Assembly (NCBI GenBank): GCA_020072645.1
Contig: JAIQGK010000002.1
Span: forward strand, 186,001 to 250,000
DNA length: 64,000 nucleotides
Reading direction: 5' to 3'
Source of the DNA: Terriglobia bacterium
GTDB lineage: Bacteria; Acidobacteriota; Terriglobia; Terriglobales; Acidobacteriaceae
The translations under genes and the position numbers were made by a program. The notes under the pieces were generated by a model. That model did no database searches and had not been told where the DNA came from. It worked only from the letters and a program-made list of their open reading frames with translations. This document shows, piece by piece, positions 1 through 64,000 of the stretch; within the stretch, counting starts at the first letter, position 1; each line of letters begins with the position of its first letter.

Positions 1-52
1 TGAAATTCGGAAGGCGTTGCGGCGTTACCGGGCTTCCGGTGAGCAACTGTAA
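1..52 (+). CDS. C-terminal end of an unidentified upstream gene (partial)
   Basis: An open frame enters from the left edge and stops at the TAA at 50-52. It encodes about 16 residues, basic and helical in character and ending RASGEQL. The next gene starts 15 bases later on the same strand, so the two are probably co-transcribed. The fragment is too short to assign. It is reported only because the reading frame, the spacing and the following ribosome-binding site fit a real gene end. Confidence 0.4.
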   Translation, partial: EIRKALRRYRASGEQL

Positions 53-67
53 GAAAGGCAAAAGTCA

Positions 68-688
68 ATGCTAAGTCTGTTTGCGATCCTGCCCGTAATA
101 CTGGCTATTGTCCTGATTTCCGTATTAGTGCTTATAAAGAAGATTCAATATCCTTCACCCCTCGTCTGGGGCTGTATTATCACGAAAGTGGTGCCCGCGC
201 GGGCGCATCTCGTCCTGGATTACAACAAGCAGCTTGATGATGAGGAGCCGATTGAAGATCGATTGGGGCGAAAGGCGCGCCGGCAGCAGTTGAAAGTTAA
301 TTGGGGATACCTCCGTGGTGAAACGAACAATACAACGTTATTTCTTCAGGCTCTCCGCTTCGAGGGGCTGAAGATTAAAGAAAGTAAGCGCGGGCTGAAG
401 TATGACCCGCAGGAAACGGCTATCGTGGCATTGATTGATGAGGCCACAGGATTAAGGTGGCAGCAGGTTCGTTGGCAAGTGACTCTGTGGTTGCGCAGCG
501 CGTTGGGATTGAAGATTGATCGGAGCGTGTTCCTGACTCTGCTGGTGCATTACAAGGACGTTGAGGAAGGAATGTTAGCCTTGGCAGAAGTCGAAGGGAA
601 ATGGCTCAAGGACATGCTGTTGGAAAGGCTGGGGCTTACTGAGTGGCGGTTAATCGAAGGCGGTCAATCCGACCCCGACCTTGCATAA
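68..688 (+). CDS. Hypothetical membrane-anchored protein
   Basis: This 206-residue protein has one strongly hydrophobic N-terminal segment (about residues 2-24, ending in two lysines) and then a soluble, charged domain of about 180 residues, so a single-pass inner-membrane protein with a cytoplasmic body is the simplest reading. A GAAAGG Shine-Dalgarno-like string precedes the ATG at 68. I recognise no family. It lies on the opposite strand from the conjugation operon but inside the same element, so a conjugation or maintenance accessory role is possible but not shown. An overlapping frame at 643-1014 is a shadow. Confidence 0.65.
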   Translation: MLSLFAILPVILAIVLISVLVLIKKIQYPSPLVWGCIITKVVPARAHLVLDYNKQLDDEEPIEDRLGRKARRQQLKVNWGYLRGETNNTTLFLQALRFEGLKIKESKRGLKYDPQETAIVALIDEATGLRWQQVRWQVTLWLRSALGLKIDRSVFLTLLVHYKDVEEGMLALAEVEGKWLKDMLLERLGLTEWRLIEGGQSDPDLA

Positions 689-828
689 ATGATGAAGTCG
701 CCAAAGCGAAATGTAATTCTTTCGTTCTTTCGTGTGCGAGTTCTTATTCCTGTTTTGAGAGGTTTTTTCCTGACTCTGGCGACCTAACATTCAGCGCCCC
801 GAATCATTTCATATTTTCAAGGTACTTG

Positions 829-1086
829 TCAGCGCGGTGGTGGGGGAGCATTGTAGACGACTACTACCTGCTGCGGTTGCTTGCTGGCAAGAATCAGGGC
901 AATAATCCAACCGAGAAGCGTAACGCCGAACAGGATGTTAACAATGATAGCCGCGGCCTTATACGGGCTGTTTTTTCTGATGGCAGTGATGGTGGGCAAG
1001 AAGTATATGTATAAGACCAAGAATAAGGCAGCAACCGCGATAATCATTTCGATCGGAGTAAGATTGTGCAAGTTCGTATGATGCAT
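829..1086 (-). CDS. Superinfection-immunity-type small membrane protein
   Basis: The product has 85 residues and two hydrophobic helices separated by a short basic loop. The pattern YFLPTITAIRKNSPYKAAAI followed by NILFG-TLLGWIIALILA is the hallmark of the superinfection immunity (phage T4 Imm-like) family of small membrane proteins. The C-terminus is proline-rich (APPPPR). The ATG at 1086 is preferred because GAGG sits six bases upstream; a longer TTG start at 1140 has no support. In a conjugative element such a protein could act in entry exclusion or block phage DNA entry. That role is inferred from the family name and context only. Confidence 0.7.
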   Translation of the reverse strand: MHHTNLHNLTPIEMIIAVAALFLVLYIYFLPTITAIRKNSPYKAAAIIVNILFGVTLLGWIIALILASKQPQQVVVVYNAPPPPR

Positions 1087-1176
1087 ATAGTGCCTCGATT
1101 TTAAGAGTTTATCCGAAGACCGGGAGCAGGACTTTTGCAATGCAACTCGGTCCTCGGAAAAATGAATGAGTTTGAA

Positions 1177-3303
1177 TCACGCTGTTTTTGCTGCTCTGGC
1201 GTGGCTCTCAAATTCTAGACGGATTGTGAAATCATCCGTTAGCACAAGGCAGGCATCGTAGGTTGCGCTTCCATCTTTCTTCTTGAACCCTTTGATAAGT
1301 CCAGTGCGGCCTTTGGTCGCAAGCTGGCGGATGTGCTCATCGGTAAGCTTCTTGCCATTGATCTGTCCCCAAATGGAGAAGTTGCAGCCCTTCTTGAAGC
1401 GAGAGCAACCGGCACCCTTGATGGTCTTGCGTACTATGCCGGTTTTGCATTTCGGACAAGGCCCGTAAACGTTAGGGTTGGGGAGGGCAGCCATTGCTGG
1501 CCGCGTAGCGATGATTTCGGGAAAGATATGCTGGATGAATTGAGTGAGTGCGGCGGCGAAGACATTGGGGGGCATGGTTCCGCCCTGGATGTTGGCCAAC
1601 TGCTGTTCCCAAGAAGCAGTGAGAGCTACGTCTTTGAGGGTGGGATGCACCTGACTGATGAGTGCTTTTCCCTTCTCTGTGGGGAAGAGACACTTCTTTT
1701 TACGCTCGATATAGCCAACCGCAATTAGCTTTTCGATGATAGCGGCGCGGGTCGCCGGGGTTCCCAAGCCGCTTTGTTTCATATAGGCGGCGAGATCTTC
1801 ATCGCCTATCTCCTGGCCGGCATTCTTCATGGCGGTTAAGAGGCCGGCATCGTCATACGGCTTGGGCGGTGTGGTCTTGCCTTCTTTGAGTTGGGATGTT
1901 CGTTTGGCAACATTTTGGCCTTGGCGCAGCGGGGGCAAAGGCTCGATGTCATCGCTGGTCTTTTTCTCTGGCTCGGATTGAATGTTCAACACCGTCCAGC
2001 CGAATTCCTTGATGATCGAACCAAAGGCGCGGAATGAATGCTGGCCGAGTTCGATGATGGCGGTAGTATCATCACGGACTTCGGCAGGGAGAAAGATGCT
2101 CAAGAAACGTCTTGCAACCAGGTCATAAATATTGCGGTGCTTTGCTGGCAGATCGGATGGCGCGGCGTTGTGAGTGGGAATGATGGCGTGATGGTCGGTG
2201 AGCTTGGTATCGTCCACGTAAGTTTTGGATAGTTTGAGGCCCTTTTCAAGGGCCGTCAATGCGCTCTCGGTGGGAAGGTCGCTTTGAGGGTCGCTGGGTA
2301 AAGCGCGAATGATGTTCGGGAGTTCCGGGAGCATGTCATGCGACAGATGGCGGGATTCGGTTCGGGGATAGGAGAGCACTTTGTATTGCTCGTAAAGACT
2401 TTGGGCCACGTCGAGAGTTTCTTGTGCGGTGTACCCGAATCGCTTGTTTGCCTCTTTCTGTAGCGTGAGCAGGTCGAACAGAGGCGGGGCTTTGGTTGTT
2501 TTCTCTGTGGTCGTAACTGAGACGACGATGCCGCTTGGGATGGGCGAGATTTGGTCGAGAATCGCTTGAGCCATAGCGCGGTCTTGGAGGCGTGTTTGGG
2601 GATCATTGCCCGGAGTGATGTATTTGGCCGTAAACCCTGGTTCGAAGACCGCTTGGATTTCATAAAAGAGCGTAGGTTTGAAGTTTTCAATTGCGATTTG
2701 GCGATTGACGATAAGGGCCAGGGTCGGCGTTTGTACCCGGCCCACAGTGCATGTTTGACCATTGATTAAGGTGTAGGCGCGGGTGGCGCTCAATCCTACG
2801 AGCCAATCAGCGCGAGCTCGCCAAGCTGCGGCCGCCGAGAGATTGGCAAAGGCGCTGGCAGGTTTGAGATCACGGAAGCCGGCGCGGATGGCTTCCGGAG
2901 TCAAGGAGCTGATCCAGAGGCGATCGACAGGTTTGGATGAGCCGGTCAATTGATAGATGAGGTCAAAGATGTGCTGGCCCTCGCGTCCGGCGTCGGTGGC
3001 ACAGACGATGCTGGTCGTGTTGGGTTGAAGGAAGAGTTTCTTAATGCAATTAAATTGTTTCTCGGCTCTGTCGGCGACCTGATACTTCCATTGAGCTGGG
3101 ATCATAGGAAGTTGGTCTATCCTCCAAGGCTGTCCCCATGCGGGATTCATTTCCTCCGGTTGGGCAATTGTGACAAGGTGGCCGAAGGCGTACGTCACCT
3201 GGTAGCCGTTCCCTTCAAAGTAGCCGTCTTTTTTTTGATTGGCTCCTAGAACGGCGGCGATGTCGCGAGCGACACTGGGTTTTTCTGCGAGTACTACGAT
3301 CAT
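1177..3303 (-). CDS. topB: DNA topoisomerase III (type IA)
   Basis: The 708-residue protein opens with the TOPRIM signature MIVVLAEKPSVARDIAAVLG and carries the type IA catalytic motif LSYPRTESRHL near residue 320, whose tyrosine forms the covalent DNA link. The C-terminus has a CPKC...C...C zinc-ribbon-like segment followed by a topo III C-terminal repeat. It relaxes and decatenates DNA by single-strand passage. Its ATG overlaps the end of trbB by four bases (ATGA), so the two are translationally coupled. TopB genes are frequent passengers of integrative conjugative elements and plasmids, so this is probably the element's own copy rather than the housekeeping one. Length is normal for the family. 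Confidence 0.95.
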   Translation of the reverse strand: MIVVLAEKPSVARDIAAVLGANQKKDGYFEGNGYQVTYAFGHLVTIAQPEEMNPAWGQPWRIDQLPMIPAQWKYQVADRAEKQFNCIKKLFLQPNTTSIVCATDAGREGQHIFDLIYQLTGSSKPVDRLWISSLTPEAIRAGFRDLKPASAFANLSAAAAWRARADWLVGLSATRAYTLINGQTCTVGRVQTPTLALIVNRQIAIENFKPTLFYEIQAVFEPGFTAKYITPGNDPQTRLQDRAMAQAILDQISPIPSGIVVSVTTTEKTTKAPPLFDLLTLQKEANKRFGYTAQETLDVAQSLYEQYKVLSYPRTESRHLSHDMLPELPNIIRALPSDPQSDLPTESALTALEKGLKLSKTYVDDTKLTDHHAIIPTHNAAPSDLPAKHRNIYDLVARRFLSIFLPAEVRDDTTAIIELGQHSFRAFGSIIKEFGWTVLNIQSEPEKKTSDDIEPLPPLRQGQNVAKRTSQLKEGKTTPPKPYDDAGLLTAMKNAGQEIGDEDLAAYMKQSGLGTPATRAAIIEKLIAVGYIERKKKCLFPTEKGKALISQVHPTLKDVALTASWEQQLANIQGGTMPPNVFAAALTQFIQHIFPEIIATRPAMAALPNPNVYGPCPKCKTGIVRKTIKGAGCSRFKKGCNFSIWGQINGKKLTDEHIRQLATKGRTGLIKGFKKKDGSATYDACLVLTDDFTIRLEFESHARAAKTA

Positions 3304-4310
3304 TGCTTTGACTCCTGGGATAAATGGTCCTGATCACGATTGAATAAAGTTTTGAGTTGATAAGTATCGTCAGCCGGGGAGAAGCTTTTGATAGCAAGGA
3401 TCTCGTTGACGTAGCGGCGAGCGTGGCGACGCTCGATATGAACGAGCAGATGAATCGAGTCGGCGATATTGGCTTTGATCGCTCTGTAAGGCAGCTCAAT
3501 TCCGCTTTGCAGGACACAATTGGCAAATCGGGAAAGCGCCTGGGCGGCGGAATTAGCGTGAATGGTGGAAAGACTGCCGCTGTGGCCAGTATTGAGCGCC
3601 TGCAGGAGATCGAATGCTTCCTCGCCTCGAATCTCTCCCAGGATCGTGCGCTCGGGTCGGTGGCGCAGGCTTGCTTTGAGCAGATCGCGAATTGTAACGG
3701 CTGGAATCTTTGGTCCCTGCTGCCGGCGTGCCTCAAAGCGGACGAGGTTGGGTTTGCGGATGTGAATTTCCGCTGTATCCTCGATCACCAGCAAGCGGTC
3801 TTCTTCAGGAATGAAGTCGGCCAGAATGTTGAGCAGAGTGGTTTTGCCGGTACCTGTGCCGCCACTGATAAGGATATTTTTTCTTTCGATGATGGCGTTT
3901 TGAAGGAGAGCGGCCATCGGTTCGGTGATTGTGCCGATGCGAATGAGGTCATCGATGGTGAAGCTGCGGGTATTGAATTTGCGAATGGTGAGGGTGATTC
4001 CATGAATGCTGCACGGCGGCAGTACGGCGGCAATTCGGCTGCCGTCCGGCAGGCGCGAATCGAGGATGGGTTTTTCTTCAGAGATGTCATCCCCCAGTGA
4101 GCGAGCGATGTTCTGGACGGCCACGCGCAATTGATCGTTAGGAATGGTGATGCCCTGGACCTTTTCTATGACACCCTGCTTCTCAATGAATATGTCTGTT
4201 GGTGAATTGAGCATGATTTCGCTGATCTCTGGATCGAGAATCAGATTCTCAATTGGTCGCAAGTAGGGCAGGATTAGCCTGAATCCGGGATGTATGCTGA
4301 CTGCATTCAT
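3300..4310 (-). CDS. trbB: Type IV secretion ATPase TrbB (VirB11 family)
   Basis: This 336-residue cytoplasmic hexameric ATPase energises the conjugation channel. Walker A is SGGTGTGKTTLL at about residues 149-160. The Asp box (VIEDTAEI), the GEIRGEEAFDLL Walker B region and the STIHANSA histidine box follow in the order expected for VirB11/TrbB proteins. The N-terminal domain is present, so the protein looks complete. It overlaps both topB downstream and the small gene upstream by four bases, giving one transcriptional unit. It is separated from the rest of the trb cluster by the hairpin tract and the mobilisation genes. Confidence 0.94.
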   Translation of the reverse strand: MNAVSIHPGFRLILPYLRPIENLILDPEISEIMLNSPTDIFIEKQGVIEKVQGITIPNDQLRVAVQNIARSLGDDISEEKPILDSRLPDGSRIAAVLPPCSIHGITLTIRKFNTRSFTIDDLIRIGTITEPMAALLQNAIIERKNILISGGTGTGKTTLLNILADFIPEEDRLLVIEDTAEIHIRKPNLVRFEARRQQGPKIPAVTIRDLLKASLRHRPERTILGEIRGEEAFDLLQALNTGHSGSLSTIHANSAAQALSRFANCVLQSGIELPYRAIKANIADSIHLLVHIERRHARRYVNEILAIKSFSPADDTYQLKTLFNRDQDHLSQESKQ

Positions 4311-4609
4311 TTGTCTTTTCCTCCGGTTTCCGACTTAGTGGATTGAGGCAGACCGGGTGGAACAGCTTTGCGGGGGCGAACTCCTCCCCGATTTGTTTTG
4401 GTGTTGGCTGGATCAGACTTCCAGGTTTGAAACTCCGAATCCTGTTTCAAGGTTCTGCGGATGCATTCGGTGATGATTGCCGATGGCGCTGATTGATGCG
4501 TGGCCTTGAGGAAACGGGCATAGAGTTTGACATCGTTTGCTGTTTCCTCAGGCAGATGTACGGTCATCGAAACGTCTTTTCCCTGCGGTGGTATTTCAAT
4601 AAGCGGCAT
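4307..4609 (-). CDS. Small ribbon-helix-helix-like conjugation accessory protein
   Basis: The 100-residue product has a central stretch (about residues 14-55) reading as a beta strand (MTVHLPEET) followed by two helices, which resembles the CopG/MetJ ribbon-helix-helix fold. The C-terminal third is rich in lysine, arginine and proline and looks disordered. Its end overlaps trbB by four bases. Its 5' end borders the 0.94 kb hairpin-rich tract. RHH proteins beside transfer origins often act as relaxosome accessory factors or autoregulators, so binding to the adjacent tract is a natural guess. The family match is by pattern only. Confidence 0.65.
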   Translation of the reverse strand: MPLIEIPPQGKDVSMTVHLPEETANDVKLYARFLKATHQSAPSAIITECIRRTLKQDSEFQTWKSDPANTKTNRGGVRPRKAVPPGLPQSTKSETGGKDK

Positions 4610-4703
4610 AACTCTTGATTAACTCCTCATTCTGGGTTTGGTTGTCGATTGAAAGATGTTTGAATTGCGATTGATTCGCGTTTGCTCGATGCCCGAGGCT
4701 TGA

Positions 4704-4726
4704 TTGGGCGAGCGCCCGCAGCCCAA
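4704..4726. repeat. Hairpin TTGGGC / GCCCAA with 11-nt loop
   Basis: A perfect 6-bp stem encloses the loop GAGCGCCCGCA. The same loop recurs with a GGGC/GCCC stem at 5320-5338, about 610 bp away in the same orientation. Confidence 0.6.
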
Positions 4727-5020
4727 CCGACTTTCTGGCAAGCTCGTTTGCAGGTTCAATGAAACGATGCGCGCAGGTCGTCCTAGCGACCAGAGAAAAC
4801 GGCAAAAACTCTTCGCTGCCTACAAGCGAAAGTTTGCGCAGGCCCCCAAGGGCCGGAGAGCCGTGATATGCCGCCCCCAGGCGGCGCAAGGAGAAGGAAG
4901 CGCCCCAGCGCTGACTGAGCCGTTCAGGGCACAAGCAGGAGCGAGTCCCAACGAGCGACAGGGGAAGGAGCGTTCCCAAACGCGACTGATGCGGTGCTTG
5001 GTCAAGCGCGAAGCGCGCAC

Positions 5021-5072
5021 GACTGGCGGCCTGGGGTATGACCGAGCGAAGCGAGGGAATAGGCCGCCAGTC
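5021..5072. repeat. Perfect 12-bp inverted repeat with 28-nt loop
   Basis: GACTGGCGGCCT at 5021-5032 is exactly complementary to AGGCCGCCAGTC at 5061-5072. The loop contains the quasi-symmetric string GAGCGAAGCGAG. This is the longest perfect stem in the tract and the best candidate for a relaxosome-type palindrome. Confidence 0.7.
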
Positions 5073-5087
5073 GGGCGCGGGAGCGCA

Positions 5088-5150
5088 GGCGGGCGTCTTC
5101 GGAAGCGGTGTATGGCCGAGAGCGCGGAGGCCAATCCGAAGATCCCCGCC
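5088..5150. repeat. Compound nested hairpin
   Basis: The outer arms at 5088-5103 and 5135-5150 pair at 14 of 16 positions, including a perfect 8-bp TCTTCGGA/TCCGAAGA core. Inside lies a smaller hairpin, GGCC-GAGAGCGCGGA-GGCC (5114-5132). Nested stems of this kind suggest a folded RNA or a protein-binding DNA cruciform. Confidence 0.6.
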
Positions 5151-5185
5151 TCTTAGATTTTGATTTTGGCCCTGGCCGGCGGGTG

Positions 5186-5208
5186 CCCTGTGAGAGCGCG
5201 GAACAGGG
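5186..5208. repeat. Hairpin CCCTGT / ACAGGG with conserved loop
   Basis: A perfect 6-bp stem surrounds GAGAGCGCGGA, the same 11-nt loop found at 5118-5128 and 5253-5263, where the stems are GGCC/GGCC. Stem sequence varies while pairing and loop are kept. Confidence 0.65.
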
Positions 5209-5248
5209 AGGCTGGCCTGGGCAGTGCGCAGTAAAGACGCTGGTTTGA

Positions 5249-5267
5249 GGCCGAGAGCGCGGAGGCC
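5249..5267. repeat. Hairpin GGCC / GGCC with conserved loop
   Basis: This is the third copy of the GAGAGCGCGGA loop, 61 bp after the second. It is identical in stem and loop to the inner hairpin at 5114-5132. Confidence 0.6.
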
Positions 5268-5545
5268 GGTTGCGGCTTTACGAAGCATCGGGGCGGTAGC
5301 CCCGCCTGGGATGCGAATGGGGCGAGCGCCCGCAGCCCAAAACGAGCATTCCGGCAAAGATTTTCCGCGTACATCATCGCGCACACCGTCGCGCACTTTG
5401 CGGCGCACATCGACTGCGCGATGGTGTAGGCGGTGAGCCATGCGACGGGGTGACTGAGCTTGGTGTGCCTTAAGGCCGCACCAAGCGGCGAGCAAGAAGA
5501 CGGGGGACTCTGCCGAGAGGGTTGCTATGCGAGTGAGAGGATGCA

Positions 5546-6328
5546 TCAATGCTGCCCTCCGTTGGACACAACAACGAGCTGCGGCTTGAGCCATGTGTCG
5601 AGATTGGCGAATTGAAACATCTTGTAGTCAGCAAAGGTGCGGGTCAGATGCAAGCGTTCGATCTCTCTCAACTCCTGAATCCTGGCGGTGAGGGATTGAT
5701 GCAACGTGTGCTGATCTTCGGGCGTCTTTGTGATCCAGAGCACGTAGTCATATTCTTCGGCATTGATGTGCCGAATATGGCCGGGAATGATGTTCTCTTT
5801 GTAGCGGGCCGGACTTTTGAGGGAGAGTTCGCATTCGATTGCCACCCTGCGGCCATGAGGATCAAGGGCGGTTAGGTCGGGGCGAACGTTGTACTTGGAC
5901 TCGGCTCTGTCTGGGTTTGCTCTTGCTTCGCGATCACAATAGACAAACTCTGTCCAGCCGAATCGCTCCCCGGTAATGCGGATTTGCTGGAGCGACAAAT
6001 AGTGTTCAAGCCGCGAGACGCTGACTTTGGAAATGTTAAAAGTCAGCGGGCTAACTTCTTCGCCTGAGGGTGTGGCAAGCTGCTGGCCCTCAGAGGTAAT
6101 TCCCCAAAGTGTGATGAATGCCATAGCCGTGCGGATCGGAACACGGCGTATGAGGCCAGCTTGCTCTAAACGAACGAGAGCGTTATGGACAGTGCTGCGA
6201 TGTTTGATGCGCATGACCTGTCCGAGAAGCGACTCCGTGGAATAAACGGATGTGCGTAGGAACGAAAGCACGTCCCGCGTTTTGCGGTGGCTTTGCTCAT
6301 AGGCGAGAGTGCGGGGAAGAAGGGACAT
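5546..6328 (-). CDS. Replication-relaxation family protein (mobilisation factor)
   Basis: The 260-residue protein has an N-terminal winged-helix-like half (residues 10-75, with HNALVRLEQAGLIRRVP as the recognition region). The C-terminal half contains the pattern RPDLTALDPHGRRVAIECEL...SPARYKE, matching the replication-relaxation (Replic_Relax/MobC-like) family; the D...E.E arrangement resembles a restriction-like nuclease core. Members process or bind plasmid and conjugative-element DNA. It ends next to the hairpin tract, and the coupling ATPase gene ends five bases upstream of its start, so it is the best local candidate for the DNA-recognition or nicking component. No classical HUH relaxase is visible in the window. 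Catalytic activity is inferred. Confidence 0.7.
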   Translation of the reverse strand: MSLLPRTLAYEQSHRKTRDVLSFLRTSVYSTESLLGQVMRIKHRSTVHNALVRLEQAGLIRRVPIRTAMAFITLWGITSEGQQLATPSGEEVSPLTFNISKVSVSRLEHYLSLQQIRITGERFGWTEFVYCDREARANPDRAESKYNVRPDLTALDPHGRRVAIECELSLKSPARYKENIIPGHIRHINAEEYDYVLWITKTPEDQHTLHQSLTARIQELREIERLHLTRTFADYKMFQFANLDTWLKPQLVVVSNGGQH

Positions 6329-6333
6329 GGCAT

Positions 6334-7911
6334 TTAGGTAAGGTTCTCGTGGGTTGGATCGCTCGAAGCCTCGGCAGAGGATGCAGTCTGGGAGGCTTCC
6401 TTCTCTTGCGACTCCTTTGCTTTGGCTCGGTTTTTAAGAAGTATCTCCGGCGCCCTGGGTGCGGCTGTAAGCTGCGGCCTTTTGCCCTTTGGCATACGGG
6501 CGGCTTGGCAGCGTTTTGCCAACCCAACTCCAAAGAGCATTCCCACCAGCTTAGGAAGGGCGAGTATGTCGTTGGTGGTGAGCAGTGCCCTCTCGACTTC
6601 GTTGTATTGGGCGGTGGCAGCATCGAACGCGGATTGCTGAATGTCGGTGCGGCGGGTTTTTGCAATGATGGTCCCGGAAAGCTCTGAGGCCCATTGCGCT
6701 GTCTCCGGGGTCTTGGCCCGATAGATGAATTTGATTCCCGTGTTCTCCAGCACTGCTCCGCGGACAGCGGCGGGATCAAGCCCTTTGCACTCTTCAAGGT
6801 CGCCAATGCTCTGATGGGCCAGGATGAGATGGCAGTTCTTGTCCCGCACCGTCCCGAGCGCCTGCAATGCAGGCGGTGAAAGGATGTACTTGAACTCATC
6901 GAGCATCATGGCGATAGACAGACGGTCGGCTAAGTTTTCAGGACGTTTCTCGATGATTTGCAGGATGCGCAGCAAGAGCAGCTTTTGGCACTGGATGGAT
7001 TCGACACTGCGAATGCTGCCGATGATGTAGAGAAAGCCGGGACTGGAAATCAGTTCGCCGAGATTTGGCCCCTCATTGGTGTCGATGGCGTCAAGTTCGG
7101 TCATCTCGGTGAGCTTTTCGAGAAAGGCAACCGCGTCTTCGTCGGTGATGAATGGGCTCTCATCGGCAACTTCTAGCATCCGTTTGATGGTCGGGTTCGA
7201 TCCGGCACGGCGTATTACATCGCGGGCCGCCCTGCGGTCGATAAGCCGGTAGAAGTCAGCGGCCTCTCCCTTATCTGCAAGATCGAAGGTTGTCGTCAAA
7301 AGCTCTTTCATCTCCGCATACGTCGCAAAGCGAAAAGGGTTGACCTGGGGCGGCGTCTCCGGTCGCAAGTCGATCAGATGGAACGGCAAACCTGCCTGCC
7401 TGGCCGCAAGAGCAATGACGCTGGGAGCGTGCTTATCGTTCTTGGGGTCAAAGATGATGACGCGCTGGCCGTTGAGCCCGCATTGGACGAGCAGCATGGT
7501 GCTCATGACGCCTTTGCCCGCGCCAGTAGTGCCGATGACCTGCATGTGGGTGCTATTGAATTCTTCCCACGAGACATAGACGGGTTTGCGGCGGTCATTG
7601 AGGCCGGTGAAGATTCCCTTTTCAAAAGCAAAATAGCGGCTTGGCTCATAGGCAGGCCGTTCGGTTTCATCGAAGCTCCTGCGGATATCCGACAGCGTGT
7701 CATCGGAGGGCAAGCGTTTGGTGGCGCGGTGCCATAACCAGAGGACCGGCATGAGACCGAGATAAAGACTCAGGGTGCCGTAGAGAGCGACCTGGGTAAG
7801 CCAGAGTTGGTCAAAACGAGCGGCCATCATGAGGCTGATGAAGTGCAAAAGCACCGTTGCCATGATGACTTTGTTCGAGAAGCGCCGGTCTTTGAAATTG
7901 GGGAACGTCAC
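6334..7911 (-). CDS. Type IV coupling protein (VirD4/TraD-like ATPase)
   Basis: The 525-residue membrane ATPase delivers the relaxosome to the conjugation channel. Two N-terminal transmembrane helices (about residues 13-33 and 40-60) precede a RecA-like domain. Walker A is GTTGAGKG at residues 127-134, with the K-G typical of VirD4/TraG proteins rather than K-T. IFDPKNDKH follows, and the Walker B-type segment AMMLDEFKYIL lies near residue 335, then LILAHQS. The C-terminal about 60 residues are charged and low complexity. It overlaps the following small membrane gene by four bases and lies upstream of the replication-relaxation gene, as expected for a mobilisation module. Confidence 0.9.
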   Translation of the reverse strand: MTFPNFKDRRFSNKVIMATVLLHFISLMMAARFDQLWLTQVALYGTLSLYLGLMPVLWLWHRATKRLPSDDTLSDIRRSFDETERPAYEPSRYFAFEKGIFTGLNDRRKPVYVSWEEFNSTHMQVIGTTGAGKGVMSTMLLVQCGLNGQRVIIFDPKNDKHAPSVIALAARQAGLPFHLIDLRPETPPQVNPFRFATYAEMKELLTTTFDLADKGEAADFYRLIDRRAARDVIRRAGSNPTIKRMLEVADESPFITDEDAVAFLEKLTEMTELDAIDTNEGPNLGELISSPGFLYIIGSIRSVESIQCQKLLLLRILQIIEKRPENLADRLSIAMMLDEFKYILSPPALQALGTVRDKNCHLILAHQSIGDLEECKGLDPAAVRGAVLENTGIKFIYRAKTPETAQWASELSGTIIAKTRRTDIQQSAFDAATAQYNEVERALLTTNDILALPKLVGMLFGVGLAKRCQAARMPKGKRPQLTAAPRAPEILLKNRAKAKESQEKEASQTASSAEASSDPTHENLT

Positions 7912-8237
7912 AGCGTGTTCTCCTTACGCAGGATCTTTGTGTCATGAAAGAATCCGACCAACCAGGCAAAGGCGCTGGCAATCATGTAGCAACCGAGCAA
8001 GGAGTGCTGCCGGAGAAAGAATGGCAGATAAGCCGTTTCAAAGTTCTGAAGCCATACGGAAAAGGGCTGGTGGATAGAGGCTTTGGCGGTCAGGCGGACG
8101 GCGGCGAAATTGAGGTGCGCGTCGTGACTCGAAATCAGGAATTGGGACAGACCCCAGAAGACAAGGACAAAGACGAAGGCCCCCGTCACCAGAAAGCGTC
8201 CGTACTGTTGCGGTAACGTAAGCTGCGGTTGCGGCAT
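7908..8237 (-). CDS. Small membrane protein of the conjugation cluster
   Basis: The 109-residue product has one clear N-terminal transmembrane segment (about residues 13-32, FLVTGAFVFVLVFWGLSQFL) and a second hydrophobic helix near residues 80-98. The arrangement suggests a small inner-membrane component with an exported loop. It overlaps the coupling protein by four bases and follows trbF by 25 bases, so it belongs to the transfer operon. I do not recognise the family. Partner of the coupling protein or an entry-exclusion role are both possible. Confidence 0.7.
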   Translation of the reverse strand: MPQPQLTLPQQYGRFLVTGAFVFVLVFWGLSQFLISSHDAHLNFAAVRLTAKASIHQPFSVWLQNFETAYLPFFLRQHSLLGCYMIASAFAWLVGFFHDTKILRKENTL

Positions 8238-8262
8238 GATTGCGGTACTCCTTTGCGCGGGC

Positions 8263-8976
8263 TCAATTCAGGGCCTCGTCTTCCCGGAAATAGGAAATGG
8301 CGAGACCAAGCGGGTTGATTTGTATGAGGTCATTGCTCACGTTGTCGCGAAAAGCGAAAACAAAGTGGGCGGTGTATTGAGAACGTTTGATCACGCTGCC
8401 ATCAAGGGGCGATTTGTAGATCAATTCATACTCCACGGTAGCCTTGTAAGGCGCGGTCCGCAGGTCTTCGATGTCAATACGGTTGACTCTTACCTCCTGA
8501 TTCGGGGCTGTGCCGGTGAGGAAATTGTCGATTGTCTTGTCTTTGGTCCAGGCAGCCAGGACGTTATTAGCAAGCTGCGTGTCCATGAACAGCAGGGCGC
8601 GACGGAAGTCGTCGCGAATCGTCAGCTTGTTGCGGCCGTAATACAGGCGGGAAAACTCGGTCAGGAAATACTTGATCTCCTTTTCCTGCGGCTTGTAACT
8701 GAGGTCATCGTATCTGATGGCTTCGGCCCGCCCGATGGCGTCGATGCGGATGTAGCGCGTATGAAAGCTGTCAATCTTTTTGACTGTGGCATAGGCGATA
8801 TAGAGTGAGCCGGCGCACAGCAGGCTTAGCGCCAGGATGGTGATCTTGAGGTATGTATTGGTCACCACCGCATTCCCCCACTGTTCGGCATAGAGCCGTT
8901 TGCCTGCCTGGAATTCGGCATCGGATTTTGCCGGGATGGTCGGCAACTCTGGTTTGCGGGTTGAAGATGGATTCAT
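8263..8976 (-). CDS. trbF: Type IV secretion protein TrbF (VirB8 family)
   Basis: The 237-residue inner-membrane protein has a cytoplasmic N-terminus, one transmembrane helix (about residues 43-63, YLKITILALSLLCAGSLYIA) and a periplasmic VirB8/TrbF domain with the conserved stretch IKYFLTEFSRLYYGR and a C-terminal NPLGL-ISYFREDE. VirB8 proteins nucleate assembly of the channel. The frame is open to 9228, but the ATG at 8976, with AGGAG upstream, gives the proper VirB8 length; the extra 84 residues would be proline- and histidine-rich nonsense overlapping trbL. Confidence 0.88.
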   Translation of the reverse strand: MNPSSTRKPELPTIPAKSDAEFQAGKRLYAEQWGNAVVTNTYLKITILALSLLCAGSLYIAYATVKKIDSFHTRYIRIDAIGRAEAIRYDDLSYKPQEKEIKYFLTEFSRLYYGRNKLTIRDDFRRALLFMDTQLANNVLAAWTKDKTIDNFLTGTAPNQEVRVNRIDIEDLRTAPYKATVEYELIYKSPLDGSVIKRSQYTAHFVFAFRDNVSNDLIQINPLGLAISYFREDEALN

Positions 8977-9008
8977 GGCGTATTCGTTCTCCTTTTTACG
9001 GGGCGCCG

Positions 9009-9869
9009 TCAGAGCGCCTTCATGACGGCAGCGGTGATCGCTGCGTGTACTCCGCTTCCGGCATTGGCCGCGCCGCTGAAGATGTCCGCGACCAAGCTGG
9101 GAATTTTGAAGATGGCATAGAGTCCCGCGGCGAACACTATGATCAAGATAGGGAGTTGGACAATGTTGAAGGCGATCTGGCCCGCAAGTGGGAAGGTGAC
9201 GTTTAGGGTGGAAAGCATGATCTGGCAAATTCCGAGCAGGACTATGTTGCCGACTACGGGATAGAAGCTGTATTTGATAAGCGCTTTAAGCCAACTCCAG
9301 AACAGGAAATCGAGCTTCGGCACGATCATGAAAGGAATAAGGATGGGGCCAATGACGAGCACCGCCCCAAGAGCGAGATAACCGAAGCCGATGACAATAA
9401 ACATGGCCAGTTCCAATAGGGCGATAAGAAGGGTGATGATGAGGTAAGTGATGAAGTCGCGGGCATGCAGGAATGAGAACGAACTCATGCCGGAAATGCC
9501 GTTGGTGATTTGGTCAAGTTTGGCCAGCATCTGCTGCTGCGTCGTGGTGCCGACTAGATCAGCCATGCCGAATGCGGTTCTTGGAATTGCCTCGGAAAAC
9601 GAATAGCCACCTAGAAGCGGACTGGATCGGGTGTAAAGCGTCAACATGATCCACACGGTCAGAATCAATCCCGCGAGTGTGCGGAGCTTATGTAGAGAGT
9701 GGTGGTCAGAGAACGCGATGCGGCTCCCCGCAATGACAATCATGACAATCGTGATTGTGCGGAAGATATTAAGGCCGAGTTGCGCAAACGGAGTGCCGTG
9801 TTCGGTGAGCACATTAAAGATGGTGTCGCGCAGTGAGGCCAGGAAGTTGTTGAGTAATGTCGGGTCCAT
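9009..9869 (-). CDS. trbL: Type IV secretion protein TrbL (VirB6 family)
   Basis: The 286-residue polytopic inner-membrane protein has five or six hydrophobic segments, at roughly residues 33-47, 67-82, 142-165, 170-192, 205-225 and 235-255. The segment YLALGAVLVIGPILIPFMIV with the following FLFWSWLKALIKYSFYPV is the most conserved part of the VirB6/TrbL family. It forms the inner-membrane pore of the conjugation apparatus. It lies between trbJ and trbF in the usual Trb order. The C-terminus is short compared with plasmid TrbL proteins. Confidence 0.88.
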   Translation of the reverse strand: MDPTLLNNFLASLRDTIFNVLTEHGTPFAQLGLNIFRTITIVMIVIAGSRIAFSDHHSLHKLRTLAGLILTVWIMLTLYTRSSPLLGGYSFSEAIPRTAFGMADLVGTTTQQQMLAKLDQITNGISGMSSFSFLHARDFITYLIITLLIALLELAMFIVIGFGYLALGAVLVIGPILIPFMIVPKLDFLFWSWLKALIKYSFYPVVGNIVLLGICQIMLSTLNVTFPLAGQIAFNIVQLPILIIVFAAGLYAIFKIPSLVADIFSGAANAGSGVHAAITAAVMKAL

Positions 9870-9924
9870 CGTTCCGTCTCCTTTTAGGACGGTTCGTACT
9901 CACGTGAATTGACAGTCGCCGCAA

Positions 9925-10659
9925 TTAGCGCCCTTGGCGGTCTCTGGCTGTAGCGTTCAATTCTCGTCCTCTCTCCCATCGCTGTTGAGCAAGCGTCTGC
10001 ACCTCTAAATCAATGGAAGACGCAAGCGCCCGGTTCGTGTCCTGGAGCGTGTGAATCATGAGCAACAAGGCGACAAGCGTCTTCTGCTGGAGGGCCTTGG
10101 CCGATTGCAAATTCGGATCGCTGGAAGCAGCATCGGCTTCAAGCTGCGCTAACATTCGTGTGTTCTGCTGCATGTTGTTGCGGAGATCGCCGATGGTCTT
10201 CATTCCGGTCATGAGGCTGGCATCCTGCAATTGCATGAGGCCGTATTGTTGCCGCCAGTCCTGTTGCGCCTGCGGGGTGGCTGTGACATCAACGGGCTGG
10301 ATCGTCGGCAACAGGTTCCGGAATCCTGTTTGGATCGAGTTCGCGTCGCCCGTGGTGATGCCGCTGGCCCAATTGTTCGTATTGCCGTACTGGTTACCAG
10401 CGACAAACTGCTGCCAGTTGGCAAAGGTGTAGCGGTAGCGATTGGGCAGGCCCTTGAGGGATTGCGCCTCGGCATTCAGCAAATTGAATTGCTGTTGATA
10501 GAGGGCATACATCTGCTGAAGCTGCACTAACTCTTTTTGCATTTGCAAAAGCTGTTGCACTTGCTGCCTGACGCTGGCCACGTCAAGGACAGCAATCTGG
10601 GCTGTACCCGGTATGGTGGTGGCGAGCAATAAAATTGCGACTGAAATTAGCTTTTTCAT
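9925..10659 (-). CDS. trbJ: Type IV secretion protein TrbJ (VirB5-like)
   Basis: The 244-residue protein has a clear Sec signal peptide (MKKLISVAILLLATTIPGTAQ, cleavage near residue 20), then a long glutamine-rich helical region (VRQQVQQLLQMQKELVQLQQ), a coiled-coil feature typical of TrbJ/VirB5 minor pilus components. A second helical pair ends in the basic stretch QRWERGRELNATARDR. In the Trb system TrbJ is periplasmic and helps assemble the pilus and mate contact. It sits between trbI and trbL, as usual. Confidence 0.88.
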   Translation of the reverse strand: MKKLISVAILLLATTIPGTAQIAVLDVASVRQQVQQLLQMQKELVQLQQMYALYQQQFNLLNAEAQSLKGLPNRYRYTFANWQQFVAGNQYGNTNNWASGITTGDANSIQTGFRNLLPTIQPVDVTATPQAQQDWRQQYGLMQLQDASLMTGMKTIGDLRNNMQQNTRMLAQLEADAASSDPNLQSAKALQQKTLVALLLMIHTLQDTNRALASSIDLEVQTLAQQRWERGRELNATARDRQGR

Positions 10660-10707
10660 AACGTGTTTCTTCTCCTTTGAATCTGATAAAACTGGCGAAC
10701 TTCTCCT

Positions 10708-12123
10708 TTACAAATCCGAGGGCATCCTGTGATTGCTGTACGCGGGCAGCAGCAAATCCTGGGTAAGAAAAACTCTCACGCGGTGGCCCTCGTGGATGGT
10801 GATGGTTGGCGGAATGTTCAAGAATTTGTCGAGGATTCTGAGAGACGACTGCGACAGGCTTCCGGCTACACCTTCGCGGTAAGCGCTGGCATTGGACGTA
10901 GGCAGGCCGGTTACGGCGCTGTTGTTTGTCCCAATGGTCGAGAGCCCGGCGATCGCTCCGATTGCGATAGAAGCGCCGAAGATCTTGAAATAATGATTGT
11001 TAACTTTGTCGCGTAGTGCGGTCTCCCCGATCTGATTGAGACCGGGGGCCTGGTCCAGGTCCACAGCATAGCCATCCGGCATGATGAGCCGATGGAAGAT
11101 GACGGCCAGCCGTTCCTGTCCGACATCGTTGACCTTCTTTGTTTCTCCCAGAATTCGGCTTCCAGACGGGATCAGCAACTCGGCATGGTCGTGGGAATAA
11201 ACGTCAGTAGAAATCTGACAGATGACCGGGCCGGCGAAGTCGCCATTGAGGCGATTCACAAGCACTGATTCGAGCACCGTCCCCTCAAAAATGACGTGAT
11301 CTTTGCCCGTAGCCTGATTTAGGTTGGGATTGCGGCGAGTTGCGGCGGGAGCACTCTGCCCCGGTGTTTGGGCTTGCGGGGCGGAACCTTGGGGAGTGCC
11401 TGTAGCCGCAGCCAGTTGTTGTTGCTGTTGGGACAGGAGTTTTTCTTGTTGCGCCTGGAGCAAATCAAGTTGTTGCTGGAAATCTGCTGGCAGAGCGGGA
11501 AGGCCCGGTTGCAGGGCGGATTCTGCCGGTAACTCGCTGGAATTCGTCATCCGCGAGAGTTGACTGGCAGGTGATTGGTTGCTGGCAGCTCCGGCATGTG
11601 GATCGGAACGATAGGACAACGCGATGTTAGAAGCAAAGCGTCCGGTGTATTCCCGCTTGCGTTCATCCTCCTGAATGGGATCGCGGGTCGCCGGGTTTTG
11701 GAGAGCGTTCTGGGTGGCAGTGGATGGCTGGTTAGAATCGCCGAAGGCGGCTTTGAATTGCGCATCGCTAGCTTGCGGTGGACTGGAATGCTGATTGGCT
11801 GCCACATTTCGGCTGGCCTGCTCGCTCTCTTTTAGGCGCGTCTGTACCTCTTCCGGGGAGAGTCCGCCAACGGGCGGTTTAACCTGATCTCCTGGCGCCG
11901 CAACCGTGCCGGGTTTTGGCTTGGCTGCTTTCGTGGAACCAGAGGAAAACCAAAGTCCTACAGCCGTAACCAGAAGCACTGCGAGAAAGATCCATGACTG
12001 CATCCGTTTCGGGATAACGCCAGTGGCGGCAATCCGCTTGTTGTTGACGGGGGCGGCAGCAGTGGAAAGCTCCGGCCCTTCGGGCTCGGGCTTTGGTGGC
12101 ATTGTTTGCAGTGTGGTGGACAT
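10708..12123 (-). CDS. trbI: Type IV secretion protein TrbI (VirB10 family)
   Basis: The 471-residue protein has a cytoplasmic proline-rich N-terminus, a single transmembrane helix (about residues 43-60, SWIFLAVLLVTAVGLWF), a long glutamine/alanine/proline-rich periplasmic linker and a C-terminal VirB10 beta-barrel domain (VIFEGTVLESVLVNRLNGDF onward; LIPSGSRILGETK; and VFLTQDLLLPAY near the end). VirB10 spans inner and outer membranes and couples ATPase activity to channel opening. It starts three bases after trbG ends, so the two are co-translated. Confidence 0.93.
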   Translation of the reverse strand: MSTTLQTMPPKPEPEGPELSTAAAPVNNKRIAATGVIPKRMQSWIFLAVLLVTAVGLWFSSGSTKAAKPKPGTVAAPGDQVKPPVGGLSPEEVQTRLKESEQASRNVAANQHSSPPQASDAQFKAAFGDSNQPSTATQNALQNPATRDPIQEDERKREYTGRFASNIALSYRSDPHAGAASNQSPASQLSRMTNSSELPAESALQPGLPALPADFQQQLDLLQAQQEKLLSQQQQQLAAATGTPQGSAPQAQTPGQSAPAATRRNPNLNQATGKDHVIFEGTVLESVLVNRLNGDFAGPVICQISTDVYSHDHAELLIPSGSRILGETKKVNDVGQERLAVIFHRLIMPDGYAVDLDQAPGLNQIGETALRDKVNNHYFKIFGASIAIGAIAGLSTIGTNNSAVTGLPTSNASAYREGVAGSLSQSSLRILDKFLNIPPTITIHEGHRVRVFLTQDLLLPAYSNHRMPSDL

Positions 12124-12126
12124 TGG

Positions 12127-12912
12127 TCACTCTCCCTGCCTCTCAAATGTGCTCTTATGCTTGCCAATCGAGAGGTAGCCTTTGTCAACAACGTGGTCGA
12201 TTACGTACACGCCATCTTCGAGGGTGTAATTCACAAGCGTTGGCTGGCCGTCCTTGATCTCGTAAAAAGTCGGCTTTTCCGTTGCAGTCGAGTGAATGTA
12301 GGTAAGCCGGTCGTCGTGGTAGATGGCCGATATACGAAAAGGCTTTTTGTCTTGCCTGAATTTGTAATCGAATTTCAGCGCATGGAGCGGGTACTCGGTG
12401 CGAAAGCGATTGCTCTGGTCCTGCGCGGCTTTGATTTGAAGAGCGGCAGCTTCCCGGAACTGGTCCACATCGGATGCGGGCACAAGGCGCGGCGCTCCGC
12501 TGGCCGCAGTCAGCAATTTTTCGTCCGTGGGTTCGACGAAAATCTTGAGGTCGGCCTGCGCGCCTTCCGTGCTTGTGCAATAAAAGGTATAGATGTTTCC
12601 TGAAGCAGTGATGAGATTCATGCTAGTTTCAAGCCCTGTTTTCGTGGGCTTGAGATAGGCGAAGTTTTGCGTTCCTTCGAGCACCCAGGCATCTTTGTCT
12701 CCGATAACAAAATCGAGGATGCGTTCCTGCGGCGGCAGCAGGATCAGGGTGGTAAAGTGCGGCCGGGCTGTGATGCGAACAATGTCCTTGGCCGCATATT
12801 TAATCGTGCGGGCCTCAGCCGCGGCACGGCTCAAATCCTGGGTCTGGGCTGTCGCAAAGACGGCGCTGAGAGAGATTGCAATGAGAGCAGTAAAGCGAAG
12901 TAGTCGTTGCAT
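12127..12912 (-). CDS. trbG: Type IV secretion protein TrbG (VirB9 family)
   Basis: The 261-residue periplasmic/outer-membrane-complex protein has a signal peptide (residues 1-23, ending AVFATAQTQ), an N-terminal domain with ILLPPQERILDFVIGDKDAW and a C-terminal VirB9 domain with the FDYKF-Q segment and EIKDGQPTLVNYTLEDGVYV. With VirB10/TrbI it forms the core outer-membrane ring. It lies between trbE (six bases upstream) and trbI, in the standard order. Confidence 0.92.
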   Translation of the reverse strand: MQRLLRFTALIAISLSAVFATAQTQDLSRAAAEARTIKYAAKDIVRITARPHFTTLILLPPQERILDFVIGDKDAWVLEGTQNFAYLKPTKTGLETSMNLITASGNIYTFYCTSTEGAQADLKIFVEPTDEKLLTAASGAPRLVPASDVDQFREAAALQIKAAQDQSNRFRTEYPLHALKFDYKFRQDKKPFRISAIYHDDRLTYIHSTATEKPTFYEIKDGQPTLVNYTLEDGVYVIDHVVDKGYLSIGKHKSTFERQGE

Positions 12913-12918
12913 AATGAT

Positions 12919-15384
12919 TCAACTCCTATGAGTGCTGCCTAAGATTTCTAGGCCGTGTTCAAAACCGTGCTCCTGGACAACAGCAGCGAAGCGCTCGTTG
13001 TCTTTTGGAGAATTGGTGTAAAGCCAATAGCTCTTGTGGTCCACGTTGAGGACAAACTTTTTGCCCATTGTGGATGTCTTAACAAGTCCCTCGCGCTTGG
13101 GAATGAGGGTCTGGATCAGCTCCACCTCGCGCGGGTTGAGGTGGAATTTCTGGGTGTAAAAGTCAAAATCAGCATCGGCATTAGCGAGGAAGATCTTGGT
13201 AGGAAAGGAATCGAGCAGCGGAAGCAGGTTTGATTCCTTCAGGTCCTCCGGTGATTGCGTCGCCATGATGAGGACACCGTTATGCTTGCGCCAGGTCTTC
13301 GCAGCCTTGATCAGATAGTTGCGGATGACTGGCACGGTGAAGAATTTCCATGCTTCATCCAGAATGAAAATCTTGAGAGTCGGGCGGATCGCAGGGTCAT
13401 AGATGACGGCGCTGGCGCGGTGAAGAACATAAAAAAGCAACGCCTGGATGAGCTGAGGATATTCATCCATGCCCTGAAAGTCGAAGCATTGTAGCGTGGA
13501 CAGGGTGAGTGTGTCTCTTACGTTGTCAAAGAGATGCCCATACTGCCCACCCTCCGTCCATTTGTGCAGGCGGTCGGCCAGATGCCGGGGCAGTGTGCCG
13601 GCGAGAGTCTTCAAGCGCCGGATGTCGCGGTCTAATACATACAGCGTCTCGATGGCCTGGAAAATGTTGCGGTCGTCGTCGGTTGTGGTTTGATAGCCAT
13701 CGCTTCCCGCAATGAGCACCTGAACGAGCGAGAACAGGAATTCCAGATTAGCAGCGGTGGGTTCGAGGCTGAACGGGTTGATTTGGTAATCGCGATTCTC
13801 CGCCCCGATCTTGAGATACGAGCCTCCCAGGAGGCGGGTCAGCTTTTCGTAGCTGCCGCCCAGATCAAAGATGAAAGTACGGGGATCGTACTTCTGTAAA
13901 GCCAGCGTCAGGAAGTTCGCAAAGAATGATTTCCCGCTTCCAGTGCGCCCGGTAAGAAACGTGTGGGCTACGTCGTCGCTGGTTGAGCCGTTGCCGTCCT
14001 GAATGCGCTGATGCAGGTTTAGGTAAAAGGGGGTTCCGTCCGTGGTCTCCACGAGGGCCAGCGCCTCACGATTGAGAAAGGTGTTCCAGCGATGGCCCTC
14101 GTGGAGCGTAAACAGAAACGACCAATCGGCATAGTTGTTGTTCGTAATGTAGAGCTGGCGGAAATTGAAATGGGAGTTTCCCGGGCAGGTGGCGAAAAAT
14201 GCCGATAGCTGATTGTATGTCTCGGAATATAGTGATGCGCCGACCGTGGCGAATGCCTTGCTGAAATCCGATACTGCTTTTTCAACTTTGGCCCGGTGGG
14301 GGTCATAAATGACCACGGTAAGCGAGAATTTGCCGAAGTAGTTGCCGCGCTTCTGCACCTCTTTCAGGCACTCATTGAGATCATCGACAAATTCAACCTT
14401 GGTTTCGTCCTTCAGTCGGTCCCCGCCGCTTGATACGCTCAAGGATGATTTGGTTTTGTGAAAATGGGTTCGCATGGACTCGATGTAATGGACGGCCTCG
14501 CTCGCTTCGACAGCACGCCATTCTGTAACGATGTGATAGGTTGCAGGGATTCGGAGCAACTGCTGCAAAACGATTGGCCGGCTCTCGCTCGGTTCTTCGC
14601 GAAGCGTTAGGACGCGCGTGTGATAGCCGTCTATTGTCAGGTGGTCCGTATGGGATTCGAGCGGCGAGTTAACCAGGTATTTGTCCGTCATCACGTCGAA
14701 CTTGAGCCGCTGGGCTTGCTTCTCGGGATCAACATTAAAGATTCTGAGCAACATTCCAAAAGCGTCTTTCTTGTTCACGACCTTGATCTCCACTAGATCG
14801 GACAGAAAGGAAACGAGGCTGTTGGCTTGGCGCAGCAGGACGGTTGTGGCCTGCTCGATTTCGTCCTCGATGAGAAGGATTTCCTTCCTCGCGCTGAACA
14901 GAGATTTGAGATTCCGTGAGCCAGCGGTAAGGCCGTGGCTGAAGAAACTTCCCGCGGCTTTCGTGGGTGTCATCTTGGCGGCGTGGGAGGTGCTCTGGTA
15001 GAGCAGCACGTAATAGATCCGGACGGAAAACATCTCCTCGGACTTCTCAGCGAAATAGCGGGAGCGTTCAACCTCAACCCTCTCGACGACTGGATTGCTG
15101 TAGGCAGGAGGCCGGTCGGGGTGAAAATGGGACTTGAAAAGATACTGGTAAACGCGGAATTCCGGCCCGCACAGTCTGAAAGCGGCTTCCAAGCGTTTCG
15201 TCGTGGTATCGAGCGTTCGCTGATCCAGGCATTCATAATCAATCCCTTCAACCTCGATGACCGTGCCAATGGCCCCACTTTTCGTGATAAAGCACCAGTC
15301 GTTGATGAAGCTGAAAACGCCGCATTGCTCGGCGAGTGCGCCAGTCTCACGGTAATTCTTGACAAGTTTGCGGATGTTAAGCAC
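12919..15384 (-). CDS. trbE: Type IV secretion ATPase TrbE (VirB4 family)
   Basis: The 821-residue protein is the largest ATPase of the conjugation machine. The N-terminal VirB4 domain is followed by Walker A FLTGRTGSGKSFFANFLTL near residue 480 and the Walker B segment LKIFILDEAWKFF; WRKHNGVLIMATQSPEDL lies further on. VirB4 proteins drive pilin extraction and substrate transfer. Its ATG overlaps the end of trbD by eight bases. Length is normal and there are no internal breaks. Confidence 0.94.
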   Translation of the reverse strand: MLNIRKLVKNYRETGALAEQCGVFSFINDWCFITKSGAIGTVIEVEGIDYECLDQRTLDTTTKRLEAAFRLCGPEFRVYQYLFKSHFHPDRPPAYSNPVVERVEVERSRYFAEKSEEMFSVRIYYVLLYQSTSHAAKMTPTKAAGSFFSHGLTAGSRNLKSLFSARKEILLIEDEIEQATTVLLRQANSLVSFLSDLVEIKVVNKKDAFGMLLRIFNVDPEKQAQRLKFDVMTDKYLVNSPLESHTDHLTIDGYHTRVLTLREEPSESRPIVLQQLLRIPATYHIVTEWRAVEASEAVHYIESMRTHFHKTKSSLSVSSGGDRLKDETKVEFVDDLNECLKEVQKRGNYFGKFSLTVVIYDPHRAKVEKAVSDFSKAFATVGASLYSETYNQLSAFFATCPGNSHFNFRQLYITNNNYADWSFLFTLHEGHRWNTFLNREALALVETTDGTPFYLNLHQRIQDGNGSTSDDVAHTFLTGRTGSGKSFFANFLTLALQKYDPRTFIFDLGGSYEKLTRLLGGSYLKIGAENRDYQINPFSLEPTAANLEFLFSLVQVLIAGSDGYQTTTDDDRNIFQAIETLYVLDRDIRRLKTLAGTLPRHLADRLHKWTEGGQYGHLFDNVRDTLTLSTLQCFDFQGMDEYPQLIQALLFYVLHRASAVIYDPAIRPTLKIFILDEAWKFFTVPVIRNYLIKAAKTWRKHNGVLIMATQSPEDLKESNLLPLLDSFPTKIFLANADADFDFYTQKFHLNPREVELIQTLIPKREGLVKTSTMGKKFVLNVDHKSYWLYTNSPKDNERFAAVVQEHGFEHGLEILGSTHRS

Positions 15385-15688
15385 GGCTCGGAATTCTCCT
15401 TACGGTTGTCAGGGTGTATTTCACAGGGTCGTATTCCGCCCGGAAGGTGCGTGACATCGCCTGAATGACAAACACCAGCATTTTGGGGTCGCGGCGGGTT
15501 GCGATCCGGGCCAGCATAAGCAGGATGGCGAAGATCACGATAGCGCCAAGAAAACTGCTGAAAAGAACTTGAAAGCCTCCGCCTGTAAACAGGGCTGTGG
15601 CGAACAGGGTCCGCTCTACACCCATGATGGTCAGCGGCTTATTCAGCGTCTTGTAAACCGGATTGCTCCGCCCCGTGATCTCGGCCAT
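15377..15688 (-). CDS. trbD: Type IV secretion protein TrbD (VirB3 family)
   Basis: The 103-residue inner-membrane protein has two adjacent hydrophobic helices (about residues 30-64, with a short turn), preceded by the VirB3-type lead-in NPVYKTLNKPLTIMGVERTL. It partners TrbE at the inner membrane. The ATG at 15688 is chosen because it lies seven bases after the trbC stop codon; a TTG at 15721 would overlap trbC. Confidence 0.87.
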   Translation of the reverse strand: MAEITGRSNPVYKTLNKPLTIMGVERTLFATALFTGGGFQVLFSSFLGAIVIFAILLMLARIATRRDPKMLVFVIQAMSRTFRAEYDPVKYTLTTVRRIPSRA

Positions 15689-15695
15689 GGTTGCT

Positions 15696-15974
15696 TCACC
15701 CTGCTTGTTGAATGTAGGCAAAGATATTGGCAGCGCCGACGATCAGGGCGGCGCCAATGGCTAGCCTTCCGATATTTGCGTTGTCGCTTTGCTTGCCGTA
15801 CATATAGCTGACGCCACAAAGCACGATGGCAATGAGGGTTATGGCCTTGCCAAAGGGGCCTGTGATGAATTGCGCGATGGAGTCGAGCAGGCCCTGGCCA
15901 GGCACGCCGGCTTGGTATAAAAGCAGATAGAGTGTTGCGCTGGCACTGTGGGATAGTGACTGGATAGCGTTCAT
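15696..15974 (-). CDS. trbC: Conjugative pilin TrbC (VirB2 family)
   Basis: The 92-residue protein is the first gene of the trb operon. A hydrophobic segment, a conserved GP/GKAI turn (FITGPFGKAITLIAIVLCG) and a second hydrophobic helix with IGRLAIGAALIVGAANI match VirB2/TrbC pilin subunits. The N-terminal leader is short and not strongly signal-like, so processing is unclear. A Shine-Dalgarno AGGGAG lies ten bases upstream of the ATG. The transfer promoter should lie in the 0.5 kb upstream, but I could not pick one out. Confidence 0.88.
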   Translation of the reverse strand: MNAIQSLSHSASATLYLLLYQAGVPGQGLLDSIAQFITGPFGKAITLIAIVLCGVSYMYGKQSDNANIGRLAIGAALIVGAANIFAYIQQAG

Positions 15975-16496
15975 GTTCTAAACTCCCTTTTCTCGCTGGT
16001 TGCTATCGTTCTTTACGTTTCTAATGACTCGGGCTGTCCAAGTGCTGTCGGGTCGTCCCGTTAAGGCTGCCCGAATTGTTTTATAAAGCTATAGTGATTT
16101 TGGTTTTCAGATGTTATTCGCATTGAGCATTGCCTTCTCATTGACCTTTCCTTGAAGTATTCCTGGTATTTGTCCTTAACTTCGGCCATAGGCTTGAGAT
16201 CGGACGCCTGTGGCAATATCAGAACTACGGCAAAAAAGTTGAATACAAACGTTCTCTCAATGCGTCCTATGTTCCAAGGTGTTGCTAACTATGCAGTCGG
16301 GCTCCCTGGTCTCGATCCCCAGCTTCCCAAAGCTTCTGTTAGCGATCCCTGCTCTCAACACCGCAGCCAGATCGCCAAAACTCGCTAGTTTGTTTTCTCC
16401 TTTCCGTCTTCGTCAGAGTCGCCGAGTTGCGCGGCTAGCTGCGGTGTCTACAACATCAGACGCCACAGGTAGAAGGAGGTTTCTGGTGCCAAAGCA
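15975..16496. other. Intergenic region upstream of the trb operon
   Basis: These 520 bases contain no convincing gene; frames at 16152-16388 and 16279-16668 lack family resemblance and sensible starts. The stretch is the expected home of the minus-strand trb promoter and the plus-strand promoter for the excisionase-like gene. AT-rich strings such as TTTATAAAGCTATAGTG near 16080-16096 could be -10 elements, but I see no matching -35 box. Confidence 0.5.
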
Positions 16497-16546
16497 AAAT
16501 GCGCACTCCTGCGCACTCTTGCGCACGTTTGGCCACAGATGTCACA
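16497..16546 (+). repeat. Long inverted repeat, left copy
   Basis: The 50-bp copy begins AAATGCGCACTC, carries an extra 10-bp CTGCGCACTC unit, and ends GGCCACAGATGTCACA four bases before the ATG of the first excisionase-like gene. Leaving out the extra unit, it matches the reverse complement of 17124-17163 at about 36 of 40 positions. The TGCGCAC units look like iterated protein-binding sites. Confidence 0.7.
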
Positions 16547-16549
16547 ACA

Positions 16550-16798
16550 ATGAACCCATACGACAAACTCGATCATGCAGAGCGTGCCTGGACCATGGCC
16601 GAGACGGCCGCATTTCTCGGATACTCCGTCAGGCATCTATACAGGCTTGTCCGTCAAAACAAAATTGATGGCTGGTCAAGGGTTGAAGGCGGACACATCA
16701 TGTTTTGTCCTTGCAAGCTAAAGGTCTGGCTGGAGCGGCGGTTTAATGGCAATGGAAAGCGGCCAAATCGCAGTGGAAGTGCCCAGGAACAGCCATGA
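16550..16798 (+). CDS. Excisionase-like helix-turn-helix protein
   Basis: The 82-residue protein has a MerR/excisionase-type DNA-binding core: WTMAETAAFLGYSVRHLYRL as the helix-turn-helix, then KIDGWSRVEGGHIMF as the wing and LKVWLERR as the closing helix. Such proteins bend DNA and control the direction of site-specific recombination or repress transfer genes. The frame opens at 16499, but the ATG at 16550 begins the conserved domain and falls just after the inverted repeat. It is divergent from the trb operon, so it may control transfer. Confidence 0.72.
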   Translation: MNPYDKLDHAERAWTMAETAAFLGYSVRHLYRLVRQNKIDGWSRVEGGHIMFCPCKLKVWLERRFNGNGKRPNRSGSAQEQP

Positions 16799-17271
16799 AA
16801 CGATAGTTATGACGCATCAACCTAAGCAATCAAAACCCCAAGACAATAAGGGCTACATTATGGATCCAGCTAGTTTAAACCTTTGGATGGAAAGGCAGGC
16901 TGCTGGCGGCAGAGTGCAATCAAATTAAGCAGACAGCGGTTTAACTTTATTCACCAAAATAGCACTGAGCGCCTGTTTTTTCTTGGTTGAAGATTGACGG
17001 AGCTTTTGCTGGACGGCAACAAGCAATGGTTTTGCCTCAACTCCGAGAACAGCTAATTGGCCGCAATCGTTGCCGGAGCGTTGATTGTGGCCTGCTCAGT
17101 CGCCGATTGGCTATGTTTTCTCCTGTGACATTTGTGGCCATTTGTGCGCAAGAGTGCGCATTTCGATCGAGCTTCAACGACTTTGGGTGGTCTCTGTGCG
17201 TCTATCGTTTTGTAGCCCCTTCATGCCAGTCATTTCGGGGCGAGTGGGGATCCGGCAAGCGTGAGACGTTT
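16799..17271. other. Intergenic region between the two HTH genes
   Basis: A tiny frame at 16809-16928 (39 residues, ending MDPASLNLWMERQAAGGRVQ) is open after the first HTH gene but lacks a ribosome-binding site and any family match. The right copy of the long inverted repeat lies at 17124-17163. The long open frame from 16987 is read-through ahead of the real gene start at 17272. Nothing else was recognised. Confidence 0.4.
17124..17163 (-). repeat. Long inverted repeat, right copy
   Basis: This 40-bp copy reads, on the minus strand, AAATGCGCACTCTTGCGCAC and then a GGCCACAAATGTCACA end. It is the inverted partner of 16497-16546, with inner edges about 580 bp apart, and flanks the first excisionase-like gene. 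Confidence 0.7.
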
Positions 17272-17652
17272 ATGACACTGATACAGATACTGGAGAGTCG
17301 GGGAGAAGCTCTTACCGTTCAAGAAGTCGCAGAAGTCCTGGGGGTTTCCGACAAGCATATTTATGAAATGGTGGCGGACGGCACATTGCCGGCTTTTTAC
17401 GTCGGCAGGTCCGTTCGGCTCGATCCGCAGGACATAGCTGATTGGCTGCGAAAGAAGAAGCTTCCTGTAGTCCAGGCCCGCGATCAAAAGCGGCCTCAAA
17501 AGCGTCCGGTGCTGAACCGAAACGGACACGGTAGCGGCAATAGTGCCGTCCACAACGCTCTGCGGCGGAAGGCCCAGCATTTGGAAGCTGCCGCAGTCAT
17601 TGATGGTGTTACTAATGGACAAGGGCTGGACAAGACAGCAGAGAAGAGCTAA
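17272..17652 (+). CDS. Excisionase-family helix-turn-helix protein
   Basis: In this 126-residue protein, residues 1-62 form a classic excisionase-type HTH: ALTVQEVAEVLGVSDKHIYE, then MVADGTLPAFYVGRSVRLDP and DIADWLRKK. The basic tail (RDQKRPQKRPVLNRNGHG) probably adds DNA contacts. The ATG at 17272 begins directly at the domain. It is a likely recombination-directionality or regulatory factor of the element. No integrase gene lies next to it, which is unusual for a true excisionase. Confidence 0.75.
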   Translation: MTLIQILESRGEALTVQEVAEVLGVSDKHIYEMVADGTLPAFYVGRSVRLDPQDIADWLRKKKLPVVQARDQKRPQKRPVLNRNGHGSGNSAVHNALRRKAQHLEAAAVIDGVTNGQGLDKTAEKS

Positions 17653-17716
17653 TACGACCCTGAATACTGTTGGGCTCTAATCGTTACGAAATCACAATTT
17701 CAAAGGTGGATTCAAA

Positions 17717-17905
17717 ATGCCCGAAGATGTCTTCCCGATTGGTAATGGCCCGAGTCTAAATGAATTGATGAAAATGGAGGGCACCTACGCCTTTCAATGC
17801 GCCGACTGTTCCGAAGTTTTCGACACGGTGGTGCAATGGGTGCGGCACGCTCTCGATCGGCACAGCGAGATTTTGCCTGGAATCGAGCCGGTCAGAAAGC
17901 AATAG
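17717..17905 (+). CDS. Mini C2H2-type zinc-finger protein (hypothetical)
   Basis: This 62-residue protein shows the spacing C-x2-C-x12-H-x4-H (CADC near residues 29-32, then RHALDRH), a plausible single zinc finger similar in layout to Ros/MucR-type or C2H2 fingers. An AAAGGTGG Shine-Dalgarno string lies seven bases upstream of the ATG. The small size and position after two HTH genes suggest a DNA-binding regulator of the mobile element. The zinc finger is inferred from residue spacing only. Confidence 0.55.
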   Translation: MPEDVFPIGNGPSLNELMKMEGTYAFQCADCSEVFDTVVQWVRHALDRHSEILPGIEPVRKQ

Positions 17906-18019
17906 AATTAGTCGGCTGATTGAGGGATAGGTCTCTCCGGGGGAAAATAACGAGTGCCTGAAGAGTAGGTCCTTAGCATGCAGCCAACACGTTCGGTATA
18001 TTTCCACAACATTCATGAA

Positions 18020-18256
18020 TCAATCCATCAACTCCATCCGCAAGACATGGAGGGACTCTCGAAGTTCATCAAGTACGTCTACGATGAAACCGGGCGTGTA
18101 CAGTTCAGGATTTTTCAGCATTCGCTGCGATACGCACACGAACATATCCGTCAAGTAAAAATATTCGGCCCCTCGGTCATCAACATAGAGCCCAGGCGCA
18201 GTTTTCTTTAGGTTGTCTCCTGTGAGCCGACCGTGTTGCATTGTGTTCGGTTCCAC
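18020..18256 (-). CDS. Small hypothetical protein
   Basis: This 78-residue protein has the N-terminal part TGDNLKKTAPGLYVDDRGAE and a helical C-terminus rich in Leu, Glu and Met (VDVLDELRESLHVLRMELMD). A GTG start at 18256 or the ATG five codons later at 18241 are both possible. There is no family recognition. Gene status is supported by an uninterrupted frame with ordinary composition and by the neighbouring same-strand small gene, from which it is separated by a terminator-like hairpin. Confidence 0.45.
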   Translation of the reverse strand: MEPNTMQHGRLTGDNLKKTAPGLYVDDRGAEYFYLTDMFVCVSQRMLKNPELYTPGFIVDVLDELRESLHVLRMELMD

Positions 18257-18313
18257 TTAAGATCCCTGGTAGATCGCGCAGCCCTGGATGCAATCCAATT
18301 ACAAATGTGGACC

Positions 18314-18352
18314 TAAAAAAGCCGCGCCCCCGAGTACTGCTAAGGGGCGCGG
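18314..18352 (-). terminator. Rho-independent terminator (minus strand)
   Basis: CCGCGCCCC (18322-18330) pairs perfectly with GGGGCGCGG (18344-18352) around a 13-nt loop. On the minus strand the stem is followed by C and six T residues. It lies about 135 bases downstream of the small gene at 18488-18709 and would end its transcript. Confidence 0.75.
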
Positions 18353-18487
18353 GTTGTCAGCGGGTCAGATTGAATGCCAAACTACATGATTTCGGCACTC
18401 TCAAAACATCGAAGATGCTCACCAGCGATTGGTTCTCAAGCGAATGAGTACCCTTGCGATGTAGCCGTTCAATCGACTGACCGGAAA

Positions 18488-18709
18488 TCATTCTTTGCGC
18501 TCAATCCATTCGTGCAAAATGTGGTTCATCACCTCCCGAGTCTCTTCGATGATGGCTTGAGTACGGCGTAGTTCATGATTGAGCTGTTTTGCTGAGATGG
18601 ATGAGACGGGAGTTTCTGCTTTGTGCAGGGCGTGGACAGCATTAAGAAGTCCCTGGTTCGCCCAATAAAGGCTGCGGTAGAGATCGATCCTGTCGCTTGC
18701 AACTTTCAT
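18488..18709 (-). CDS. Small helical hypothetical protein
   Basis: This 73-residue protein is almost entirely helical, with heptad-like spacing (RRTQAIIEETREVMNHILHE), which suggests a small coiled-coil or helical-bundle protein. The ATG at 18709 has only a weak upstream GG-rich site. A good terminator follows. I do not recognise a family; its neighbours are other small element-borne genes. Confidence 0.5.
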   Translation of the reverse strand: MKVASDRIDLYRSLYWANQGLLNAVHALHKAETPVSSISAKQLNHELRRTQAIIEETREVMNHILHEWIERKE

Positions 18710-18900
18710 TTAATTCCAGCCCACCCGTTACCTGGGCCTACATGGCTGCCACGCACATTGACAGCAGGCAATTGACTACATGAACATAATATCAATAAAT
18801 ATACAGTCCATGTCAAGAAAGAAACGTTGCTATGCTGTAAGCAATGGGGACCGCTGCGCGAAGCCTGCGGAACGGCTTGTTGGAAGAAAGTTGCGCCGAA

Positions 18901-18918
18901 ACCCGTCCCTAGACGGGT
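18901..18918 (-). terminator. Short hairpin after the three-module RHH gene
   Basis: ACCCGTC and GACGGGT form a 7-bp stem with a 4-nt loop three bases beyond the stop codon of the minus-strand gene at 18922. Only a short T run follows on the minus strand, so it is a weak or Rho-aided terminator at best. Confidence 0.4.
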
Positions 18919-18921
18919 GGA

Positions 18922-19443
18922 CTATTTCCCTTTCTTTTGGACTTTTTCAATAGCCTTAACGGCAAGTAAGGCCCCATAATTTCGGGCCGCTATTCCTTTG
19001 CCTGCCATGTGCTTGGTGACGATCTCGTGTTCTTCTTCTGACAAGTAATAGCGAAGAGGCGTCGTTTCCACGGGCGCGTGCAATTTTTGGACTTCCAGAC
19101 TGGGCCGGATGAGTTCGCTAACGAACTGGCCAATCGAACCTTTTTGATGCAATCTGAGAAGCAATTCCAGTTTCTCCTGCTCCTCGGGAGTTACTTCAAA
19201 TTCCGCTCGGATCGTAACTTTCTCTTTACGCTTGGGCTTGGATTTAGTGGCATCCTTGAGTACAAGGTCGGCGAGAAACTGGCTTACGCTAATCTTCTTT
19301 TGCTGGCAGTAATCGTGAATTTTCTTCTGTTCCTCTTTCGTCACGTCGAGATAGAGGAAATGCCGTCGCGGAGCCTCAGCCCGTGGCCTCAATGAACCGC
19401 CAAGGTTAGGCCTGACAATCCGCTTCTTTGTCGTGGTGGTCAT
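18922..19443 (-). CDS. Protein with three ribbon-helix-helix-like modules
   Basis: After a basic N-terminus, this 173-residue protein contains three successive segments with the same strand-helix-helix layout. They are HFLYLDVTKEEQKKIHDYCQ with QFLADLVLKD (about residues 28-63), IRAEFEVTPEEQEKLELLLR with QFVSELI (about 78-112) and LRYYLSEEEHEIVTKHMAGK with ALLAVKAIEK (about 130-168). Each resembles a ribbon-helix-helix or plasmid mobilisation (MobC-type) module. A tandem array of three would act as a built-in multimer on DNA. The ATG at 19443 is preferred over the frame's first start six codons upstream. Function is inferred. Confidence 0.6.
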   Translation of the reverse strand: MTTTTKKRIVRPNLGGSLRPRAEAPRRHFLYLDVTKEEQKKIHDYCQQKKISVSQFLADLVLKDATKSKPKRKEKVTIRAEFEVTPEEQEKLELLLRLHQKGSIGQFVSELIRPSLEVQKLHAPVETTPLRYYLSEEEHEIVTKHMAGKGIAARNYGALLAVKAIEKVQKKGK

Positions 19444-19619
19444 CGTGTGCGCTTTCACCAAGCTCGACTAGCGGACAATATTTGAGAACCGTAAGGAATT
19501 TTGGAAATGCCTTTCTCCTTACACCTGGGCTTGTAATTCATAAAATTCATGTATATGTTATCCCAGGTTCTGCGCGAAAGCCAGAGGCGGTTAAAAAACA
19601 GTAAATCTGGACCATATCT

Positions 19620-19860
19620 TTAACTTTTTCCTTTCCGTTTTGCCCAACGCTGCTTGTGCGCCTCAGAAATCTTCCTGCGCGCGGCTGGCGACAGGCGACG
19701 CGGACCTCTTCTGCAGCCCGATGACCTTATCCGTCGGGGCCTTCGCTCCAATCTTCTTCTTGATGTCCAAGTAATACCGGTCTTGTCCAAAGAGCGAACC
19801 CTGTACTTGGATAGTGGCTGCTTCTAAATCAGCTTCATTTTCGTATTCGACTAGGCGGTA
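19620..19860 (-). pseudogene. Frameshifted remnant of a basic-tailed protein
   Basis: On the minus strand, one frame reads KAGYRLVEYENEADLEAATI onward to LFGQDRYYLDIKKKIGAK and stops at 19663. A different frame then gives RRLSPAARRKISEAHKQRWA and KRKGKS before TAA at 19620. The first part resembles N-termini of hypothetical or restriction-associated proteins with an RYYLDIK-KIGAK motif. The second is a common basic C-terminal tail. The upstream edge overlaps the last codons of the TIR gene, so a gene appears to have been cut and frameshifted when the island was assembled. The family link is from memory of similar sequences, not a search. Confidence 0.5.
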
Positions 19861-20627
19861 GCCCGCCTTTCACAATGGATCATTAACTCATTCTTAAGTT
19901 TGTCTTCAAGAATAATACGCCTCCAATGAGGGTAGTCTTCATCGTGGATCTCATTCCCGCTTGGACTGCTGCAACCAACTATTTCATACCCGTCCCTGGC
20001 AGAAAGGCTCATAAGATCGCCCCCGCCATTGAAGCCGACAAGGACAAAGCGATCACTATCGAGGTATGCGTGCTCACCTGTCATTAACCACGCGGTTTTT
20101 GTAACCAGGCGAGAGCCTACTCCTCCGACTTGTATCACTAAGGCTGCGTAGGCTTCGACGTCTTCCTGCCAATCCTTGTTGACCGCCGGGACCTCATTAG
20201 CACTAGGCTGGTCTGTACTCGCAAGGAGGTGCTTGAGATCACGAACAATGTCATCTATTGAATCCGCAGCTGAGTTCTTCGCAAGCCGGTCGGCGAAGGA
20301 GGGACCATAATCGATTAAGTCTTCTCTCTTGATGTTGTGCCAGATTGGCAAAACGACTTTTTCGCCAGATTGCTCACGCGCAAACAAACCGTCTAATTCG
20401 TGCTCCGTCCATTTCTTTCGTTTCAGGAAGGCTGGCGAGAGCACGACAATGCCATAACGACAGCTTGCCAGACCGCGGTCGATCGTGCCTCGCAGGGTAT
20501 CTCCCCATGCCAGCGCAAATTTGTCGTACCAGACCTTCACTCCAGCTTTCGCGAGTGCATTTGCGAGAGGATCAACAAAAGCCTCCTTGTCTTCGCTCGC
20601 GTGTGAAATGAATACGTCGTGTTTCAT
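19851..20627 (-). CDS. TIR-domain protein (probable defence effector)
   Basis: In this 258-residue protein, residues 1-135 form a TIR domain: HDVFISHASEDKEAFVDPLA at the start, KVWYDKFALAWGDTLRGTID in the middle, then YGIVVLSPAFLKRKKWTEHE. Glu77 is at the position of the NADase catalytic glutamate. The C-terminal 100 residues (from about 160) contain VIQVGGVGSRLVTKTAWLMT and FVLVGFNGGGDLMSLSARDG and are unfamiliar; they may be the trigger-sensing or partner-binding part. Bacterial TIR proteins deplete NAD+ during phage infection, so an abortive defence role is the best guess. The gene lies 77 bases downstream of the cyclotransferase-like gene on the same strand and upstream of a gene remnant. 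Confidence 0.82.
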   Translation of the reverse strand: MKHDVFISHASEDKEAFVDPLANALAKAGVKVWYDKFALAWGDTLRGTIDRGLASCRYGIVVLSPAFLKRKKWTEHELDGLFAREQSGEKVVLPIWHNIKREDLIDYGPSFADRLAKNSAADSIDDIVRDLKHLLASTDQPSANEVPAVNKDWQEDVEAYAALVIQVGGVGSRLVTKTAWLMTGEHAYLDSDRFVLVGFNGGGDLMSLSARDGYEIVGCSSPSGNEIHDEDYPHWRRIILEDKLKNELMIHCERRATA

Positions 20628-20704
20628 ATTTAACTTAATTCTCGGAAATAGCCCTTTGGATAATCTCTCTTGTCATTAAGTTATTGTTCTTAGGCAAGAA
20701 TTCC

Positions 20705-21202
20705 TCAACAGACGATTCGTCGATTTCGAGTGTCTCGATTCCGATTTGGGTCTTCACTGTCCGGCATCGCCTCTATGCGGGCTATATAGTCCACTGGCAC
20801 CCTGTGTTGGCGCGCGCCTTCCACTACGAATCTTTTATACCAAGAGTATGGACGCAGGGAATCATCGAAGCTGTCTGAGGCAGCGACATACATCGAAACC
20901 TGATGCTGATTGCCGGCCTCATCGTTTACTCTCACTTGAACTTCTTGATATCCGTGCCCAAGCCCTTCTGCATCATCCAATATGGGCTTCTCTTGCGAGT
21001 CAATCTCGAAAATCACTCCCCAGACAACGTCTGCAGGGCTACCGGTCTCTAGTGCATTTCCTTTGCCCGAGTCATCTGAGCTGCGCTTATGAAAGTCGAA
21101 AAGGTGACCAGTCAAACGGGCGATTCGCAATGGGGAAGCACTGGGTACTCGGCGCCGGAGCCGGCCGGTGCACATGTTCGAGCCGTAGGCAAAATACAAC
21201 AA
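20705..21202 (-). CDS. Gamma-glutamylcyclotransferase-like protein
   Basis: This 165-residue protein of the GGCT/AIG2 fold has the phosphate-like binding motif YFAYGSNM at residues 3-10 and the catalytic glutamate at residue 79 (DDAEGLGHGY). The domain runs to about residue 145. Family enzymes release 5-oxoproline from gamma-glutamyl peptides, amines or amino acids. The start is a TTG at 21202 with an AAGGAG site six bases upstream; an ATG nine codons on would remove the YGSN motif. It precedes the TIR gene on the same strand, and AIG2-like genes are often seen beside toxins and defence genes, but no role in defence is shown here. Confidence 0.8.
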   Translation of the reverse strand: MLYFAYGSNMCTGRLRRRVPSASPLRIARLTGHLFDFHKRSSDDSGKGNALETGSPADVVWGVIFEIDSQEKPILDDAEGLGHGYQEVQVRVNDEAGNQHQVSMYVAASDSFDDSLRPYSWYKRFVVEGARQHRVPVDYIARIEAMPDSEDPNRNRDTRNRRIVC

Positions 21203-21422
21203 AATGTTCTCCTTGAGGGTGCCTCTTAAAAAGTAGCAGTTATGTGCGCTGGGTCAAGCAGTTTGTGGGTTTGCAAATCTATTATGGAAGCAGGATTTGG
21301 ACGCAAGAGGACGGTTTTTACTCAAATCGGGAATTAAGGATACGATAGTAACTGCCTGTAAATGCAAGAGCTTATAGGTATTTAGCCGAATTCCTGCTAT
21401 TATCTCTCCCAAAACTCCCTGC

Positions 21423-24146
21423 ATGAGTCCCGAGGAAATGTTCAAAACGCCACCGGGCAAATCGGAGCACGTCACTCGCAAGTCATTGATTGACAGCAAG
21501 CTAAAGGCCGCTGGCTGGCGAGTGGTTCCTTTCGATCCGTCAAGACCACTCACAAACCTCAACCGATGTGCAATCGAGGAGTACCCCACCGAGAATGGGC
21601 CAGCCGACTATGCCCTCTGCGCCGACGGCGGAATCCTCGGAGTCGTCGAAGCGAAGAAGCTGAGTCTGGGCCCGCAAAACGTACTTACGCAGGCCGAGCG
21701 TTACTCAAGGGGGCTAATCGTTAGCCCGTTCGATTTTTGCGGGTACCACGTGCCGTTCCTCTTTTCAACTAACGGCGAAGTAATTTGGTACCACGATGTC
21801 CGAAGTGAATCAAGCCGCTCACGCCAGATCGCGAAATTCCATACCCCGGACGCGCTCGCGGAGTTTTTGGCACGGGACCTCGAAGGAGCCACGGTGAAAC
21901 TCCGTGCGATGCCCAACGATCATCCACGGATTGTCGCGCGACCGTACCAGATCGATGCCAACCGCGAGATAGAGAAGGCAATCGAGGCGCGCAAGCGCCA
22001 AATGCTCGTAGCGATGGCCACTGGCACCGGCAAGACCTTCATGACGGTGAACGAAATCTACCGCCTTATGAAGTCGGGTGTGGCCAAGCGCATTCTCTTT
22101 TTAGTAGACAGGAGAGCGCTCGCCGCCCAGGCGGTACGAACGTTCGCATCCTTTGAGCCAGAGCCGGGGCTGAAGTTCAACAAGATCTATCAGGTATACA
22201 GTCAGAAATTCCAGCGTGAGGACTTTGGCGAAGAAGAGAAGTTCGATCCAACCGTCTTGCCCAATTCTTATCTGGTGTCCCCGAAGCCCGGAGATGCCTT
22301 CGTGTATGTGTCAACCATCCAGCGAATGGCGATCAATCTTTTTGGACGCGAAACAGTTCTCGGAGACAAAGACGAGGTCCCGGAAGAAGATGCCGAACAG
22401 GTCGAGAATATCCCGATTCATGCTTTCGACCTAATCATTGCAGACGAATGCCATCGCGGATATACGGCAACGCAAGTAGCCATCTGGCGACAAACCTTGG
22501 AACACTTCGATGCGATCAAGATCGGGCTTACCGCAACACCCGCGTCGCACACCACGTCTTATTTCAAGGATGTAGTATTTCGCTATGAATACGAACGCGC
22601 TGTGCGCGAGGGTTTCCTCGTCGATTACGACGTGGTTGCGATCTCGTCTGAGGTTCGCATGAAAGGTATTTTCCTTAAGGAAGGGGAAGAAGTCGGCATC
22701 GTCAATTCTGAGACAGGCGCGAAGCAGCTCGACCTACTTGAGGACGAGCGCCAGTTTGACACCACGGAAATCGAAGAGAAGGTCACCTCACCCGACTCAA
22801 ATCGGAAAATTCTGGAAGAAGTGAAGAAGTGCGCGCTCGAACATGAAACACGTTACGGTAGAATCCCGAAGATCCTCATTTTCGCCGCCAATGATCTTCC
22901 CCACACCTCTCACGCAGATCAGCTCGTCGACATTGCCCGCGACGTATTCGGCCGCGGTGATTCATTCGTGCAAAAGATCACGGGCTCCAAGACAGTGGAC
23001 CGCCCACTACAGCGCATCCGGGAATTTCGCAACCGGCCGCTGCCCGTAGTCGTGGTTACTGTCGACATGCTTTCGACTGGTGTGGACATCCCCGACCTTG
23101 AGTGTATCGTCTTCTTGAGGCCGGTGAAGTCGCGCATTCTCTTTGAGCAGATGCTCGGACGCGGAACCCGTAAAGGCGACAAATTTCCAGACAAGTCGCA
23201 CTTCACTGTCTTTGATTGCTTCGGCGGAACACTGCTTGAGTATTTCAGGAACGCGACGGATATTACCGCAGAGCCCTTGGAGAAAGAGGCGCGGACAATC
23301 TCGGAGGTCATCGAGGATATTTGGCAGAATCGCGACCGCGACTACAACGTGCGGTGTCTCGTCAAGCGCTTGCAACGGATCGACAAAGAAATGTCAGGCG
23401 AGGCACGGGACCTTTTTGCGGCCTACGTCCAGAGCGGGGATCTCGGTGGGTATGCCAAGAACTTGCCTAAAAGCCTGAGACAGGACTTTACCGGAACTAT
23501 AGGCCTTTTGCGGGATGCAGCATTCCAGAAACTACTTGTCGAATATCCTCGGGCGAAAAGGACGTTTGTCATCGCCTATGACACGAAGGATCAAGTCACT
23601 TCGGAGTGGTTGGTCCGCGGAGCGGATGGGAAAGAGTACAAGCCGGGGGATTATCTGCAAGCGTTCGCAAGATTTGTCGAGGAAAATCCTGAGCATATCG
23701 AGGCAATACGAATATTGCAGAAGAGTCCCGCGGACTGGGGTGCGGCAGCGCTTGCGGAGTTAAGAAATAAGCTGAAGGCAGCACCTCAACGTTTCACTGT
23801 CGAGAACCTGCAAAAAGTTCATGAGATCCAGTATCACAAAGCGCTCGCCGATATCATCTCGATGGTGAAACATGCTGCCGACAAGCAAAACCCCTTGCTA
23901 ACTGCAAGCGAGCGGGTCGAACGGGCGTTTGCGACAGTAAGTTGCGGACGGAAATTCATGCCGGAACAACAGCAATGGTTGGAGCGGATTAAGGCGCACT
24001 TGACTGAAAACTTGTCCATCGACCAAGAGGACTTTGAGATCCTCCCGATCTTCGCTCGTTTCGGCGGCTGGAAGAAAGCCAACGGAGTCTTCTTCGGCGA
24101 ACTGCCGCAGCTTATTCATTCATTTAATAAGGCGGTAGCAATATGA
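21423..24146 (+). CDS. hsdR: Type I restriction endonuclease subunit HsdR (EcoEI-type)
   Basis: This is a 907-residue restriction and translocation subunit. The N-terminal nuclease domain shows PADYALCADGGILGVVEAKK (about residues 60-79; the D and E-x-K motif of type I nucleases). The helicase core follows: Walker A MATGTGKTFMTV near residue 198, DECH box near 340, GLTATPA near 367 and TVDMLSTGVDIPDL further on, with QMLGRGTRKGD as motif VI. The C-terminal part is the EcoEI-type R domain. It cuts unmethylated DNA after translocation. The ATG has little Shine-Dalgarno; Met6, preceded by GAGGA, is an alternative. It overlaps hsdM by four bases. Confidence 0.93.
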   Translation: MSPEEMFKTPPGKSEHVTRKSLIDSKLKAAGWRVVPFDPSRPLTNLNRCAIEEYPTENGPADYALCADGGILGVVEAKKLSLGPQNVLTQAERYSRGLIVSPFDFCGYHVPFLFSTNGEVIWYHDVRSESSRSRQIAKFHTPDALAEFLARDLEGATVKLRAMPNDHPRIVARPYQIDANREIEKAIEARKRQMLVAMATGTGKTFMTVNEIYRLMKSGVAKRILFLVDRRALAAQAVRTFASFEPEPGLKFNKIYQVYSQKFQREDFGEEEKFDPTVLPNSYLVSPKPGDAFVYVSTIQRMAINLFGRETVLGDKDEVPEEDAEQVENIPIHAFDLIIADECHRGYTATQVAIWRQTLEHFDAIKIGLTATPASHTTSYFKDVVFRYEYERAVREGFLVDYDVVAISSEVRMKGIFLKEGEEVGIVNSETGAKQLDLLEDERQFDTTEIEEKVTSPDSNRKILEEVKKCALEHETRYGRIPKILIFAANDLPHTSHADQLVDIARDVFGRGDSFVQKITGSKTVDRPLQRIREFRNRPLPVVVVTVDMLSTGVDIPDLECIVFLRPVKSRILFEQMLGRGTRKGDKFPDKSHFTVFDCFGGTLLEYFRNATDITAEPLEKEARTISEVIEDIWQNRDRDYNVRCLVKRLQRIDKEMSGEARDLFAAYVQSGDLGGYAKNLPKSLRQDFTGTIGLLRDAAFQKLLVEYPRAKRTFVIAYDTKDQVTSEWLVRGADGKEYKPGDYLQAFARFVEENPEHIEAIRILQKSPADWGAAALAELRNKLKAAPQRFTVENLQKVHEIQYHKALADIISMVKHAADKQNPLLTASERVERAFATVSCGRKFMPEQQQWLERIKAHLTENLSIDQEDFEILPIFARFGGWKKANGVFFGELPQLIHSFNKAVAI

Positions 24147-25642
24147 GCGACATTGTCGGGAAACTTTGGGGGTTTTGTCACACCCTGCGCCATGACGGGA
24201 TTGACTATGGCGATTATATTGAACAGCTCACGTATCTTCTGTTTCTGAAGATGGCCGATGAGCGTGGAATCGATCTCAGCGAAACCAAGTACGTAGCCGG
24301 CAACGGCAGAGACGTGGTTTTTGATTGCTCCTGGCCCGCTCTTGAAGCACAAGCCGGCACGGCGCTCACCGATCATTATGTTGCGGTGCTTCAGGCGTTA
24401 GGCAAACAGAAGGGCCTGCTTGGTGGCATTTTCGCTGGGGCGCTCTCGCGGTTCAACAATCCCGTGAACCTTAGAGCGCTCATCGGCGTCATTGACGAGA
24501 CGGAATGGACCGAGCTCGGCGTGGATGTGAAAGCGGCTGCCTTCGAAGGGCTTCTGGAGAAGGCCGCGAGCGAAGGCAAGAAGGGTGCGGGACAATACTT
24601 TACACCGCGCATCCTCATCCAATCTATCGTTCGGTGTGTGAAGCCCGATCCGAGAGCATATAAGGAATTTACGATTTGTGACCCTGCCTGCGGGAGCGGC
24701 GGGTTCTTGGTATCGGCCTACGAATGGTTCATGAGCGCGACCAAGGACGGCGCCCTTGACCGGGATCTTGCCAAGAGGATTCGTAAGACTACGTATTACG
24801 GGCAGGAGCTCGTCGCACGGCCGAAGCGCCTCGCGCTCATGAATCTGTATCTCCACGGTCTGGAACCTGTCATTAAGGGTGGGGACTCCATTTACGAGGT
24901 CCCCGACTCGCAGCGGTTCGATGTGGTACTGACAAATCCCCCATTTGGCACAAAAGGTGCGAATCAGGCCCCGGACCGAGATGATTTCACGATCGAGACA
25001 TCGAACAAGCAGCTCAACTTCTTGCAACACGTCCTCACTATTTTGAAGCCGGGTGGCCGAGCGGCAGTCGTGGTGCCCGATAATTGTTTGTTCGTGGATC
25101 AGGCGGGAGAAGTGTTCGAGATCCTAATGCAGGATTGCGTTTTGCACACGGTCTTGCGACTCCCGAATGGAACGTTTAGTCCTTATAGCCCTGGCACGAA
25201 AACGAACGTAATTTTCTTTACTAAGGGAGCGCCGACGGAGACTGTCTGGGTCTACGACGCGCGCAGCAATGTACCGCGGATCACGAAGAAGGACCGCCCG
25301 CTCACGCCGGAACATTTTGCGGAATTCGAGAAATGCTTCGGGAGCGATCCGAACGGTCTGGCGAAGCGCAAGGCGAGCGACTCGAAGGAAGATCGCTGGA
25401 GACCCTTCACAATAGCGGAAGTGAAGGTGCGCGACTACAAAATTGACGGGCTCAAGTGGCTGAAGGATGAGTCGCTTGGCGAATTTGATCCCGATATCGA
25501 ACCGCAGGAACTGGCGACGGACGCGATTGCGGAACTCGAAGGTGCAGTCGAAGAGTTGAACTCGATTTTGATGATGCTCGATTCGAATGACAACGGGAAT
25601 GGTAAGGCGGCCGAACCCGCCGCGGCAGGCAAGAAGGCATGA
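24143..25642 (+). CDS. hsdM: Type I DNA methyltransferase subunit HsdM
   Basis: This 499-residue N6-adenine methyltransferase has an N-terminal HsdM helical domain (residues 1-140, with GIDYGDYIEQLTYLLFLKMA), the cue GAGQYFTPR, the SAM-binding motif DPACGSGGFLVSA near residue 180 and the catalytic NPPFG motif near 265. Together with HsdS it protects host DNA and gives specificity to HsdR. It overlaps both neighbours by four bases (ATGA), so the three genes form one compact operon. No truncation is visible. Confidence 0.94.
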   Translation: MSDIVGKLWGFCHTLRHDGIDYGDYIEQLTYLLFLKMADERGIDLSETKYVAGNGRDVVFDCSWPALEAQAGTALTDHYVAVLQALGKQKGLLGGIFAGALSRFNNPVNLRALIGVIDETEWTELGVDVKAAAFEGLLEKAASEGKKGAGQYFTPRILIQSIVRCVKPDPRAYKEFTICDPACGSGGFLVSAYEWFMSATKDGALDRDLAKRIRKTTYYGQELVARPKRLALMNLYLHGLEPVIKGGDSIYEVPDSQRFDVVLTNPPFGTKGANQAPDRDDFTIETSNKQLNFLQHVLTILKPGGRAAVVVPDNCLFVDQAGEVFEILMQDCVLHTVLRLPNGTFSPYSPGTKTNVIFFTKGAPTETVWVYDARSNVPRITKKDRPLTPEHFAEFEKCFGSDPNGLAKRKASDSKEDRWRPFTIAEVKVRDYKIDGLKWLKDESLGEFDPDIEPQELATDAIAELEGAVEELNSILMMLDSNDNGNGKAAEPAAAGKKA

Positions 25643-27204
25643 GCACCACAGCCCAACAAGTCAGAACAGAAGTTGAGACACCCGAAACGGAGTTGCCGGA
25701 AGGGTGGGTTTTAGCTCTGCTTCCGGAGGTTTGCGAGCTCAACCCGCCAAAGCCTGCAGCCAACGCACTCCCTCCCGGGGCAGACGTTTCGTTTGTGCCC
25801 ATGCCAGCCGTAGACGCTGATTTAGGTGCGATTACCAAGGCGGAGAAGCGTCCATTTGTGAAAGTGCGGAAGGGGTACACCGCATTCAGAGATAACGATG
25901 TCCTCATGGCGAAAATCACGCCATGCATGGAAAACGGTAAAGCTGCCGTTGCGCGGGGCCTAGAAAACGGTCTTGGATTCGGTTCGACCGAGTTCCACGT
26001 GTTTCGGTCGAACGGAGCCATTCTGCCTGATTATCTGTACCATTTCATCCGTCAGGATTCTTTTCGACGATCTGCCGAAAACGAAATGACTGGCTCGGTC
26101 GGGCAAAAGCGTGTACCGGTTGATTTCCTCGAGGAAACAAGCATCCCAGTACCACCTTTGCCAGAGCAAGAACGGATTATTCAGAAACTCAACCAACTCG
26201 TTAACAACACCCGGTTGGTGCGCAATCGCCTGCATAAACTTCCAAAGATTCTGAAGCACCTTCGCGAAGCTGTGCTTGCGGCGGCGTGTTCCGGGAAGTT
26301 GACAGTGGAGTGGAGACGAGAACATCCGGATGTGGAACCTGCGTCGTCGTTATTAAAACGTATCGTTCTTAGCCGTAAAGGCCAAAAGAGCAGAGACGCA
26401 CGCGGGCGGCAAGAGTCCTCGGACGGTGATGACGAGGTCAATCGGTGGGATATCCCAGAGATGTGGGAATGGTGCAGGGTCGATCAAATCGCCACAGTTT
26501 CTCTCGGAGGAACTCCATCTCGGAAAGTTGCTGCATATTGGGGCGGTGATATTGCGTGGGTGAGTTCCGGAGAAGTTGCAAACTGTCGAATCCGTAAGAC
26601 AAACGAGACCATTTCTGATCTCGGGCTCGAAAAGAGCAATGCAAAACTCTACCCGAGGGGAACGGTGTTGATCGCGATGATTGGGGAAGGGAAAACGCGT
26701 GGGCAAGCTGCAATCCTGGAAATTGAGGCCTGCACCAACCAGAACGCAGCAGGTTTGATAGTTGAGCCGGGAACCGTCAATTCCGAGTATGTCTGGCTTT
26801 GGGCGCTGAGCGAGTACGAGAGAACTCGTGCAGTAGGTCGCGGCGGAAATCAACCTGCCCTTAATGGCGAGAAGGTGCGCAACTTGGAGGTTCCCTTGCC
26901 CCCAGTCGAAGAGCAGCAAGAAATCGTTCGCCGCGTTGAAGCTCTATTCAAATTGGCGGACGCAATCGAAAAGAGGGTGGCCACAGTATCATTCCGGGCA
27001 GAAAGATTAACCCAAGCGATTCTCGCGAAGGCACTCCGAGGGGAACTCGTACCAATTGAAGCGGAGCTTGCTCGGCGAGAAGGTCGGGAGTATGAGCCCG
27101 CGTCGATGCTGTTGGAGAAAATCAAGACTGGAAGCAGCAAAGACGAAGCAAGGCGCGCTAGAACCCGCATAAGATGGCGTGTGGGTTCATCATCACATGG
27201 CTAA
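25639..27204 (+). CDS. hsdS: Type I restriction specificity subunit HsdS
   Basis: The 521-residue subunit has two target-recognition domains, the first at about residues 10-175 and the second at about 270-435. Each is followed by a conserved helical spacer. The first spacer is the stretch ending HLREAVLAAACSGKLTVEWR, the second RLTQAILAKALRGELVPIEA. TRD conserved motifs are visible (FRDNDVLMAKITPCMENGKA in the first, TVSLGGTPSRKVAAYWGGDI in the second). The bipartite recognition site cannot be predicted. The gene ends with the start of a degraded frame, so the downstream gene was lost. Length is typical or slightly long. Confidence 0.92.
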   Translation: MSTTAQQVRTEVETPETELPEGWVLALLPEVCELNPPKPAANALPPGADVSFVPMPAVDADLGAITKAEKRPFVKVRKGYTAFRDNDVLMAKITPCMENGKAAVARGLENGLGFGSTEFHVFRSNGAILPDYLYHFIRQDSFRRSAENEMTGSVGQKRVPVDFLEETSIPVPPLPEQERIIQKLNQLVNNTRLVRNRLHKLPKILKHLREAVLAAACSGKLTVEWRREHPDVEPASSLLKRIVLSRKGQKSRDARGRQESSDGDDEVNRWDIPEMWEWCRVDQIATVSLGGTPSRKVAAYWGGDIAWVSSGEVANCRIRKTNETISDLGLEKSNAKLYPRGTVLIAMIGEGKTRGQAAILEIEACTNQNAAGLIVEPGTVNSEYVWLWALSEYERTRAVGRGGNQPALNGEKVRNLEVPLPPVEEQQEIVRRVEALFKLADAIEKRVATVSFRAERLTQAILAKALRGELVPIEAELARREGREYEPASMLLEKIKTGSSKDEARRARTRIRWRVGSSSHG

Positions 27205-27389
27205 GATTCCAAAACTCGATGCCAACCGTTTGCAAGCGCTTTGTGATGTGCTTGGGGACACATCCTCAGGGCTTAACCGGTACTAAAATTGGCCAGCTAT
27301 TAAAACGGTCGTCCCTCCCGGAGGCATCTCGTGCCTCACGGTTAGGATGTCCATTCAGCCCTGCTATTGTCCATGCGGCCATAGGCTGA
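27197..27389 (+). pseudogene. Frameshifted N-terminal remnant of an abortive-infection-type gene
   Basis: An ATG at 27197, overlapping the hsdS end, begins MAKIPKLDANRLQALCDVLG followed by DTSSGL and runs into a stop at 27286. In the next frame the expected continuation GLTGTKIGQLLKRSSLPE appears, then loses resemblance by 27389. The joined string matches the N-terminal domain seen on AbiJ- and TIGR02391-type proteins found near defence genes. One base has been gained or lost near 27265 and the rest of the gene is missing. The assignment is from recalled family patterns. Confidence 0.5.
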
Positions 27390-27466
27390 CGCTTACGTTG
27401 CGATTTGCAATTTGAATATTACCCACAAAAGCACTCTCGATGCTCCGCGCGGATCGTACGCATTCT

Positions 27467-28174
27467 TCAGCGCACATAGTCAACGTTCCACCACCAATTT
27501 GAACGATAAATGATTCTGTTGTCGAAGTTATTCCACCGAACAGCCTCCCACATCTGTCGCCCGTCGGTCCAAATCTTCACTTGATTGTTCAGTTTGTCAT
27601 GGACCTCAGCAGTTATGTAAGTTCGGTATGTTTCAGGAAGCGTTGCAAGTTTCGCGGCATAATTTGCCGCTCTCCCTACCCACACCACATCATTCGCGCC
27701 CCGCACACCAGTTCTGGCAATAAAAAGGTTGCTGGTGTCGATTCCTGTGACATGTTGAAGGCGGTATGTCTCGTTACTATACTGTGACTGCATTGCTGGA
27801 TTGATGATGTACGTCGCCGCATGATTGATCTTCAGAGCAGTACGAACAGCGGACGTATTTTTTGTGTTGCCGGTATAGACTGCCATAATGCGATCACCGT
27901 CGTAAGCAGTGATGGCTCCGCCTTCCGACCGAATGATCTTTGCTGCGCAATGCAAGAAACTTTTGTATATTTCTGCAGCAAAACTACCGATATGACTGTC
28001 GACCAAGTTGGTTGAATCCGCTAGGTCTGCATACAACACCGTAGCATCTAATTGTACGGCGTCATTACCGAGCTTTAGAGAATCGTCCGACGGGACGACC
28101 GTACCATCCCGCGTGTCCCAAGCAGCCTTGAATATGGTCGCTACTTCCTTCTCGAGATCGTCTTTGAGTGGCAT
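27467..28174 (-). CDS. pycC: PycC-like nucleotide cyclase (Pycsar cyclase)
   Basis: This 235-residue soluble class III cyclase domain has nothing attached, as in Pycsar cyclases, which make cCMP or cUMP on phage infection. Asp50 (TVLYADLADSTNLVD) and Asp94 (AITAYDGDRIMAVY) are the two metal ligands. VWVGRAANYAAKLATLP carries Asn171 and Lys175, at the places of the transition-state Asn and Arg of adenylate cyclases. The substitutions relative to canonical adenylate cyclases suggest a pyrimidine substrate, but that is inferred. It is the last gene of the six-gene operon and begins nine bases after the PycTIR-like gene ends, the pairing described for Pycsar systems. Confidence 0.82.
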   Translation of the reverse strand: MPLKDDLEKEVATIFKAAWDTRDGTVVPSDDSLKLGNDAVQLDATVLYADLADSTNLVDSHIGSFAAEIYKSFLHCAAKIIRSEGGAITAYDGDRIMAVYTGNTKNTSAVRTALKINHAATYIINPAMQSQYSNETYRLQHVTGIDTSNLFIARTGVRGANDVVWVGRAANYAAKLATLPETYRTYITAEVHDKLNNQVKIWTDGRQMWEAVRWNNFDNRIIYRSNWWWNVDYVR

Positions 28175-28183
28175 AGGTGTCGA

Positions 28184-29089
28184 TCAGTTGTTGGGGCCGA
28201 GGTCTTTAATGATGGCCCGGATGCGATTGCATGCCGGCCCGACTGCAGACGCAAGATTCTCGGGGTCATATTTGTACGAAAGAGCCGTGATCCCGGAAAG
28301 ATCTGTCGGCAGTTTTACTTCCTCACCCCGAGGCTCGACCAGGAAGGAGCGCTGTCTACCGATGCGACCGATGAACAGCCCCAACTCGAAGATGACGTTG
28401 TCGCGCGCTGTAGGAGACGAACCTCCACGGCTCAACGTGATGTCGTCCGGCTGCGCGACCGCTATCGCAAAGTCGGACTGATCCAGCTGTCGCTCCAGGC
28501 TCTCGATTGGATACCAGGAAGCCCGGAAGACGCCATCAGTCCAAACGACAACCGTGAAGTCGTATTCAAACGCATTCTGAATTGTACGGGCAATCTCGAG
28601 TGCCTCCACGGACGAGATAATGAAAATACGAATCTTGTCATGGGTGGCGGTAACATGCGCATTGCGTTGCTCCAGCCGACGAGCAAGCTCCTTCGCAATT
28701 AAGCGCCAAATATCGGGAAAATCTCGACCAAGCTCACTGAGTTGCGGCTCTGTCAGCTTGCACAAAACAGATGGCTCGCTTGCAATGTTAGTGGCGGAGC
28801 GCCGCTGCGACGGTTGTATGGCTGCCATCTCGCCGACATGGTCGTTGGCGAACCGACGCGCTACTTTGCGTCCGTTGACTAGAATATCGAATGCGCCCGC
28901 GATGATCAGATAGACGTCGTTGTCTTCTGCGCCTTGTTCGATGATCGTCGTTCCAGGACTCACTTCTATGAGAGAACCCATGCTTGCAATCCGCTCGGCC
29001 AAGGTCGCATTCCCAGCTATGATCTTCTGATCGCGAAGCGCTTCAATCAGATTTTGCCGTCTGTGCTCGCCTTGAAAACGCTCTATCAT
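28184..29089 (-). CDS. pycTIR: PycTIR-like effector: cyclic-nucleotide-binding domain plus TIR-like domain
   Basis: In this 301-residue protein, residues 34-130 form a cNMP-binding domain (VYLIIAGAFDILVNGRKVAR, then the phosphate cassette HVGEMAAIQPSQRRSATNIA). Residues 150-290 match the TIR-like domain of CAP12/Pycsar effectors: KIRIFIISSVEALEIARTIQ, then SPTARDNVIFELGLFIGRIG, with Glu235 as candidate NADase glutamate. Known Pycsar TIR effectors bind cUMP or cCMP and destroy NAD+, killing the infected cell. The ATG at 29089 has GGAG eight bases upstream; an upstream GTG at 29107 has no such site. It is followed directly by the PycC-like gene. Confidence 0.85.
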   Translation of the reverse strand: MIERFQGEHRRQNLIEALRDQKIIAGNATLAERIASMGSLIEVSPGTTIIEQGAEDNDVYLIIAGAFDILVNGRKVARRFANDHVGEMAAIQPSQRRSATNIASEPSVLCKLTEPQLSELGRDFPDIWRLIAKELARRLEQRNAHVTATHDKIRIFIISSVEALEIARTIQNAFEYDFTVVVWTDGVFRASWYPIESLERQLDQSDFAIAVAQPDDITLSRGGSSPTARDNVIFELGLFIGRIGRQRSFLVEPRGEEVKLPTDLSGITALSYKYDPENLASAVGPACNRIRAIIKDLGPNN

Positions 29090-29140
29090 TCGTTCCACTC
29101 CAAACACCGCTAGTTATTTGCTCGTTTCGTCACGCTGTCG

Positions 29141-29752
29141 CTATTCGCCCCATAAATCGCTAAGATCGTAAGAATAATATTGATACTTCAAGCCCTTATG
29201 CTTCACTTCACCTTCGAAGGGTCCTTCCAGACCAGCGTACGGCCAGTTGGCTGCCGCTCTCGGGCCGATGACACAGCGGTCCCCCTTGCCAAATGCTGAA
29301 ATCCTCGAAGCATAGACAGTCGGCGGGCCTACCAGAAACGGTTGTACTCCAAGAAATGCCGAGGAAATACTGCTAACTTCGAGCTGGCCACCCTCGATGG
29401 CAATTTTAAGCCCGACCCCGACATCCAGTTGGGGCCAGGACTCGGGGCAATCTGTCAGGCAGTCTTTAAGGTACTCTCTGGTCTTTCGAAGATCCCGGGC
29501 AATGTCCCAGCAAGCGTGGGCCGCATCAGTCTCCGTCGGAAGTACGGCGATGAAACCGTCGCCCGTGAAGTTAATTACAGAACCATTGCATCTCTCAACG
29601 GCTTGAATACCGCCATTCAAGAGGTCCCTAAAGAACTGTCCCGTGAGACCATCCTCACCGGCATCGATTAACTTCTCGGAGCCATTGATGTCAACGATCA
29701 AGGCAACGCATGAAACGGTGTGCTGCTCATAAATCGTGCGTGGATCTAACAT
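29141..29752 (-). CDS. Stand-alone class III cyclase-like protein
   Basis: This 203-residue single cyclase domain keeps metal Asp21 (VALIVDINGSEKLID) and Asp65 (VINFTGDGFIAVLPTE). The later motif reads FLVGPPTVYASRI: the arginine (Arg150) is kept but the neighbouring asparagine is a valine (Val146). It may act as a homodimer or pair with another cyclase of the operon. It stands 51 bases upstream of the PycTIR gene. The ATG at 29752 has GGGAG five bases upstream; the ATG at 29764 is an alternative. Its substrate cannot be read from sequence. Confidence 0.78.
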   Translation of the reverse strand: MLDPRTIYEQHTVSCVALIVDINGSEKLIDAGEDGLTGQFFRDLLNGGIQAVERCNGSVINFTGDGFIAVLPTETDAAHACWDIARDLRKTREYLKDCLTDCPESWPQLDVGVGLKIAIEGGQLEVSSISSAFLGVQPFLVGPPTVYASRISAFGKGDRCVIGPRAAANWPYAGLEGPFEGEVKHKGLKYQYYSYDLSDLWGE

Positions 29753-29782
29753 TTGGTCTCCCATCGGATGACAAGGGAAAGT

Positions 29783-30499
29783 TTACAACTTCGTGGTGGT
29801 GGCATCCTCCGATACGGATTTCCCATAAAGAAACTGGAGTCTATTGCGACCGATGCGGCGAGTAATCTCCTCGACTCGATCAGCATGACAGCGCTTATAT
29901 TTCAGTTTGCTTCCACAAGGACACAACTCATTGCGTCCGGCGTGTATGCGACCGACGATTACGGGGAACAAGCAACGAAGGTGTTCTTCGTTCCCCCCAA
30001 GTATTAACAACATGAACTCGTCATAACCGTCGACGCCGTGTTTGAACTGTGGTCCCGGCCACTGCTGTCCGTTAATCGCGTCGTAAACGAGCTGGCGCTC
30101 CAAAAACACTGTCACTTCATCGAGGAACCGCAGCAATCTACACGGATTGTCCTTTGACCAAGGAGAGCATGGAGGAAGCCAAAGACAGAATTGGCCGTCT
30201 TTGAGAATGTGGCGATCTAGGGATGGGGCAAATCGTCCAGCAGCATCATATGCCGTGGGTTCACCTTCAGGATAGTTGGATGGGAAGTCGATCCGGATAT
30301 AGATTGAGGTGGAAATCCCGCAGTCGGCCTTGAGGATGAAGTCACCCTCTAAGCACATCCGTTCGCTCTTCGCATCGGCCCGAAACGCGAGGCCGGGGTA
30401 GTGTTCTGACACCAGTGCCTGCTCCTCGCGTAGAAGGCTTCGTCCATCGCGCTCGAACCACGGCTTTGGCTTACTCAGCAAATGACGACGATGGTACAA
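29783..30499 (-). CDS. E2-like domain fused to a SEC-C zinc motif
   Basis: In this 238-residue protein, residues 20-150 resemble prokaryotic ubiquitin-conjugating E2 domains: a strand-rich lead to YIRIDFPSNYPEGEPTAYDA, then RHILKDGQFCLWLP with His97 and candidate catalytic Cys105 spaced as in the E2 H-x-N-x-G-x-x-C region. The C-terminus carries a SEC-C motif, GRNELCPCGSKLKYKRCH (Cys193, Cys195, Cys204, His205), a zinc-binding peptide often used for protein contacts. The TTG at 30499 with GGGGAG seven bases upstream is preferred; the frame opens at 30586, 116 bases inside the upstream gene. No E1 or ubiquitin-like gene is nearby. Fold assignment is by pattern only. Confidence 0.65.
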   Translation of the reverse strand: MYHRRHLLSKPKPWFERDGRSLLREEQALVSEHYPGLAFRADAKSERMCLEGDFILKADCGISTSIYIRIDFPSNYPEGEPTAYDAAGRFAPSLDRHILKDGQFCLWLPPCSPWSKDNPCRLLRFLDEVTVFLERQLVYDAINGQQWPGPQFKHGVDGYDEFMLLILGGNEEHLRCLFPVIVGRIHAGRNELCPCGSKLKYKRCHADRVEEITRRIGRNRLQFLYGKSVSEDATTTKL

Positions 30500-32021
30500 A
30501 GGAGCGGCTCCCCACACTCGGTTGACTGGTGACCCGAGCGCCGCCGAGTCCGGTTGCGACATGAACCGTCTGCTTGAAGAGAGCAACTTTGCCTGCTCGT
30601 TCGACTTTATCTTGGGTCAGATTCGTCGCGACATAGAGACGCCGGTCGCCGTTCCAGAGGAAGAACTTTTGGAGTTCCTCCTCCAGATGCTTATGAAAAT
30701 GCGACGGGATTGCGATCTCTCCTCCTGCGCTGCTCTCCTGAAAGGTTGCCGCATCTTCGACTGCTTCTCCGATGCAGATGCGATCCCGGTGTCCTCGGGT
30801 TCCAAGTTTTGATACGAGCGTCGTCCCGATCGAACTGCCGACGGCCATGCCGAGATCCTTCGCCTCCGGGAGTAGCGTCTTGATAACGAGTTCCATAGCA
30901 GAATGAAGTGCGACAGCAGTGTCGACAGCTCGGGCGACAATGCGCTTTTCATCTCCTTGAGGCAGATGAAACAGCGCCTGGACACGGTCACCCTGAAATT
31001 GGACCCTTAGCCCGGAAAAATCGTGCTTAACAATTGAAGCCATCTCTTTCCGAATCGCGTGCAATACTCTCAGGGCCGTCTTCCCACTGTTCTCGCCGAC
31101 CGCTTTGTCGATGTACGCGGTAAAGCCGGATACGTCACCGAAGACGGAGGCTGCCAAGACCCGCTTGTTATTGGTGATGCCGAGTGCATCGATATCAATC
31201 AACACCTCTGCGTCACTGTATTCGATCTGGTTGAGCGGGTACATTGCCTTGTCATCCTTCAGCCGCTGAAGACTCGCCGTGCGATCCCAGTTGATACCGT
31301 GCTCCACGAGGAGCGCATCCATTTCCTCCGTTGAAACGGCACCCATCTCGTAGACCGTTACGCTGAGCCGACTGTCTTCGACTTCTGTAAAGTAAGGCTG
31401 CAGGGTATCGGGTAGGGCTTCGTAAATCGTCTTCGTGACGCGAATGCCGTCCGTCCCTGTGAGAATCTTGGCGGCGTAGTTGGCCGGCGCTCCGAGAAAC
31501 AGCAACTCGCGGTCGCCTCGATGACCGTTTTTTGTTCCGATAGCGTATCCAATGTCGCCGCCGCCGGAAACAGACAGGTTGGGCAACTTTGGGAACTCCG
31601 GGTTGAACACGCAGCGAACAAAGTATCGCAGAACCATTTGTAGCAGTACGGCGCGCGCCGCGATCTCAGCGGAATTATCGATCGGTCGGAAGAAAAGTGC
31701 GTGCAGCTTTGCACCCTGAAAATGTATGCGGACCCCGTCGAAGATATCTTGCCCCTCAACGATCCGAGCCACCTCGCGCTCGTAGATATGCAGCGCCTGA
31801 ATCACCCGGCGATATTCCTCGCCCTCCGCTGCCATAGTCGCTAGATCCGCGAAGTTGGGAACATCAATATAGACGTGCGCGCCATAAATATCCCGGCAGC
31901 AGGTCTCAGAGAGGAGACTGTGCAGGTCGGCATCGCGTACGAGCTTTTCGACTTCGATTTCACCCATGTCGTTCAGGTGGCTCTGGACTCGGTCGAGACT
32001 TATGTCATGGTTCCAACTCAT
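30471..32021 (-). CDS. Tandem class III cyclase protein with split catalytic residues
   Basis: This 516-residue protein has two cyclase domains. The first (about residues 45-190) has Asp53 and the NYAAK motif (Asn181, Lys185), but Ala104 replaces the second metal aspartate (RIHFQGAKLHALFF). The second (about 285-435) has both metal ligands (Asp296 in SVFGDVSGFTAY, Asp345 in VQFQGDRVQALF), but its NxAAK position reads VEDAAT. One complete composite site is therefore expected, as in mammalian adenylate cyclases. The NYAAK motif is identical to that of the PycC-like cyclase. The ATG at 32021 has AGGGAGA upstream; an open lead to 32189 is ignored. It begins 31 bases after the cNMP-binding cyclase gene ends. 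Confidence 0.82.
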   Translation of the reverse strand: MSWNHDISLDRVQSHLNDMGEIEVEKLVRDADLHSLLSETCCRDIYGAHVYIDVPNFADLATMAAEGEEYRRVIQALHIYEREVARIVEGQDIFDGVRIHFQGAKLHALFFRPIDNSAEIAARAVLLQMVLRYFVRCVFNPEFPKLPNLSVSGGGDIGYAIGTKNGHRGDRELLFLGAPANYAAKILTGTDGIRVTKTIYEALPDTLQPYFTEVEDSRLSVTVYEMGAVSTEEMDALLVEHGINWDRTASLQRLKDDKAMYPLNQIEYSDAEVLIDIDALGITNNKRVLAASVFGDVSGFTAYIDKAVGENSGKTALRVLHAIRKEMASIVKHDFSGLRVQFQGDRVQALFHLPQGDEKRIVARAVDTAVALHSAMELVIKTLLPEAKDLGMAVGSSIGTTLVSKLGTRGHRDRICIGEAVEDAATFQESSAGGEIAIPSHFHKHLEEELQKFFLWNGDRRLYVATNLTQDKVERAGKVALFKQTVHVATGLGGARVTSQPSVGSRSFVPSSSFAE

Positions 32022-32052
32022 CTTGTTCTCCCTTGTATTACAGTTTTTTTGT

Positions 32053-33132
32053 TCATTGCCCGTTCTCCATGCTGTAAAGACAGACCTCGCCGATTCCTTT
32101 GAGCGGCACATTGGAATGAGCACGCAATTGGGTCCTTTCGGTCGCCGCCAGGTGTTCGTAGACGTCTGCCGATAGGACAACTGAAGCATTCAGTTCTTTG
32201 CATGCGCTTTCGCACCGTGCTGCGAGATTTACGGGAGGGCCGAGAACGGTAAATTGTCTCTTCAAGTCGCTGCCGACATTTCCACAGAAGATCTTCCCTG
32301 AACTCAGACCAACGCCGATCTTGACTGGGTTATTGCCGATTGTCTTCTTCGCAGCGCGGTCCACCATCTGCGTCGCGCAAGCGAGCGCCTCGGACGCCTG
32401 ATTATCAACATCAAAAGGAAACCCCCAAACGCCCATCACTGCATCGCCGATGAACTTGTCCACATACGCGTGATGGTCGAGGAGGATTTTGACCATCTCA
32501 TCGAGGTATTCCCCAAGCTGACTTGCCAGTGCATCCGGTGGCAGGGCTAGGCTCGTCGTCGTAAAACCGCGAATGTCCGCAAACAGAACAATGCCTTGAA
32601 TTAGCCGGGGGTTACCGTAATCATCTCCTGAGCCCAGGAGCCGTGCGGTAATGTTCGGAGCAAGATGTGAGTTGAAAGCAGAAATCAGCCTGTGCTCATT
32701 TCGGTATCGAAATGCGCGTTCCGACGTAGCGTCAGCGAGTTTCGCCGACACGATCGCCAAGAGGTTGCGCGTGAACTGGTGACTGGTGGCCTGCAGCCGC
32801 CTAATTTCTGCGTAGGGGATGCGGAGAACTTCCACCGTTCCACAAGCAACCGCATCGGCTGTCCGGCGAGCACCCGGAGCGAGGAAGCCTTGCTCCCCTA
32901 CAACATCGGTGGCACGCCGTGTCACTAGAAACGTGTCCTGAGAAAGAATCCGAACCTCACCGCGCAGGATGACGAGCATACTGTCCGCGAGCTCACCTTG
33001 TACGCAGATTTTCTGCCCGTCGTTGTAGAAAAAGATCCAGTCTTCGACGTTGGGGATGATCGTCGTGTCCGCTATACCCTCGAACAGAGGGATATTTGAG
33101 AGATCAAGCTTCGTGTTGTCCCATGCCGCCAT
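32053..33132 (-). CDS. cNMP-binding domain fused to adenylate cyclase domain
   Basis: This 359-residue protein is the first gene of the operon. Residues 10-125 form a cNMP-binding fold (MLVILRGEVRILSQDTFLVT, then VVGEQGFLAPGARRTADAVA with Glu80 and Arg90). Residues 175-355 form a canonical class III cyclase: Asp186 (IVLFADIRGFTTTSL), Lys226 and Asp230 (YVDKFIGDAVMGVWG), and Asn302/Arg306 (TVLGPPVNLAARCES). The residues fit ATP as substrate. It has no membrane segment. The ATG at 33132 has AGGA upstream and lies about 40 bases after the predicted transcription start; an upstream TTG at 33177 would be before it. It could act as a sensor-amplifier in the pathway. Confidence 0.85.
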   Translation of the reverse strand: MAAWDNTKLDLSNIPLFEGIADTTIIPNVEDWIFFYNDGQKICVQGELADSMLVILRGEVRILSQDTFLVTRRATDVVGEQGFLAPGARRTADAVACGTVEVLRIPYAEIRRLQATSHQFTRNLLAIVSAKLADATSERAFRYRNEHRLISAFNSHLAPNITARLLGSGDDYGNPRLIQGIVLFADIRGFTTTSLALPPDALASQLGEYLDEMVKILLDHHAYVDKFIGDAVMGVWGFPFDVDNQASEALACATQMVDRAAKKTIGNNPVKIGVGLSSGKIFCGNVGSDLKRQFTVLGPPVNLAARCESACKELNASVVLSADVYEHLAATERTQLRAHSNVPLKGIGEVCLYSMENGQ

Positions 33133-33178
33133 CTGATCCTGTTTTCTCCACCAAGGCCCTTCCTTGCTGGTTCGCAAT

Positions 33179-33207
33179 ACATTATATACACAGTCATTTC
33201 ATAATGT
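33179..33207. promoter_or_regulatory. Inverted repeat ACATTAT / ATAATGT in the divergent promoter
   Basis: The perfect 7-bp arms at 33179-33185 and 33201-33207 straddle the cyclase-operon -10 box and spacer. It is a candidate operator for the neighbouring XRE protein, or simply a consequence of the AT-rich promoter. Confidence 0.45.
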
Positions 33208-33210
33208 AAA
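33181..33210 (-). promoter_or_regulatory. Sigma70-like promoter of the cyclase operon
   Basis: On the minus strand, TTTACA (33205-33210) and a perfect TATAAT (33181-33186) are separated by 18 bases. Transcription would start near 33173 and read into the cNMP-binding cyclase gene starting at 33132. Confidence 0.65.
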
Positions 33211-33227
33211 TTCGCAAACGCTGCGAA
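33211..33227. promoter_or_regulatory. Inverted repeat TTCGCA-N5-TGCGAA, candidate XRE operator
   Basis: The perfect 6-bp arms around AACGC lie directly between the two -35 boxes (33205-33210 minus, 33236-33241 plus), so a bound repressor could control both directions. A further TTCGCAA half-site occurs at 33171-33177. Confidence 0.6.
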
Positions 33228-33235
33228 CCATTGGC

Positions 33236-33263
33236 TTGACAAATGCCTTCTTTCGGATATAGT
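33236..33263 (+). promoter_or_regulatory. Sigma70-like promoter of the XRE-ImmA pair
   Basis: TTGACA (33236-33241), 16 bases, and TATAGT (33258-33263). Transcription would start near 33270, about 30 bases ahead of the XRE start codon. Confidence 0.7.
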
Positions 33264-33298
33264 GGGCGTAGTGAAAAATTCAGCCTTTTTTGGTGCCT

Positions 33299-33706
33299 AT
33301 GCCGACAGTAGGTGACCGCATCCGCGAGATCCGCGAAGAGATGCAGATCAACCAGGAGCAATTGGCAAATCGAGCTGGTTTGAGCAAAGGATTCCTCAGC
33401 GATGTCGAGAACAACAAGCGTAATATTGGTTCAGAGAACCTACTAAAGATTGCGAATGTCCTTGGCGCGTCAGTTGATTACCTTCTTCGTGGAGAGGCCG
33501 TAGAGCCCACGAGTTCTGAACCTGTTGTCATCCCTCCAGAGCTTTCCCAAGCCGCAGAAGAATTGGAACTCTCCTACGCAGCTACAGTGGAACTCTTGGA
33601 GGCACATCGATCGGTTATTGCCCGTCGAAGCAACAAAGGACTACGCAAGTTTTCGGTTGAGGATTGGAAAGAGCTCCACAAGCTGATAAAGAAAGTGTTC
33701 GGTTGA
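33299..33706 (+). CDS. XRE-family repressor (defence regulator)
   Basis: In this 135-residue protein, residues 1-65 form a Cro/C1-type helix-turn-helix (MQINQEQLANRAGLSKGFLS, then DVENNKRNIGSENLLKIANV and SVDYLL). The C-terminal helical part (about 75-135) would mediate dimerisation or contact with the peptidase. The ATG at 33299 is preferred over a TTG nine bases upstream. It lies divergently to the cyclase operon and overlaps the ImmA-type gene (TGATG), so it is probably the operon repressor. The region is visibly AT-richer than its neighbours, consistent with transfer. Confidence 0.85.
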   Translation: MPTVGDRIREIREEMQINQEQLANRAGLSKGFLSDVENNKRNIGSENLLKIANVLGASVDYLLRGEAVEPTSSEPVVIPPELSQAAEELELSYAATVELLEAHRSVIARRSNKGLRKFSVEDWKELHKLIKKVFG

Positions 33707-34728
33707 TGTCACCCGCTTCTCTAAAACGCAACTACAAGATCCACGCTTTGGCCGGCGATCTCGGGATCAAGCCCTCAAGCGATCCGATAAGAGAAATCGT
33801 GCGTTTTTGCGAGAAGCGCATTCGACGATTTTTACGTGATTTTCCTGACTGTAAGACGCTCTCTCAATTGCTTGAAATCTCCGCGTCAAAACTAGGCACA
33901 AAATTTGAAGAGATCCACTCTGATACTGAACTAGTTGAAGTACGTGGACGTTACTTGCGCCAAAGTGAAAAGGCATTTGCGGGTCTTCACGAAGAGCTTT
34001 CAGCGAATGTTTTTGGCGTAACATTCAAGCGTCTCAATCGAAAAGCTTGGGAACTTCCGTACGTCTCTGTAATCGATTGTCGAGGGGAAAAGCAGTTCCG
34101 CTCGTATTACACCAAGTGGCATGAACTTGGTCATCTCTTGATACTTACGGACCAGATGCGCTTGGCATTCCGGCGAACACACTTTGGGTTGGACGACAAA
34201 GATCCAGAGGAGGCTTTGGTTGATGTAATTGCAGGTGCATTCGGATTTATGCCGGACCTTGTGAGTCCCCTTGCAAAAGGGCAGCCTTCTTTCGACCAAA
34301 TCGAAAATATCCGTATTAAGATTTGTCCGGAGGCAAGCCAGCAGGCTTCACTCATCGGAATCGCAAAGGCTTGGCCTACTCCATGTATCTTGCTCCAGGC
34401 ACAAATGGCTCTCAAGCGTGGCGAACGAAGAGAGCTTGCGCAAAGAACTCTGAGCTTTCAGGACAAACCCAAAGAGGTACTTCGGGCCGTACAAGTAATG
34501 ATGAATGACGCTGCTCGCAGCGCAAATTTTGTGATTTTCCCAAACATGCGAGTTCCCGAACGCTCCATTATTCATCGAGTTTTTGCGGGTGAGACCGTCA
34601 CTAGCCCAACAGTTGAGGATCTGTCTTTGTGGGAATCAAGCGATGGAAGTCGCCTTCCAGCCGCTAAGGTGCTCGTTCAGGCTCGACGGGCTTGGGATGG
34701 GGTTCGCGCGTTGATCACACCGCGTTAG
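33706..34728 (+). CDS. ImmA/IrrE-family metallopeptidase
   Basis: This 340-residue protein has the zinc motif KWHELGHLL (His139, Glu140, His143) and, about 25 residues on, DPEEALVDVIAGAFGFMPDL supplying the third ligand. The N-terminal 130 residues carry an unassigned domain. ImmA-type enzymes cleave a partner XRE repressor after a signal such as single-stranded DNA, so the pair forms an inducible switch. Here it overlaps the XRE gene and faces the cyclase operon. The ATG at 33706 is the coupled start; an earlier start in the open frame at 33664 would overlap the repressor. Confidence 0.87.
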   Translation: MSPASLKRNYKIHALAGDLGIKPSSDPIREIVRFCEKRIRRFLRDFPDCKTLSQLLEISASKLGTKFEEIHSDTELVEVRGRYLRQSEKAFAGLHEELSANVFGVTFKRLNRKAWELPYVSVIDCRGEKQFRSYYTKWHELGHLLILTDQMRLAFRRTHFGLDDKDPEEALVDVIAGAFGFMPDLVSPLAKGQPSFDQIENIRIKICPEASQQASLIGIAKAWPTPCILLQAQMALKRGERRELAQRTLSFQDKPKEVLRAVQVMMNDAARSANFVIFPNMRVPERSIIHRVFAGETVTSPTVEDLSLWESSDGSRLPAAKVLVQARRAWDGVRALITPR

Positions 34729-35470
34729 AATACAGATTGTCTTGTTCCGTCAATCGCCCTAATAAACAAAGATGCGATCAAAAAGACCGCCTCGGCGAAA
34801 AATACCTCGTCGCGACTGAAAATGCCATTCTGGTAAAGAGCGCCAGGAGGTGTTGCGTTGTGCTTCCGGCTCAATGGTGACCTGGAAGAGAAGGCTGGCC
34901 AAATTGCGCACTTGGATAAGAACCGCGCTAACTGCTCACAGAATAATCTTGCATGGTTGTGTTTGCCTCTTGTTCCTGTACTCAGTTCCAGACCGAGCCG
35001 GGATGGCACGCCTTAGCCTGCTCCAGTCCGAATCGCTTTGCTTCCTGTCCATCCTGTCCATAAAATGCAGAAATTGGTTCTACTGGGCAGACAGGGCGGA
35101 AAGGGCAGAAAGGGCGGAAAGCAAAGAATCCGCTGTATTCATGCATATTTGAGGCTATGCCGCCGGAAATCAACAACTTGGGAAATTTAGGGTAGGTCAA
35201 ATCCCTCCCTCTCCGCCACTTAAACAGTGTCCGGCCTTGAGACATAGGTAACAGAACGTACCGGAGAAACGGGTTACACTTTTGCCCCGAAAGGGTTTTC
35301 GAGAGGCTGCAGAGTTTTCTCCTCCAAATCTATAACCAAGATCATAGTTCATAAAGGTGACAAGCCAAATGCCTTAATTCAAAGGCCTTTGCTCATGATT
35401 GAGCGCTCCAATGAGTTCGAATCCCTTTCTCCGGCTAGCAGATTTCTTTGACTGGCCGCGCTCGAGCCGG
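34729..35470. other. Gene-poor boundary between defence island and metabolic region
   Basis: These 740 bases hold no convincing gene; short plus- and minus-strand frames are low-complexity or unlike any family. They contain a four-copy 9-bp tandem repeat (35085-35120) and the string GAGTTCGAATCCC (35413-35425), which resembles a tRNA T-arm but lacks a foldable tRNA body. Gene content changes here from mobile and defence genes to central metabolism, so this is the likely right edge of the accessory region. Confidence 0.5.
35085..35120 (+). repeat. Four-copy 9-bp tandem repeat
   Basis: The units gggcagaca, gggcggaaa, gggcagaaa and gggcggaaa follow each other without gaps. They are non-coding, G-rich on the plus strand. 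Confidence 0.75.
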
Positions 35471-37060
35471 TTACCGCAGTAGCACCCCAACGATATCTAC
35501 AAAGAGGATCTTTACGATGGTCATGCCCGGGAAGATCATCGCGTAGCCAATGTCCGGCTTTTCGGTCGGCGCGAGTTTGTTTGAGTAGGCGAGGATCGCC
35601 GGATTGCCGCAAGCGCCCGCAACAATGCCCGCCACCTCGTCATACGGCATCCGGAAGATCCACAAGCCCAGGATCAGGACCGGCAGCACAAGTGCGACAA
35701 GCACGATCGCACCCAGTCCCAGCATCGTCAAGCCGCTGGAGGAGACCGTCGCGACGAACTTGGGTCCGGAAGACATTCCGACCTGCGCCAGAAATAACGT
35801 CAATCCAAGATTGCGAAGAACCAGATTGGCGGAAAGCGGGATGGTCCAGTTCATGCCGCGCGTGCGTCGTAGGTAACCTAACACTAGCGCCACTATTAAT
35901 ACGCCTGAAACGCCGATCGTGATCTTTCCAATGCCGGGCAGTGGCAGTTGTATGGCGCCCAGCAGGAAGCCGACTCCTATACCCAGACCGATGGAGATGT
36001 AGCTGAACTCGGCGGTTCCTTTGATTGAGTCGCCAAAGAACTTGCGCAAGGCCGCAAAATCACCGCGGCTGGCAAGCACGCCGATGCGATCGCCGAACTC
36101 AAGCACAAGATCGGGCCGCGACATCAGGTCGGTATCGCCGCGCCGAACGTGAAGAACAAACGCAGCCTTGTCCCCCGGGATATCGAGATCGCCGAGCGAA
36201 CGGCCTACTACGCCGGGGCGCGAAGCAAACACCCGGAGATAGTCGAGATTACTGCGGTCCTTCATTAAACGGCCGTGCGCTGTTGCGCCGATGGTCTTGC
36301 TGGCCTCCTCAAGCGCCACTTTGGTGGGAGCCACTGCGAGAAGCACGTCATTCTCCGCAATTACCATGTTCGGGGAAGCCGGCTCGTTCCGTTGCCCGGT
36401 ACGTACCGCGGCGATCTGGACCCCGGCGGGAAGCGTTGTCATCAGTTCGCCCAGCGTCCGTCCGAACATATCCAGGTTGTGCACCGAAATTTCAAGCATC
36501 TCAACTCCGGTGCCCGTGGGCATCTGGATCTTCGGCTTGAAAATCATGTAGACGATATACAAAAACAGGATGGGCCCGGCCACGCCGAACGGATAGGAAA
36601 CCGAATAACCAACTGCGGCGTCGTCATTGTGAAGCGTTGCTATGATCGCCTGGAGCGTCGGCGTGCTGGTGCCCGATCCCGCAAACAACCCGAGCGCGTG
36701 TCCCAGCGGAAGGTGGAGCATTTTCGCGAAAAGAATGCTTACCGCACCCGCCGACATCACGCCTGTTAGCGCCATGATGTTTGCCCTGCGGCCAGAAGCA
36801 CTGGTCAAGCCTATAAAAAACTGCTTGCCATAATGGATACCCACGCCATAGAGAAAAAGGGCGAGGCCCAGCGTACCGACCATTGCGGCAGGCGCTGCCT
36901 TCGGGGCGAACCAACCCACGGTGAGGCCTACAAACAAGACCGCACCAGCGCCCAGCGAGAAGCCTTTGATGTTGATCTCTCCTATCAGATATCCGAGCGC
37001 GATGGTGAGAAACAAAGCCATCAGCGGCTGCTGCTCAAGCAGAGTCTTGACCCACTCCAT
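35471..37060 (-). CDS. AspT/YidE-type antiporter-like membrane protein
   Basis: The 529-residue protein has about ten transmembrane helices in two blocks (residues 8-185 and 375-529) separated by a cytoplasmic part with two TrkA-C-like domains (about 195-370; VVGRSLGDLDIPGDKAAFVL in the second). This is the layout of the aspartate:alanine exchanger (AAE) family. LGLFAGSGTSTPTLQAIIA matches the conserved block of the family. It is the last gene after pflA, so formate, acetate or a related acid is a possible substrate. The family name does not fix it. Confidence 0.8.
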   Translation of the reverse strand: MEWVKTLLEQQPLMALFLTIALGYLIGEINIKGFSLGAGAVLFVGLTVGWFAPKAAPAAMVGTLGLALFLYGVGIHYGKQFFIGLTSASGRRANIMALTGVMSAGAVSILFAKMLHLPLGHALGLFAGSGTSTPTLQAIIATLHNDDAAVGYSVSYPFGVAGPILFLYIVYMIFKPKIQMPTGTGVEMLEISVHNLDMFGRTLGELMTTLPAGVQIAAVRTGQRNEPASPNMVIAENDVLLAVAPTKVALEEASKTIGATAHGRLMKDRSNLDYLRVFASRPGVVGRSLGDLDIPGDKAAFVLHVRRGDTDLMSRPDLVLEFGDRIGVLASRGDFAALRKFFGDSIKGTAEFSYISIGLGIGVGFLLGAIQLPLPGIGKITIGVSGVLIVALVLGYLRRTRGMNWTIPLSANLVLRNLGLTLFLAQVGMSSGPKFVATVSSSGLTMLGLGAIVLVALVLPVLILGLWIFRMPYDEVAGIVAGACGNPAILAYSNKLAPTEKPDIGYAMIFPGMTIVKILFVDIVGVLLR

Positions 37061-37078
37061 GTTGCCTCCTTCTTAACC

Positions 37079-37936
37079 TCAATAAACCGTCAGACCGTGG
37101 CTGCGGAATTGGCCTCGGGCCCGCTCCGTCAGCTCAGGACGGGGCGGCTCAACATTTTCCAGCTTGTATTGCAGGCCAAGCTTGTGCCATTTTTCCCTGC
37201 CCATCTGGTGAAAAGGCAGGATCTCCACACGCTCCAGGGTTTTTAACCCGGTACAAAAATCGGCAATTCTTTCCACGTTTTCAAGGCCATCAGTCAGTCC
37301 GGGCACCAGGCAAAGACGGACCCACATGGGACGCCCGAGAGCCGAAAGCCGGCGTGCAAAATCCAGCGTGGGCTGCAACTGATGGCCGGTGACCTTCTCG
37401 TAGATGGCTGGGTCGCCGGACTTGATATCGAGAATATGGAGATCGATATCCATCAATTCGTCATCGGTGAACCGTTCGCCGAGACGGCCTGAGGTTTCAA
37501 TGCATGTGTGCAGCCCGATTTCCTTGCAGCGCCGGAAAATCCGGGCAACAAATGGCTTCTGCACCTGAGGTTCACCGCCGGAGAGCGTGATGCCACCTTT
37601 GCTGATCTTGAGCGCTGGTGCATACTTTCCGATGGTATGCATGGCGCGTGACACAGGGACAGGATGGCCGTTGAGCTTGTGCCACGTGTCTGGGTTGTGG
37701 CAGTACTGGCAGCGTAGCAGGCAGCCGGTAAGAAAACCTACAAAGCGTAGTCCGGGACCATCCACGGTGCTTCCCACTTCATAAGAGTGCACGTAGCCGA
37801 TGAGATCGTCTTTTTCCCGGACCTCTTCGGTGTCCCCCGGATGGATAGCGTAATAGTCGTGTACTTTCTTGCTCTCGTGCGCGCCCTCGCGAGCGACGTG
37901 CAGGTCGTAGCGGCTTCCGACAAATGATTGACTCAT
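37079..37936 (-). CDS. pflA: Pyruvate formate-lyase activating enzyme
   Basis: This 285-residue radical-SAM enzyme installs the glycyl radical in PflB. The iron-sulfur motif C-x3-C-x2-C is in GFLTGCLLRCQYCHNPDTWH near residue 80. GGITLSGGEPQVQ follows, then the DLHILDIKSGDPAIYEKVTG region. The N-terminal about 45 residues (YDLHVAREGAHESKKVHDYY...) are an extension compared with the roughly 245-residue E. coli enzyme. The ATG at 37936 has GGAG seven bases upstream. It is ten bases after pflB and 18 before the antiporter gene, in one operon. Confidence 0.92.
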   Translation of the reverse strand: MSQSFVGSRYDLHVAREGAHESKKVHDYYAIHPGDTEEVREKDDLIGYVHSYEVGSTVDGPGLRFVGFLTGCLLRCQYCHNPDTWHKLNGHPVPVSRAMHTIGKYAPALKISKGGITLSGGEPQVQKPFVARIFRRCKEIGLHTCIETSGRLGERFTDDELMDIDLHILDIKSGDPAIYEKVTGHQLQPTLDFARRLSALGRPMWVRLCLVPGLTDGLENVERIADFCTGLKTLERVEILPFHQMGREKWHKLGLQYKLENVEPPRPELTERARGQFRSHGLTVY

Positions 37937-37946
37937 TGCATATCTC

Positions 37947-40202
37947 CTACACAGCACGGTGGAATGTGCGGTTGATCACGTCTTGCTGTTGTTCTCTGCT
38001 AAGTTTCACGAAGTTCACGGCGTAGCCAGACACGCGCACCGTGAGTTGCGGATATTTTTCCGGATGTTCCATCGCGTCCTTCAGAGTTTCGCGATCGAGC
38101 ACGTTGATGTTGACGTGGAAGCCTCCACTTGCAAAGTAAGCGTCCAGCGCGCCGACCCCGCGGGCAATGCGATCGCTCTGCTCGCCGAGCGCCGTTGGAA
38201 CCACGGACAGAGTCAGCGAGATACCATCCTCAGCATCGTCGTAAGACAGCTTGGCCACTGACAACAGGGCTGAAAGAGCGCCGTGCGTATCGCGGCCGTT
38301 CGAGGGGTTCGCTCCAGGAGCAAACGGCTCGCCTTTCCGGCGTCCGTCTGGAGTGTTGCCGGTTGACTTGCCATAGACAACATTTGACGTGATGGTAAGC
38401 ACGGATTGGGTGTGGGTGGCGTTGCGGTAAGCAGGATATTTCCGGATCTTTTCCATCATCTTTGCGACCAGCAGGCGAGCCATGTCATCGGCCTGGTCGT
38501 CGTTATTGCCGTAGAACGGGAACGTTCCTTCCGTCTTGAAGTCCACAATGATCCCGCGCTCATCGCGCACTGGAGTCACTTTGGCGTACTTGATTGCGGA
38601 AAGGCTGTCTGCCGCGTGTGACAGGCCGGCGATCCCGCAGGCCATGGTGCGCAACACATCGCGATCGTGCAGCGCCATCTCCAGCGACTCGTAGCAGTAC
38701 TTGTCATGCATGAAGTGGATGATGTTCAGCGCGTTGATGTAGGTCTTGGCCAGCCAGTCCAGCATCGGATCAAAGCGGCTCATCACTTCGTCATAATCCA
38801 GCACCGCACTGGTAATGGGTGGAAGCTTGGGTCCAATCTGTTCGCCGCTGATTTCGTCGCGGCCCCCATTGAGCGCGTACAGCAGCGTCTTGGGCAGGTT
38901 CACGCGCGCGCCAAAGAACTGCATCTGTTTGCCCATGCGCATTGCTGAAACGCAGCACGCGATGCCGCAGTCGTCGCCCCATTTTGGCCGCATCAGGTCG
39001 TCGGACTCATACTGGATAGAACTCGTGTCGATGGACGCCTTGATGGCGAAGCGTTTGAAGCCGTCGGGCAGCCTTGGCGACCAGAACACCGTCAGGTTGG
39101 GCTCCGGCGCCGGTCCCAGATTGTTCAGGGTATTCAGCATGCGAAATGACGTCCTGGTCACCAGCGTGCGTCCGTCCTCACCCATGCCGCCAATGGCTTC
39201 AGTGACCCAAACCGGATCGCCTGAAAAAAGCTGGTTGTAGGCGGGCGCGCGCAGAAATCGCACAATGCGCCACTTGATCACCAGATCGTCGATGATCTCC
39301 TGGGCCTGCGACTCGGTCAGCGTGCCTTCGCGCAAATCGCGCTCAAAATAGATGTCCCAGAATGTGGAGAGCCGCCCGGCAGACATCGCCGCGCCGTTCT
39401 GCTGCTTGGTGGCCGCAAGATAGCCAAAGTAGGTCCACTGCACCGCTTCACGCGCGTTCGCGGCCGGCCCGGAAATGTCATGGCCATAGCTCAAGGCCAT
39501 CTCCTTCAGTTCGTCGAGCGACCGGATTTGCTCCGCCAGTTCCTCGCGCAAACGGACCACTTCTTCAGTTGAATATTCATCGTCCAGTTCTCGTTTCTCG
39601 CGCTGCTTGTCCGTGATGAGAAAATCCACTCCATACAGCGCTACCCGGCGGTAGTCGCCGACGATGCGGCCACGCCCGTAGGCATCCGGCAGGCCGGTGA
39701 TGATGGCGGATTTACGGGCCTTCCTGATGTCACCCGTGTAAGCGTCGAACACGCCATCATTGTGCGTCCTGCGATACTTGGTAAAGATTTCGGCAACTCG
39801 TGGATCGGGCTCATAGCCGTACGACTTGAGGCTGTCCGCCACCACGCGCCAGCCGCCGAAGGGCATGATCGCCCGCTTGAGTGGCGCATCCGTCTGCAGG
39901 CCGACAATGATCTCGTTTTCCTTGTCAATGTAACCGGGCCCATGTGCCAGAATGCCGGCGGGAGTCTGCGAGACGTCGAGGATGCCCTTCTCAAGTTCTT
40001 TTACGAGCAGTGGCTGCAGTTTCTGCCACAGGGCGAGCGTGCGCCTGGTCGCGCCTTGCAGGAACTGGCTGTTCCCTTCGTACGGGTTGTAGTTGAGCTG
40101 AATAAATTCACGAACATCAACGCAACTTTGCCACACGCCGGGCGCGAATCCCCGCCATGCGATTTCCCATTGCTCCCTTGCGATTTTTGGACTGGCTGCC
40201 AT
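37947..40202 (-). CDS. pflB: Formate C-acetyltransferase (pyruvate formate-lyase)
   Basis: This 751-residue glycyl-radical enzyme converts pyruvate and CoA to acetyl-CoA and formate. The catalytic cysteine pair is in [20 protein letters not shown] near residue 412. The glycyl radical site [20 protein letters not shown] is near residue 723. Length is close to the E. coli enzyme (760). The ATG at 40202 has a strong GGGGGAG site; the earlier in-frame Met adds residues unlike the family. It lies between ackA and pflA in the operon. The enzyme is oxygen-sensitive, so it implies anaerobic or microaerobic metabolism. Confidence 0.95.
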
Positions 40203-40254
40203 AATCTCCCCCCTCGCCTTCAGTTCATATATCTTGTATTTCAAAGTCTTCAGT

Positions 40255-41463
40255 TCAAACTGCCACCTTCAATTGGCGGATTGCCTGGATCATGCACCTG
40301 GTGTGGCGCGCGATCATCAGTTCTTCATTCGTCGAAATCACCCAAGCCGGAACGCGGCTCGCCGGCGTGCTGATGCCCGGCCCGCCCGCGGCATTCGCGA
40401 TGGAATCGCATTCCACCCCCAGCCATGCCGCATTGCGGCAAACACGTTCGCGGATCGTCGCAGCATGTTCCCCGATTCCGCCGGTAAACACGAGGGCATC
40501 GAGCCCGCCCAGCGCTCCGGCCAGCGAACCTAGCTCACGATCGATCCGATATATAAAGAGGTCAACTGCAAACCTTGCCCGCGGATCGTCACTGGAGAGC
40601 AGCACTCGCATGTCGCTGGAAATACCGGAAACACCTAACAGGCCCGACTGCTGGTAAATGAGTTTTTCAATTGCTCGCGCGTCCATCTTCAACTCGTCCA
40701 TCAGGTACAGCATCACCCCCGGATCGATCGCTCCGCAGCGCGTGCCCATCGGCAGGCCGTCCACGGCGGTGAATCCCATCGTGCTCGCCACGCTTCTGCC
40801 GGCATGCATGGCGCACATGCTGGCGCCGTTGCCCAGATGCAAGACGACGACGCGTCCAGCCGCTGCCTTTGCATCCAACTGCGGTAACGCGCTGGCAATG
40901 TACTCGTAAGAGAGGCCGTGAAAACCGTAACGGCGCACGCCGCGATCGGTGATGGCTGCCGGCAACGCGAATGCCTGGGCCAGTTCCGGCTGCGCCCGAT
41001 GGAATGCAGTATCAAAACACGCCACCTGAGGCAGTTCAGGCCTCCGCCCAGCAAGCACCCGGATCGGCAAGAGATTGTGCGGCTGGTGCAGCGGTGCAAG
41101 AGGCACAAGTTGATCCAGCTTCGCAAGCACATCAGGCGTAACGAATGTTGGCTCGGAAAATTCGAGCCCGCCATGTACAACGCGATGGCCAACCGCAATC
41201 AGTCGATAGTCCTGGCTATAGTCGCGCATGAATCCGGACAGGTAGTCGATTGCCCCCGCATGACCCAGAGATGTGCCCTTTTCCCACGTGCGTTCGCGGA
41301 TGGTAGTGCCCGCCGGGTCTTTCGCGACAAATCGCGGCGCGGTGTGCAGCCCCTCAATCTGGCCGCGAAAGCAGGGCTCCAGTCCAGGCGTCTGCGCCTG
41401 AAAAACAGAGAACTTGATGCTTGAAGAACCGGCGTTGAGTACAAGAATTACATCCGTCATCAT
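40255..41463 (-). CDS. ackA: Acetate kinase
   Basis: This 402-residue enzyme interconverts acetyl phosphate and acetate with ATP formation. It opens with the acetokinase signature [14 protein letters not shown] and carries [17 protein letters not shown] and [20 protein letters not shown], plus [15 protein letters not shown] near the end. The ATG at 41463 lies one base after the phosphotransacylase stop; a second Met follows directly. It is second in the fermentation operon. Length is normal. Confidence 0.94.
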
Positions 41464-41464
41464 G

Positions 41465-42421
41465 TCACCCGATTGTTGTGCCGGCGCTTTCGCGTCGGGC
41501 TTTGGCAACCAGCACCGCGATCGCGCAGGAAGCAAGCCGTGCTATGGCTGAGTCGGCGCGGCTGGTCAGTATGATCGGCACGCGCGCTCCCAGCACGATT
41601 CCGGCTGAGTCTGCGTCCGCCAGGAACGATAGACTTTTGGCGAGCATGTTGCCGGCCTCCAGGTCAGGTGCAATAAGGATGTCAGCCTGGCCCGCAACTG
41701 GTGAGTCGATTTTCTTGATTTTTGCCGCGGTGAGGTTGATCGCGTTGTCGAGCGCAAGTGGACCGTCCAGGATGCCTCCGGTAATCTGGCCGCGATCCGC
41801 CATCTTGCACAGTGCGCCGGCCTCGACGGTTGTTTGTACCTTGGGATTGATCGTTTCCATCGCCGACAAAATCGCCACCTTGGGCCGCGCTTTGCCAAGC
41901 GCGTGGGCCAGATCAATCGCGTTCTGGATGATATGGACCTTATCCTCTAGCGTTGGAAACATATTGACCGCGGCATCCGTGATAATGATTGCGCGGTCGA
42001 GCGATGGCACATCCATGACAAAGCAGTGGCTGATGCGGCGCTCGGTCCGGAGCCCGGTCTCGCGTTTGACTACGGCGCCCATTAGCTCGTCCGTGTGCAG
42101 GCTGCCTTTCATCAGCATCTCAGCCTTGCCTTCGCGCACCAGCTTGACAGATTCCTCAGCGGAGGCGGTGCTGTGCGGCGCGTCGACAATTCGGTAGCCG
42201 GAGATGTCCTTGCCAAGTTGGCGGGCGACCGCCTCGATTTTTGCGCGCGGACCGACCAGAATGGGGTTCAGCAGCCCGATTTCTGCAGCCTTGATCACCG
42301 CCGAAAGCGAACTCTCATCGCAGGGGTGGGCTACCGCGGTTGCCGTCGGCGGTAGCGACTTGCAGCGGGCCATCAGTTGTTCATATTTCTCGTGTTGGCG
42401 AACGATCGTAGCTGTGCTCAT
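41465..42421 (-). CDS. Phosphate acetyl/butyryltransferase
   Basis: This 318-residue Pta/Ptb-domain enzyme converts acetyl-CoA (or butyryl-CoA) and phosphate to the acyl phosphate used by AckA. The family blocks are AEMLMKGSLHTDELMGAVVK, AAVNMFPTLEDKVHIIQNAI and AGQADILIAPDLEAGNMLAK. It is of the short, single-domain phosphotransbutyrylase type rather than the long E. coli Pta. The position directly before ackA in a pfl operon argues for acetyl-CoA as the real substrate. It is the first gene of the operon. Confidence 0.88.
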   Translation of the reverse strand: MSTATIVRQHEKYEQLMARCKSLPPTATAVAHPCDESSLSAVIKAAEIGLLNPILVGPRAKIEAVARQLGKDISGYRIVDAPHSTASAEESVKLVREGKAEMLMKGSLHTDELMGAVVKRETGLRTERRISHCFVMDVPSLDRAIIITDAAVNMFPTLEDKVHIIQNAIDLAHALGKARPKVAILSAMETINPKVQTTVEAGALCKMADRGQITGGILDGPLALDNAINLTAAKIKKIDSPVAGQADILIAPDLEAGNMLAKSLSFLADADSAGIVLGARVPIILTSRADSAIARLASCAIAVLVAKARRESAGTTIG

Positions 42422-42456
42422 GCTTCAAAGCTACAGATACCCAGTGCAGGGGAGAA

Positions 42457-42472
42457 CTGTCAGATTTGACAG
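42457..42472. promoter_or_regulatory. 16-bp palindrome CTGTCA-N4-TGACAG
   Basis: A perfect 6-bp inverted repeat lies 36 bases upstream of the phosphotransacylase start, in the gap to the divergent desulfurase-like gene. It is a candidate operator for the fermentation operon. It does not match an FNR or Fur site. Confidence 0.4.
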
Positions 42473-42585
42473 CTGTCTCCCTCTCCGCCAGACAAGTCTC
42501 AGATCAGAGAATTCTTCCGTGGTTCCAAACCAAATATCCGCTTTCACCTGCCGCGACCGGAACTCTCCTATATATTATTGGAACC

Positions 42586-43821
42586 ATGGCTGCATTCCCC
42601 ATAGATCAGGTTCGCGCCGCTTTTCCTGCGCTACAAGACGACTTCATTTTCTTTGATAACGCTGCCGGAGCGCAGTCGCCCAAGGCGGTGCTGGACGCGG
42701 TGGCAGACCATCTTCTCCATCGCAATGTGCAGCGCGGCGGACGGTACAGGCAGTCCCAAGAGGTGGATGCAGTGATTGCACGCGCGCGGGAGAGCGTGGC
42801 CCTGCTGGTGAATGCGCGGCATCCTGAAGAAATTTCCTTCGGCATGAATGCCACTTCTTTCATGCGGCTCATCAGCATCGCCATTGGGCAATCATTGCAG
42901 CAGCGGCGTGAAATCATCGTTACTGACCTTGACCACGAGGCCAACATTGCCGTCTGGCTGGCTCTGGAGCGCGAAGGCGCGAAGATCATATGGTGGCAGT
43001 TCCGCGAGGACGGACGCCTTCATCCTGAAGACCTGGAGAAGCTCCTTTCGCCGCGAACAAGAATCGTGGCCTGCACGCTGGCCTCGAATGCCATTGGGTC
43101 CGTTCTCGATGTAGCGGAAGTTTCCCGGCGGGCCCATGCCGCCGGCGCTGAAGTGTTCATCGATGCAGTGCATTACGGCCCCCATGGGCCTATTGATGTG
43201 CAGGCATTCAATTGCGATTACCTGGTTTGTTCCGGTTACAAAATTTTCTCTCCGCACATGGGTTTCCTCTGGGGACGGCGAGAAACGCTCAATGCACTGC
43301 CTACTTTCCGCGAAGATTTTGTTCCGGACACCACGCCGGCGAAGTTGGAAATTGGCACCTATATTTACGAAAACGTGGCCGGAATGGATGCGGCGGTGCG
43401 ATATCTGGAAGAGCTGGGACGGTGCGTGAATCCCGCCGCTGCGTCGCGCCGCGACACGCTTGCCGCGGGTATGGAATCCATTCGCAACTATGAAGCGCTG
43501 CTTTCCCGCGGCATGCTGGACGCGCTCTCCGCCGTAAAGGCTACGGTCTACGGCATTACCGCCAGCGACCATCTCTCACTTCGCACGCCGACGTTATGTT
43601 TTAATCTTCCTGGCATTTCACCGGCGAAAGTCACAGAGGCGCTGGCCCAACAGAACATTGGCGTGCGCGATGGCCACATGTATTCACCCCGCTTAATGAA
43701 ACGCCTCGGATTGACTAAAGAAAGCGGCGCAGTCAGGGCGTCATTGGTGCACTACAACACTATGGAAGAAGTGCACAAATTTCAAAACGCTCTTGCCGCG
43801 ATAGCCAAGTCCCATGACTGA
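42586..43821 (+). CDS. Cysteine-desulfurase-like PLP enzyme
   Basis: This 411-residue class V aminotransferase-fold protein of the SufS/CsdA-like branch has IVTDLDHEANIAVW (the His that stacks on PLP) and the Schiff-base lysine in CSGYKIFSPHMGFLWG near residue 220. There is no clear mobile-loop cysteine. The frame is open from 42466, but the ATG at 42586 gives the family length. It overlaps the APC permease gene by eight bases, so the two are co-expressed. No Suf or Isc scaffold genes are nearby, which argues for a side role such as amino-acid or sulfur metabolism rather than general Fe-S assembly. Confidence 0.82.
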   Translation: MAAFPIDQVRAAFPALQDDFIFFDNAAGAQSPKAVLDAVADHLLHRNVQRGGRYRQSQEVDAVIARARESVALLVNARHPEEISFGMNATSFMRLISIAIGQSLQQRREIIVTDLDHEANIAVWLALEREGAKIIWWQFREDGRLHPEDLEKLLSPRTRIVACTLASNAIGSVLDVAEVSRRAHAAGAEVFIDAVHYGPHGPIDVQAFNCDYLVCSGYKIFSPHMGFLWGRRETLNALPTFREDFVPDTTPAKLEIGTYIYENVAGMDAAVRYLEELGRCVNPAAASRRDTLAAGMESIRNYEALLSRGMLDALSAVKATVYGITASDHLSLRTPTLCFNLPGISPAKVTEALAQQNIGVRDGHMYSPRLMKRLGLTKESGAVRASLVHYNTMEEVHKFQNALAAIAKSHD

Positions 43822-45232
43822 TCCCGCAGGTTCCCCTTCCCTGGCAGCATCCACGGCGGGCGAGCAACTTGCGCCTAAAGCCGAGGGCCTTCATCGCCGC
43901 CTGAAACAGCGGCAGCTCACCATGATGGCCATCGGCGGCGCTATTGGTGTGGGCCTTTTTCTGGGAAGCAGCGTCACGATTCGCCTGGCTGGGCCGGCTG
44001 TGATCTTGTCATATCTTCTCGGGGCCGGCATCGCTCTGATCATGTCTTACGTGCTGACGGAGATGGCTGTCGTCCATCCCGTGGCCGGGGCCTTTGGCGT
44101 TTATGCGGAAAAGTATCTGAACCCCTGGGCCGGATTTTCTATCCGTGCGACCTATGGCGTGGCGCAGATCATTGCCATTGGCGCTGAGGTCACCGCCGCC
44201 GCTATCTACATCTCCTACTGGTTTCCACATGTGCCGCAATGGATTTGGGTGGTGCTGGTTTCAGCCGCGCTGGTGGCCCTCAATTCCATGCAGGTCAACC
44301 GCTTGGGCGAGTTCGAATACTGGTTCGCCATGATCAAAGTGGCTGCCATTCTAGCTTTCATCATCGTGGGGCTGGGTTTGATTTTCGGCGTGGGCACAGG
44401 GCATGCGCTTGGATTGGCCAATCTCACGCGGCATGGAGGCTTTCTTCCCTCCGGCTGGAAAGGCGTCTGGCTCTCACTGACGATCACCGTAACAAGCTAT
44501 ATGGGCGTGGAAATAATTGCGGTTACTGCGGGCGAAGCCGAGCGTCCGGAAGTGACCATTCCCCGCGCCATGCGGAACATCGTTTATCGACTCATCTTTT
44601 TCTACGTGCTTGCCATTTCCATCATGGTCACCATGGTTCCCTGGAACCAGACGGGCAGTTCGTCCACCCTTTCGGGCAGTCCCTTTGTCACGGCCTTTGC
44701 AGCGGCGCATGTACCGTTTGCTGCCGCCATTATGAACTTCGTAGTGCTTACGGCGGCGCTTTCCAGCGTGAACACCAATCTTTATCTTTCAACGCGGATG
44801 CTTTTCTCTCTGGGCCGCGGCGGCTATGCGCCCGCGTGGATGGGCCGGGTCAGCCGCAACGGAGTGCCACATCTTGCGCTGCTGGCCTCCACTGCGGGGA
44901 TCATCGCGGCCATCCTGCTGGCCATCTATGCGCCTAAGAACGCTTTTCTCATGCTCTATGGAACGGCAGTTGCGGGCATGTTGTTTGTCTGGCTGGTGAT
45001 TCTCAACACCCATCTCCGATTTCGCAAGACTATTACCCGTGAAAGGCTGTTGAGTTTGCCCATGCGCCTTCCGGCGCACCCTTTTTTTACGATAGTGAAC
45101 ATCGTGTTGCTTCTGGGGATATCAGTGACTACTTTTTTTGTCGACGGCCTGCAATGGTCGATTCCTGCATTCTTGGTTTTTCTGGGCGTGATCTCGCTGG
45201 TCTATACGCTGCGCCCGAGGCAAGAACATTAA
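43814..45232 (+). CDS. APC-superfamily amino acid permease
   Basis: This 472-residue protein has 12 hydrophobic segments from about residue 30 to 455. The first helix carries the APC signature GGAIGVGLFLGSSVTIRLAG, and helix 6 the sequence SYMGVEIIAVTAGEAERPEV. It belongs to the amino acid transporter group close to GabP/AnsP/CycA-type permeases. The substrate is not predictable. It is coupled to the desulfurase-like gene by overlap. A repeat-derived hairpin follows the stop codon. Confidence 0.88.
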   Translation: MTDPAGSPSLAASTAGEQLAPKAEGLHRRLKQRQLTMMAIGGAIGVGLFLGSSVTIRLAGPAVILSYLLGAGIALIMSYVLTEMAVVHPVAGAFGVYAEKYLNPWAGFSIRATYGVAQIIAIGAEVTAAAIYISYWFPHVPQWIWVVLVSAALVALNSMQVNRLGEFEYWFAMIKVAAILAFIIVGLGLIFGVGTGHALGLANLTRHGGFLPSGWKGVWLSLTITVTSYMGVEIIAVTAGEAERPEVTIPRAMRNIVYRLIFFYVLAISIMVTMVPWNQTGSSSTLSGSPFVTAFAAAHVPFAAAIMNFVVLTAALSSVNTNLYLSTRMLFSLGRGGYAPAWMGRVSRNGVPHLALLASTAGIIAAILLAIYAPKNAFLMLYGTAVAGMLFVWLVILNTHLRFRKTITRERLLSLPMRLPAHPFFTIVNIVLLLGISVTTFFVDGLQWSIPAFLVFLGVISLVYTLRPRQEH

Positions 45233-45307
45233 CCACAAAGGAAGAGACACGAAGGTGGGAGTTTGTATGAGGAAATCCCTGGTGTACCTTTGTGTCCTTT
45301 GTGGTTA
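45229..45307. repeat. Inverted repeat element of the ACCACAAAGGA type
   Basis: AACCACAAAGGA (45231-45242) is exactly complementary to TCCTTTGTGGTT (45295-45306), with further imperfect pairing inside. Similar ACCACARAGGACACAAAGG repeats are widespread intergenic elements in many bacteria. It abuts the permease stop codon and may serve as a transcription terminator or RNA stabiliser. Confidence 0.7.
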
Positions 45308-45374
45308 GCAGCTTTTCACTTTCTCCGCGCCTCGTATCTGCGTGGTAGATTCTATTTGGCAAGGAGGATCCTCA

Positions 45375-46805
45375 ATGCCCGAAGCCGGCGAAGAAGTTTA
45401 CTCTTCGCTCCGTGAACAATTCCAAGGCGACTTGCTGCTTCCGGGCGATGCCGCTTATGAAACTTCGCGCGGAATATGGAACGGTATGTTTGATCGCCGT
45501 CCGGGCCTGATTGCACGTTGCGCCGATGTCAGTGACGTTCAAAGCGCGATTCGCGCGGCTTCTTCCGCCGGGCTTTTGACGGCTGTCCGGTGCGGCGGGC
45601 ATAGCCTTGCCGGATTCAGTACGTGCGATGGCGGAATGGTACTGGACCTCTCAAGATTGAGACAGGTTTCAGTGAATCCTGAAATGCGCCGCGCGCGGTT
45701 CGCTGGAGGCTGCCTGCTGGGATCAATTGATACGGCTACCCAGAAAGCCGGCCTGGTTTTTCCTTCCGGTGTAGTCTCGCATACCGGGGCCGGTGGCCTT
45801 GTTCTTGGTGGCGGGACCGGATGGCTCACGCGCAGATTCGGGTTGTCCTGTGACAACGTGGAAGCGTTCACGCTGGTCACAGCAGATGGTTCCATCCTGC
45901 GCGCGGACGCAACAAACAATGCGGATCTATTCTGGGCGCTGCGCGGAGGCGGCGGCAACTTCGGCGTGGTGACGGAATTTGAAGTCAAGCTGCATCCCCT
46001 CAGCTCTCTGGTACTGGCGGAAGGGCTCTGCCCTGGGTCCAACATTCGCCGGCTTCTGGAACTCTGGCGCAATTTCATGGCGGAAGCTCCGCTGGATTTG
46101 AAATGGAACATCAATCTACGGCTTGCCGCGCATAAAGAGAATGTGCCGGTTGAGCTGCGTGGGCATCCAGTAGCCAGCAACTCTTTGGTTTGGACGGGCG
46201 ATCCCGCTGCCGGGCGCAAGTATCTGGAGCGCGCACTTTCCCTGTGCACTCCGGATTCTGTGAGTAGCAATGTTGTATCGTTTATCGGTCTACAGACTAT
46301 GGCAGATTCGGACTTTCCCCATGGCCGGCGCTATTACACCAAATCGGGCTATTTCACTTATCTTGACGACGCAAGTATCGGTCTCATGATGGAAGCAGTC
46401 GCAGAAATTCCTTCACTTGACACAATGATTGAGCTTGCCTATCTGGGTGGCGCGGCGGCCCAGGTTGCTGCCGATGAGACTTCATTTGGCGATCGCAGCG
46501 CGCCTTTCGTACTCACTCTGCTGGCAAGCTGGTCAGAAGCGTCCGCCGACGCCAGCAATATTTCCTGGGTTCGCGGACTTTTCAACAAACTGCGACCGGC
46601 GATGAAACCTGGAGTCTATGTGAATTTTATGAGCGGCGACGAGCAGAACCGCGTCCCTGAAGCTTATAGAGAACGATGGGACCGCATGGTCGCGATCAAA
46701 TCACACTATGATCCGGGTAACTTCTTTCGGATGAACCAGAACGTTCAGCCTCGCAACCCGAGTGCAAACATTGGGCAATGCAGCACGGCGACAAAAAGAG
46801 TTTAG
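45375..46805 (+). CDS. FAD-linked oxidase (BBE-like, PCMH type)
   Basis: This 476-residue protein has a PCMH-type FAD domain (about residues 30-210) with GGHSLAG near residue 75, where the histidine can bind FAD covalently. Its GVVSHTGAGGLVLGGGTGW block lacks the cysteine of doubly linked enzymes. The C-terminal berberine-bridge-like segment is VAIKSHYDPGNFFRMNQNV. An AGGAGG site lies upstream of the ATG. It is soluble, with no signal peptide. Family members oxidise alcohols, carbohydrates or alkaloids with oxygen or another acceptor; the substrate is unknown. Confidence 0.88.
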   Translation: MPEAGEEVYSSLREQFQGDLLLPGDAAYETSRGIWNGMFDRRPGLIARCADVSDVQSAIRAASSAGLLTAVRCGGHSLAGFSTCDGGMVLDLSRLRQVSVNPEMRRARFAGGCLLGSIDTATQKAGLVFPSGVVSHTGAGGLVLGGGTGWLTRRFGLSCDNVEAFTLVTADGSILRADATNNADLFWALRGGGGNFGVVTEFEVKLHPLSSLVLAEGLCPGSNIRRLLELWRNFMAEAPLDLKWNINLRLAAHKENVPVELRGHPVASNSLVWTGDPAAGRKYLERALSLCTPDSVSSNVVSFIGLQTMADSDFPHGRRYYTKSGYFTYLDDASIGLMMEAVAEIPSLDTMIELAYLGGAAAQVAADETSFGDRSAPFVLTLLASWSEASADASNISWVRGLFNKLRPAMKPGVYVNFMSGDEQNRVPEAYRERWDRMVAIKSHYDPGNFFRMNQNVQPRNPSANIGQCSTATKRV

Positions 46806-46890
46806 CTCGCAGAGGTAACTGCATTCAGCGCCAGAATATCGACGTATTGTGGCTCCTGGCAAAACCTCAAGGCCATCCTTTGGCTGATCA

Positions 46891-48510
46891 TCAAAGATCC
46901 AACATCTTCTTGATCTTCCCATCCACATAGAATGCTTCAATTCCTTTGCGAACCAGCCAGCTGAGGCCTTCCTGTTTTAGAAAATTATCAGCGGCTTGAG
47001 CCACAGCGTTGTAAAGATCTTTGCGGTTTTGCTTGGGAATCATCGCTGCTGTGAAACCACCCGGCGGGGTCGGTTGAATGGCATGAATGGGCTTGGGTAT
47101 GTAATTGAGCTGGGGTAATTTCCCTCCCGACGCTTGCTTTAGGTTTGTGAGAAACGCCTGCGATTTTGCTCTCCCTAAGTCGTAATCATGATCGCGGAAA
47201 TTCCTATACAAAAAACCGAGGAAAGAAAAAATGCCTGCGCCGGCTAGGTCTTTCTTTTCTGCTGTAATTGAATAGATGAGCATTTCATCTTTTTCGTGCA
47301 GATCCGCCGCTAATTCCAGCAGGAGTACAGTATCGAGCCACGTATCCGCTCCGCTGCTGCCAATCCGGGCTGAGAGACTGGCATATTCAGCCGCAAATTG
47401 CTTTTGGAGTTGCATGCGCGCTGTCTGCAGCTCAGCCATGCTGGGCTGCAGGCGGGGCAGAAGAATTTGTGTAACGTTTCTGATCTCCGATGCTTTCAGC
47501 GTTTGATTACTGAATAGGGCAAGAAGTTCCGTTGCACGCTGGTTCAGCAGGTTCACTGCAGCATTAACCGATTCGGCTTCTATCCAATCTCGAAACCCGG
47601 CCTGATTGTAGATGGCCTGGATCAGCGCACCAAGCATGGGTTTGAAACTTGCCTCTTTGTCAGTCATGCTGCTGAGCGACGGGTCTAACGGAGTGGGTGA
47701 AACAAACAAGTAAGAACGTGTCTCTGTCTGTTGATGATGATCTATTAGGTCAACCAGGTTCTTCGCCATGCCAAGGGGCTGGTTTTGAAACACTCCCCCA
47801 TCTGTATACGCGAAATCTCTCGGAGTCTTTGGCCAGGGGGCCGCAAATGGCCCGGACAAATCCTGGAAACTACGGCTTAAAGCACAGGCGCGGAATGCAA
47901 ACGGGAATGCGCCACAGGCCACAGCGGACTCGAGAATCGGGGACCAGGTAGCCTGTGAGTCACTATGTGGTCCCAGGTGAAACAAGATCTGGTCTTGAAA
48001 GCGCGTGTAGTTGAACGTGCCGCCGCTTAGAAGAGGGCGCTCATAGTCGATCCCGTTTAGGTTAGAGAGAGCCAGCCCCAGAGAAATAGCCCCATCAGGG
48101 TTGAGGGCGGGATGTTTTATCGCTGTAGGAATAGTTGTCTGATACCGACCAAGGAGGAACTGTTTTGCTATTTTCCTCACAAAATCTGATGAAAGAATCG
48201 AGAAGTCTGAGGATTCATTGGCCCCGAGTGGAAGCAGGCCTTGTATGTCCACTCCGGCAATCCACGCATTATAAAAAGGATTGTTATAGGGATCGCTCAC
48301 TGGTCCCGTGTAAAGGAGCGTTTGCGATGCAATCGCGGCGGTCATCCCACCAGCAGAGGCCCCGGTCAAAACGTCAATGTAGATTCTTTGGTCGGCGGAG
48401 GCGGTTTGGTTATGCTGGCACAAGGCATCAAAGACCTCAAAAAGAACTCCGGCTTCGAAGCTGCCGAGCGAAACAGCACCCGCGATAGTAATGGCGAGTC
48501 GATATGGCAT
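46891..48510 (-). CDS. Patatin-like phospholipase domain protein
   Basis: This 539-residue protein has the oxyanion-type stretch AITIAGAVSLGSFEAGVLFE at the start, the nucleophile elbow GASAGG near residue 56 and the catalytic aspartate motif YTDGGVFQNQPLG near residue 230. The C-terminal 250 residues, helical, are less familiar. Patatin enzymes hydrolyse membrane or neutral lipids. The ATG at 48510 is preferred: AAAGGAA lies just upstream, and the family block begins within five residues. It converges on the preceding FAD oxidase gene with an 85-base gap. Confidence 0.82.
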   Translation of the reverse strand: MPYRLAITIAGAVSLGSFEAGVLFEVFDALCQHNQTASADQRIYIDVLTGASAGGMTAAIASQTLLYTGPVSDPYNNPFYNAWIAGVDIQGLLPLGANESSDFSILSSDFVRKIAKQFLLGRYQTTIPTAIKHPALNPDGAISLGLALSNLNGIDYERPLLSGGTFNYTRFQDQILFHLGPHSDSQATWSPILESAVACGAFPFAFRACALSRSFQDLSGPFAAPWPKTPRDFAYTDGGVFQNQPLGMAKNLVDLIDHHQQTETRSYLFVSPTPLDPSLSSMTDKEASFKPMLGALIQAIYNQAGFRDWIEAESVNAAVNLLNQRATELLALFSNQTLKASEIRNVTQILLPRLQPSMAELQTARMQLQKQFAAEYASLSARIGSSGADTWLDTVLLLELAADLHEKDEMLIYSITAEKKDLAGAGIFSFLGFLYRNFRDHDYDLGRAKSQAFLTNLKQASGGKLPQLNYIPKPIHAIQPTPPGGFTAAMIPKQNRKDLYNAVAQAADNFLKQEGLSWLVRKGIEAFYVDGKIKKMLDL

Positions 48511-48692
48511 TTTTTCCTTTGTAGAGCGGCGGGAGGCCGTGTCTGTTAATGATAACGGCAAAAAGTGATCTACACCTTCGCACAAAACATTACTCATGCT
48601 CCGGCAACTGTTTGTCTCCAGCATCACCTTAAAGTAAATGCCTTAGCGATTCTTCTCTGCGTTTCTCTTCGTGCTATTCTGAAATTTCCATC

Positions 48693-50018
48693 ATGCGTAC
48701 TTTCTTTCTCATCCTCTGCTTGTTGGTCCTTGTGCCGATTATGGCATTGTTCTTTATGTCTGCCACACCAGTGGTAACGCTGCCGCCGTCGCTTATGGCC
48801 CTGGGGCAATCCACGCCAATTACCATCAACGTTAGCGATCCTCATGGCATTCGTAGCGCCGTGGCAACGGTGGAGCAGAATGGCTCCAGCTACAAAGTGT
48901 GGGACATGGAGCAGCCTTCGCACCGTCTGCACTGGAAAGGCGGAGTCGCGGACGCGACATATACTTTCAACGCTGGCGCAAAGACCACGCCGCAGCTCAA
49001 GGACGGCAAAGCTCGCCTGATCGTGGAAGCCACCTCGAATGACTTTCGTGGCAAGACGGTCCGCAGCGAGCGAGAAGTCACGGTCGTAACGCGCCCGCCC
49101 TCTGTCAGCGTGGATTCAGACCAGCACTATCTTTATCTGGGCATGGCTGATTTGGTGACGTTCAATGTTTCCGGATATGCCAGTGAGTCCGGCGTGCGCG
49201 TGGGTGACGAGAAGTTCCGCAGCTGGCCCATGCCCGGCGGCAAGCCCGGATTGTTCTCACTCTTCGCTTTTGCCTGGAACATGCCCCTGAGCACGCCTCC
49301 GTTGGTTTATGCCACCGATCCCGCCGGCAATGAAGTCACCGGACAGATGGTTTATCAATTCCCAAAGAACGAACAGCCAAAGTATCGCGTGCGCGATCTG
49401 CAACTGGACGACAAGTTCGTCCAGAAGGTAGTGAATGAGCTCGATCCCGGCGGGTCAGGCGATCCGATAGAACGCTTTGTGAAGATCAATAGTGAAATGC
49501 GCCGCGCCAATAACAAGACTCTTGCCGATCTGCGCCTCAAGACCGCGGACCATTTTCTATGGTCGCAGCCGTTCAGGCAGCAATCCAATTCCAAGGTGGA
49601 AGCAAACTTTGCCGACGTGCGCAACTATATTTACCAGGGCAAGAAGATCGACCAGCAGGTCCACCTGGGCTACGATCTTTCCATCACGCAGCACGTCGGC
49701 GTGGAAGCCACGAATGACGGGCGCGTGGTCTATGCCGCGCCGCTGGGCATTTACGGCAACTGCATTGTGGTGGACCACGGTTATGGATTGCAGTCGATTT
49801 ACGGCCACCTGAGCCAGATCGACGTGCATGAAGGCGACATGGTGAAACGCGGCCAGATCATGGGCAAAAGCGGCATGACCGGCATGGCCGGAGGCGACCA
49901 CATCCATTTCAGCATGCAGCTTGAGGGCATCCAGATTGATCCCAAAGAATGGTGGGACGCCCACTGGATCAAAGACCACATCGCCAAGCGAGTGGATTTG
50001 CCGGGATTCAATAACTAG
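48693..50018 (+). CDS. M23-family (LytM) peptidase with N-terminal membrane anchor
   Basis: This 441-residue protein has one hydrophobic helix at residues 3-24 that anchors a periplasmic protein. Beta-rich domains (about 30-230) are followed by a LytM/peptidase M23 domain: HLGYDL (zinc His and Asp) near residue 325, GNCIVVDHGYGLQSIYGHLS and GDHIHFSMQL (zinc His) near 410. It would cut peptidoglycan cross-links or act as a non-catalytic activator, but the zinc residues are complete. A strong bidirectional terminator follows. Confidence 0.9.
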   Translation: MRTFFLILCLLVLVPIMALFFMSATPVVTLPPSLMALGQSTPITINVSDPHGIRSAVATVEQNGSSYKVWDMEQPSHRLHWKGGVADATYTFNAGAKTTPQLKDGKARLIVEATSNDFRGKTVRSEREVTVVTRPPSVSVDSDQHYLYLGMADLVTFNVSGYASESGVRVGDEKFRSWPMPGGKPGLFSLFAFAWNMPLSTPPLVYATDPAGNEVTGQMVYQFPKNEQPKYRVRDLQLDDKFVQKVVNELDPGGSGDPIERFVKINSEMRRANNKTLADLRLKTADHFLWSQPFRQQSNSKVEANFADVRNYIYQGKKIDQQVHLGYDLSITQHVGVEATNDGRVVYAAPLGIYGNCIVVDHGYGLQSIYGHLSQIDVHEGDMVKRGQIMGKSGMTGMAGGDHIHFSMQLEGIQIDPKEWWDAHWIKDHIAKRVDLPGFNN

Positions 50019-50051
50019 CGGGCAGTCTTCTCACTTCTTTTTTAAACAACA

Positions 50052-50079
50052 AAAGCACCGCCATTTCCGGCGGTGCTTT
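50052..50079. terminator. Bidirectional Rho-independent terminator
   Basis: AAAGCACCGCC (50052-50062) and GGCGGTGCTTT (50069-50079) form a perfect 11-bp stem with a 6-nt loop, with T/A runs on both sides. It sits between convergent genes (peptidase, plus; lactate permease, minus) and serves both. Confidence 0.9.
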
Positions 50080-50099
50080 CGTTTAAGATATGCGCTTTG

Positions 50100-51836
50100 C
50101 TATTGCGAAAGCAGTTTCACTCCGTGCGGTACCAGCGCCTTTGCCCAGGGCACGTAGGCATAGATCATAACGATCACGCCCACAATCGCTCCCAGGGCAA
50201 TCGAGTGCCAGACAACAAAGCGGAAGATAAAGCCTTCATTGCCCACCTGGTTAGTAGCAGCCGTGGCCACGCAAATGGATTGCGCATCCACCATCTTGCC
50301 CATCACGCCGCCGGCGCTGTTTGCCGCCGTCATCAGCACGGGATCCAGGCCAATTTGCTGGGCCGTGATCTTCTGTAAGCTGCCGAACAACGCATTGGAA
50401 GAAGTATCGCTTCCGGTGAGCGCCACACCAAGCCAGCCCAGGAATGTCCCGAAGAAGGGGTAGAACCATCCTGTATGAGTGAATGCCAGGCCCAAGACAG
50501 CGTCACTCCCTGAGTATCTTGTAACAAATCCCAGACCAAGCATCGCGGAGATGGCTATCACCGCCCACCGCATGCGGAAAAGCGTATGTCCAAAGATTGT
50601 CATCAGCTTCCCAAGGCTTACGCCCCGAATCAGGCCGCCAATGATCGCCGCCAGGAAGCAGCCCGTGCCGGTGGCAGAGAGCCAAATGAACGGGAATCGC
50701 GCGCCTTCAGGCGTAGGCTTGGCCACGACCGGTTGCGCTCGTGAAATCTTATTGTGGATTGGGGTATCCCATCCGCCGCGGGGCTTGCCATCGGGCGTTG
50801 TCCAGGCAGGCGTGGTCTTATTCAGCATGACTTTAACCGGCTTGTAGCCCCAAAGGAACACGAAGACGGACAGAATCAGGAATGGCAGCCAGGCTTTAAA
50901 GGTCTGTCCAAAAGAATAGGAGTGAACCTCCGGTCCTGAGCCGCCGGAAACGCTCGGAACGCTCTTCCCTGCCGGGGTGACGGCTATGTGGCCTCCCTCG
51001 TCCTCAAAGCGCCAGATCTTTTTGGGCTTCCAGAAGAGCAGGAACACGACTGTGCAGAGCAGCGAAAACAGGCCAGCGGTGATGTCAACCAGGTTGCTAT
51101 CCATGTGGTTCGACCAGAAATACTGCATCGACGCAAAGGAAATTCCTACAACTGCAATAGCCGGGAAAACTTCGAACGTTTCTTTCCATGAAACCATCGC
51201 GCGAACCAGCCAGAAGGGCACAATCACTGCTGTGATGGGCAGAATGCGGCCGATCATCGCATTCATATCGGCTTCCGGCATTGCCGTCACAGTAGCCAGC
51301 ATGTGCACTGGTGTTCCGATTGCGCCCCATGCCACGGGCGCCGTATTGGCAATCAGGTTGAGCGCCGCGGCGTGGAACGGCTTGAATCCCAGCCCGATCA
51401 TGAAGGCTCCGGCAATCGCCACCGGAGAGCCGAATCCCGCGCAACCTTCAATGAACGCGCCAAAGCAGAAAGCCACCAGAAGCAATTGCAAGCGGCGGTC
51501 GGCGGTAATTCCGGCCACAGACGATTTCATGATCTCGAAATCGCCCGTGCTGACGGCAATGTCATACAGGTAAACGGCCGCCACCACAATCCAGACGATG
51601 TTCAGCAATCCTGTAGAAACACCAAAGAGGAAGCTGCCAGCGGCCAGCGAAATCGGCATGTGAAAGGCCAGGCAGGCAACCAGGACCGCCGTCCCCGCCC
51701 CGGAAAGAGCAGCCCAGTGCGGCTTAACGCGAAAGCCCGCCATCATGGTGAACAGCACAACAATCGGGAGGGCAGCCACCAGAGCGGAAAGCCACCAGTG
51801 TCCAAAAGGATCGTAAATTTGTGTCCAAGTCGGCAT
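50100..51836 (-). CDS. L-lactate permease
   Basis: This 578-residue protein of the LctP/GlcA family of lactate and glycolate symporters has about 12-14 hydrophobic segments and the conserved FCFGAFIEGCAGFGSPVAIA near residue 120, TAPVAWGAIGTPV and LTGSDTSSNALFGSLQ. The cytoplasmic loop (about residues 235-290) is charged. The ATG at 51836 has AGGAG eight bases upstream. It gives lactate uptake and so provides carbon for the acetate/pyruvate pathways encoded nearby. Confidence 0.92.
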   Translation of the reverse strand: MPTWTQIYDPFGHWWLSALVAALPIVVLFTMMAGFRVKPHWAALSGAGTAVLVACLAFHMPISLAAGSFLFGVSTGLLNIVWIVVAAVYLYDIAVSTGDFEIMKSSVAGITADRRLQLLLVAFCFGAFIEGCAGFGSPVAIAGAFMIGLGFKPFHAAALNLIANTAPVAWGAIGTPVHMLATVTAMPEADMNAMIGRILPITAVIVPFWLVRAMVSWKETFEVFPAIAVVGISFASMQYFWSNHMDSNLVDITAGLFSLLCTVVFLLFWKPKKIWRFEDEGGHIAVTPAGKSVPSVSGGSGPEVHSYSFGQTFKAWLPFLILSVFVFLWGYKPVKVMLNKTTPAWTTPDGKPRGGWDTPIHNKISRAQPVVAKPTPEGARFPFIWLSATGTGCFLAAIIGGLIRGVSLGKLMTIFGHTLFRMRWAVIAISAMLGLGFVTRYSGSDAVLGLAFTHTGWFYPFFGTFLGWLGVALTGSDTSSNALFGSLQKITAQQIGLDPVLMTAANSAGGVMGKMVDAQSICVATAATNQVGNEGFIFRFVVWHSIALGAIVGVIVMIYAYVPWAKALVPHGVKLLSQ

Positions 51837-52108
51837 CAGTTTCTCCTGAATTGAGAACTTCCGTTGGCCCAACTTAAGAAGCTATCGCACCCCGACCCCG
51901 GGCCACGTGCAGACGAAATGAGGCGTAAAAGTGCGCCATAACTTTCAGCCCTGAGAGATGATCTGTCAAGTATTTTGTGTGATCTGGGGCGGCTTCCGAG
52001 GGGAAATCCTTATAAAAAATCGTTCAAATGCCCAATCAAGAGCAGGGGTCGGAGACACGCATCTTTTAGAAACTCTATGAGCGTACGCACGGTCGAGAGT
52101 GGATTATG

Positions 52109-53341
52109 TCAGCCCTTGACGGCCCCAACGGTAAACCCGGCGATGAACCTATCCAGGAATAAGTTATAGATAAATGCAATCGGCAGGCTGGCAATCAGGC
52201 AAGCCGCCATCAGTGATCCCCAGAAATAGACGTCGCCGCGCACCAAAAAGATTGGGATGCCCACGCCGACCATCTGCTGCGATTCCGGCGAAATAAAGGT
52301 CAGAGCATAGACATATTCCTGCGTAACCAGCGTAAACGTAAAAATCACCACGGTCAGAATGCCGGAAAGCGAGATCGGCACCACCATCTTGATGAAGGCG
52401 CCAAACCGAGTCAGCCCGTCGACCATGGCCGCATCTTCCAGCTCACGCGGGATCGACTTGAAGAAGCCCATCAGGAGCCAAATGGAGAACGGCACGGTCA
52501 CGCTGGGATAGACAAGCACCAACGACCATATGGTGTCTTGCAGGCCAAGTGACGCCACCACGCGGGAAAGCGGAATAAACAGCAGAGTCGGCGGCACAAG
52601 GTAGGTAAGAAAAATCCCAATGCCCAACCGCTCTCCCCATCTGCCGGTGAGCCGGGCCAACGCATAGGCCGCAGGGACAGCCAGCAAGAGCGTAATCACC
52701 ACCACGATCATGCCCACCAGCGCCGTGTTCTCCAGCCAGCGCAGGAAGCGCGTCTGGGTAAAGAGCAAGCGCAGATTGTCGAGGGTCGGCGGAAGATTGA
52801 AGATGAATGGATTGTTTTCCATTCCGTACAAATCAATGTTTTGCTTGAAGGTGGCAATCACCATCCAGTAGAACGGAAAGGCCAGCAGGACGGTGAACAC
52901 CGTGAGCACCAGCATCTTTACCGTGGTGGGCCACGGATTCTGATTTTCAAATGCTCGCGTTACGCTCTCCGATCGCAAATACCAGATGAGAGCTGCCGAA
53001 ATACCCATCTGGACCACGAGGAACACGGCCAGTTGGTAATGCGCCTGGCGCAATGCATACAAAAACAGCGCCAGCAGACAGCCGATGACATCAGCGGCAC
53101 ACAAGAAGAACAGAAATGTGCGGGCCGCATTGTGCAGCTTCCAAAGCCCCAGGGCGATCAGCACCATCACCAGCACGGCCACCAGTCTGAAAATTCCTGT
53201 GAGTCCCCCTGCGTGATGCAACAGCGTTAGTCCCAGCAGAGCCGCAGCCCCAGCCAGTAACAGCGCACTGATGGCACTAATCCCTAATGGCCTTTTGGCC
53301 CCGGCTGTGGTCGCGCTGAGTTTGGCTGCGGTCGCCATCAC
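52109..53341 (-). CDS. ABC transporter permease (MalG-like) with extended N-terminus
   Basis: In this 410-residue protein, the C-terminal 280 residues are a MalG-type sugar ABC permease with the EAA loop ELEDAAMVDGLTRFGAFIKM near residue 300. The first 130 residues add about four extra transmembrane helices (for example LLLAGAAALLGLTLLHHA and FLFFLCAADVIGCLLALFLY) not found in standard 270-300-residue permeases. It overlaps the MalF-like gene by four bases, as the last gene of the four-gene importer operon. The substrate is unknown, likely a sugar or polyol. Confidence 0.87.
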   Translation of the reverse strand: MMATAAKLSATTAGAKRPLGISAISALLLAGAAALLGLTLLHHAGGLTGIFRLVAVLVMVLIALGLWKLHNAARTFLFFLCAADVIGCLLALFLYALRQAHYQLAVFLVVQMGISAALIWYLRSESVTRAFENQNPWPTTVKMLVLTVFTVLLAFPFYWMVIATFKQNIDLYGMENNPFIFNLPPTLDNLRLLFTQTRFLRWLENTALVGMIVVVITLLLAVPAAYALARLTGRWGERLGIGIFLTYLVPPTLLFIPLSRVVASLGLQDTIWSLVLVYPSVTVPFSIWLLMGFFKSIPRELEDAAMVDGLTRFGAFIKMVVPISLSGILTVVIFTFTLVTQEYVYALTFISPESQQMVGVGIPIFLVRGDVYFWGSLMAACLIASLPIAFIYNLFLDRFIAGFTVGAVKG

Positions 53342-54288
53342 ACCACCTCCGCCCGGTTAGCCACGCGCAACATGAAATATGCAATCACAACCAGCACCGG
53401 CACCAGGAAGACGGAAATTGCCGCTCCCGCCGCCAGGTCGCTGCCCTGAATGCCCTGCGTAAACGCCAGGTTGGGCAGAGTCTGCGTTGAATCGTAGGGG
53501 CCGCCGTTGGTCAGAAGATTGACTACCGCCAGATCCGTAAAGGTGAAGATGGTGCCAAAAAGCACCGCCACACCGAGGATTGGCGTCATCATGGGCAGGT
53601 TGATTTGAAACAGCGTGCGCCAGAATCCTGCGCCGTCAATCGACGCCGCTTCCGGAATCTCCTTGGGTATGGCGCTTCTGCCGGCCAGCAGGATCACGGT
53701 TGAAAACGGAATCAGCCGCCAGCAATGCACCAGGATGACTGACGTGATGGCCAGTCCTTCTTGGCCGAGCCACATTGGCGGAGAATATTTATTGACAAAT
53801 CCCAGCGAGACCAGCGCCCAGGTGATCACGCTGTAAATGGAATCAAGAATCCATTTCCAACCGATCGTTCCAAGCGATACCGGCGCTACCCACGGCAACA
53901 GGATCAAAAAGCGGACCAGCCCGCGTCCGCGGAAAGGTTTTTCCAGCGCAATGGAAAGAATGTTCGCACAGACCATCACAATGACCTGCGCGGCAACGGT
54001 GAAGATAATTGAGTTTTTGAGCGCCGCCTTAAAACTGGGGCTTTGAAGGATGCTCCGAAAATTCTCCAACCCGACCAGATGCCTCCAGAAGTGCGCCAGG
54101 TCCATGTCCGTGCCGATGCGGGCATCACTGAAGGCATAAAAAATGGCCAGGAGAAACGGTAACCCGATCAGCAGCACGATGTACAAGAGGGCAGGACTGA
54201 ACATGGCAATACCGAGCAATGGGCTCTTGGCCGCGCCCGCGGACTTGAACTTTCCTTTGCCGGGTTTTGCAACAGCGCCTACTGCCAT
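53338..54288 (-). CDS. ABC transporter permease (MalF/UgpA-like)
   Basis: This 316-residue permease has six transmembrane helices. The EAA-type cytoplasmic loop EIPEAASIDGAGFWRTLFQI is near residue 220, marking a MalF/UgpA-type sugar permease. The first about 18 residues are basic and probably cytoplasmic. The start overlaps the ATPase gene end by ten bases and the end overlaps the MalG-like gene by four, so the set is translationally coupled. Confidence 0.9.
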   Translation of the reverse strand: MAVGAVAKPGKGKFKSAGAAKSPLLGIAMFSPALLYIVLLIGLPFLLAIFYAFSDARIGTDMDLAHFWRHLVGLENFRSILQSPSFKAALKNSIIFTVAAQVIVMVCANILSIALEKPFRGRGLVRFLILLPWVAPVSLGTIGWKWILDSIYSVITWALVSLGFVNKYSPPMWLGQEGLAITSVILVHCWRLIPFSTVILLAGRSAIPKEIPEAASIDGAGFWRTLFQINLPMMTPILGVAVLFGTIFTFTDLAVVNLLTNGGPYDSTQTLPNLAFTQGIQGSDLAAGAAISVFLVPVLVVIAYFMLRVANRAEVV

Positions 54289-55319
54289 GCGACGTTCCTC
54301 GGGGTAATCTTCTTTTCGGTTGTGCGATCAAAAAACTTCAGGTGACGTTCCGCCACGGCAAAATCGTATGTCGTGCCAATCTCAAAACTGTGTCCCAGCA
54401 GCAAGCGCGCAATCACTTTCTTGCCGTCCATTTTGCCGCCCTCGAGAAAGCCGGCAAGGATGAACTCCGCACCCAGATATTCCACGTTCTCCACGCGGAA
54501 CTTGAACGTAACTTTGGCGCTGTCCTTCACGTCCTCTGTTACTCGGAAGTGCTCAGGCCGAAAGCCCACAATCATTCCGTCCATCTCCATCAGGTTCATG
54601 GGCGGCGATCCCAAAAAGGTCGCCACAAAAGTATCGGCGGGATCGTCATAAACTTCCTTTGGCGTTCCGAGTTGCCGCACTACTCCTTTGTTGAGCACCA
54701 TCACACGGTCACCCATCGCCATAGCTTCCACCTGGTCATGGGTCACATAGATCGTTGTGGTGCCAACGCGGCGATGGAAGCGTTCCAGTTCTTCGCGGGC
54801 TGAGAGACGTAACTTGGCGTCGAGATTGGAAAGGGGTTCATCCAGCAGAAAGACCGCGGGCTCACGGACAATGGCGCGCGCCAGGGCTACGCGCTGGCGT
54901 TCACCGCCAGAGAGTTCGCGCGGTTTGCGTTGCAGCAGCCCGCCGATTCCCAACAGTGAAGCCGCCCATTCCACTTTCTCTTTGTGAAGGTTCTTTGGAA
55001 CTTTTTGCGCTTTCAGCGGAAAAACAATGTTGTTGTAAACGGTGAGATGTGGATAGAGCGCGTAGCTCTGGAAGACCATGGCTATGCGGCGCTCGCGTGG
55101 CGTCAAGTCATTCACCACTTTTCCGCCGATAAGGATTTCGCCAGCCGTGGGGGATTCCAGGCCGGCGATCATCCGCAAGAGCGTGGTTTTCCCGGAACCT
55201 GAAGGTCCCAGAAAAACCAGAAACTCGCCTTCGCGAGTCTCCAGATCTACTTCATTTACAGCTCCGAGCTCTCCTTCTTTAAATACCTTGGTCAGTTTCC
55301 GGGTTTCAACGACGGCCAT
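54279..55319 (-). CDS. Sugar ABC transporter ATPase (MalK/UgpC-like)
   Basis: This 346-residue ATPase has Walker A GPSGSGKTT near residue 38, signature LSGGERQRVALARAIV near 137 and Walker B VFLLDEPLSNLDAKLR near 157, followed by the switch His in YVTHDQVEAMAMGDRV. The C-terminal 100 residues form a TOBE/OB-type regulatory domain as in MalK and UgpC, so this is the sugar-type (CUT1) branch. It energises the two permeases downstream. Confidence 0.93.
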   Translation of the reverse strand: MAVVETRKLTKVFKEGELGAVNEVDLETREGEFLVFLGPSGSGKTTLLRMIAGLESPTAGEILIGGKVVNDLTPRERRIAMVFQSYALYPHLTVYNNIVFPLKAQKVPKNLHKEKVEWAASLLGIGGLLQRKPRELSGGERQRVALARAIVREPAVFLLDEPLSNLDAKLRLSAREELERFHRRVGTTTIYVTHDQVEAMAMGDRVMVLNKGVVRQLGTPKEVYDDPADTFVATFLGSPPMNLMEMDGMIVGFRPEHFRVTEDVKDSAKVTFKFRVENVEYLGAEFILAGFLEGGKMDGKKVIARLLLGHSFEIGTTYDFAVAERHLKFFDRTTEKKITPRNVAWQ

Positions 55320-55444
55320 TCAGTCCTCGGTAGTGGGCCAGTTTTGAAAAACTGACCCACTAGCAGTCTCAGCGTGTGGCGATTCGGTTGCGGAATCGCG
55401 GGCCCTTAGGCAGATGTCAATCGCGTTAGCGATGAACCGCCAGT

Positions 55445-56788
55445 TTATTTGAAGCGTTCAAAGATGCGCTTGTACTCGGCTTCCGCGGTTTTGGCTGCGT
55501 CCTCGGGAGTTGCCTTGCCCTGCGCGACTGTGGCAAACATCGTTGGGATTGTCCAACTCTTGAACGCCTGGTCAATAGCAGCAGAACAATATCCGGGATA
55601 GCCCACATTGGTCGCCCAATCCAGCACATCGCCCAGCACCGCGTACTTGTTGTTTGGCGTCGCCCGCGGGTCACTGGCTATCTCTTGTTTCAGCTTGGGA
55701 ACCGTGCTGGGGAAGCAGGGGAAGTTATAGAACTGCCCAGCGACAAAACCATCGTGGAACGCATCAATGTAGTCGATCAGGAATTGCTGCGCGCCTTCCT
55801 TGTTCTCGGCGAACTCCCAGATCACGTAGCAATCCATCACGTGCTCGGCGGCGATCCGGCGCACTGGGCCTTTCAACGCATGGCTGATCATAATGTTCTT
55901 GTCGATGGGCTGGTGTTCTCTCTCCGCCTGGCGAGTGATGGAGATGGCATTCGCCACATAAGAGACCTTTCCCGCCAGCATGGCCTGATTGTTTGAAGGT
56001 GGAGTCCAGGTAAAGACTTCCGGGGTTTCCGACTCTTGGTAGAGCGCCTTCATGAACTTGAGGGCTTCTATTGTGTTTTTGGAGTTGATGGTCACATTGC
56101 CGGCTTCATCCTGCTCTGCGCCGCCAAAAGACCACAGCAGAGCCCGCATGGCCATGCTGGTATCCAACTCCTGTGAGAGCCCCAACCCGCAGGGGTTTCC
56201 CATTTTGTCCTTGATTGCTTTCGCGCCCTTGCGCAAATCGTCGTATGTGTCCGGGCCGTTTGGGAAACCTACCTGCTCCCACAAGTCCTTTCTCCAGTTG
56301 CCCGGATCAGGCGCATAGGAATCTGAGAATGCGTAATACTTCTTGGTCTTCGGATTGTAAGTTGACTTGTGCGCCAGATCGATCTTCTTGCCATGCTTCT
56401 TTTCCACTTCCTGATACACGTGGGTCATGTCGATGACCTGATTTTCATACGCCGCCGGCGGTGAGAGGAACATGAAAAGATCGTGTCCCTTTTTGGCCTG
56501 GGCTTCTGATGCCGCCCGGGTATTCAGGTCGACCAGATTGATGTTGTCGACGACGACATTGGTGTTGTGCTTTTGTCCCCACTCAACCGCGAATTTCTTA
56601 TTGAACCACTCATCGAATGCGGGAACAAAGTGGCTCCACTGCAGGATCTTGAGCGTCTTCTGCTGCGCAGCGGCGCGCTCAGGAAACAGGAATGCAGGCC
56701 CAAGCGCCCCAGCGGCAACGCCGCCGGCCCCGGCAATTTTGATGAAATCTCTACGACTTACACCCTTGCCCTTCTTCTCTTCCTTCAT
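55445..56788 (-). CDS. Tat-exported sugar-type solute-binding protein
   Basis: This 447-residue binding protein of the ABC importer, family 1 type, has the Tat signal SRRDFIKIAG followed by a hydrophobic stretch and AAA near residue 41. The mature part shows ILQWSHFVPAFDEWFNKKFA and the usual two-lobe layout. Export by Tat suggests folding before export. It is the first gene of the operon, 125 bases ahead of the ATPase. The ligand is unknown. Confidence 0.87.
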   Translation of the reverse strand: MKEEKKGKGVSRRDFIKIAGAGGVAAGALGPAFLFPERAAAQQKTLKILQWSHFVPAFDEWFNKKFAVEWGQKHNTNVVVDNINLVDLNTRAASEAQAKKGHDLFMFLSPPAAYENQVIDMTHVYQEVEKKHGKKIDLAHKSTYNPKTKKYYAFSDSYAPDPGNWRKDLWEQVGFPNGPDTYDDLRKGAKAIKDKMGNPCGLGLSQELDTSMAMRALLWSFGGAEQDEAGNVTINSKNTIEALKFMKALYQESETPEVFTWTPPSNNQAMLAGKVSYVANAISITRQAEREHQPIDKNIMISHALKGPVRRIAAEHVMDCYVIWEFAENKEGAQQFLIDYIDAFHDGFVAGQFYNFPCFPSTVPKLKQEIASDPRATPNNKYAVLGDVLDWATNVGYPGYCSAAIDQAFKSWTIPTMFATVAQGKATPEDAAKTAEAEYKRIFERFK

Positions 56789-56862
56789 ATTGCCTCCTCA
56801 GTCCTTCAGCGATTGTTTGCAATCGCAAACGTGATCTTAGATTTTACTGATCTGCTTCCTCA

Positions 56863-58977
56863 TCAACGCTCTTCGCCAAAACGCTTTACATCTTCCGGAA
56901 CATCTTTAGTCACGACCGGACGGTTGCCCTGCACCATCACACGGATTTGCTCCACCACATCAGGATTCGCCAGCGTGGTGACGTCGCCCGTATCCATTTG
57001 ATTCGAAATTGCCGACAGCACTCGACGCATAATTTTGCCTGAGCGCGTTTTCGGCATGTCCGGAACTACGTGGACTTTTTTGGGACGAGCGATCTTGCCG
57101 ATCTGATGTTCGATTGCCTTGGTTACGGCGTCCGAAACCGCGGCAGCATTGTGCTGGCCAGGCTTTAGTGAAACGTAGACTTCCGGCACGCGGCCTTTTA
57201 CTTCATCCACCACCGGAATTACGGCGGCTTCAGCCACTTCATTCACCGTGAGGCAAGCTGACTCCAGCTCTTTGGTCCCCAGGCGATGGCCGGCGACGTT
57301 GATCACGTCATCGACGCGTCCAAGAATCCTGAAGTAGCCATCCGGAGCCTGCACTGCTCCGTCACCGGCGAAGTACGGCCAGTCGCGCCAGTCTTTGCTC
57401 CTGGGGTTTTTGTTGTACTTGCGATAGTACTGCGCCACAAAACGGTCGCGATCGCCATAAATTGTCTGGAACATTCCCGGCCACGGATTCCGGATGCAGA
57501 TGTTCCCTGCCTTGCCCGAACCGCCTTTTACTTCCTTGCCTTCTTCATCAAAGATCACCGGATAAATTCCCGGCAGCGCTGGCCCGGCGCTTCCCGGCTT
57601 CATAGGATCAATGGCCGGTTTGGTGCTGCAAAGAAAGCCGCCAGTCTCTGTCTGCCACCACGTATCAACGATCACCGCTTCGCCCTTGCCGACAACTTCG
57701 TGGTACCACTTCCACACTTCCGGTTCGATGGGTTCGCCCACAGTCGTCATGTGCTTGAAGTGGTAGTCATATTTTGCGGGTTCGTCCGGCCCTGCTTTGC
57801 GCAGCATGCGGATCGCCGTCGGCGACGTATGGAAAATATTTACGTTCAAGCGTTTGGCTACGCGCCACGGGCGTCCTGCGTCAGGATAGTTCGGCACGCC
57901 TTCATAGAGAACAGAGGTTGCCGCCAGCGCCAGAGGTCCGTAAACGATGTAAGAGTGGCCCGTAATCCAGCCGATATCGGCCATGCACCAGTAAACGTCA
58001 GTGGGATGGAGGTCCTGAATGTATTTTGTGGTGCCAGCGACGTAAGAGAGGTATCCGCCGGTCCCATGCTGGCAGCCCTTGGGGCGGCCCGTTGTGCCGC
58101 TGGTGTACATCAGGAAGAGCGGCGCTTCTGACGGCATTGGCACAGGCTCAACAATTTGTCCTGCATACTTCTTCAATACATCTTCAACAAAAAAATCACG
58201 GCCTTCGACCATCGGCGTTTTGGAAGCGTATTTTCCCGCCTCGCGGTGCCAGACTAGGACTTTTTCAATCGTGTGCTTTTCATCCTTGGCCGTTTTTACC
58301 GCGATGTCGGCTTTCTCCTTGTGATCAGTCATGGCGCCGCTGCGGTAATAGCCGTCGATCGTGACCAGGACCTTGCTGCCTGAATCTGCGGCGCGCATGC
58401 CGCAAGCCTCTCCGCTGAATCCGCCAAAAACCACAGAATGGATCACGCCTAAGCGGGCGCAGGCCAGCATTGTGATCGGCAGCTCAGGAACCACGGGCAT
58501 GTGGATGGTGACGCGATCTCCGGCTTTCAATCCGCCAAAATCGCGCAGGAGCGCCGCCATTTCATTGACCCGATAGTAAAGCTCCTGGTAGGTGATGGAG
58601 ACCGGCGGAACATCTTCCGGCTCGCCCACAAAGATAAACGCCGCTTTGTTCCGGTATTTTTCCAGATGGCGGTCAATACAGTTATAAGAGGCGTTGAGCT
58701 TGCCTCCGGCATACCACTTCCAGAAAGGGGCATCGCTGGTATCGAGCGTAGTGTGCCAATACTGGTCCCAGCTCAACAGGTCTGCATATTCACGGAAGCA
58801 TTCGGGAAAATTCTTTTCGCTGAAGCGCTGATCAACGGCGGGATCGGTCAGATAAGCCTGCCCAATAAATTTCGAGCTTGGGTGGAAGTATTGCTCTTCT
58901 TTCCAATGGACAGCGATCTGCGCCTCATTGACCTCTGTCTCTTGTTCCTTTTCCTTCATTACGCGGGCGTCAGCCAT
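56863..58977 (-). CDS. acs: Acetyl-CoA synthetase
   Basis: This 704-residue AMP-forming enzyme makes acetyl-CoA from acetate, ATP and CoA. The phosphate loop YTSGTTGRPKG is near residue 300, and VDTWWQTETGG is near 445 (the tryptophan keeps the acyl pocket small). GRVDDVINVAGHRLG and the C-terminal lysine motif RSGKIMRRVLSAI (near 648, the acetylation-controlled lysine) complete the set. A 30-residue N-terminal extension precedes the family's HWKEEQYFHPS start. Next to a metabolite transporter, it lets the cell re-use acetate made by the pta-ackA route. Confidence 0.94.
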   Translation of the reverse strand: MADARVMKEKEQETEVNEAQIAVHWKEEQYFHPSSKFIGQAYLTDPAVDQRFSEKNFPECFREYADLLSWDQYWHTTLDTSDAPFWKWYAGGKLNASYNCIDRHLEKYRNKAAFIFVGEPEDVPPVSITYQELYYRVNEMAALLRDFGGLKAGDRVTIHMPVVPELPITMLACARLGVIHSVVFGGFSGEACGMRAADSGSKVLVTIDGYYRSGAMTDHKEKADIAVKTAKDEKHTIEKVLVWHREAGKYASKTPMVEGRDFFVEDVLKKYAGQIVEPVPMPSEAPLFLMYTSGTTGRPKGCQHGTGGYLSYVAGTTKYIQDLHPTDVYWCMADIGWITGHSYIVYGPLALAATSVLYEGVPNYPDAGRPWRVAKRLNVNIFHTSPTAIRMLRKAGPDEPAKYDYHFKHMTTVGEPIEPEVWKWYHEVVGKGEAVIVDTWWQTETGGFLCSTKPAIDPMKPGSAGPALPGIYPVIFDEEGKEVKGGSGKAGNICIRNPWPGMFQTIYGDRDRFVAQYYRKYNKNPRSKDWRDWPYFAGDGAVQAPDGYFRILGRVDDVINVAGHRLGTKELESACLTVNEVAEAAVIPVVDEVKGRVPEVYVSLKPGQHNAAAVSDAVTKAIEHQIGKIARPKKVHVVPDMPKTRSGKIMRRVLSAISNQMDTGDVTTLANPDVVEQIRVMVQGNRPVVTKDVPEDVKRFGEER

Positions 58978-59136
58978 GGCATGGACCTCTTGGATTTCTC
59001 AATCGAATCGCTCAAAGTCACACAGCCCGTGGGGGTGGGCCGTAACGAACAAGGACGGGTGGCAACGGCTGCCACCCGCCAGTCCGAAACAGATCATCCT
59101 ACACCTAGAGGGCCATCCCTGCGCAAGCCGATGCGT

Positions 59137-60642
59137 TTACTTGCGGGCAGCGCTGGAAGCTGAGTCAGCGACCTCCTGCCAGATGTGGACGTTACGGGTT
59201 TCGCGGAGCATGATGCTGCCAACGATGAAAGTCAGCGCCGCGATGGCTATGGGGTAATAGAGGCCGTCGAATGGATTGCCGGTAATAGCCGGAATCCAGA
59301 CGCAGACAAGCGGCACCAATCCTCCAAACACGCCATTGCCTATGTGATACGGCAATGAAAGAGATGTATACCGGATTTTAGCCGGGAAAGCTTCCACCAG
59401 ATACGCCGCGATCGGCCCGTAAACCATGGTCACGAAGATCACCTGAAGGAATACCAGCCACATCAGCTTGTTTTTATCGGCATTAGCGGCAACGGGAGCG
59501 GCTACAGCTTTTCCAGTCGCATCACGGGTTTGCGGCGTAAGGACCGTGGCGCCTGTCACCGCATTCTTGGTAGCATCCACGTGCGTTACGTTGTTTCCGG
59601 CAGCGCGCTGCATCGCAGGATAGATACCAAAATTCGTTCCCGGCATACGGTAGGTCAGGCACGCCAGCAGCAACCCGGCCATAATGATCTTCTTGCGTCC
59701 GATTTTGTCAGAGAGCCAGCCAAACAAGACGAACAAGGGCATACCGATCAGCAGCGCCTTGGCTACGATAATGTTTGCGTCACGCGCAGGGACTTTCAGG
59801 ATGGTGGTCATAAAGAACAAGGCAAAGAATTGCCCCGTATACCACACCACCCCCTGACCCGCGGTGGCGCCAAACAACGAAATCAAGACCTGCTTCAAAT
59901 TCGGCCATCTAGTGAAGGCTTCCTTCAGCGGCGCCGCTGAAGCCATGCCTGAGCTCTTGATTTGCGTGAAAATGGGGGATTCCTTCATCTGAAGCCTGAT
60001 ATACAAAGAAATCAGGACCAGGATCAACGAAGCCAGGAATGGAATACGCCAGCCCCAGTTTTTGAATGCCTGATCGCTCATCTGGCTCTGCGTGCCCAGA
60101 ATCACGGCAATGGAAACGAACAGGCCCAAAGTGGCTGTGATCTGGATAAAGCTGGTGTAGAATCCGCGTCTATTGTCGGGTACATGCTCAGCCACGTAAA
60201 TTGCCGCGCCGCCGTATTCACCACCCAGCGCTAATCCCTGGAGGACGCGTAACGCGATCAGGATAATGGGAGAAAACCAGCCCGCCTGGGCATAGCTGGG
60301 GAGCGCGCCCACAAGTGCTGTGGCGCCGCCCATGATCGTGAGCGTAACAATGAAGGCGTATTTGCGGCCAACCAGGTCGCCGATGCGTCCAAAGAAAAGC
60401 GCGCCGAAGGGCCGGACCATGAAGCCGACTGCGAACGTCGCCAGATAAGCAATGTACTGAAACAGTTGGTTCCCCGGTGGATAAAACTTGGGCGCCAGAT
60501 ATGGGGCCAGCGTGCCGAAAATATAGAAGTCGTACCATTCGATCATCGTTCCAACCGATGACGCCAGGATGACTCCCCAGATTTTTGAGGTCGAAATCTG
60601 GCTCGATGAAGTCACCGGCATAGTAGAAGAAGCGCTAGACAT
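59137..60642 (-). CDS. MFS metabolite:proton symporter (MHS family)
   Basis: This 501-residue transporter has 12 hydrophobic segments. The N-terminal block SSVGTMIEWYDFYIFGTLAP, GRIGDLVGRKYAFIVTLTIM and LQGLALGGEYGGAAIYVAEH identify the MHS branch of the major facilitator superfamily. An unusual loop of about 60 hydrophilic residues (about 340-400, with TPQTRDATGKAVAAPVAANA) is inserted in the C-terminal half, which makes it longer than the usual 430-450. The ATG at 60642 has AGGAGGG upstream. It lies behind acs, so an organic acid such as acetate or propionate is a possible substrate. Confidence 0.85.
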   Translation of the reverse strand: MSSASSTMPVTSSSQISTSKIWGVILASSVGTMIEWYDFYIFGTLAPYLAPKFYPPGNQLFQYIAYLATFAVGFMVRPFGALFFGRIGDLVGRKYAFIVTLTIMGGATALVGALPSYAQAGWFSPIILIALRVLQGLALGGEYGGAAIYVAEHVPDNRRGFYTSFIQITATLGLFVSIAVILGTQSQMSDQAFKNWGWRIPFLASLILVLISLYIRLQMKESPIFTQIKSSGMASAAPLKEAFTRWPNLKQVLISLFGATAGQGVVWYTGQFFALFFMTTILKVPARDANIIVAKALLIGMPLFVLFGWLSDKIGRKKIIMAGLLLACLTYRMPGTNFGIYPAMQRAAGNNVTHVDATKNAVTGATVLTPQTRDATGKAVAAPVAANADKNKLMWLVFLQVIFVTMVYGPIAAYLVEAFPAKIRYTSLSLPYHIGNGVFGGLVPLVCVWIPAITGNPFDGLYYPIAIAALTFIVGSIMLRETRNVHIWQEVADSASSAARK

Positions 60643-61117
60643 GTGGCCCTCCTGGAATAGAACCAAGCCGGCCGGACCTGGTTCCTGTTGAGTTGCGCGG
60701 ATTTTGAAGCATCAAACTGAGCATAATGCCGTATGAAACCAAACTTTGCCTTGCGTAATACCTCACAGGGCTTGGCTTCAGCCATTTCTGGTACCCGTGG
60801 CCGAAGAATTGGTGTCTCTGGGAAACGCCCTAGCCTGCTCCAACGGCAGGTTGGGCTCGATAGTCCATTTGGCAACCTAGGGTAGTCGGATTACCGTAGA
60901 TGTCAAGCAGAAATGAATCGGAGAACATGAATCGTTCACGGAACGCCTCTGCGTCGAGGATGGTCCAGGGAGGCCTGCTAAAGCCGGATTCATCCCCCAC
61001 TTGTGATTCAGCACTTGCAGGAATATCATGCACCATCTGTATTTACCAGCCATGTTGCTGATCTAAAACTCCGGCCTTCTGTCACACTGGGCCGCATACT
61101 GCGTTGAGGAGGGATTC
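60643..61117. other. Intergenic region between divergent transporter operons
   Basis: These 475 bases have no convincing gene. They should carry the divergent promoters of the MHS transporter and the livK operon, but I could not pick out clear -35/-10 pairs. An AGGAGGG-type ribosome-binding site closes the left end (minus strand) and GAGGAGGG the right (plus strand). Confidence 0.5.
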
Positions 61118-62383
61118 ATGAGGGGAACCTTAGCTTGCTTTAGCCAGAACATCCGCCGCGCTTCAATACTGGCGTTGGCTTTGGGTGGGATCGTAACGCT
61201 TTGCACCGGCTCCAGCCGCGCCGTCGTCGCCGACGACACTATCAAAATCGGCGTGGTCCTGCCCACCACCGGAAGCGAGAGCAAGCCTGGCCAATATCAG
61301 AAGGAAGGTATTGAGCTCGCCATTAAGCAGATCAATGACGCTGGCGGGATCATGGTCAAGAGCAAAGGGAAAAAGCTCAAAGTAGAAGAAGTCTTTTACG
61401 ATGATGGCACCGACTCCAAGAAGTCCGCTTCGCTGACTGAGCGGGCCATGAGCTCAGATGGGGTTGTCGCCGTTCTGGGCGGCTACTCGACAGCACTGGG
61501 CACCGCCGAATCCGTGATGGCAGACCGTTACAAGACCCCGTGGATCACCACTGGAGCGGGCGCGACCGCCATTTTCGGTAAAGGCTATCAATACGCGTTC
61601 GGAAGCCTCAGCCCGGTAGCGCTGATTGGGACCACGTCGGCTGAATTTCTGGGGTCTCTGATGGACCAGGGCAAGCTCAAAAAGGGTTTGAAGGTGGCCA
61701 TGGTGGTGGAAAACACAGACCACGGCACCGATTACGTTCAGGGCTTCACCGACTGGTCAAATAAGCATGCGGGCTATTTCCAGATCGTGCTGAATGAAAA
61801 GTTTGAACTGGGCGCCACCGATTTTTCTGGCATATTGCAGAAAGTAAAGAACAGCCATGCGGATATCTTTCTCTCCGACGCACATTTGCCGGACTACATC
61901 ACCATGCATCGCCAATACCTGCAGAATGGCCTGCACCATCAAATGGTTAGCTATGGAGCGCGCGGACCTGAAGCGAACGCCCGCCAGGCGCTGGGCGCTG
62001 GCACCGACTACATCTTTGCCGGTATCTGGTGGTCGAACAAGCTGCCTTATCCCCAGGCCAAGAAATTTGCCACAGACTACAAAGCTTTCACCGGTCATGA
62101 CGTTGATTCCTGGTACGCCGCTCCGGCGTATGACGGTATGCGCATACTGGCCCAGGCAATCACGGCCGCCGGTTCGCTGGATAAGACTGCCATCCGCGAT
62201 GCTCTCAAAAAAGCGCAGCTGAAGGATTCCGTGCTCCCAGGCCAGGTCTTGAAGTTTGGCGCCAACGGACAATCCGAATATCCCTTTGTGATCACGCAAA
62301 ACAAGCCTGGCAACAAAGTAGATATCGTTTTCCCCAAAGACGCAGCAACGGGTGAACCAGTGGCGCCGTCGCCGAGCAAGTAA
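61118..62383 (+). CDS. Branched-chain amino-acid-type ABC binding protein (LivK-like)
   Basis: This 421-residue protein has an N-terminal signal peptide (hydrophobic residues 17-32, ASILALALGGIVTLCTG) and a mature part beginning DDTIKIGVVLPTTG, the usual lead of type I periplasmic binding proteins for leucine, amides or related compounds. The ligand-binding blocks are ELAIKQINDAGGIMV and AVLGGYSTALGTAESVMADR. A GAGGAGGG site precedes the ATG. It heads the operon with livH and livM. The ligand may be other than branched-chain amino acids, for example urea or an aromatic compound. Confidence 0.87.
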   Translation: MRGTLACFSQNIRRASILALALGGIVTLCTGSSRAVVADDTIKIGVVLPTTGSESKPGQYQKEGIELAIKQINDAGGIMVKSKGKKLKVEEVFYDDGTDSKKSASLTERAMSSDGVVAVLGGYSTALGTAESVMADRYKTPWITTGAGATAIFGKGYQYAFGSLSPVALIGTTSAEFLGSLMDQGKLKKGLKVAMVVENTDHGTDYVQGFTDWSNKHAGYFQIVLNEKFELGATDFSGILQKVKNSHADIFLSDAHLPDYITMHRQYLQNGLHHQMVSYGARGPEANARQALGAGTDYIFAGIWWSNKLPYPQAKKFATDYKAFTGHDVDSWYAAPAYDGMRILAQAITAAGSLDKTAIRDALKKAQLKDSVLPGQVLKFGANGQSEYPFVITQNKPGNKVDIVFPKDAATGEPVAPSPSK

Positions 62384-62409
62384 GCAAGGAACGGGGACGA
62401 ACCCAAATC

Positions 62410-63342
62410 ATGGATGCTGTCGAGTATCTCGACCTGCTGTTGAAATCCCTGCTGCTGGCCGGAGTGTATGCGGCGATGGCAGTAGGGATGACCGTGATCT
62501 ACGGGGTCATGAAAATCGTGAACCTGGCGCATGCCGGGTTCCTGATGCTGGGAGCGTACTTTGCCCTGGAAATGTTTCAGCGCTTCCACGTTGATCCGAT
62601 TCTTGGCTCAATAATCGCCCTGCCGGTTTTCTTTGTTTTTGGGATGGCGGTGCATTGGCTCCTGATCCGGTGGCTTCCCAAGTCGGATACCCCGACACTC
62701 GCGTCGCTCCTGCTGATGTTTGGATTCTGGCTTGTCCTGCAAAATATTGCTTACCTGGTATGGGGCAATGAAGACCAATCGATTCTTACGCCGCTCACGC
62801 TTTCTTCTGTGCAGATCGGCCAGATCTCAATTCCCAAGGTAAATCTGGTGGTATTTGCGGCGGCAGTTTTTTGCATGGCCGTCCTGCAGATTGTGTTTCA
62901 CCGCAGCTGGTTTGGCAGGTCCATGCGCGCTCTGATTCAAAATCCATATGCCGCGCAGATCGTCGGCGTTGACGATCAAAAAACTGCGCGGCTTACCTTT
63001 GGCCTGGGAGCCGCCTTCGCAGGATTTGCAGGCGGGTTGCTTGGCATGCTTTTCTCATTTAGCCCCGACTTTGGCCGGCCTTTTCTCTTGCGGTCCTTTG
63101 TGATCATCGTCCTTGGCGGCCTGGAATCAGTTTCCGGGGTTGCGATGGGAGCAATCCTGCTGGCGATCCTGGAAACGTTTGGAATCAACGTGCCACTGCC
63201 GGTTTACTGGCACGGATGGTCTTTCCATTACCTGCCTCCAAGCTACCAGCAGGTAATCCCGTTCGCGTTATTGGTTGTGGTTCTGCTGATTTTGCCGAAA
63301 GGCCTCTCCAGCCTGTTCAGCCGGAAATGGAAAGCCGCATGA
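62410..63342 (+). CDS. ABC permease LivH-like
   Basis: This 310-residue permease has eight to nine transmembrane helices. The N-terminal GVYAAMAVGMTVIYGVMKIV with NLAHAGFLMLGAY is the LivH signature. SMRALIQNPYAAQIVGVDDQ and VIIVLGGLESVSGVAMGAIL follow in the C-terminal half. It starts 26 bases after livK and overlaps the livM start by four bases (ATGA). Confidence 0.9.
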   Translation: MDAVEYLDLLLKSLLLAGVYAAMAVGMTVIYGVMKIVNLAHAGFLMLGAYFALEMFQRFHVDPILGSIIALPVFFVFGMAVHWLLIRWLPKSDTPTLASLLLMFGFWLVLQNIAYLVWGNEDQSILTPLTLSSVQIGQISIPKVNLVVFAAAVFCMAVLQIVFHRSWFGRSMRALIQNPYAAQIVGVDDQKTARLTFGLGAAFAGFAGGLLGMLFSFSPDFGRPFLLRSFVIIVLGGLESVSGVAMGAILLAILETFGINVPLPVYWHGWSFHYLPPSYQQVIPFALLVVVLLILPKGLSSLFSRKWKAA

Positions 63343-64000
63343 CGCGGCCTTCCGGGGTTCTTGGCTGGCTCAAAATTATTCTGCCGTGGCTGTTGCTGGC
63401 TTTCCTGCTGTTGCTGCCTAAAACCAATCCCAGCGACAATCTCATCCGGTTGTTGTTTATCACCGCGGTATGGACAACCACCAGCCTGGGTTGGAACCTG
63501 CTTGGCGGCATGGCGGGCCAGGTTTCGTTTGGATTTGCCGTCTTCTTTGGATTGGGCGCATACACCACGGCGCTGCTCATGCATGCCGGACACAGCCCGT
63601 ATTTCGGGTTCATTGGCGGCGCGGCCATTGCCATGCTGGCCTCGTTCCTGATTGGCCTGCCTACGTTCCGACTGCGCGGCCCTTATTTCGTCATCGCCAC
63701 CATTGGCGTGACTGAAGCTGTCCGCGTGATCATGAATAATCTGGATGTCACCGGAGGATCCAGCGGCTACCGCATTACGGAAAACCAGCCTTTCAGTCCG
63801 GACGAGCATTATTATTCCGCGATTGCGGCAGTGGCGCTGGCCGTGCTGGTTTCCACGGCCATCGCCAACAGCAAGTTTGGACTCGCGCTTCGCGCCATCA
63901 AGCAGGATGAAGATGCCGCCGCCGATCTTGGGGTGAATCCGTACACAACCAAGCTTTGGGTCCATGCGATTGCCGCAGGGCTAACCGGCATTGCTGGTGG
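63339..64000 (+). CDS. ABC permease LivM-like (runs off right edge)
   Basis: The first 220 residues are visible and the frame stays open to the window end. It has transmembrane helices throughout, starting KIILPWLLLAFLLLLPK, then TTSLGWNLLGGMAGQVSFGF with FFGLGAYTTALLM (the LivM signature) and the cytoplasmic FGLALRAIKQDEDAAADLGV loop that contacts the ATPase. The ATG overlaps the livH stop by four bases. The livG and livF ATPases would be expected beyond the edge. Confidence 0.88.
   Translation, partial: MTRPSGVLGWLKIILPWLLLAFLLLLPKTNPSDNLIRLLFITAVWTTTSLGWNLLGGMAGQVSFGFAVFFGLGAYTTALLMHAGHSPYFGFIGGAAIAMLASFLIGLPTFRLRGPYFVIATIGVTEAVRVIMNNLDVTGGSSGYRITENQPFSPDEHYYSAIAAVALAVLVSTAIANSKFGLALRAIKQDEDAAADLGVNPYTTKLWVHAIAAGLTGIAG

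What the first reader, a model, noticed from the sequence alone, without database searches (positions are those of the whole stretch)
29783..30499. E2-like domain fused to SEC-C within a Pycsar-type operon
Seen: RHILKDGQFCLWLP has the spacing of an E2 active site with candidate Cys105, and a CPC...CH SEC-C motif follows. Established: E2 domains are part of type II CBASS, where they control the cyclase by conjugation, but they are not a described part of Pycsar. Inference: the protein may attach or prime one of the cyclases, importing a CBASS-type control into a Pycsar-like system. No E1 or ubiquitin-like gene is visible, so it would have to act alone or use a host E1.
Basis: partly seen in the sequence, partly recalled or inferred. 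Interest (0 to 1): 0.85.

Follow-up and report, generated by a model that had tools for sequence, protein, structure and literature searches.

The report
Protein-tagging enzyme in Pycsar phage defence
A bacterial phage-defence gene cluster that makes a cyclic-nucleotide alarm signal also carries a ubiquitin-conjugating-type enzyme, and the signal-making enzyme next to it ends in a short peptide tag that goes with the kind of conjugating enzyme present, which suggests that the alarm enzyme is controlled by being attached to other proteins.

Summary
Confirmed and widened. ORF 29783-30499 (-) is an E2 domain plus SEC-C: PADLOC E2 models match nearly its whole length (1.2e-30); His97, Cys105 and His154 are invariant in 25 of 25 aligned E2 domains. 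It overlaps the end of a two-domain (clade A-type) Pycsar cyclase (7.7e-118) in an operon with PycTIR.

It is no oddity. Of the 80 best two-domain cyclases kept from 84,980 species, 77 of 78 assessable have an E2 or E1-E2 gene directly behind: 52 E2+Cys-rich, 7 E2+SEC-C, 18 ThiF/E1-E2; JAMM follows ThiF in 15 of 18.

The cyclase tail goes with the partner: GFA in 16 of 16 distinct ThiF tails, [RK]P[HYF]+extension in 40 of 45 with E2+Cys-rich, [KR]PW-like+extension with E2+SEC-C. KPW also ends CD-NTases and an MBL hydrolase beside E2-SEC-C; background 0 of 811 ORFs. Fresh loci bent the strict rules.

Best reading: the E2 acts without E1 on the cyclase tail, as in short type II CBASS. Whether Tal 2021 noted the association could not be checked.

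The parts
29783..30499 (-). E2 domain + SEC-C protein (238 aa with TTG at 30499; frame open to 30586)
   Evidence: PADLOC E2 1.2e-30; SEC-C 4.9e-09
30185..30187 (-). codon of Cys105, proposed catalytic Cys
   Evidence: invariant in 12, 30 and 25 aligned rows
30209..30211 (-). codon of His97, proposed catalytic partner
   Evidence: invariant, nearly so; role inferred
30038..30040 (-). codon of His154, proposed catalytic partner
   Evidence: invariant; role inferred
29882..29935 (-). SEC-C metal-binding motif (residues 189-206)
   Evidence: Pfam PF02810 4.9e-09
30471..32021 (-). two-domain (clade A-type) Pycsar cyclase, proposed client of the E2
   Evidence: PADLOC PycC PDLC00765 7.7e-118
30474..30497 (-). 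C-terminal tag VPSSSFAE of the two-domain cyclase, proposed E2 substrate site
   Evidence: tails compared; function inferred
32053..33177 (-). cNMP-binding domain + class III cyclase
   Evidence: PADLOC PDLC00734 2.6e-48; Pfam Guanylate_cyc 2.4e-20, cNMP_binding 8.4e-13
29141..29764 (-). small divergent cyclase-like protein (207 aa), ends LWGE
   Evidence: weak PycC match 3.4e-06; no plasmid match, found in 1 of 9 genomes of the genus, its own
28184..29107 (-). PycTIR effector (cNMP-binding + TIR)
   Evidence: PADLOC PDLC00731 1.5e-131; Pfam CAP12-PCTIR_TIR 9.1e-34
27467..28174 (-). single-domain Pycsar cyclase PycC
   Evidence: PADLOC PDLC00766 4.6e-103

Best explanation
The gene encodes a stand-alone E2 enzyme that controls the two-domain Pycsar cyclase whose gene end it overlaps. 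(1) The cyclase has a C-terminal tail with a short tag (here VPSSSFAE) that the E2 recognises; shown only as sequence: tag, gene pairing and partner-specific tag type. (2) Cys105, helped by His97 and His154, attacks the tail, removes the variable last residues and holds the cyclase as a thioester, so no E1 or ATP is needed; inferred from the conserved residues, from the extension seen in E2-only systems, and from recalled work on a single E2 of Serratia CBASS. (3) The cyclase is passed to a lysine of itself or another protein, which primes or restrains it; inferred by analogy with type II CBASS. (4) The active cyclase makes a cyclic mononucleotide that switches on PycTIR, which destroys NAD+; inferred from studied Pycsar members. 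The role of SEC-C (docking of client or target) is a guess.
For: E2 homology; conserved Cys and His (an H-x(6-8)-C...H pattern in 59 of 59 E2 partners); the gene follows the two-domain cyclase in 7 loci of the 80 with SEC-C and 52 with Cys-rich domain, 18 more have E1-E2; also in 16 of 16 plasmid cyclases examined of 28 matching records; partner-specific tails against background; the tag is coded by 32 different 9-mers in 41 cases and is present in 14 cases where the E2 starts more than 4 bases after the cyclase stop; KPW on unrelated clients: CD-NTases, an MBL-fold hydrolase, a single-domain Pycsar cyclase, one two-domain cyclase; four single-domain cyclase relatives without an E2 pattern downstream lack the tag.
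Against: No biochemistry and no usable fold model. The broad pattern also fits 40 of 811 background ORFs and 20 of 120 other Pycsar parts (14 of these 20 are single-domain PycC, 6 TIR). Partner type changes only 4 times on the cyclase tree, so agreement within a class is partly descent. In the 10 fresh plasmid loci the strict rules failed in part: ThiF 0 of 2 GFA (both GFS), one of four RP tags reads TPY. The window's own tail has Ser where Lys/Arg is usual, and Phe instead of Trp.
Confidence: 0.62

Rival explanations
1. The E2 is a binding partner only: it grips the tag and holds the cyclase in an inactive or oligomeric state, without covalent chemistry, like inactive E2 variants of eukaryotes.
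For: No E1, ubiquitin-like protein or isopeptidase gene was noticed in the window's operon; the tail code alone would fit binding.
Against: The Cys is invariant in the rows aligned and two His near it are too; the sister systems carry E1-E2 and JAMM genes, i.e. catalytic parts.
Confidence: 0.17
2. The E2 uses a host E1 or an activating enzyme elsewhere in the genome to join the cyclase, or a host protein, to a target.
For: Known E2s receive their cargo from an E1; type II CBASS with Cap2 needs the E1 domain (PMC10097602, passages).
Against: Clients of E1-E2 end exactly at GF[AS]; clients of E2-only partners carry an extension behind the tag, so an E1 could not use the free end without prior trimming. 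Not tested: I did not search the window's genome for an E1.
Confidence: 0.09
3. The conserved tail is not for the E2: it arises from the overlap of the two genes (start or ribosome-binding site), or is a degradation or docking signal for something else.
For: The nearest start codon of the E2 overlaps the cyclase stop in 39 of 59 cases (the start was chosen as the one nearest the stop, which favours overlap).
Against: The codons of the tag vary freely and it is present without overlap; unrelated enzymes beside E2-SEC-C carry the same KPW end; tail type changes with partner type.
Confidence: 0.08

Closest known systems
Single E2 of short type II CBASS (Serratia marcescens; Yan et al. 2024, seen here only as a citation, content recalled)
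   Same: E2 without E1, directly beside the signal-making enzyme; PADLOC E2 models match the window protein; CD-NTases beside E2-SEC-C carry a C-terminal KPW tag
   Different: Client is a class III (Pycsar) cyclase, not a CD-NTase; tag is SSF/KSF-like instead of KPW; no experiment yet
Cap2/Cap3 of type II CBASS (Jenson 2023, PMC10097602, passages)
   Same: Conjugation module acting on the C-terminus of the signal-making enzyme; 18 of the 80 cyclase loci have ThiF/E1-E2, 15 of these 18 with JAMM behind
   Different: The window has no E1 domain and no JAMM gene that I saw; its client tail has an extension after the aromatic residue
E2-ntca + E2-Crich proteins (Pfam PF20298/PF20272), NCBI 'E2 domain-containing protein'
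   Same: E2 core homologous by profile comparison (98.2%, 5.4e-14); same place behind the two-domain cyclase
   Different: Other C-terminal metal-binding domain; the window protein does not match these models
Pycsar clade A (PaPycC, 6YII)
   Same: Two cyclase domains, PycTIR; the PaPycC gene on plasmid L046 also has an E2-Cys-rich frame behind it
   Different: Pycsar is usually described as cyclase + receptor (PMC11224242, abstract and passages); the window's E2 is of the SEC-C kind

Membership tests
Prokaryotic E2 (UBC-like) enzymes | Sequence homology to E2 families | tested here: met
   PADLOC E2 1.2e-30; hhalign to E2-Crich family 98.2%; PDB UBC chains 1.1e-4, 7.5e-4, none at 0.01 with the 7-row profile
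Prokaryotic E2 (UBC-like) enzymes | Conserved active-site Cys | tested here: met
   Cys105 invariant in 12, 30, 25 rows and aligned with the UBC Cys
Prokaryotic E2 (UBC-like) enzymes | UBC fold in a structure or confident model | tested here: inconclusive
Prokaryotic E2 (UBC-like) enzymes | Thioester formation / conjugation activity | not testable with these tools
   needs biochemistry
Type II CBASS | CD-NTase in the operon | tested here: not met
   the cyclases here are class III (PycC) types
Type II CBASS (Cap2) | E1 (ThiF) domain fused to E2 | tested here: not met
   no ThiF match in the protein
Pycsar, clade A | PycC with two consecutive cyclase domains (definition: PMC11224242, passages) | tested here: met
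   PDLC00765 7.7e-118 over residues 2-508
Pycsar | PycTIR or PycTM receptor-effector | tested here: met
   PycTIR 28184-29107, 1.5e-131
Pycsar | cUMP or cCMP synthesis and phage defence | not testable with these tools
   needs assays
SEC-C proteins | SEC-C motif | tested here: met
   Pfam PF02810 4.9e-09

The most novel reading that the evidence does not exclude
Single bacterial E2s form a portable, self-charging tagging module: each recognises a short C-terminal tag (typically basic-x-aromatic/His) on the immune enzyme it is paired with (CD-NTase, two-domain or single-domain Pycsar cyclase, MBL hydrolase), cuts off the variable residues behind it, keeps the bond energy as a thioester and conjugates the enzyme without E1 or ATP. 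Pycsar then has full counterparts of long (E1-E2 + JAMM, GF[AS] end) and short (E2 only, tag + extension) type II CBASS.
Probability: 0.42. Interest if true: 0.9.

Novelty: new variant of a known kind. Interest (0 to 1): 0.77.

Why it matters
Pycsar is usually described as two parts, cyclase and receptor. If its two-domain cyclases are routinely run by ubiquitin-type conjugation, how the system is kept silent and switched on becomes directly testable. A short tail code that goes with the type of conjugating enzyme and recurs on unrelated enzymes would explain why the last residue itself was reported not to be conserved in CBASS operons of other architectures than Cap2/Cap3 (PMC10097602, passages), would show how an E2 can work without an E1, and gives a simple sequence rule for finding new clients.

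Tried and rejected
Single-sequence fold: meaningless; no structure search was made with it. E2 alignments for genome and viral scans: no stretch conserved enough. Four single-protein viral scans found no relative; two protein searches of phage records found none. A 7-row E2 profile found no PDB match at 0.01; others did. KPKPW at the E2's own N-terminus as a possible tag: dropped, since L034/L035 have KPKAW. Two-domain cyclases without E2: L046 and L051 looked so in the PLSDB gene table, but the DNA shows E2 frames.

Rows dropped: L093 and L130 (contig ends) from the 80; L068 (no partner) counted as the one exception but left out of the tail counts; L147 (an insertion sequence stands where the client would be); L132-L134 (repeat L054, L053, L057); L055 is the same contig as L037. 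L058, L135 and L136 lie in one genome, so they are not independent genomes. The partner of L058 and those of L046 and L051 were seen by eye in frames; L096 and L098, missed by the first script, were settled.

Literature: ten searches; in the capped listings and the passages that I saw there is no report of an E2 in Pycsar. I saw passages of PMC11153139, PMC12804361, PMC12355090, PMC11224242, PMC10097602, PMC10952713 and PMC12657218. Yan 2024, Tal 2021, Burroughs 2015 and Burroughs & Aravind 2020 are not held. The Pfam name E2-ntca may mean that an association with cyclases was already noticed; I could not check. A wrong DOI fetched the outline of an unrelated paper.

Full report
What is there. 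The ORF is real and as described: 238 aa on the minus strand, an E2-type motif with Cys105 and a C-terminal SEC-C motif. Six genes read in one direction from 33177 down to 27467: cNMP-binding cyclase, two-domain cyclase, E2-SEC-C, a small divergent cyclase-like gene, PycTIR and PycC. With the TTG at 30499 as start, the E2 gene overlaps the end of the two-domain cyclase gene by 29 bases. The host is very probably an acidobacterium: G254, of the same phylum as the window's genome, holds the pair on a 55,667-base contig that agrees in length and gene positions with a contig of a Thermoanaerobaculia bacterium (L037 and L055).

Is it an E2? Pfam alone sees SEC-C, but PADLOC models named E2 (from its CBASS set, as I recall) match nearly the whole protein, best 1.2e-30. 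A profile of 12 relatives reaches ubiquitin-conjugating enzymes of known structure at 1.1e-4. A 25-row profile reaches them at 7.5e-4 and aligns the Cys with their active-site Cys; a 7-row profile did not reach them at 0.01. The E2-SEC-C and E2-Cys-rich families are homologous by profile comparison (98.2%, 5.4e-14), and the latter match Pfam 'Prokaryotic E2 domain'. His97, Cys105 and His154 are invariant in 25 of 25 E2 domains aligned; in another 30-row alignment Cys105 and His154 are invariant and His97 nearly so.

Where else. In 396 genomes of the window's phylum 8 have a match that covers the E2 domain (E up to 2.1e-9); the weaker matches listed are SEC-C stretches. Among these 8, the window, L034, L035 and L037 show a two-domain cyclase followed at once by the E2; L036 is a broken copy; L038-L040 sit beside CD-NTase-like genes. 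Outside the phylum, a Chryseobacterium plasmid has a PycTM-like gene, a single-domain Pycsar cyclase and E2-SEC-C in a row (L043). At the cut-offs used, PADLOC's E2 model PDLC00872 is found in 3 of 398 genomes of the phylum of Acinetobacter, 4 of 396 of that of Amycolatopsis and 3 of 195 of that of Anaeromyxobacter.

The wider pattern. I scanned one genome for each of 84,980 species with an alignment of two-domain cyclases: 156 relatives, of which the best 80 were kept. Two run off the contig. Of the other 78, 77 have a conjugation gene directly behind the cyclase: 52 E2+Cys-rich, 7 E2+SEC-C (L058 found by eye) and 18 ThiF/E1-E2. The exception, L068, has no such gene; the DNA behind it reads to me like transposase remains. 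PADLOC calls the ThiF proteins E1-E2 in the three tested (4.7e-198, 4.3e-188, 6.4e-193). A JAMM-motif ORF follows ThiF in 15 of 18 (L066 is cut by the contig end; L060 and L079 lack it), with Pfam Prok-JAB in the six tested. PycTIR- or PycTM-like genes lie in the fetched stretch of 65 of 77 loci. On plasmids all 16 two-domain cyclases examined, of 28 records with a match, have a partner. One is PaPycC, the clade A cyclase of known structure: L046 aligns end to end with 6YII, and an E2-Cys-rich frame lies behind it. Clade A is defined by two consecutive cyclase domains (PMC11224242, passages).

The tails. Cyclases with ThiF partners end in GFA (16 of 16 distinct tails). Those with E2+Cys-rich end in [RK]P[HYF] plus a few residues (40 of 45 distinct tails); the next residue is A, C, S or T in 36 of these 40. 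Clients of E2-SEC-C end in [KR]PW or a close form: 31 of 32 loci fit [KRSTP][PST][WFYH] plus 1-6 residues and 14 fit [KR]PW, against 40 and 0 of 811 other ORFs of at least 200 aa in the 80 loci (mechanical ORFs, not all genes). The 32 clients are 15 two-domain cyclases, one single-domain Pycsar cyclase (L043), 13 CD-NTase-like proteins (by annotation, BLAST or eye; L138 only weakly), one MBL-fold hydrolase (L042) and two of unknown kind (L140, L141). Closely alike ends occur on unrelated enzymes: PTKPW on CD-NTase L146, PTKSW on cyclase L144, PTKSF on cyclase L055. The tag follows a variable linker, is coded by 32 different 9-mers in 41 cases, and is there in 14 cases where the E2 starts more than 4 bases behind the cyclase stop. 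Four single-domain cyclase relatives with no E2 pattern in the frames downstream lack it.

Limits of that evidence. The broad SEC-C pattern was fixed after looking. Of 20 loci fetched after the motif was first written down, the strict form fits 6 and the broad form 19 (L141 has KPW 21 residues before its end). The broad form also fits 20 of 120 other Pycsar parts (14 single-domain PycC, 6 TIR) and 38 of 45 E2+Cys-rich tails, so it does not tell these two E2 kinds apart. On the cyclase tree the partner type changes 4 times among 86 rows, with ThiF in three places (at least two by well supported branches), each with tails ending in Ala; agreement within a class is therefore partly shared descent, and the best independent support is KPW on unrelated enzymes. 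On 10 fresh plasmid loci every cyclase had a partner, but tails bent the strict rules: both ThiF clients end GFS, not GFA; [RK]P[YH] holds in 3 of 4 with one E2 subtype (the fourth reads TPY); with the other subtype 3 of 4 have RAH and one RSH. In the window the tag has Ser and Phe where most have Lys/Arg and Trp.

How it most likely works. Jenson et al. [quoted passage not shown] The tails here fit a simple extension of that. Where an E1 is present the chain ends at the reactive residue; where only an E2 is present the tag is followed by a variable stretch, as in a precursor that must be trimmed. Yan et al. 2024 (not held; recalled) reported that the single E2 of a Serratia CBASS trims the cGAS C-terminus and takes it onto its Cys. 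I therefore propose that the window's E2 takes the two-domain cyclase by its tail, cuts it, holds it on Cys105 and hands it to a lysine, which sets the activity of the cyclase and through it PycTIR. Shown: homology, pairing, tag and conserved residues. Inferred: cutting, thioester, target and effect on activity. The small cyclase-like protein at 29141-29764 ends in LWGE and could be a second client; this is speculation.

Known or new. E2, E1-E2 and JAB models that match these proteins are in PADLOC and Pfam, so the genes are known as families. A 2023 table of defence domains lists prokaryotic E2 and JAB domains under type II CBASS and ISG15-like systems, in the passages that I saw, not under Pycsar (PMC10952713). 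My ten searches showed no report of an E2 in Pycsar in the listings and passages seen, but the key papers are not held. I rate it a new variant of a known kind: Pycsar with a type II CBASS-like conjugation module, plus a tail code that I have not seen described.

Noticed in passing
L063 9230-9748, L074 9227-9742, L103 9250-9765, L109 9250-9786, L127 9215-9811, L083 9235-9762: Two-domain Pycsar cyclases with a ThiF/E1-E2 partner are followed by a JAMM/Prok-JAB gene in 15 of 18 loci: a full Cap2/Cap3-like module in Pycsar.
   Followed up: partly
L046 about 5533-6309: The PaPycC gene (aligns end to end with 6YII) on a Pseudomonas aeruginosa plasmid has an E2-Cys-rich frame directly behind it that is not in the PLSDB gene table.
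   Followed up: partly
L048, L118, L119, L160, L162, L163 cyclase ends: With one E2-Cys-rich subtype the cyclase tail carries the RAH motif twice.
   Followed up: no
L042 4899-7350 (Runella slithyformis plasmid): MBL-fold hydrolase ending KPWQRG, E2-SEC-C and a small protein with hydrophobic stretches in a row: a possible E2-controlled system without a nucleotide cyclase.
   Followed up: no
L141: The gene upstream of the E2-SEC-C has KPW followed by about 21 mostly hydrophobic residues at its end, as if a membrane anchor lay behind the tag.
   Followed up: no
window 29141-29764: Small divergent cyclase-like protein ending LWGE, with no relative in plasmids or in the other 8 genomes of the genus.
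   Followed up: partly
window 33290-34728 (+): A helix-turn-helix protein (HTH_3 1.7e-14) and a downstream protein with a weak capP match (0.0014), divergent from the operon; alike ORFs flank L034 and L035. Possible regulators.
   Followed up: no
G217 (L036): A broken E2-SEC-C copy with stops inside, in the same family as the window's genome.
   Followed up: no
genome G403 (L058, L135, L136): One Anaeromyxobacter genome holds three two-domain cyclase + E2-SEC-C pairs.
   Followed up: no
window 21423-27204 (+): Genes that read by eye like type I restriction-modification R, M and S subunits lie next to the Pycsar operon, as in a defence island (not searched).
   Followed up: no
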